Source: a virus
Reading direction: 5' to 3' (one strand)
DNA: 22,325 bases
Virus record (IMG/VR): IMGVR_UViG_3300036766_000440
Span: 1 to 22,325 of that record
Of this stretch, positions 1 to 22,325 are shown one piece after another (position 1 is the stretch's first letter; every line of letters begins with the position of its first letter). The notes under the pieces were generated by a model, which saw only the letters and a program-made list of their open reading frames with translations, was not told the origin of the DNA and did no database searches. A program made the translations under genes and the position numbers.

Positions 1-463
1 GCCCATCGTCGTCATACTTGTCGAACTCGTCAAGAATTCGCTGAAGATCAGGTGGCGAATAGTTTGGACCTTTGACTCGAACACGATGAGATGCTTTATC
101 GTCTGGTTGCTTTTCTTTTGTCATATTCGAGCGATGCACTTCCCAGAAGCCATTTACAACTGGAATGTCAAATGCGACCGCAGTTCCAAATACAACGTAT
201 AGCAGATCACATAGTGCATCAAGTACCTCTTTTCGATTTCCTTTCGCCATAGCTTCAAACAACTCGCCGGCCTCTTCACTGATAAGATGTGCGCGGTTGA
301 AGCGCTCATCGTACTTTCCGAAATCTTCAAGAGTATTCGCAATGTCCAAAATTTGCGAGGCCGCTAATGATAGTGTGCCTAGCCCTTTACGCGGCAATGG
401 TTGTGCGGGTGACACCTGTAGCTTGTTGTGAAACTCTTTCACTGCAGCGAGGTATTGAAGCAT
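1..463 (-). CDS. MazG-like nucleotide pyrophosphohydrolase (3' end cut by window)
   Basis: The reading frame starts at ATG 463-461 after a good ribosome site (AAAGGAG, 7 nt upstream) and stays open to the window edge, giving 154 residues without a stop. Residues 60-100 carry the helix-motif pattern of all-alpha NTP pyrophosphohydrolases: HLISEEAGELFEA (metal ligands of the EExxE type, E63, E64, E67), then EVLDALCDLLYVVFG, with E79 and D82/D86 as the likely second acidic pair. Family members hydrolyse NTPs or dNTPs to the monophosphate and pyrophosphate with Mg2+; in phages they are thought to clean or reshape the nucleotide pool or blunt host stress signalling. The C-terminal 40 residues are charged and outside the core. 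It is the last gene seen in the replication operon and lies just after a terminator, so it probably depends on readthrough or is expressed at a low level. The class is fairly sure; the substrate is unknown. Confidence 0.75.
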   Translation of the reverse strand, partial: MLQYLAAVKEFHNKLQVSPAQPLPRKGLGTLSLAASQILDIANTLEDFGKYDERFNRAHLISEEAGELFEAMAKGNRKEVLDALCDLLYVVFGTAVAFDIPVVNGFWEVHRSNMTKEKQPDDKASHRVRVKGPNYSPPDLQRILDEFDKYDDDG

Positions 464-482
464 TGCGCTCTCCTTTAGAAAA

Positions 483-529
483 ACCCGGTGCGGTTCCGCA
501 AACGACAAGTCTGTTTCACCGCACCGGGT
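483..529 (-). terminator. Rho-independent terminator after the CAP-domain gene
   Basis: A perfect 12-bp inverted repeat (ACCCGGTGCGGT / ACCGCACCGGGT, plus-strand arms 483-494 and 518-529) with a 23-nt loop lies 8 nt beyond the stop codon of the CAP-domain gene. On the minus strand the stem ends directly in a run of five T (plus-strand A 479-483). GC-rich stem plus T-run is the standard intrinsic terminator form. The MazG-like gene starts only 16 nt past the T-run, so there is no room for a promoter in between. The hairpin therefore probably reduces, rather than abolishes, expression of that gene. Confidence 0.88.
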
Positions 530-537
530 CCTACCGC

Positions 538-1017
538 TTATTTGAATTGCTGGCACCAAAAGATCTGACCATTACTGCGTTGACAGGCTGCCACGCCTAT
601 GTAGGTATAGCCGCCTAGCATATTGCGACGATGACCTGGGCTATCTGTCCAGTCTTTTACAACACTGGCAGGCGTGCTTTGACCCATTGCAATGTTCTCA
701 CCACCATTGAATCCACCATGCCGCATAACATTGCTGCTTGCCATTTTCTGTGCATGTCGACGTGCCGAGTCCATAATCGACTGATCGACAATCAACGGCG
801 TGAGTCCATGCTGCACTCGCAGTGCGTTCGTGTGAGCGAGCACGTGCTGCTCAATATCGAACATGTTCAACTCACGAGGCTTCATCGTTGCAGCAGGCTT
901 TACATCAACAAGTACAGCTTTCTGAACAGGTACCTCTTGGCGTTGACGCTGACGAGCGATAACGCTGCCGCCCATGACAACAAGACACACGATCATGATC
1001 ACAACAAGCACTCGCAT
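538..1017 (-). CDS. Secreted CAP/SCP-domain protein
   Basis: 159 residues, ATG 1017, with AAAGGAG 7 nt upstream. Residues 1-21 form a signal peptide or membrane anchor (MRVLVVIMIVCLVVMGGSVIA). A linker follows, and residues 57-158 match the CAP (SCP/PR-1, YkwD-like) fold: HTNALRVQHGLTPL, the helix with H88 in RHAQKMA, GGENIAMG with E107, then SPGHRRNML with H129, and IGVA ... IFWCQQF. H88, E107 and H129 fit the CAP cavity residues; C145 and C155 could form a disulfide. The protein should act outside the cytoplasmic membrane. CAP proteins of bacteria have no single agreed function (suggested roles include ligand binding and wall association), so a role in envelope modification or exclusion is only inference. 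It is an odd member of a replication operon, sitting at its end just before the terminator, as accessory 'moron' genes often do. Confidence 0.85.
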   Translation of the reverse strand: MRVLVVIMIVCLVVMGGSVIARQRQRQEVPVQKAVLVDVKPAATMKPRELNMFDIEQHVLAHTNALRVQHGLTPLIVDQSIMDSARRHAQKMASSNVMRHGGFNGGENIAMGQSTPASVVKDWTDSPGHRRNMLGGYTYIGVAACQRSNGQIFWCQQFK

Positions 1018-1037
1018 AGTACACTCCTTTCAAAGGG

Positions 1038-3887
1038 TTAGAACTCTTCCTTCCTCTCCTTAACGAAATCAGGACGATCCACTACCGAACCATTGTCAAG
1101 CATGCCTTTTAGTAGTCGTATGTACGGCGGTGTCTTACGGTACGTACGACCATCACGGGTGAGAGCGTGCTTGCGCACAAGAAACGATAATAGGTCGTTC
1201 GCGTCGCTACGATCCCATGCACACCAGTCTTGGATGTCGACCAAGTCGATTGTTGCAGTGTGCAACGATTGCTTAATGAAGTCGCGGGGAAATGGTGTTT
1301 CGTTCAAGCGATGTTTGATTGACTGTTCGTCTACGAGCTCCTGTGTCAACCTAATGGCCGCAGTGTAATCACCATACCCGAATGCGGGAGCTTGATAGAT
1401 TCTTCGAAGGTGCTGGACAATGAACTCAACATGGCAGCGTCTAACTCTGATAACTTCCATGCTCTCTGTTGCACACGAGTAAGTACGCGCTGCAACACTG
1501 GCACATAGGCGCGCAAGTTTGTGTCGGGTGGAGCCTCGATCAATAATAGGTAATGCATCTGAAAACTCCTCACATAGGTTTGTTGATGACTCCATCAAGA
1601 AAGCAACAGCGTCTTCGTCAAACTGTACTTGATTCGCTGTTCTTGTCCACGCCCAAAGAATTAACGCACGGCATAGGTCAGACGTATACGTGTGCATTAC
1701 GGCCGGACGATTACTTTGAAGTTGATTCAACATTGCAGGGTCGATCTCATTCGATGCTACGATGCTGATCATATCAAATCTACGGATGTCTTCAAGACCG
1801 CCGATCAATTCCTTGACTGCTTCGATTCCGAAGTTGTATGCGGACATCGGATGGTCGGTACGCGGATTGGACAAAGCAATAAGCCGCGTGCGCGCAAACG
1901 TGCGTCTCTTTTCGATTTTAGGAATCTCTGCAATGCCCGATGACCGCATGTCAGTAAGTTTAGCAATGACCTCAATGTTGGCCCCCTTAAGTTCTTCGAG
2001 AATTACAAGACGCTTATCGTGCGTTGGAATGATGCCCCACGTAACGAACCAGCGACTGCCCAGTTGTTGAAGACCACCCAGTAGTCCTGCTACAGATGCA
2101 TTCTTACATTCGACCTTTTCGCCGAGCCCGTAGTGCTGCATGAGATTCAAAGCTGTCTCAGATTTACCCTGTGCAGAATCTCCTACGACGAGAACCTCCA
2201 CCCAACCTTTTATATCACACTTACCATCGAAGTTGAGCAGCAGCGGACTGTGATATGCAAGGTCGATAATAATGTGAATATCTCGTCTTTGATAGATACG
2301 AGTTACGTTTGCTTCCAAGTCGCTATATATATTGTCAAGAACTGTACAAATCCCCGAGCTAGTCCACTCATGGGGTTGGAAGACTTTTAGGCGCTCCAAG
2401 TTGTCAGGTTCATAGGTGGATAGTGCGTCCTTTGTCGGTTCATATGCACTGATTAGAAGCGTTGACTGCTGTGTTTTCGGATGCGGATACATTCTACCGA
2501 TCAGTGCATATGACTCATTCAACTCTAATCCAGCGCCTATGCACAGTGCAGGCTGCATGACACGTTCCACTGATCGGTTTGATATTTCAAGTTGTGGGCT
2601 GATGCGCACATCTTCAACGTTAAAGTATTCTTTTGCTACGAAGTTGACTACACTGCACGTAGGCGGAATACCAACTGCGCGCATCAATGCATCGCGCTGA
2701 GCCGTTCGAGGCGCACTGACCATTTCTAATATCGATGCAGTCTCTGGATGTATTTTGAATTCCTGCGTTTCGGCTGCATACACAGGGCATATCGCGCATT
2801 CTTTCTGGCTCTTGTCGCATTGAACATCAGTGAGTGCCGGTATGATATACGGTGCAGTATCCATCGCGGATATAACAGCGGATACACTGATACGCTTACC
2901 CGTCCATCGTGCGTGCATTGCTTGCGAGAGTGCAACGATTTCTGGCTCTGTGTCTTCGAGTGCAATGCCAATGACTTTTGGTTGCCACACGTCGCATGCA
3001 TCAAGAAGCTCTTTGAGTGTGCCATGCTCTTGCCCAGCATAGTCGTTAATGTCGCCGTGTGGATACTTATCAACATCAAGTGGTAGTACAACGTTACCTA
3101 TCCAATCTGCGACTCGATGCAGTTGTGCGCATAGCGCTTGCGCTGCGACTTGCCCTTCTTTATCGATGTCGTAGCATACCCACACTCGCTTACGGCTAAA
3201 TTGTGGGGTGAATGATACGTCCCAATTGCCCTCGCCCGCTGTCGTTGTAATTGCTCCGATCCCAAATGCATTTAATTGCGACGCTGCAACTATAGCTTTG
3301 CACTCCCCTCCACAAAGTAAGATATCATCGAACTCAAGTTGTCGAATCGGAAAGAGGCGAATGCGACTGTGGCCTTTAACATTGCGCATCTTATCCTTGC
3401 CCGGTGCACCAGGAAGGTATTTACGGATATTGACATAGAGGCCTGTTTCATTCGTAATTGGAATTGTAATTCGTCCATCATTTTCTCCAAGACGATACTG
3501 CCGTATGTCAGCATCAGTGATGCCGCGTACGTAGAGTTCTTTGAGTAGCGGCTTTGCCTCCCAGATGCTACTGTGATAGCGCTCAATAAGATCAGTGCTA
3601 ATAATCTTCGCGTCATCAAAAGTATATCGCTTTGATAAGTCTGCAAGAACAACTACGCGTGTTGACTTTAGCACACCTACGAGAAAAGTTACAAAGTCGC
3701 CTTTAGCTAAACAGCCCGATGCTTGACACCTGAACAAACGCTTATCTACATTGATCGAAGCACTAGGCGAATTGTCTGCATGAAATGGACAGCAAGTCTT
3801 GATCTCGTCTTCGCCCGCCCACTCATAGACTATCCCGCATCGCTCAAGTTCAGCGAGCACATTAATCTGTTGTGGAAGTCCGGTCAT
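1038..3887 (-). CDS. Primase-helicase: DnaG-type primase joined to MCM-type AAA+ helicase
   Basis: 949 residues, ATG 3887 after TAAGG. N-terminus: CHC2-like zinc finger (C32/C33, H36, C54, C59, then GDFVTFL at 63-69). Residues 115-182 resemble the DnaG RNA-polymerase core (RGIT, GRITIPI, RNVKGHSRIRLFP). TOPRIM follows: E195 in LLCGGECKAIVA and the acidic motif CYDIDKEG at 238-245. Residues 305-480 have a Cys group (C357, C364, C367) where MCM proteins carry an OB/zinc domain. Residues 560-800 are MCM-like: Walker A GDSAQGKS (569-576), NASVAGLLGG (596-605), Walker B RLVILEEL (626-633), sensor 1 ALSNPR (N674), arginine finger in RRFDM (702-706), sensor 2 GSTRHKLARL (R788). The last 80 residues look like a winged helix. 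It should unwind DNA and lay primers at the phage fork. Walker B has EE where MCM normally has DE. Domain calls are by motif reading; primase part very likely, MCM assignment likely. Confidence 0.88.
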   Translation of the reverse strand: MTGLPQQINVLAELERCGIVYEWAGEDEIKTCCPFHADNSPSASINVDKRLFRCQASGCLAKGDFVTFLVGVLKSTRVVVLADLSKRYTFDDAKIISTDLIERYHSSIWEAKPLLKELYVRGITDADIRQYRLGENDGRITIPITNETGLYVNIRKYLPGAPGKDKMRNVKGHSRIRLFPIRQLEFDDILLCGGECKAIVAASQLNAFGIGAITTTAGEGNWDVSFTPQFSRKRVWVCYDIDKEGQVAAQALCAQLHRVADWIGNVVLPLDVDKYPHGDINDYAGQEHGTLKELLDACDVWQPKVIGIALEDTEPEIVALSQAMHARWTGKRISVSAVISAMDTAPYIIPALTDVQCDKSQKECAICPVYAAETQEFKIHPETASILEMVSAPRTAQRDALMRAVGIPPTCSVVNFVAKEYFNVEDVRISPQLEISNRSVERVMQPALCIGAGLELNESYALIGRMYPHPKTQQSTLLISAYEPTKDALSTYEPDNLERLKVFQPHEWTSSGICTVLDNIYSDLEANVTRIYQRRDIHIIIDLAYHSPLLLNFDGKCDIKGWVEVLVVGDSAQGKSETALNLMQHYGLGEKVECKNASVAGLLGGLQQLGSRWFVTWGIIPTHDKRLVILEELKGANIEVIAKLTDMRSSGIAEIPKIEKRRTFARTRLIALSNPRTDHPMSAYNFGIEAVKELIGGLEDIRRFDMISIVASNEIDPAMLNQLQSNRPAVMHTYTSDLCRALILWAWTRTANQVQFDEDAVAFLMESSTNLCEEFSDALPIIDRGSTRHKLARLCASVAARTYSCATESMEVIRVRRCHVEFIVQHLRRIYQAPAFGYGDYTAAIRLTQELVDEQSIKHRLNETPFPRDFIKQSLHTATIDLVDIQDWCAWDRSDANDLLSFLVRKHALTRDGRTYRKTPPYIRLLKGMLDNGSVVDRPDFVKERKEEF

Positions 3888-3909
3888 CGTGCCTTAGAGA
3901 GAAAAGAGG

Positions 3910-3933
3910 CGCCCGGGTTGAAGTCCCCGGGCG
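3910..3933 (-). terminator. GC-rich hairpin between ssDNA-binding-like gene and primase-helicase
   Basis: An 8-bp perfect inverted repeat (CGCCCGGG / CCCGGGCG, arms 3910-3917 and 3926-3933) with an 8-nt loop lies 6 nt after the stop codon at 3940-3942. On the minus strand it is followed by CCTCTTTTCTCTC, so the T-run is short and 4-5 nt away from the stem. It could be a weak or leaky terminator, or an RNA-stabilising or processing hairpin that sets the ratio of the upstream protein to the primase-helicase. The primase start codon is only 23 nt past the hairpin and no promoter is visible between them. Confidence 0.55.
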
Positions 3934-3939
3934 TGGGAC

Positions 3940-4767
3940 CTAGTACTCCGTTGCGGCTTCCTCTTCAGGATCTTCATGATCGACGACGATACGCGATTCG
4001 TCGTGAGATTGTTTAAGTTCGAGATGCTTTACTCTTAGCATCTCATAAACAGCCTCGTCAGTCACCCATCCGCCCATGTCCGATTCAACTGACGGGTTCA
4101 TGACATCGATGCCGTACCACTCGCCTTGGTCGTTCTTGCGGTATCTGGAAACCGCTTCGAACTGGCATCCAAAGATAGGCGCTCGTCGCATCTTAATGAG
4201 TGATGCGAAGTTACTGCCCGCCCGATGCTCAGACCGAACGAAGGACATGACTACTGGTGTCCCAGCGGCCATACCCTCGCCTGTGAGAACCACACAGTAA
4301 TTCAAGTGCTCACAGTATCTGATGTTCCACTTTTGATCTTCAGGACACGGTGCGAGTCGAGTCTCAGGATTGCGAGCTCGAATAGCGATCTCAGACTTGG
4401 GGTCGATCGTGCGTTCACGAATCGGTGGCAGAGATCCTTTGAGTTGATAAGGGTTCCATATACACCATTCTGCAAAGAAAAACACTGGGATGAAATGGAA
4501 AGGTGTCCCAGTGTCTGTAGGCCTCTTTTTGTCGTCCAAGATAACTGGAGCAACAGTGACCATCTGCGGAACAAGAACGACATCACCGACATTGAAGAGT
4601 TTGCTGAATGGCTCTTTTGAGGTCGGCTGCACCACTTTGACACGCGGTGGAATAACGTACTGCCGCAGTACTTCAGTGCCGATCTGTGCGTCGTTCTGCA
4701 TGAACGATGGTACACTCAGCGTACCCAACTGCTCGTCTTGAACAGCTACTTCATTCTTTTTTGCCAT
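3940..4767 (-). CDS. Putative ssDNA-binding-like replication protein
   Basis: 275 residues from ATG 4767, chosen because AAGGA lies 7 nt upstream; an in-frame TTG six codons earlier has no such support. After a polar N-terminus (MAKKNEVAVQDEQ) comes PPRVKVVQPTSKEPFSKLF and GDVVLVPQMV, then a beta-rich core with many aromatic residues (FHFIPVFFFAEWCIWNPY) and a Cys/Trp/Tyr patch (APCPEDQKWNIRYCEHLNYCVVL). The C-terminus is strongly acidic (DHEDPEEEAATEY), a common feature of phage and bacterial single-stranded DNA-binding proteins. Together with its place directly before the primase-helicase this suggests a DNA-binding partner at the fork. I do not recognise a named family with certainty; the function is inference. 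The hairpin after the gene may raise its yield over the primase. Confidence 0.5.
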   Translation of the reverse strand: MAKKNEVAVQDEQLGTLSVPSFMQNDAQIGTEVLRQYVIPPRVKVVQPTSKEPFSKLFNVGDVVLVPQMVTVAPVILDDKKRPTDTGTPFHFIPVFFFAEWCIWNPYQLKGSLPPIRERTIDPKSEIAIRARNPETRLAPCPEDQKWNIRYCEHLNYCVVLTGEGMAAGTPVVMSFVRSEHRAGSNFASLIKMRRAPIFGCQFEAVSRYRKNDQGEWYGIDVMNPSVESDMGGWVTDEAVYEMLRVKHLELKQSHDESRIVVDHEDPEEEAATEY

Positions 4768-4808
4768 TGTAGAATCCTTGTTCAAAGTAGATGAACCTCT
4801 CTATACTT

Positions 4809-5351
4809 CTACGTAACCTCCTTTCTTCTTGTAATTTGAAGCTTGTAAATCGAATACGTCTTCGTAGGATCGAGACCACCGGGGAGAGGCTTGCCCTGCT
4901 CCATCAACGAAGATACGTAGTCGATCATTCCTGGCCAATGTGGTTCGATCGGTGCGTGTTGTTCGCTCGGGATGTCCCATAGACCTCTAGGTATACCCAA
5001 GCCTGTCATTAACTCCGCATAGCCTGCAGGATCTTGCTTTCGTTTGGGCAGAGACACCATCATTTTAACGTCAGGTTTCGCGCTGCAGTACTCTGTACGA
5101 ATTGGTGCAGGGTCTCCTGCTTGCACCCAGATGATACAGGCCATGCGTTCGATATGCTCTCGAAGTAAACGAGCCTCTTTTTCGAGATCTTTGAAAAACT
5201 TTTCAGTCTCTCGTAGCACGTATGCAGCGTCTGCAATTTCATTAACATCTGCGCACTTGAGAACAGCTTCCCTTAGCACGTTCAATTCGGTGTAGAGGTC
5301 CGCATGTACCTTACGTGAATCCACTGCAAATGTCCTGGCACTATCCAACAT
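4809..5351 (-). CDS. Conserved-looking hypothetical protein with N-terminal coiled coil
   Basis: 180 residues, ATG 5351, with AGGAG 8 nt upstream. The start lies inside the end of the preceding gene (11-nt overlap), so the two are probably translationally coupled. Residues 10-75 are helical and rich in Leu, Glu, Lys and Arg (for example VLRETEKFFKDLEKEARLL), consistent with a coiled coil. The middle, PAPIRTEYCSAKPDVKMMV, and the C-terminal part look globular, with several Pro and Trp residues. No catalytic motif is visible. Its place between the SNF2 helicase and the ssDNA-binding-like protein suggests a role in replication or recombination, but this is by association only. Confidence 0.7.
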   Translation of the reverse strand: MLDSARTFAVDSRKVHADLYTELNVLREAVLKCADVNEIADAAYVLRETEKFFKDLEKEARLLREHIERMACIIWVQAGDPAPIRTEYCSAKPDVKMMVSLPKRKQDPAGYAELMTGLGIPRGLWDIPSEQHAPIEPHWPGMIDYVSSLMEQGKPLPGGLDPTKTYSIYKLQITRRKEVT

Positions 5352-5667
5352 CTGCCATGTCTCCTATGGGGATGGGCTTGTACGATTTGTTTTGAACCTC
5401 AAATGCTAGCACATTAAAGGAACCCCAGGCCGCGCCCACTGCAGCGACAGTCACAGCGATGATAACCGTACTGCCGGCGAGCAGAATGTAGTCTCGCTTC
5501 TGATTGAAGTCAAGATCTTCAAGTCGTTTAATGAGTTCTTTTTGAAACTCAGGTACATACATGCTGCTTCGACTTGTCTCTCCACCAAAGACGTATACAA
5601 GTGGACCGTACTCCGTTGCAGCAGAGATATCCTTAGGGGTGTGCTCAACTACAAATACTTTACTCAT
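5341..5667 (-). CDS. Small hypothetical phage protein with hydrophobic segment
   Basis: 108 residues from ATG 5667, which overlaps the SNF2 stop codon by 8 nt (ATGAGTAA) and follows AAAGGGG. A GTG one codon upstream is less suitably placed. Residues 1-30 (KVFVVEHTPKDIS, YGPLVYVFGG) look like a beta-alpha start. Residues 60-90, DYILLAGSTVIIAVTVAAVG, are very hydrophobic; they could be one membrane helix, but the surrounding pattern (D-x-I-L-L-x-G ... A/G-rich helix ... strand ... K-x-Y-x-P-I) also fits small soluble proteins that phages often keep among their replication genes. I cannot assign a function. It is tightly packed between the helicase and the 180-residue protein, so it is probably real and co-translated. 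Confidence 0.7.
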   Translation of the reverse strand: MSKVFVVEHTPKDISAATEYGPLVYVFGGETSRSSMYVPEFQKELIKRLEDLDFNQKRDYILLAGSTVIIAVTVAAVGAAWGSFNVLAFEVQNKSYKPIPIGDMADVG

Positions 5668-7675
5668 CACTGATCACCCCTTTCAGCACAGCTCGTAGAA
5701 TCTCACGTACATCAGAGATCTGCCACGCCGTAATCCGCTTCTTTGTTACGCGCCTACGAATCTCGTCATCGATGGTACCTGGAATACAAACATCAGTGAT
5801 ACGTACTTGACGTCTTGTGCCTCGACGATAGTTGCGGTCCTCGCATTGCGTGCGCTTGATCATCGACCAGTCTTGCGACATAACGAACACTTGTGTTGCA
5901 TCTGTGCCGTATTCGTTTGCTTGGTCAGGCGGGTATCCCAGTAAGTTCAAACCAACACCACCACAGGCAGGATTGCCAACTAAAACCTTGCAGTCTCGAT
6001 CTTCGTTGAAGGCTCTAATCATATTGTCGCGATCACAATCCTTTACGCCTCCATAGAACGGCACAGCGTAGATACCTTCAGCAAGGAGTCGTTCCATGAT
6101 CTGTTTAATGTTGGGCACCCAACAGGACCACACGATCGACTTTTCATCCGCAGGTTTTTCTTTAAGTGCTTGCACAAGGGCTTCGATCTTGTTGTTGGGC
6201 GCAAAAAAGTCGATCTGCTTTTTTGTGACGACGTTGCCTTCTTCATCGAACGACCCATCCCATGTAATAAAGCCAGAGGCGATTTGTGCAAGACGCAAAA
6301 GTTGCGTTAACACGTTGTTGATAACAAGGCTTTTGTCTTCAGCCTCATTGAGTTCGCTTTCTAGTTTAGCGACAAGATCGTGCCTGACTTCCTCGTAGAT
6401 CTTTGCCTGTATATCAGTCATCGATGTTTCAAGAACATCGTAGACTTTCTTTGGCAGATCAGGCAATGCTTCTTCTTTCCTAATGATAAAAGAGTATCGT
6501 GCAAGTCGCTCCTGCATGAATGGTAAGTTCTGCAGGGCGACGAGTTTATCACCGTGTTGTGTTTTCTCAAAGACACCGTAGAAGCTACGAAAATTCTTCC
6601 ACGACATGAATCCGCTGAAGCCCTTGCCCAGAAATTCAAACTGCGAATAAATGTCAAGAGGTGTGTTAGCAATCGGAGTTGCAGTCAAGCACATTCGTTT
6701 GCGCGCAGATTCTCGAAGTACCATCGCTGCTTGCGAACGCTTTGTCGTTGGCCACTTTATGCACTGTGACTCATCAAGTGCAATCAAGTCCCAAGTAATG
6801 GCCTTTAGGGTTTCGAGCATTCGAGTCATAGTCTCATACGAAACGATCACAACGCTGTAGTCATCGCCATTCGTTGAGTGCAAAGCATCAATAAGCAATT
6901 TGATTCTGCCAATTTGATCGCCGCGAAGAACTGTAACTTTTCCATGCACTGTCGAAAAGCGCTCGAATTCATCGACCCAATTCGTGCGCACTGCACGCGG
7001 GCACACGATAAGCGCACGATACATGCGCTCTTCTTTTGTGCGCACCGTCGGCGCTTCATTGCATACTGTTGCGATAACACACGGCGTCTTGCCCGTACCG
7101 GTGTCCATGAACAGGCCGTAGCCCTCGCTACGAATCGCACAAGCGGTTGCTACTTGCTGGTAACCCGAAAGAGGCCGATCTTCGTGCAGTGTCATTGTTG
7201 GTTCGTAATGCACACTCAAATTCGGTGCAATAGTATTGTCACCGTTGCATTCCCACTCAACATGAAGATATGGCCGACCTGGAAGCTCTTTGTGCGCGTG
7301 GTACTTTGCAACTGTTTCGATGTTCCTATCGTAAGCAGCAATCATAGTAAGCAAGTACTCGTAGATAAGCTTTGTCTCATCATCTTCGAACTCTACGCTC
7401 AATTTTGGCCATATCACATCGATGATTGACGCTGTGGTATCAGTTGCAGCGAACAGCCACTCGTCTTGACGGCCAGTAAGCTCTTTGCGTTCTGGGATGC
7501 GCAATGGAAAAGTTCGTCGAGCTGCAAGGCTTGCAAATCTCGAAAACTCATTTACAGAGAAGATGCGCGCGTCGAAGTGCAGGCCGTCTCGATCAAGCGC
7601 GAGATGCACACGATCTTCATCGTGTAGCCTGAGAGGGGCGAGAAGTGCTTGAGTAGCTTTCGTGAGAGTCTTCAT
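5660..7675 (-). CDS. SNF2-family DNA helicase/translocase
   Basis: 671 residues from ATG 7675, chosen because GAGGAC stands 6 nt upstream and a strong promoter lies just before it; an in-frame extension to 7813 would run back through that promoter. Helicase motifs in order: LSGYQQVA (about 170), Walker A MDTGTGKT (190-197), Ia CPRAVRTNW (225-233), Walker B DESQ (301-304), III LTATP (330-334), then the SNF2-type insert after IANTPLDIYSQFEFLG, and in lobe 2 IVWSCW (514-519), V GNPACGGVGLNL (567-578) and VI QCEDRNYRRG (610-619). SNF2 proteins are ATP-driven double-stranded DNA translocases. In phages, related proteins sit with replication or recombination genes and may remodel forks, move branches or strip bound proteins. 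It is the first gene after the promoter, so it leads the replication operon. Confidence 0.9.
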   Translation of the reverse strand: MKTLTKATQALLAPLRLHDEDRVHLALDRDGLHFDARIFSVNEFSRFASLAARRTFPLRIPERKELTGRQDEWLFAATDTTASIIDVIWPKLSVEFEDDETKLIYEYLLTMIAAYDRNIETVAKYHAHKELPGRPYLHVEWECNGDNTIAPNLSVHYEPTMTLHEDRPLSGYQQVATACAIRSEGYGLFMDTGTGKTPCVIATVCNEAPTVRTKEERMYRALIVCPRAVRTNWVDEFERFSTVHGKVTVLRGDQIGRIKLLIDALHSTNGDDYSVVIVSYETMTRMLETLKAITWDLIALDESQCIKWPTTKRSQAAMVLRESARKRMCLTATPIANTPLDIYSQFEFLGKGFSGFMSWKNFRSFYGVFEKTQHGDKLVALQNLPFMQERLARYSFIIRKEEALPDLPKKVYDVLETSMTDIQAKIYEEVRHDLVAKLESELNEAEDKSLVINNVLTQLLRLAQIASGFITWDGSFDEEGNVVTKKQIDFFAPNNKIEALVQALKEKPADEKSIVWSCWVPNIKQIMERLLAEGIYAVPFYGGVKDCDRDNMIRAFNEDRDCKVLVGNPACGGVGLNLLGYPPDQANEYGTDATQVFVMSQDWSMIKRTQCEDRNYRRGTRRQVRITDVCIPGTIDDEIRRRVTKKRITAWQISDVREILRAVLKGVISDE

Positions 7676-7709
7676 TGCAATGTCCTCTGTGCGATGTAGA
7701 GACTTCAAT

Positions 7710-7738
7710 ATTGTACCAGGATTGCTTTCATATGTCAA
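7710..7738 (-). promoter_or_regulatory. Near-consensus extended -10 sigma70-type promoter for the replication operon
   Basis: On the minus strand there is a perfect -35 box TTGACA (7738-7733), a spacer of exactly 17 nt, an extended -10 TG (followed by one base), and the -10 box TACAAT (7715-7710), one mismatch from TATAAT. The predicted start of transcription is around 7703, about 28 nt before ATG 7675, leaving room for the GAGGAC ribosome site. The -35 box includes the TGA stop codon of the GT25-like gene. It should allow host RNA polymerase to transcribe the SNF2 helicase and the genes after it early in infection without a phage activator. No operator-like repeat is seen beside it. Confidence 0.87.
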
Positions 7739-8358
7739 TCCCAAAACCAAAATGTGGTACCGTGCCGAAAGCCACTTATGTCTGAACGATGTGCACTTTG
7801 CCCAAAAAGCCAACGCTTGGGAATATAGACATTACGTGATGTGTGTAATTCACCTAGACGATGATCGCAGTGGTGCTTGCCTGCCCAGGTTTCATGTGCA
7901 AGCAAGTAATCTCGTGCAATGCGAATCATACCTCCACGAATCATGTATGCGTGCATGCGATTCACATTGAATGCGCGAAAGCATAGATCATTCACTTTTT
8001 GAGGTGGATTCTCTTTTTTCTTGAGCAACTGCCCACCTAGGTAGATCATATCCCAGTTTGCAGGCACGCTCTCAAGAAACGGCAATAGCGATTCATTGCA
8101 ATCGCTCGAAGCTATTGCATCGTCTTCAAAAACGGTGACTATATCTATAGCCGCCTGGACACACCAATCTAGCACAGCCAAGTGAGATTGATAACAACCC
8201 CAGGCCCCCGGACTAGAGTGCCATCTAGATGCTTCTAGAAGTCCTATTCCGGGGATAGCTGGCCACCGTTGAACGGGTCCGACTACTGGCGGGAGCTTTG
8301 ATTTGAATTTCTCCCACTGGTCTTTTCGAGCATCAAGATTTATGCAGAAGGAGTGCAT
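7735..8358 (-). CDS. GT25-like glycosyltransferase
   Basis: 207 residues, ATG 8358. It begins CINLDARKDQWEKF (the 'INLDxRxDR' type start of family 25). Then GAWGCYQSHLAVL (51-63, the conserved G-x-x-G-C-x-x-S-H segment), VTVFEDDAI (74-82, E78, D79, D80 as metal and sugar-nucleotide ligands) and WDMIYLGGQ (102-110). These are hallmarks of GT25 enzymes (LPS glycosyltransferase, collagen galactosyltransferase-like). The C-terminal part HHCDHRLGE to YIPKRWLFGQS also fits. Acceptor and sugar are unknown. The start lies inside the end of the GT2-like gene (19-nt overlap) with no good ribosome site, so translation is probably coupled. Unlike its two upstream neighbours its base composition is the same as the rest of the phage. 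Confidence 0.82.
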   Translation of the reverse strand: MHSFCINLDARKDQWEKFKSKLPPVVGPVQRWPAIPGIGLLEASRWHSSPGAWGCYQSHLAVLDWCVQAAIDIVTVFEDDAIASSDCNESLLPFLESVPANWDMIYLGGQLLKKKENPPQKVNDLCFRAFNVNRMHAYMIRGGMIRIARDYLLAHETWAGKHHCDHRLGELHTSRNVYIPKRWLFGQSAHRSDISGFRHGTTFWFWD

Positions 8359-9659
8359 TGTTCTGCGCGGTCGATTGCAAGCTTAACAAGTGCCTCGAAC
8401 GGCTCGCTCCACGAATCCATCTTCCAAGCGAGGCCATTGGTTGCGGCCCAGGCCATCGCCTTCGCGCTGTCCCACTTAGAGAAATTCACCATGCCGTCCT
8501 TCAAGAAACCAACGATCGTCCAGTAATTAGCGCGGCATCCCTCGACGCCCCACATATCCATCTGGTTCATCTTGGCTTCGCAACCGCCGCAGCCGTCTTT
8601 TTGTTCAGCGGCTTCCTTCTGCTCGATGCGGATGCTCTTGAAGATTTCGCGCAGTTCCGTGCCAGGTCCGCCCTTGGGACGCACGGGTTGTGTTCTCGGC
8701 GGCGGTGCCGGCATCACGGATGCTGGATCAGCGAGCAGCTTGTCCCACTTCTCTTGCGTGATGTGCTTCTCGGCAAGTAGGTGTTCTCGCATCCGATCAA
8801 GCGACCGGCCTTGCTCTTGATGGCCGAGAATGTAATTGCCCCACAGCTCGCCGTTGGGAATGCGGCTTGCGCTCATCGGTGAGTAGCGCGCGAAGCCAAG
8901 ACAGACCGCTTTACCGCAGGCCGTGCAGAACTTGTCGTGCAAGTAGAACTCGGCACCAGCAAAGCCCGTGAATTTTGGATGGAAGCCGGGCCAGTGCGCC
9001 TTGCGAAAGGAAAAGAACTCCAGGCCCTGTGCAGGAATCTCGAATTCATCATTGGGCGAGTAGCCAAGTGGTCGCCAGCCGTTGGCCATGAGCGTGTCGA
9101 AGTGATGCACGAATTGACACTCCGGGCCTTCGCCAGTGTAAGCAGTTGTGCCGTCCGCCTGCGGAAAGACGCTGATGCGCGTGCCGTCTGGTTGTTCCCA
9201 GACGTTCGCCGGCACGCCCCAGCGTGGCCCGGCCCAACGATCGACCATATGAGTCGCGATGCTTTGTAGGTCGTCGCCAACAAGCACGCCGCCTACGATG
9301 CTACGCGAGTCGGGATGCTCATCGTGCCACTTACGCAGCCGCGTGATGACGCCGGGATGAATTTGCATGGGAGAATCGACGCACATCACAACGTCTGTCT
9401 GTGCCGCCTGGATTGCAATCTCGCGCGGGGCTGCGCTGCCATCCCAAGCAGTCACCGACATGGCCCCTACATTCGCGCCCAATTTGCTGCGGCCCGACAT
9501 TACCTTGTAGAAGTTGGCGCCGCCCGCATCCGGCGCCATCGTCGCCGTGATGAATTCAATTTGCCGACAGTCGTTTTGTAGACGAATGGATTGAATCGTG
9601 TTCCACCAGCCCACCTGATTGTCGCGGACGGTGACGATGATCGTGAGATTCGGTTTCAT
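8340..9659 (-). CDS. GT2/GT-A-like glycosyltransferase with Cys-containing C-terminus
   Basis: 439 residues from ATG 9659, which starts 1 nt after the stop of the Cys-rich protein; a longer open frame upstream overlaps that gene and starts with a low-complexity shadow, so it was refused. Residues 4-40 (NLTIIVTVRDN ... SIRLQNDCRQIEFI) are the nucleotide-sugar strand-helix-strand start of GT-A enzymes. DVVMCVDSPMQIHPGV (89-104) is the place of the DxD-like motif, here CVDSP. A central region with Trp, His and Phe residues (FHPKFTGFAGAEFYLHDKF) resembles acceptor regions. After a Pro-rich linker (316-333) comes CGGCEAKMNQMDMWGVEGCR (357-376), whose three Cys residues may bind metal, and a final helical part. 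The DNA is clearly richer in G+C than that of the phage genes outside the cassette. Function as glycosyltransferase is likely; target unknown, perhaps the Cys-rich protein encoded just before. Confidence 0.72.
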   Translation of the reverse strand: MKPNLTIIVTVRDNQVGWWNTIQSIRLQNDCRQIEFITATMAPDAGGANFYKVMSGRSKLGANVGAMSVTAWDGSAAPREIAIQAAQTDVVMCVDSPMQIHPGVITRLRKWHDEHPDSRSIVGGVLVGDDLQSIATHMVDRWAGPRWGVPANVWEQPDGTRISVFPQADGTTAYTGEGPECQFVHHFDTLMANGWRPLGYSPNDEFEIPAQGLEFFSFRKAHWPGFHPKFTGFAGAEFYLHDKFCTACGKAVCLGFARYSPMSASRIPNGELWGNYILGHQEQGRSLDRMREHLLAEKHITQEKWDKLLADPASVMPAPPPRTQPVRPKGGPGTELREIFKSIRIEQKEAAEQKDGCGGCEAKMNQMDMWGVEGCRANYWTIVGFLKDGMVNFSKWDSAKAMAWAATNGLAWKMDSWSEPFEALVKLAIDRAEQCTPSA

Positions 9660-9660
9660 G

Positions 9661-11859
9661 TTAGGGTCCAGAGTAGGCACAGTCGATGACGTAGTATGGT
9701 TCACAGTAGCCGAACGCGGTATCCCCTTGGCAATGACCGTCGTTACACACACCACCTTCACTGGCTCCGCAAGGCTTGCCGGGATACATGTCCTCGCCTT
9801 CGTAGACGCCGATGCAGGTGCAGTACAGCCCCGTGTTGATGAGCGAGCAATCGTCATCGCGCGCGGTCCAGACCCAGCCACCTACACCATCGGGCAGGCA
9901 ATCGACTCCGCAGACATTGCCGGGATCGGCGCCGCAGGGTGTTGTTTCCGAGCAAACGGCGCAGCAGGCACCAAAGGAGCCGTAAGGCCCATTGACATTA
10001 TTTGTCGATCCGCCCTGAAAGCAAACGGTGCCTTCGTAGCACCACCATTCGCCGCCGATCGGACAATCGGCATCACACAACGCTTCGCTGGCATACGGGC
10101 CGCCGGCCGCGCCCGAGCCGTAAGCGTCCTGCGAGCATGTGCCATCGTCCCAACACCACCAAGCCAAGGGGCAGTCTGCTTGGCACTCGGACTCGCTGCC
10201 ATAGGGGCCGCTCACGGAGCCGGTGCCGGTCGCGTCTTGAATGCAAGGACCGTTCGCGTAGCACCACCAGAGTTGCGGGCAGGCCGCGTTGCAATCTTCT
10301 TCGGTGTCGTAGGGACCAGTGCCGCCGCCTGCGCCGCCGTCTTGGACGCAAGGCTGCGTGTCGTTGCAATAGAAGGGGCAAACCGGGCCAGTGCAAAAAT
10401 CATCGCGCGTGTCGCTGGTAACAGTCAGCGTCATCGCGGCCGACGGAATACAATAATGTGAAAAATCAGCCGGGAAACTGTCGATGCCGTAAGTCGCATT
10501 CGCACCGTAATGAACGTGACCGCCATGCTCATCGCAGGTATTCGCACGCCAAGTCGAATAGATCAGGCCGGCGTTCGCATTGTTGACGGCCGTATGGATC
10601 ACGCATTCGGACACCGACAGCGCAGGCGTGCGGTAGTATAAGTCCCACGATTCCGAAGATCGGCACATCTGGGAACCGCTGATTTCTGTATCTGAGCAGG
10701 CTGCCCAATGAACGCCGATTTCCCAATAAAAATCACCCTCTATGTCATTCGTCGGAAAGATACCCGCACCGCGCACCACCCGAGCGCAGATATAGACACC
10801 GTTCGCCATGCCTGAGTCGCAATCGTCCGTCACGTCGCCGATGCTTCCGTTAATCAAAGCCGCGTATGGCCACGTATAGCATTCCGCCGTGACTGGCAAC
10901 TCATTCCAACACCAGCGGCAATTCCAATCCACCTCACGGAAGTTTTTGATATTGAGCGTCTGTCCAATTCCACCGCCGCCATTCAGGCCGTCACAACCCG
11001 GCAGCGGTTGCGCTGGACACTCGCCCGTGAAGGCGTCGGGTCCGATGTACGTCCCGATCAGGCCGATATTCCAGGGGTCGCCAGCGTTCTCGTCCCAGCT
11101 ATCAATTTCTAACTTGAGCGTGACCGGCATTTGCAGCTTGCAGCCGACGATAGCCGTTTCGTCGCAATCCATCAGGCACGGCGGATGTGCGCACTCGGGA
11201 CAGGTCGTCGCCGTGCCGCCCGTCGCGTGACTCATCGAAAAACGAAAGTGCCTAAAGTAGGCCGTGCCGCCGACGCCCATTCCTAGACCGCACTTCGTTC
11301 CCGTCACGGTCTGACCGTAAGCCGTCGCGACCACTTCGCCGTTGAGCGAAGCGTGAATGCGCCCGTCATCCGTGACGCAAACGCTGGCCGTGTACCATGT
11401 ATCCTCATTGATCGTGCGATTGCCGGTGCCGATTGGCGTGCCGCCAGCCGTGTAGAGTGTGACTGATCCAGAGGAGCCATTGATGGCGTAACGTGCGTAG
11501 AAATAAGTGGTCGTGTTCACCCAGCCGACAAGGACATCCACATATTCGTTGTTAGTATTATGCTTGAACCAGACTGACACCTTCATCGTGCCGACGCCGT
11601 CGGGGTGCGCCGTGTTGCAGTGCATGTTGCCCGGCGACGTGCAGCGCAGCTCGCCGGACGTAATATCCCACGCGCCGGAATCTTCGGTGTAGGCGCAGCC
11701 GGTTGGCGCGCCAGTGCTGATGTTGGAACTATTGGCGCGACCGAAGTCGTCGGCGCAGATGTCGCAATTCGGACAGGCTGCAATGCACGGAGGATCGCAA
11801 GGCAAGCCGATGACGATGCCTATCACCCCGATAATCAACAGTAACGCTACGAACGACAT
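9661..11859 (-). CDS. Cys/Trp-rich secreted or anchored protein with LamG-like domain and four repeats
   Basis: 732 residues from ATG 11859, 2 nt after the previous stop; an in-frame TTG six codons earlier is less likely. Residues 2-18 are hydrophobic (FVALLLIIGVIGIVIG), a signal peptide or anchor. Residues 37-210, from DDFGRANSSNIST to YFRHFRFSMS, look like a concanavalin/LamG-like beta sandwich (WYTASVCVTDDGRIHASLNG is typical). A Cys-rich middle follows. Residues about 494-636 hold four repeats of about 36 residues with the pattern WWCYxxGxCxQD...GPYxSExxCxAxC. The end has more Cys pairs. Very many cysteines imply disulfides and an extracytoplasmic place, unusual for a virion protein assembled in the cytoplasm. 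It is either a tail-tip/receptor-related protein at the end of the late operon or a surface protein displayed by the infected cell. High G+C marks it as foreign to the phage. Function unknown. Confidence 0.78.
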   Translation of the reverse strand: MSFVALLLIIGVIGIVIGLPCDPPCIAACPNCDICADDFGRANSSNISTGAPTGCAYTEDSGAWDITSGELRCTSPGNMHCNTAHPDGVGTMKVSVWFKHNTNNEYVDVLVGWVNTTTYFYARYAINGSSGSVTLYTAGGTPIGTGNRTINEDTWYTASVCVTDDGRIHASLNGEVVATAYGQTVTGTKCGLGMGVGGTAYFRHFRFSMSHATGGTATTCPECAHPPCLMDCDETAIVGCKLQMPVTLKLEIDSWDENAGDPWNIGLIGTYIGPDAFTGECPAQPLPGCDGLNGGGGIGQTLNIKNFREVDWNCRWCWNELPVTAECYTWPYAALINGSIGDVTDDCDSGMANGVYICARVVRGAGIFPTNDIEGDFYWEIGVHWAACSDTEISGSQMCRSSESWDLYYRTPALSVSECVIHTAVNNANAGLIYSTWRANTCDEHGGHVHYGANATYGIDSFPADFSHYCIPSAAMTLTVTSDTRDDFCTGPVCPFYCNDTQPCVQDGGAGGGTGPYDTEEDCNAACPQLWWCYANGPCIQDATGTGSVSGPYGSESECQADCPLAWWCWDDGTCSQDAYGSGAAGGPYASEALCDADCPIGGEWWCYEGTVCFQGGSTNNVNGPYGSFGACCAVCSETTPCGADPGNVCGVDCLPDGVGGWVWTARDDDCSLINTGLYCTCIGVYEGEDMYPGKPCGASEGGVCNDGHCQGDTAFGYCEPYYVIDCAYSGP
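10000..10378 (-). repeat. Four diverged Cys/Trp-rich protein repeats
   Basis: This covers the part of the Cys-rich gene coding four units of about 36 residues. Shared positions are an aromatic-Cys start (FYC, WWCY, WWCW, WWCY), G/T-x-C-x-Q about seven residues later, a Gly/Ser/Thr-rich loop, GPYxS/T-E, and C-x-A-x-C at the end. Each unit probably forms a small disulfide-bonded fold. The DNA of the units differs, so the duplication is old or under diversification rather than a recent copying event. Borders are given to about 15 bases. Confidence 0.7.
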
Positions 11860-11861
11860 GC

Positions 11862-12602
11862 TTACCCGCACCCCCAAGGCTCAATGTACCACACGCCTTT
11901 TAGCTTATGCGCTAAGCAGAACACCCCTGCAGCTATATCAATGTCTGTTCTATTGCACGTGTCAAAGCTAACAAGTGGATCACTAACCGTTTCGCTGCCA
12001 CCCGGCCCGTCCCACACTTCAACTGTCTCTGTCGCGCCTGCAGAGTGCGCCACAGTGGTTTTAACAAGCCTCGCATTGTCTCCAGACCCGCCGATCGACA
12101 CGACCCAAGCATAGTCCTCTGCCTCTTCAACTGCAAGGCAAAGCAATCCAGCGCCGTCAAGACTAATCCCAAATGTACCAGACTCTGGACCGCATTCCTC
12201 TCCAGGCACAGGCACTGTACCGGTTACTTGAATGCGCGTTGGAAAAACTCCAATAACTCGGATCTCTGCTTGTCCATCCGCAGGGATCTTGGAATTTTCA
12301 TTTGTGAAAAGTACTAGGCTATTGTCGCTTGTAGACTTTTCAACCTCTACCATTAGAGGCTCTGCAGTTCCTGCGCCCGTATCTTTTGCAGAGAGGACAG
12401 AGTAAGGGTCTACAGCTTCAGCGCACTTGCCGAACAGGTGCACAAGTGAAGTGCTTTGGATACGAGAAGCAACGCCGTTGCCTGTATCAATACCGGCAGA
12501 TAAGTAGCCTGATCTTAAAAGAAGTGCGACTACTGCGTTCCATTCAGACGTTTTAATCGTCCGACCGCGGCCATGCTTCGGCTTGAGATCATCTTTGGAC
12601 AT
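11862..12602 (-). CDS. Hypothetical tail-tip-side protein
   Basis: 246 residues from ATG 12602, which begins 1 nt after the stop of the previous gene; an in-frame alternative start eight or nine codons upstream would overlap that gene. N-terminus KPKHGRGRTIKTSEWNAVVA, then segments rich in Val, Thr and Gly that look beta-stranded (AEIRVIGVFPTRIQVTGTV), and a Cys-containing end (GVFCLAHKL, YIEPWGCG). No enzyme motif is visible. Being third after the tape measure gene in a siphovirus-type late operon, it could belong to the tail tip or baseplate, but this is from position only. The following Cys-rich gene starts 2 nt after its stop. Confidence 0.68.
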   Translation of the reverse strand: MSKDDLKPKHGRGRTIKTSEWNAVVALLLRSGYLSAGIDTGNGVASRIQSTSLVHLFGKCAEAVDPYSVLSAKDTGAGTAEPLMVEVEKSTSDNSLVLFTNENSKIPADGQAEIRVIGVFPTRIQVTGTVPVPGEECGPESGTFGISLDGAGLLCLAVEEAEDYAWVVSIGGSGDNARLVKTTVAHSAGATETVEVWDGPGGSETVSDPLVSFDTCNRTDIDIAAGVFCLAHKLKGVWYIEPWGCG

Positions 12603-12603
12603 G

Positions 12604-13362
12604 TTAGTAGAGAGCCCACGAAAAGTCACCAGGCGGATACGACTTCTCTACTGCACTAGTCTCTACGTTGAAGATCTCTTCATATGCTCCAGTTGCTGCG
12701 CGGTAGTACTTATTCCAGCCGTCAGGCTTAAATGCAAACTTGAGATTCACATCAAGCGCGTCGCTGCCATCTGAGGTGATCGTGCGGCTAATCGACGTGG
12801 GCTGGAATAGTAATGTTTCTTCAGCAAAAGCAAGACCCAATAGTGCGCTTGTGTACACTGTCTCGTTGCACTGGCCTAGGCATGTAAGCAAACCTGGAGG
12901 CAATGGCGGTTCGAGTTTGTGTAGCGTGCGCGTAAGAACGAAACTAAAGATCTGTCGACCTGGTGCTTCAGCTGCAACAAGAGGATCGCCTGATGCATTT
13001 GTCCATCTATAGTGCTTATGGTCTTGAGTTACAAATTCGACAGATGGCTCAAGCGACTCGCTAACAAGATCTTCGTTTTCTTTTGAGGAGTAATTGACCG
13101 TTGCGATTGCTGACTCATACGTGAGACCTTGTCCGTCGGATATGCCCTTGGCACCGAAAGGCGCTAGCCCGACTGATATAACACGGGCGCCATACCCGTA
13201 CGGCCATAGTCGTTTGAACCCAATAAGATCAGCTCGCAGTGCATAGCGATTAGCCCATGGCACCATAAGCTGCACAGTCGCCTTCAGCCCGTCTTTGTCG
13301 AAGGTCTCTGTAACAGAGTCCTTCATCTCACAGCAGGCAACTGTTGAATATGTTACTGACAT
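12604..13362 (-). CDS. Probable distal tail / tail-tip protein
   Basis: 252 residues, ATG 13362 overlapping the tape measure stop (TAATG). Residues 1-60 contain Cys and aromatic positions (YSTVACCEMKDSVTETF, VPWANRYALRADLIGF), and the rest is rich in beta-prone segments ending in DVNLKFAFKPDGWNKYYRA and a C-terminus with PPGDFSW. The gene directly after the tape measure in long-tailed phages usually codes the distal tail protein or a tail-tip hub partner, to which the tail fibre binds. The sequence itself shows no decisive motif, so the role is inferred from place and size (Dit proteins are often 200-300 residues, or longer). Confidence 0.68.
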   Translation of the reverse strand: MSVTYSTVACCEMKDSVTETFDKDGLKATVQLMVPWANRYALRADLIGFKRLWPYGYGARVISVGLAPFGAKGISDGQGLTYESAIATVNYSSKENEDLVSESLEPSVEFVTQDHKHYRWTNASGDPLVAAEAPGRQIFSFVLTRTLHKLEPPLPPGLLTCLGQCNETVYTSALLGLAFAEETLLFQPTSISRTITSDGSDALDVNLKFAFKPDGWNKYYRAATGAYEEIFNVETSAVEKSYPPGDFSWALY

Positions 13363-15311
13363 TAATCGTCGTCCGAGAGAGCGCCTACAAGAGGTGTCTC
13401 TTTAGCAAGTTTGCCTGTTGAACCCGCGATGTCTTCAAGTAGTCCTGACTGATCACGCACAGCTTCAGTGTTCCTATCAATCGCGTCTGCAGTCTTTACA
13501 GCGGCATCTTTCGTCGCAGCTACTTGCTTGTCTTCTTTACCCGCACCCGCCGCTGCCTCTGTGATGCGCTTATTGAGCGACATCAAGTCTTCGATAGTTC
13601 CTGTTTTGTCGTCTTTGCTTTTGTCCTTCTTAGCAGCTTTATCAGCTGTCGTAGTTGTGTCAACCGCCTCACCTGGCTTGGCGCCTTCAGCCGGAGCAAA
13701 TTCTGCACCTGGCTTACGCTTAGGCGTTGTATCCTTGAAGAGATCGTTAATCATCTTACGATTTGCTTCAAGGTTTTTTCCAAAAGATTCAGCGACACGA
13801 CCAGCACGTTCACCAATATCGCCCTCAAGACCTTTCTCGATGTCGCCCTTTACACGTTCAGCGATCTTGGGCAACTCTTCAGCGGTCGCTTGAAAGCCCT
13901 CTGTAAGACCTTTCCATTCAAAATTGAAACCTTCACCTTTAAACAGACCTTTAAAGGCCTCCCAAAAGTTTTTCAAGTTCTCCCACATATTAGAAGTGAT
14001 CGTTTTGAGTAGCTCCCACGCATCAGTGAAGATCTCTTTCCAATTACGACCGAACCACGCCAAGTATGCCGGCAGTACTTCAGTAATAACATGAGCGATG
14101 ATATTGAAACTTTTCACGGCTGCGAGGGCAAACTCCTCAATGGCAATCATCGCAACGTCTGCGAAATTTGTGATACCAGTCTGCAGCGCTGTAAAGGCCA
14201 GCAGCCCGCCCTCAGCAACCCAGATGATTGCAGGCTTGAGGTAACTCCAGATAGTATCCGCCCACTCCACTAGGGTGTCGACAATGGCTGTAACGTACGG
14301 TGCTAAGTAGCTACCTATAGCTACCGCGGTGTTGAGAATTGCAACACCAACGTCCTCTAGAAGTGTTTTAACAAAGTCCAAAACAGGCGCAAGGTATTCA
14401 CTTACAGTATCTGCAAAAGTGGTGACCCAGTCGATTAGACTCGTGATGCCTTGCTCGATAGCGTCAAGAGGTACGAGCCACTCTACAAAAGCGGTGGCCC
14501 CTTCTACAATCCAAGTGATGAGCTTAATAAGTGGTACAGCCAACATTGCAACTATTTTAGCTGTACGCTCGAGTGCAGGCATAAGCGACATAATCGCAGG
14601 CATAAGAGCGCCACCAATGTCCTCAGCGACATCTGACATGCGATTACCAAACTGAGCCATCTGTCCCGAGAAGGTCTTGGCCGCTGCAACTGCTTGGCCG
14701 CCTACGACTGAGTTGAGCTTTTCGAGGATTGCAGTTTGAGCGTCCGTCACCTTGCCTGCATCCATAAGCGTCTTGATGCGCTCTTTCTCTGAGTCAGTAA
14801 ATTGAATGCCAGCACGGCGAAGCATCATCATGCCGCGTTCAGGATTTGCTAGAGATCGGGCCAAGATGTTTCCAGCGGCCGGCAGATCAGTGTGCATAAA
14901 AGTTGCAAGATCTGCGGATGCTTTTAGGCCACCCTTGAAGATGTCGCCTTTGATATTGCCCATTGTAGCAAAGAGTGTACTAACTGATCGAGCTGCTTCG
15001 TCATCGAACTTAGATAAGTCCTGGATGTCCTTGCCTAAGTCTTCGATCTCATTACGAGTAAGACCAGTGGTATTCCCAGTCTTTTCGAGAACAGTGTCGA
15101 GTTTTCGCATCGAGTCTTCGACTTCGGATGCAGCATCTACAAAATGTTTTCCCCACTCTACTACTTTCTGGGCGACGAGGAAAACACCTATACCGGCGAA
15201 AACCTTATTGATATTTTGGCCCCAGCCTGAAAGCATAGACTCAGACGCACTCAAAGATCTCTTGAGAGGGTCATTGTCCCCTTTCAGAAGTATAGTGGCA
15301 CTGTCACCCAT
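13362..15311 (-). CDS. Tail tape measure protein
   Basis: 649 residues, ATG 15311, overlapping the stop of the frameshift extension by 8 nt (ATGGGTGA). Residues 1-60 (LKGDNDPLKRSLSASESML, then VFAGIGVFLVAQKVVEW) and the following helices (ASEVEDSMRKLDTVLEKTGN, LANPERGMMMLRRAGIQF) are typical of the tape measure family in phages. Residues about 228-400 contain several hydrophobic helices (ALMPAIMSLMPALERTAK, IVAMLAVPLIKLITWIVEG) that could insert into the host membrane during DNA entry. The C-terminal 200 residues are charged and low in complexity, with Lys/Asp/Glu (TTTADKAAKKDKSKDDK). It sets tail length: at about 0.15 nm per residue the tail would be near 97 nm. The position after the frameshifted chaperone strongly supports the call. 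Confidence 0.92.
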   Translation of the reverse strand: MGDSATILLKGDNDPLKRSLSASESMLSGWGQNINKVFAGIGVFLVAQKVVEWGKHFVDAASEVEDSMRKLDTVLEKTGNTTGLTRNEIEDLGKDIQDLSKFDDEAARSVSTLFATMGNIKGDIFKGGLKASADLATFMHTDLPAAGNILARSLANPERGMMMLRRAGIQFTDSEKERIKTLMDAGKVTDAQTAILEKLNSVVGGQAVAAAKTFSGQMAQFGNRMSDVAEDIGGALMPAIMSLMPALERTAKIVAMLAVPLIKLITWIVEGATAFVEWLVPLDAIEQGITSLIDWVTTFADTVSEYLAPVLDFVKTLLEDVGVAILNTAVAIGSYLAPYVTAIVDTLVEWADTIWSYLKPAIIWVAEGGLLAFTALQTGITNFADVAMIAIEEFALAAVKSFNIIAHVITEVLPAYLAWFGRNWKEIFTDAWELLKTITSNMWENLKNFWEAFKGLFKGEGFNFEWKGLTEGFQATAEELPKIAERVKGDIEKGLEGDIGERAGRVAESFGKNLEANRKMINDLFKDTTPKRKPGAEFAPAEGAKPGEAVDTTTTADKAAKKDKSKDDKTGTIEDLMSLNKRITEAAAGAGKEDKQVAATKDAAVKTADAIDRNTEAVRDQSGLLEDIAGSTGKLAKETPLVGALSDDD

Positions 15312-15474
15312 GTTTCCACTCTAGGTATTCTTCGAGCGTTGCAAAAGACGCCGTGTCTGAACCTGCATCTTCGTCTAACAAAATCATCTGTTGCAGTGGT
15401 GTCATGTCCGCTGCAACTGCAGGACTGATCTTATAAATGCGGGCAAGCGCGCGGTAGCGATCTTCTTTTGACAT
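15304..15474 (-). CDS. Tail assembly chaperone, -1 frameshift extension (T-like part)
   Basis: 56 residues if read from ATG 15474 (AGAGGT 4 nt upstream), but the frame is open further back to the slippery site at 15504-15510. It is therefore most likely the C-terminal part of a 209-residue fusion spanning 15304-15932: 143 residues of the first gene, then 66 residues from this frame. Sequence of the part: SKEDRYRALARIYKI ... MTPLQQMILLDEDAG ... LEEYLEWKHG. In lambda the gpG-gpGT pair is made in a fixed ratio by the same kind of -1 shift; the long form recruits the tape measure protein and tail tube subunits. The stop overlaps the tape measure start by 8 nt. Internal initiation at 15474 cannot be excluded. 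Confidence 0.85.
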   Translation of the reverse strand: MSKEDRYRALARIYKISPAVAADMTPLQQMILLDEDAGSDTASFATLEEYLEWKHG

Positions 15475-15476
15475 CG

Positions 15477-15932
15477 CTACCTCTTTGTGCTTGCCCTTTG
15501 CTGATTTTTTGAAGTGTACTTTGTTGGTACGCTATTCACACGGGCGAACGCCTTGTTGACTACATCAATGTTTGCGGGATTGATTAGAAAACTTCGTAGC
15601 TTTGCCTCGCTAAGATCAGGATGGCACTTTCTCGCAGATTGCCAACACAGTCTTGTCATGCCAGCAACAGTGCTGATCATTCGAGCACCAGCTGGAGACA
15701 ATAACGATACCTCCACCGACAGTCGAATTGCAGCATTGATAGTTTCGTCACGATCTCGTTGCGACGAATTCGATTTGAGACTCTCACGAGCAATCTCTAT
15801 TACTCGCGCTTGAAGCCATTCATCGATCTCATCAATGTCTTTATCAGACAGCGGTGAGAACATGAATTCAAGTATCTCTTTGCCGTTCGTTAACTTAACT
15901 GGAGTCGCCGCACCCGTCACTCGTCCTGCCAT
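15477..15932 (-). CDS. Tail assembly chaperone (G-like, short form)
   Basis: 151 residues, ATG 15932, after TTAGGAG (good ribosome site). The protein is helical and charged: KEILEFMFSPLSDKDIDEI, ARVIEIARESLKSN, LSVEVSLLSPAGARMISTV, then CWQSARKCHPDLSEAKLRS. It lies between the tail tube gene and the tape measure gene, the invariant position of tail assembly chaperones in siphoviruses and myoviruses. Near its 3' end, codons TCA AAA AAT hold the slippery heptamer A AAA AAT, and the ordinary frame ends only nine codons later at TAG 15479-15477. The short form is expected to be the abundant product, with a few percent becoming the fusion. The identification rests on position and frameshift, not on sequence family. 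Confidence 0.87.
   Translation of the reverse strand: MAGRVTGAATPVKLTNGKEILEFMFSPLSDKDIDEIDEWLQARVIEIARESLKSNSSQRDRDETINAAIRLSVEVSLLSPAGARMISTVAGMTRLCWQSARKCHPDLSEAKLRSFLINPANIDVVNKAFARVNSVPTKYTSKNQQRASTKR
15504..15510 (-). promoter_or_regulatory. -1 ribosomal frameshift site A AAA AAT
   Basis: On the minus strand the heptamer A AAA AAT (X XXY YYZ form) lies in frame at the end of the tail chaperone gene: the ordinary reading TSKNQQRASTKR ends at TAG. Slipping one base back after AAT gives TCA GCA AAG GGC AAG CAC and so on, which stays open through ATG 15474 to the stop TGA 15306-15304. The frame arithmetic is exact: 15932-15506 is 142 codons and 15504-15474 is 10 codons. No strong downstream stem was identified by eye. 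Confidence 0.85.
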
Positions 15933-15945
15933 GAGTCACTCCTAA

Positions 15946-16794
15946 TCAGAAGGGCCACCACGGTGTTGATTCACCGGGAAGGATAATCTCTCCTATGTTG
16001 CTATCGTTGTCGTCGCAGGACATCTCGATGTTGACTGTTACTTGAATAATGTTGCCCGTTTCTCGATCAACGACAATGCCTGTGAAGTCTTTTACGATAC
16101 CGTAGGTGAGCTGCCAGAAGTTGTCTGCCTCTTCGCCTACATCGATTTGAATGCCGATATAGTCGTCGATAGCGAACGGCAGTTGATCGATGTCATGCTC
16201 TTGGATTACAAGCGCGAGGTTCCAATCAATGTTTCCTGGCTCGCGTTGTGTCTGACCACTCGAGCACGAGTTCGTGTACGCCTTGTTCTCAGCAATGACA
16301 TTCAAAGCTGCAGAAACAACAGGGCACAACGTGCCGTATGATGAACCACCTGCTGCGAGAATGCGTACACCACCGCCGATCGGCGATGGCACATCGATAT
16401 TTGAAACATCAGAAATATCGCCGCTGCCCGTAGCGAGGACACCGTTAGCCGCAAAGTTGATAACTGTATTAACAGGATCAGCTGATTCCCAGTTCCAGTT
16501 TACAGCGATGTTCTCGACAATGGCCGGGCCAACTCTGGTCTTGCCCGCACCGGAGATGCCAGAGTCCGGTGTAGTGTAGCCCGTGAATGTGAACAGATCG
16601 CCGGGCATCACAAGCGGCTTGCCACCATAGTGGCCGATGCTTCCAGTCCAGTCGCGATTACCTCGACGACGGCCGGCACCACCGAGAGTGTTGCTTGCAC
16701 CAAATTTCTTCGTCCCAGAAGTCTCGTTCACACCCCAGTTGCGCATCGTAGATATGCCATCCACAGCGCCGTACTTACCAGACTTGATGCCCAT
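15946..16794 (-). CDS. Probable major tail (tube) protein
   Basis: 282 residues, ATG 16794, AGGAG 8 nt upstream, overlapping the preceding stop (TAATG). Gly, Asn, Thr and Ser are frequent, and the protein is predicted mostly beta: GNRDWTGSIGHYGGKPLVMPGD at 45-66 includes the W-x-G-S-I pattern and GDLFTFTGYTT often seen in tube subunits; later VENIAVNWNWES and VIQVTVNIEMSC-like strands. Position between the tail-completion gene and the tail chaperone is that of the major tail protein, which polymerises into the tube around the tape measure. No contractile sheath gene accompanies it, supporting a siphovirus. Identification is mainly by position and composition. Confidence 0.75.
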   Translation of the reverse strand: MGIKSGKYGAVDGISTMRNWGVNETSGTKKFGASNTLGGAGRRRGNRDWTGSIGHYGGKPLVMPGDLFTFTGYTTPDSGISGAGKTRVGPAIVENIAVNWNWESADPVNTVINFAANGVLATGSGDISDVSNIDVPSPIGGGVRILAAGGSSYGTLCPVVSAALNVIAENKAYTNSCSSGQTQREPGNIDWNLALVIQEHDIDQLPFAIDDYIGIQIDVGEEADNFWQLTYGIVKDFTGIVVDRETGNIIQVTVNIEMSCDDNDSNIGEIILPGESTPWWPF

Positions 16795-17312
16795 TATAAG
16801 GCTCCTGTATTGAACAGCTGTAAATCAGCTGTCTTAAAGTGCATCTTCACATTGCACGACCACAAGGCCGACCACCCTTTAATCCCACGATTCCTGGTAG
16901 CATCGCTAAGACCTTCAGAAGCGGAAACAAAATTCATGTCCTTTACGAAATCGTAATCGTTCCACTTTAGCGATCCGAGAACAGATTTCCAATCTGTCAT
17001 GGCACAGTAGAGTGCCCACTCGAGAGGGTTAAGTCGATAAGAGATACGATAATCTCCAGTAGTGATCATCCAACTGTACTGTCGAGCAATCATCGAGCTG
17101 CACGACGTGGCGTGCATATTGATTGCAGTGATGCCCTCTGATGTCAAGATCAACTCTGATAAATCTGCATCGGCGACTTGCTGCTTAAGAGGATCTCGAC
17201 TGTCGTCTTGATTGAATTTGATACGATTGCCGACCTTGACGAGTTCTTTCAAAGGACGGCTCGCCTCTGCGAGGGTCCAGAGCGCTGAAAAAACTTGATC
17301 GAAAGGATTCAT
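16794..17312 (-). CDS. Probable tail-completion / tail-terminator protein
   Basis: 172 residues, ATG 17312, overlapping the preceding gene as ATGA. N-terminus FDQVFSALWTLAEASRPL-KELVKVGNRIKF, followed by a Ser/Thr-rich middle (LILTSEGITAINMHATSCSS) and aromatic strands (WALYCAMTDWKSVLGSL). No diagnostic motif is seen. Genes of this size just before the tail tube commonly code for tail terminators or neck proteins that cap the tail and join it to the head. The role is inferred from the place; the gene itself is certain from tight packing and consistent codon use. Confidence 0.65.
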   Translation of the reverse strand: MNPFDQVFSALWTLAEASRPLKELVKVGNRIKFNQDDSRDPLKQQVADADLSELILTSEGITAINMHATSCSSMIARQYSWMITTGDYRISYRLNPLEWALYCAMTDWKSVLGSLKWNDYDFVKDMNFVSASEGLSDATRNRGIKGWSALWSCNVKMHFKTADLQLFNTGAL

Positions 17313-17830
17313 CCGATCATCTCTTTTGCATCGTTGTTCAAACTGCGCTCGGCGTCCTTTGCCATTCCGTCAAGTGTAGTCTGGTCAGGCGGAACAATTA
17401 TTTTACGCTGTGGCAAACGCCCGCCACCTACTTGATGAAAAGAAGCGATGTCAGCAACTGTAACTGAACTGTCGGGATAGCCACCTGGCCCACCGTATCC
17501 GACTTCAACACTCAACTTATCGTACTTCTCAAGAGCCCCTGGTACACTCGTAAAAGGGGGCGCAAGAGCAGCGAATAAAAAACCCTTGTCTCTTAAGATC
17601 GCAGGCTTGCCTGAACCACGACCTTTCGTACGTGCTAGGATCGTTGACTCTGCGAGAGGGGCCCAGTCGCCGCCGCCCTTACTGAACTTTGAAAAACGTA
17701 ACTGAATGAATCCACGATAGCGTGCGGCCCACTGCGTCAAGAACTTTGTAACTGCAGGGCCACCTTCAGAAATCACTCCTTTGAATTTCTTAAGACCAAC
17801 AAGACTGACTTTTACGGTTGCTTCGATCAT
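17309..17830 (-). CDS. Virion morphogenesis / neck protein (Mu gpG-like or HK97 gp10-like)
   Basis: 173 residues from ATG 17830. Longer in-frame starts up to 17998 were refused because they would overlap the capsid gene and run through the hairpin at 17840-17873. The ribosome site is weak. Residues 1-45 are helical (VSLVGLKKFKGVI, FLTQWAARYRGFIQLRF), then GGGDWAPLAESTILARTKG and ILRDKGFLFAAL: the 'W-x-P-L ... T ... I-L-x-x-x-G-x-L' pattern is typical of phage virion morphogenesis or tail-completion proteins. The C-terminal part has VADIASFHQVGG and LPQRKIIVPP, also typical ('H-Q-x-G ... P-x-R'). These proteins sit at the head-tail joint. Good confidence for the class. Confidence 0.78.
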   Translation of the reverse strand: MIEATVKVSLVGLKKFKGVISEGGPAVTKFLTQWAARYRGFIQLRFSKFSKGGGDWAPLAESTILARTKGRGSGKPAILRDKGFLFAALAPPFTSVPGALEKYDKLSVEVGYGGPGGYPDSSVTVADIASFHQVGGGRLPQRKIIVPPDQTTLDGMAKDAERSLNNDAKEMIG

Positions 17831-17839
17831 ACATACAGA

Positions 17840-17873
17840 CCGCAGGCTCAAAGCGTTAGCAGTGAGCCTGCGG
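17840..17873 (-). terminator. Strong hairpin after the major capsid gene
   Basis: A perfect 11-bp inverted repeat (CCGCAGGCTCA / TGAGCCTGCGG, arms 17840-17850 and 17863-17873) with a 12-nt loop starts 23 nt after the capsid stop. On the minus strand it is followed by TCTGTATGT, not a real T-run, so it is probably a partial terminator or a 3'-stabilising hairpin. Such structures after capsid genes are common and would help to make capsid mRNA more abundant than that of the following neck gene. It lies just before ATG 17830 and may also lower translation of the neck protein. Confidence 0.62.
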
Positions 17874-17895
17874 CTGAGTGACCCTTGGTACTGGA

Positions 17896-18906
17896 CTAGG
17901 AGCCAACGGCTTCGTCGTATCCACGTACCAGAACCGCAGGACGGGTGCACATGAAAAGCGGATTCGACTGGACGAGCATGTCCACGCCTTCGTCCCACTC
18001 TTTGTTCTTCTGCTTCGAATACACCGGCTTTCCGATGGTGTTGACAGTCTCCATCCAGTTAGCGGGGGCGAAGTTGCAAGTGAACAGGTCTTGCACGCCC
18101 TCTGGGAAGAATCGAATCGTATCGTCATCGATGAACTTTGTGCTGCCGATCGAACCGCGATACTCTTCCCACATAATGCCCGCATACTCAAATTCGGATC
18201 GAGCTTGCGAGTCCCGTAAGAAGACGCTTTCTTGGTACCGATCAAAGGCCTTCTTCACGCCCGCAGCGGTACATAGCGTGTCGAAGACATCCGATCCGCA
18301 CAGTGCACGAATGCGTGTGTACGGTGACATGCCAAGACGATCTTCGATCAATCGACGCACTTCGTTCGCCTTCAGCTTGACATCATCTTCGTCGGTGAAG
18401 TCAATTCCGATGACTTCTTCAGTGATGTCGAATTCGTCGAACCAATCATAGATGACTGTCGAGCCATCAGCGTCGAGAACGACGCCTTGAATAGCACCGA
18501 TACGATGCCACTCGTGCGTCACTTCGATAGCTTGACGCATATCGGCGAGCTTGTTGTTCACAAGCTTTGAAACAGTCTCGAGTTCATTCTCAGTTCCGAA
18601 AGAGCGAACGCCCTGTACGTCGTCGGCATACACCGCACCAATCAACGGGATGTGCGGAACCATGAAGCTCTTCGCTTTACGGGACTTGCCTCCATACACA
18701 TTGGGCGTCGTACCCCGAGCAGCTGTCGGAACGACCATCAGCTTGCCACGCTCTTCTTCGACAACAGCTTGCGTTGTCGTGATTCCTTCTGCTCTGAACA
18801 GGCCCATAGCACCGAGTCGACTCGGCACATACGGCAACTTGTTAATAGCAGTGGTGAGCGAGACAACACTGAAGATGTCGTTTTTGAAAACATCCAGCAT
18901 TGGCAT
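17896..18906 (-). CDS. Major capsid protein, lambda E family
   Basis: 336 residues, ATG 18906, with AGGAG 8 nt upstream (TTTAGGAGAGATACG). N-terminus FKNDIFSVVSLTTAINKLPYVPSRLG matches the start of the phage major capsid protein E family (lambda gpE-like, HK97 fold). It continues with IPLIGAVYADDVQGVRSFG (90-108), a long helix (KLVNNKLADMRQAIEVTHEW), GSTVIYDWFDEF (146-159), IDFTDEDD, the core around LGMSPYTRIRALCGSDVFDTL, and GKPVYSKQKNKEWDEGVDML near the end. Length and order fit the family (about 340 residues). It forms the icosahedral shell. It lies after the decoration protein and the protease/scaffold, in the order seen in many siphophages. Third codon positions look a little richer in G/C than in neighbours, as expected for a highly expressed gene. 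Confidence 0.93.
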   Translation of the reverse strand: MPMLDVFKNDIFSVVSLTTAINKLPYVPSRLGAMGLFRAEGITTTQAVVEEERGKLMVVPTAARGTTPNVYGGKSRKAKSFMVPHIPLIGAVYADDVQGVRSFGTENELETVSKLVNNKLADMRQAIEVTHEWHRIGAIQGVVLDADGSTVIYDWFDEFDITEEVIGIDFTDEDDVKLKANEVRRLIEDRLGMSPYTRIRALCGSDVFDTLCTAAGVKKAFDRYQESVFLRDSQARSEFEYAGIMWEEYRGSIGSTKFIDDDTIRFFPEGVQDLFTCNFAPANWMETVNTIGKPVYSKQKNKEWDEGVDMLVQSNPLFMCTRPAVLVRGYDEAVGS

Positions 18907-18968
18907 CGTATCTCTCCTAAAGTTGCAGTAAACTCTGACTCGGCACTACCCGTCCTAGGGCCAAGTAA

Positions 18969-19367
18969 TTACGTTTCGAGCTCTGCCTGGTTCTGAGGCT
19001 CGCGACGCACAACGAAATCAAGAGCAGCGACTGCGGTTGCAAAATTTGTCATGTTGATAGACGCGCCCACATAGTCAACTGTAGGCAACGCGTCTTGATT
19101 GATTACAATCGAACCGCGCTGCACAACTGCGACCATACGAACTTCACCATCAGCAATCGTGACCGATTCGAGAAGCAAACCATCGCAATTGGCAATGTTT
19201 GCTGCGATGACCGGCACGTTGTCATCCATGGGATAGCCCGCAGGCAATACCATGTCGTCGCCGCTGCTATTCGTGATTGTCTTCGACTCTCGACTGAACG
19301 CCGCATCGTCCGTTTCGCGGATGAAGACGTCGCCAGTAACCCTCCCTCTTTCAAGCTCTGCCGACAT
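18969..19367 (-). CDS. Head decoration protein (lambda D-like)
   Basis: 132 residues, ATG 19367 with CAGGAG 9 nt upstream. It reads as a small beta-barrel-type protein: RGRVTGDVFIRETDDAAFSRE, VLPAGYPMDDNVPVIA, CDGLLLESVTIADGEVRMVAVV, ending in GSIVINQDALPT. The 'AG-x-P-V-G/DN-x-V ... DG-x-x-x-G/E-x-V-x-V-V-x-R/Q-G' pattern fits the lambda head decoration family, whose trimers bind the outer face of the expanded capsid and resist DNA pressure. The neighbourhood (protease/scaffold upstream, E-like capsid protein downstream) is exactly as in lambda. The stop is followed by a 62-nt gap to the capsid gene with no hairpin of note. Confidence 0.85.
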   Translation of the reverse strand: MSAELERGRVTGDVFIRETDDAAFSRESKTITNSSGDDMVLPAGYPMDDNVPVIAANIANCDGLLLESVTIADGEVRMVAVVQRGSIVINQDALPTVDYVGASINMTNFATAVAALDFVVRREPQNQAELET

Positions 19368-19373
19368 GGTGTA

Positions 19374-19417
19374 TCTCCTGAAACTTCAAAGTACGAGTGT
19401 CTCTTGAAACCTCAAAG
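19374..19417 (-). repeat. Imperfect direct repeat including the decoration gene's ribosome site
   Basis: Two 18-nt units with 2 mismatches, period 26 nt (plus-strand 19374-19391 and 19400-19417): minus strand CTTTGAAGTTTCAGGAGA next to the gene and CTTTGAGGTTTCAAGAGA further up. The gene-near copy holds the real Shine-Dalgarno AGGAG; the other copy has AAGAG. It looks like a local duplication of the leader, perhaps affecting ribosome loading. Confidence 0.6.
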
Positions 19418-19426
19418 CATTGCAGC

Positions 19427-20563
19427 TTAGACTTTTGCTGCGGCTGCCCGTGCTTCCGCATCCGCGACAAGCGGATTCGACTTGGGGTCGAGTATACTTG
19501 GATTCGACAAGGCAACACCCTGCGGCCCTGTGCGCTCGCCGTACTTCACAGCTCGGTTTTCCTTAAGAGCGCCGATCAGTGCATCGAATTGCTTGTCAGA
19601 CGAAGTGTCCACCAGGCTAAGTGCAAGCGACACATCAGAACAATACTCGGTCTTGAGTTTCTCCGCAACTGCCCGAGTAATGTGGCCTTCTCCGTTCGTG
19701 CCAACGACGAGCGCGTCGATTTTTGCAGCTCGATTCTCGTTCTTGATTGCTTTGAACGAAGCGGCGACGGCTGGAGGCAGTTCGTTGAACTTCGTTGTCG
19801 TCGTGACCGAACCCGGCACGAGTGTGCCTTGAGGCGTCGTCGATTGACCGCCTGTCGGTGCAGGAGCCCCTTGAGCATCAGCCGGTGGCGGAGCGTTGGG
19901 ATCCTTCTTTTTGAGATCCTCGATCTCTGTCTTCATCGCAGTCACAACATTCACAATCGCTTCCTCAAGCTGGACATCACTCAGTGTCTCGGCACTGGGT
20001 ACACCCAACTTTTGAGCCAAAGGCAACAGTGCCGACGGCATAGGTGACTCCTTCTTAACAAAGGATGCAGCAATGGCTTGAAACTTATCAAGACCGGTGA
20101 TCACAGGGTAGTTCGTCAATGCTACATGACGAATGGGTTTGTAGTAGGTGTTTCCGTTGCCGTCTGTAAAATCCGGCGTAACGAAGATACTCACGTCCGC
20201 TGAATGCGCGAGCTTTGCAGCTTCTTTGTTGACAAAGCGCGTTTTAGCAAAAAGACCAAGTCGGCCTTTACTGTCAAGCTTAACTTGAGAGCCTATCACA
20301 GAGGCTCGTTTAGCTTCAGGGTTATCTGTGTGCTCAACAGGCCACGGCACTTCAACACCGTTCGAGAGCATCCTGTCCCATGTCGTCTTCCAGTGCTCAA
20401 GAACAGTGGGCGTGACCGAAAACTTTACCTCACCGTTGTTATCCTTCTTAACGAAGTCTCCTACGTAAACAACTTCTTTTTCAAAGACAAGCCCTGATAC
20501 ATCCTCAGACAAACTGAGAAACACATCCAGCTCACTGGCAAGATAAATGACAGCAGGTTCCAT
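19427..20563 (-). CDS. Prohead protease with C-terminal scaffold part (Mu I-like)
   Basis: 378 residues from ATG 20563 (an in-frame TTG at 20605 overlaps the previous gene and was refused). Residues 1-170 are the protease: GDFVKK, LEHWKTTW, PVEHTDNPEAKRASVIGSQV (76-95, with H78 as candidate catalytic His), GLFAKTRFVNKEAA, HSADVSIFVTPDF (120-132, S125 as candidate nucleophile), and the very typical IRHVALTNYPVITGL (144-158). From about 175 there are helices with a Pro/Ala/Gln/Thr-rich linker (APPPADAQGAPAPTGGQ), which look like an internal scaffold. In Mu and relatives, gene I gives the full-length protease and a shorter internal start gives the scaffold; M175 (MPSALLPLAQ) is a possible such start. 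The protein should guide prohead assembly and cleave itself and other head proteins. Confidence 0.87.
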   Translation of the reverse strand: MEPAVIYLASELDVFLSLSEDVSGLVFEKEVVYVGDFVKKDNNGEVKFSVTPTVLEHWKTTWDRMLSNGVEVPWPVEHTDNPEAKRASVIGSQVKLDSKGRLGLFAKTRFVNKEAAKLAHSADVSIFVTPDFTDGNGNTYYKPIRHVALTNYPVITGLDKFQAIAASFVKKESPMPSALLPLAQKLGVPSAETLSDVQLEEAIVNVVTAMKTEIEDLKKKDPNAPPPADAQGAPAPTGGQSTTPQGTLVPGSVTTTTKFNELPPAVAASFKAIKNENRAAKIDALVVGTNGEGHITRAVAEKLKTEYCSDVSLALSLVDTSSDKQFDALIGALKENRAVKYGERTGPQGVALSNPSILDPKSNPLVADAEARAAAAKV

Positions 20564-20588
20564 GACTAGACTATACCTGTTTTGCTTG

Positions 20589-21488
20589 TCAAGAATCAAA
20601 TGCAAACGACCAGCCTTCCACGTAATGTGATAGAGCTATCGCTCCATCGAATACTTCGCCTGCATTAAAATCGAAACCATCGTCCGCCTCTGCATCATCA
20701 GGCGGCGGTACATCTTGAACACTGTCTGCATAAATTGGAATTGCAATACAGCGACAGTTGTATCCGTTCGGAGGCCAATGCGTCTGCCAAAATGGATCGT
20801 CTTTAGGCAACGTCGTCCCATCCATTGCCATGTGTGACTCACGCGTGCGATCGTCGCCTACCGCTGAGTACTCATAACCCCAAAGAATTTCTTGAATCGC
20901 GGGGTCTTGATCGGCTTGCCAGCGACCAGCGCTGTAAGCGATCTGTGATTGTGTTCGAAAGATTGTACGTAGCTGATAGTCCTTCTTATCAGTAAGGCCT
21001 AAGTCGTCAAAGCGTCCGCGTAGTGTTGCTTGGGCTTCTTTAGGTGTAGCGCCTTGCTCGATCAGATTCAGAGTAGTCGTACGTAAGTCTTTCTCGATCG
21101 TGTCAGCGACATCATTAAGCAATGCAAATGCACGCGTACGATACTGAGCTTGCAACTTTCCGATGTCGACATTGAGTGACTTCTTGTATGATTGAATTGT
21201 TTTATCAAACACTGAAAGAGCTAATGATTGTGGCGTCTTTTTCATGCCGCTAAGATGCGTCACAATCATGAGATCAGACAGGATAGGTAGCGCTTCACGC
21301 ACCATCTGTCTTGTCACCTCTGGAAGATACCCACGTTTGATTGCAGAGAGTGCTTTCGATCTAAGACGAAAAGAAATCTTTTTCGCCTGTACAATTGCGC
21401 GCTGTTCAAATTTTGCAAGTGCGTCTAAGTTTCTCTTAGCGTAGAGAGACCTAGCGTCGCTTGACAACCTGTGGGTAAGTAATGGCAT
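20589..21488 (-). CDS. Mu gpF-like minor head protein
   Basis: 299 residues, ATG 21488, overlapping the end of the gp36-like gene by 38 nt. Residues 1-130 are helical and basic (AKFEQRAIVQAKKISFRLR, YKKSLNVDIGKLQAQYRTR). Residues 137-252 carry the Mu protein F / SPP1 gp7-like domain: GATPKEAQATLRGRF, RTIFRTQSQIAYSAGRW (174-190), YEYSAVGDDRTRESHMAMDG (205-224), DPFWQTHWPPNGYNCRC (231-247) with the typical 'P-P-x-G-Y-N-C-R-C' end. The C-terminal 45 residues are acidic. These proteins bind the portal inside the head and enter the capsid in few copies. Some such domains are fused to toxins or other enzymes, but not here. High confidence. Confidence 0.9.
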   Translation of the reverse strand: MPLLTHRLSSDARSLYAKRNLDALAKFEQRAIVQAKKISFRLRSKALSAIKRGYLPEVTRQMVREALPILSDLMIVTHLSGMKKTPQSLALSVFDKTIQSYKKSLNVDIGKLQAQYRTRAFALLNDVADTIEKDLRTTTLNLIEQGATPKEAQATLRGRFDDLGLTDKKDYQLRTIFRTQSQIAYSAGRWQADQDPAIQEILWGYEYSAVGDDRTRESHMAMDGTTLPKDDPFWQTHWPPNGYNCRCIAIPIYADSVQDVPPPDDAEADDGFDFNAGEVFDGAIALSHYVEGWSFAFDS

Positions 21489-21957
21489 CGCTATCGGTAT
21501 CCAGTCGAATTTTGCCAGAGAGAATTTGATCTAAGAACTTTTCGACCATGTCACGATGCGCCGAGAGTTGATGCTTGGGCTTGCCATCTTCGCTCATGTC
21601 TGTGATGCCACGACTATCGTAGAGCAAGACGCCTGCGTATCGAGCACTCATCGATACAATGCGCGTTGGCGGGTCAGTAAATGGAATAGTATAGCGACCT
21701 CCTCGAAGACGATCGTCGATATACGCTCGTGCCTCAGACAGAGCCCAACAAATTCGCTGGTCAATCTCATAAGCACTTTCAGTATTTTCGACGTCTGCCC
21801 ATTTACGCACGTTGCTTCGACCAAAGATAAGTTCAATATCCTTGCTCTCTGCATACATGGGCCGAGAACAAATATCTTCGGTATCTGCACCTCCGAGGAA
21901 CATCTGGCCGTTGAACTGCTGGCCAGTAAATTGCTGGCCGTCAAATAACTGACTCAT
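21451..21957 (-). CDS. Mu gp36-like (DUF1320) head-tail connector with repeat arm
   Basis: 168 residues, ATG 21957 overlapping the previous stop (TAATG). Residues 1-23 are a peptide of F-x-G-Q units (see the repeat entry). Residues 35-150 fit DUF1320: ESKDIELIFGRSNVRKWAD, IDQRICWALSEARAYIDDRL, GGRYTIPFTDPPTRIVSMSARYAG split by LLYDSRG, then HRDMVEKFLDQILSGKIRL. This helical family is placed at the head-tail joint next to the portal. In Mu the gene comes after the capsid protein; here it precedes the F-like gene, so the order is rearranged. Good confidence for the family, moderate for the role. Confidence 0.8.
   Translation of the reverse strand: MSQLFDGQQFTGQQFNGQMFLGGADTEDICSRPMYAESKDIELIFGRSNVRKWADVENTESAYEIDQRICWALSEARAYIDDRLRGGRYTIPFTDPPTRIVSMSARYAGVLLYDSRGITDMSEDGKPKHQLSAHRDMVEKFLDQILSGKIRLDTDSDAITYPQVVKRR
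21889..21945 (-). repeat. Short FxGQQ repeats at the start of the gp36-like protein
   Basis: Residues 5-23 of the gp36-like protein are four units of five residues: FDGQQ, FTGQQ, FNGQM, FLGG. In DNA these are 15-nt units, TTT/TTC NNN GGN CAG, with changes mostly at the second and third codon positions. This pattern is not part of the DUF1320 core. It may be a flexible binding arm or a small beta-helix-like cap. Confidence 0.7.
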
Positions 21958-22325
21958 TACGGCTCCTCGTAGACGAGATCAGTGGTATTGCTGTCAGCAT
22001 CAAAGGTGGCTTGAAAGCGGAAATCGTCTGCGTAGCCCCTGTAAGTTTCAACGCTTGTGCCGATGCCTGAGCGTTTGCCTACAGCACCCGCAAAGATCGT
22101 ATCCATAAACACTTCGAAGTCGACACTCATAAGCTGAGGCAGTACGATGCGATTATCGGCCAGCTCAAGACTTGCAAATCCCGTTGGCAAGGAGGCCGCG
22201 AGTTCAGCGTTAGTGGGCAAGTCTGCCACCGCAGCCGCAGTCGCGTACGGGGACAACGCTGTTTCGAGTTCAGCGTTAGTGGGCAAGTCTGCCACCGCAG
22301 CCGCAGTCGCGTACGGGGACAACGC
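21957..22325 (-). CDS. Fibre-like protein with 22-residue tandem repeats (5' end cut by window)
   Basis: 122 residues are visible, open to the right edge; the first codons seen (A-L-S-P-Y) are internal, so an apparent TTG start at 22322 is an artefact. Two copies of a 22-residue unit, LSPYATAAAVADLPTNAELE/A, stand at the edge, of a type common in trimeric tail or head fibre stalks (short helix, turn, Ala/Leu positions for packing). After the repeats comes ASLELADNRIVLPQ and a beta-looking C-terminus (VDFEVFMDTIFAGAVG, DFRFQATFDADSNTTD). Its place before the gp36-like and F-like genes is unusual for a tail fibre; a head fibre or a connector with a stalk is possible. More repeats probably lie outside the window. 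Confidence 0.65.
   Translation of the reverse strand, partial: ALSPYATAAAVADLPTNAELETALSPYATAAAVADLPTNAELAASLPTGFASLELADNRIVLPQLMSVDFEVFMDTIFAGAVGKRSGIGTSVETYRGYADDFRFQATFDADSNTTDLVYEEP
22199..22325 (-). repeat. Perfect 66-bp tandem repeat in the fibre-like gene
   Basis: Bases 22199-22259 are identical to 22265-22325 (61 of 61), with a period of 66 bp, or 22 codons, so the reading frame is kept. The right copy is cut by the window edge, so copy number is unknown. Perfect identity at DNA level points to a recent duplication or to recombination between copies, which would allow changes in fibre length. Confidence 0.9.

Follow-up and report, generated by a model that had tools for sequence, protein, structure and literature searches.

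The analysed DNA (the window) is a fragment of 22,325 nt, positions 1 to 22,325 of the IMG/VR record IMGVR_UViG_3300036766_000440. A replication cassette in the order SNF2-type helicase, Pam3 gp32-like protein, 180-aa protein, Pam3 gp34-like protein, DnaG-MCM fusion protein and MazG-like protein was found on its minus strand (Table 1). Near 115 loci of the fusion protein family the same neighbours recur, with gp34-like proteins at 73, SNF2 at 72, MazG at 51, the 180-aa protein at 50 and gp32-like proteins at 16 of them. A primase joined to an MCM-type helicase had been predicted for the long reading frame, and all motifs named for it, from the CHC2 ligands through NASVAGLLGG (beginning at residue 596) to RGSTRHKLARL, are present in the 949-aa ORF.

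Table 1 Features of the DnaG-MCM locus, with positions in the window
Feature	Residues	Position	Strand	Basis or remark
MazG/PRA-PH-like NTP pyrophosphohydrolase, downstream of primase-helicase		2..559	minus	PF01503 E 1.9e-13; runs off contig
DnaG-MCM fusion protein		1038..3887	minus	949 aa, ATG start, 0 internal stops; full-length relatives exist
CHC2 zinc ribbon	26-90	3618..3812	minus	ligands C33, H36, C54, C59
DnaG RNA-polymerase core with TOPRIM	91-300	2988..3617	minus	structure and profile matches
TOPRIM	186-300	2988..3332	minus	
TOPRIM motif 1, LLCGGECKAI	190-199	3291..3320	minus	Gly193, Lys197; Glu195 conserved
Loop after TOPRIM strand 2, TTTAGEGN	214-221	3225..3248	minus	Glu219 directly after Gly218
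TOPRIM DxD (D240, D242)	236-245	3153..3182	minus	invariant in 79 N-half sequences
MCM N-tier, OB fold and zinc site	311-505	2373..2957	minus	VIA alignment from residue 314
N-tier Cys set	C357, C364, C367, C411	2655..2819	minus	conservation in relatives
MCM AAA+ core	506-835	1383..2372	minus	profile against PDB and Foldseek
Walker A, GDSAQGKS	569-576	2160..2183	minus	
Helix-2 insert of AAA+ core		2037..2102	minus	
Walker B, LVILEE	627-632	1992..2009	minus	
Pre-sensor-1 hairpin		1893..1937	minus	
Sensor 1, ALSNPR	671-676	1860..1877	minus	
Arginine finger R703, with RRFDM	700-706	1770..1790	minus	
Sensor 2 K790/R793, RGSTRHKLARL	784-794	1506..1538	minus	
Predicted C-terminal helical/winged-helix-like domain	850-931	1095..1340	minus	model secondary structure; MCM-like position
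Pam3 gp34-like protein		3940..4776	minus	PF23977 E 9.3e-13
180-aa cassette protein, function unassigned		4809..5351	minus	recurs near family loci
Pam3 gp32-like protein		5341..5670	minus	PF23992 E 2e-11
SNF2/DEAD-type helicase		5660..7675	minus	SNF2-rel_dom 3.8e-31

For the N-terminal half, Pfam PF01807 (Zn_ribbon_DnaG) matched above its cut-off (E 7.7e-10) and Toprim_3 just under it (E 8e-5); no match to PF01896, the catalytic domain of archaeo-eukaryotic primases (AEP), was obtained in the Pfam search of the window protein. A family profile of 13 relatives was searched against all PDB sequences, and its first 300 positions found DnaG and T7/T4 primases only. With a profile of the N half, primases were likewise the only matches (A. 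aeolicus DnaG 9e-32, T7 gp4 8e-10, T4 primase 2e-9), as expected if the zinc/TOPRIM part is a primase. The N half modelled alone, from an alignment that left out GenBank sequences, reached a pLDDT of 94.7. Its fold matches were DnaG, T7 gp4, Twinkle and T4 primase, with Z 19.6 for the DnaG 2au3 (rmsd 3.2, 209 aligned), 19.5 for 5guj and 18.4 for T7 gp4 (1q57), and the zinc ribbon aligned with the zinc domain 1d0q (Z 9.1, 85 aligned).

For the C-terminal half, PF00493 (MCM) remained just under its cut-off with the window protein (E 6.8e-5, 22.5 against 23.3 bits) and matched all 13 family members (best E 3.4e-13). This match alone is not specific, because each of 14 control genomes, that of E. 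coli included, also gave PF00493 matches. Both observations would suit another AAA+ group with MCM-like motifs, such as Mg-chelatase, sigma-54 activators or SF3. We regard this as very improbable, since the MCM-half profile, searched against the PDB down to E 10, listed MCM chains (MCM2 1.7e-12, archaeal MCM 3.4e-11) and a single chance match, an RGS chain (E 0.33). The 13-relative profile found MCMs only after position ~490, and with the full-length model the best 50 Foldseek matches (top 6.5e-23) as well as the VIA matches that were listed were all MCM, across N-tier and AAA+ core. Among the VIA matches listed no non-MCM fold appeared for residues 309-845, which by itself excludes nothing. 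DnaB_C or a RecA fold was not matched in the window protein by Pfam or by the profile against the PDB; MCM was found instead. Another AAA+ family or a RecA fold was therefore rejected on both profile and fold, and the MCM assignment of the original prediction fits best.

The full-length AlphaFold2 model, built on 62 relatives, had a mean pLDDT of 90 and a pTM of 0.65, and its placement of the two halves relative to each other is tentative. Residues 314-840 of the model align with residues 103-604 of 6mii, an archaeal MCM-DNA structure (Z 30.1, rmsd 4.4, 456 aligned). As the alignment spans this range, an N-tier OB/zinc domain and an AAA+ core are both present. The MCM NTD-A is absent; the alignment starts at about residue 103 of 6mii, and the DnaG module occupies the place of NTD-A. 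NTD-A is an accessory helical subdomain of MCM, and its loss was thus read as an MCM variant and not as exclusion from the MCMs. The MCM motif set is all there (Walker A Lys, sensor-1 Asn, arginine finger), with EE instead of DE in Walker B. Invariant in the 62 relatives are the Walker A Lys, Walker B Glu632, sensor-1 Asn674, Arg703, K790 and R793. The helix-2 insert and the pre-sensor-1 hairpin are predicted by model strands at residues 604-617 and 652-664. The cysteines C357, C364, C367 and C411, also invariant in the 62 relatives, probably form the MCM zinc finger; in the protein of Paenibacillus phage SV21, Cys is missing jointly at three of the four N-tier positions. Walker B EE and the Cys group had been called oddities of the protein. 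Both are present, but they are family traits and not peculiarities of a single sequence: 90 of 166 family members have EE and 70 have DE. Sequencing error or decay as the origin of Walker B EE and of GGECK in TOPRIM motif 1 was rejected, since both are constant across dozens of relatives, and dN/dS is low. Profiles, models and fold comparisons agree that DnaG-type primase and MCM-type helicase lie in one protein, and the 949-aa ORF is confirmed as a DnaG-type primase fused to a nearly complete MCM.

The fusion is not a feature of one phage. DnaG-MCM proteins are already in GenBank under generic names, and cultured phages of Microbacterium, Arthrobacter, Bacillus and Paenibacillus encode them. 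With tblastn 50 records of cultured or assembled phages were matched, 41 of them with a cover of at least 80% and most labelled 'DNA primase' or 'DNA primase/helicase'. One pair of patterns detected at least 320 relatives in IMG/VR. Among 84,980 bacterial species genomes only four loci were found, all in MAGs, so that no clear host or prophage can be named from them; such a small number suggests that the carriers are mostly non-integrated phages. The 'DNA primase/helicase' proteins of Krampusvirus, Wollypogvirus, Bacillus phage BSP7, Weizmannia phage Youna2 and Paenibacillus phage SV21 share the architecture over nearly the full length at 24-31% identity (tblastn). Unlike the window protein they mostly have a canonical EGExD TOPRIM motif and Walker B DE. 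The SV21 protein resembles the window protein with AGEKD, an equivalent of Glu219 and Walker B EE.

MCM helicases have been described from phages and from mobile elements of bacteria, as have AEP-MCM fusions (PMC5862659, PMC4538821). The Bacillus cereus prophage protein BcMCM, gp45 of Bacillus phage vB_BboS-125 and PHROG 18685 share with the window protein a homologous MCM half, an N-terminal primase and a phage origin. They differ in the primase, which is archaeo-eukaryotic (PF01896) and not DnaG/TOPRIM. The tblastn match to vB_BboS-125 is limited to window residues 311-932. PHROG 18685 aligns at 1e-78 with residues 311-927 of the window protein, and its match to vB_BboS-125 covers the whole length. 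PF01896 was detected in one of the 13 family members and in the AEP-MCM protein L123. In all AEP-MCM sequences collected, Walker B is DE, whereas the window protein has EE; BcMCM was placed in this group by its published architecture, not by sequence. Collected were 166 DnaG-MCM and 34 AEP-MCM sequences, and an unrooted tree of the MCM half was calculated with 108 sequences. DnaG-MCM and AEP-MCM proteins intermingle in it. The AEP label needs two changes, both forced by well-supported branches (the Bacillus-type group and L140). Thus, one MCM scaffold was joined to two unrelated primases more than once.

T7 gp4 also carries a zinc ribbon and a DnaG-type core in front of a ring helicase, with a Z of 18.4 for the primase core. 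Its helicase half has a RecA fold and moves 5'-3'; that of the window protein is an AAA+ MCM, expected by analogy to move 3'-5'. It had been proposed that a T7 gp4-like protein had its helicase half replaced by an MCM. The MCM-half tree instead indicates at least two exchanges of the primase, and an exchange of primases on a shared MCM scaffold fits no worse than helicase replacement and perhaps better. Two unrelated primases on one scaffold are at odds with a simple descent from a T7 gp4 stripped of its RecA helicase. A gp4 origin is not supported over primase exchange; with the tree unrooted, either primase may have come first.

Compared with archaeal and eukaryotic MCMs (6mii, MCM2-7), the window protein shares the OB/zinc N-tier, the AAA+ core and the MCM motif set (Z 30). 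It differs by the primase in place of NTD-A, by ~14% identity, by Walker B EE and by its presumed bacterial host. MCM-like helicases are also known from a bacterial mobile element, SCCmec, as Cch and Cch2, the latter paired with a primase (PMC7581432). By their description these are separate polypeptides with a PolA-type primase and not a DnaG fusion. DnaG-MCM fusions were not described in the literature searched; an earlier mention in the survey of Kazlauskas et al. (2016) is possible.

The least expected part of the finding is a reciprocal exchange of glutamates in the TOPRIM domain. The key motifs of TOPRIM enzymes are a Glu and, after strand 2, a Gly, both invariant, together with the DxD; metal binding and catalysis depend critically on Glu and DxD (PMC6755086). 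In the window protein Gly193 stands in place of the invariant Glu that closes strand 1, and Lys197, four residues on, in place of the usual Asp; Gly218, DxD (D240/D242) and D279 are intact. Of the acidic TOPRIM motifs in the original prediction, DxD and D279 were thus recovered, but Glu and the following Asp were not. The substitution of the glutamate had not been mentioned there. Judged by its sequence the TOPRIM site appears altered, and the domain is better called 'DnaG-type' than canonical DnaG. As Glu193 and Asp197 are missing, the primase activity could be altered. In the alignment Glu219 follows Gly218 at the position where E. coli DnaG has the Thr of the G-T loop. Glu195 as the catalytic residue by a shift of the alignment was rejected, since canonical members carry both Glu195 and Glu193.

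Both TOPRIM sites were readable in 166 DnaG-MCM sequences. Glu193 together with Ala, Ser, Val or Cys at position 219 was found in 84 of them, Gly or Ala at 193 together with Glu219 in 82. Hence every sequence has exactly one Glu at these positions, and both or neither occurred in none of the 166. The tree requires four changes at each site, so that at least four independent exchanges took place, and all four independent pairs are reciprocal (sign test, p 0.125; four events cannot reach significance). At all 50 loci neighboured by the 180-aa protein the Glu219 type is present. These data suggest that Glu219 takes over from the missing Glu193 as a relocated catalytic glutamate. We see about even chances that the catalytic glutamate moved from 193 to 219 in the lineage of the window protein and in three or more others, leaving a working TOPRIM primase borne on the leading face of an MCM ring.

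A primase half that no longer makes primers in the clade of the window protein, and is retained only to bind DNA or to scaffold the ring beside an active MCM half, would also explain the changes of Glu to Gly193 and of the next Asp to Lys197. Animal Twinkle offers a precedent, with a described loss of priming through changes in the primase domain (PMC3610141). We consider this unlikely, since D240, D242, D279, R155, K166 and the zinc-ribbon ligands are invariant or nearly so among relatives. In addition, the N half shows a dN/dS of 0.03-0.06 in Glu219-type pairs (two pairs where computable). It is under strong purifying selection in pairs of the Gly193/Glu219 type, which argues against decay of the primase. 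Moreover, Glu219 was gained wherever Glu193 was lost, a pattern not expected from decay.

The protein could act in repair or in the melting of origins, with unwinding at the fork left to the host's DnaB. MCM8/9 are repair helicases, and the cassette also encodes an SNF2-type helicase. The window is a fragment of 22 kb, and another helicase may be encoded elsewhere in the phage. A repair or origin factor is nevertheless quite unlikely in our view, as no match to DnaB_C was found in the records of 11 relatives (seven of them GenBank phage records). The fusion to a primase, the conserved cassette and the PolA-type polymerase encoded in 9 of these 11 records suit a fork machine. The DnaG-MCM fusion is likely the replicative helicase of the phage, and a self-contained primosome, as originally predicted, is plausible with no DnaB_C in 11 relatives.

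From the domain identity, the fold, the conservation, the reciprocal glutamate exchange and the missing DnaB_C in relatives, all taken from the present data, we infer the following arrangement. An MCM-type ring, with six subunits assumed from MCM homology, would encircle and unwind DNA, and the N-terminal face of each subunit would bear a DnaG-type primase in place of NTD-A. By analogy to MCM and BcMCM the ring would track along the leading-strand template in the 3'-5' direction, its N-tier facing the fork. For BcMCM, an AEP-MCM fusion, 3'-5' helicase activity has been reported along with primase and polymerase activities (PMC4538821). The primase of the phage fusion lies at the N-terminal end of the zinc-bearing, CMG-like N-tier. 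It may therefore be placed where the excluded lagging-strand template emerges, like Pol alpha-primase on the CMG helicase, which sits on the leading edge of the N-tier over the lagging-strand exit channel between the zinc fingers (PMC10501992). The one-chain helicase-primase would then prime the lagging strand as it comes out, with Glu219 substituting for Glu193 in the rearranged TOPRIM site. We hold with good confidence that the primase-helicase of the phage is encoded here, an MCM-type ring with an N-terminal DnaG-type primase that would move 3'-5', would prime the lagging strand and probably uses a rearranged TOPRIM site.

The replisomes of bacterial viruses thus mix both replication systems: here one chain combines an archaeal/eukaryotic-type MCM ring with a DnaG primase of bacterial type, and elsewhere the same MCM scaffold bears an archaeal-type primase. 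A single polypeptide would allow the coupling of MCM unwinding to priming to be examined in the absence of CMG and Pol alpha, and some relatives, phages of Bacillus subtilis and Microbacterium foliorum among them, have hosts in culture. If the glutamate exchange is catalytic, it would be a natural experiment on the required role and the permitted positions of the TOPRIM glutamate, and the family would contain a working primase that violates the 'invariant glutamate' rule of TOPRIM enzymes.

Beside the primase-helicase of the window, a CAP-domain gene is placed between it and the MazG gene. The encoded protein has a signal-like N terminus, and a similar sequence was found near only one of the 115 family loci. 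For the family-25 glycosyltransferase a match to PF01755 (2.1e-7) was obtained; the match of its glycosyltransferase-2-like neighbour was weak (0.007) and under the cut-off. This pair adjoins structural genes. With the Cys-rich repeat protein the Pfam search gave no match. The tandem repeats continue past the contig edge.

Further features of the window and of two relatives
Feature	Position	Strand	Basis or remark
CAP-domain (cysteine-rich secretory protein family) gene, 159 aa	538-1017	-	PF00188, E 1.8e-16
Family-25 glycosyltransferase and weak glycosyltransferase-2-like protein, adjoining	7735-8358 and 8340-9881	-	Pfam
738-aa protein with Cys-rich repeats	9661-11877	-	Repeat kind 'WWC...GPY.SE..C...CP'
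Tandem 'LSPYATAAAVADLPTNAELE' protein repeats, tail-fibre-like	21957-22325	-	Cut off by the contig edge
DnaG-MCM relative L093	2127-4964 of L093		
Divergent AEP-MCM L140	4080-7145 of L140		

No Pfam match to the CHC2 zinc ribbon was detected for the DnaG-MCM relative L093. The exchange of the TOPRIM glutamate from Glu193 to Glu219 has arisen independently in this protein. L140 carries an archaeo-eukaryotic primase (AEP) instead of the DnaG-type, and its MCM half clusters with the DnaG-MCMs, away from the Bacillus AEP-MCMs. By this placement L140 represents a second, independent primase exchange.
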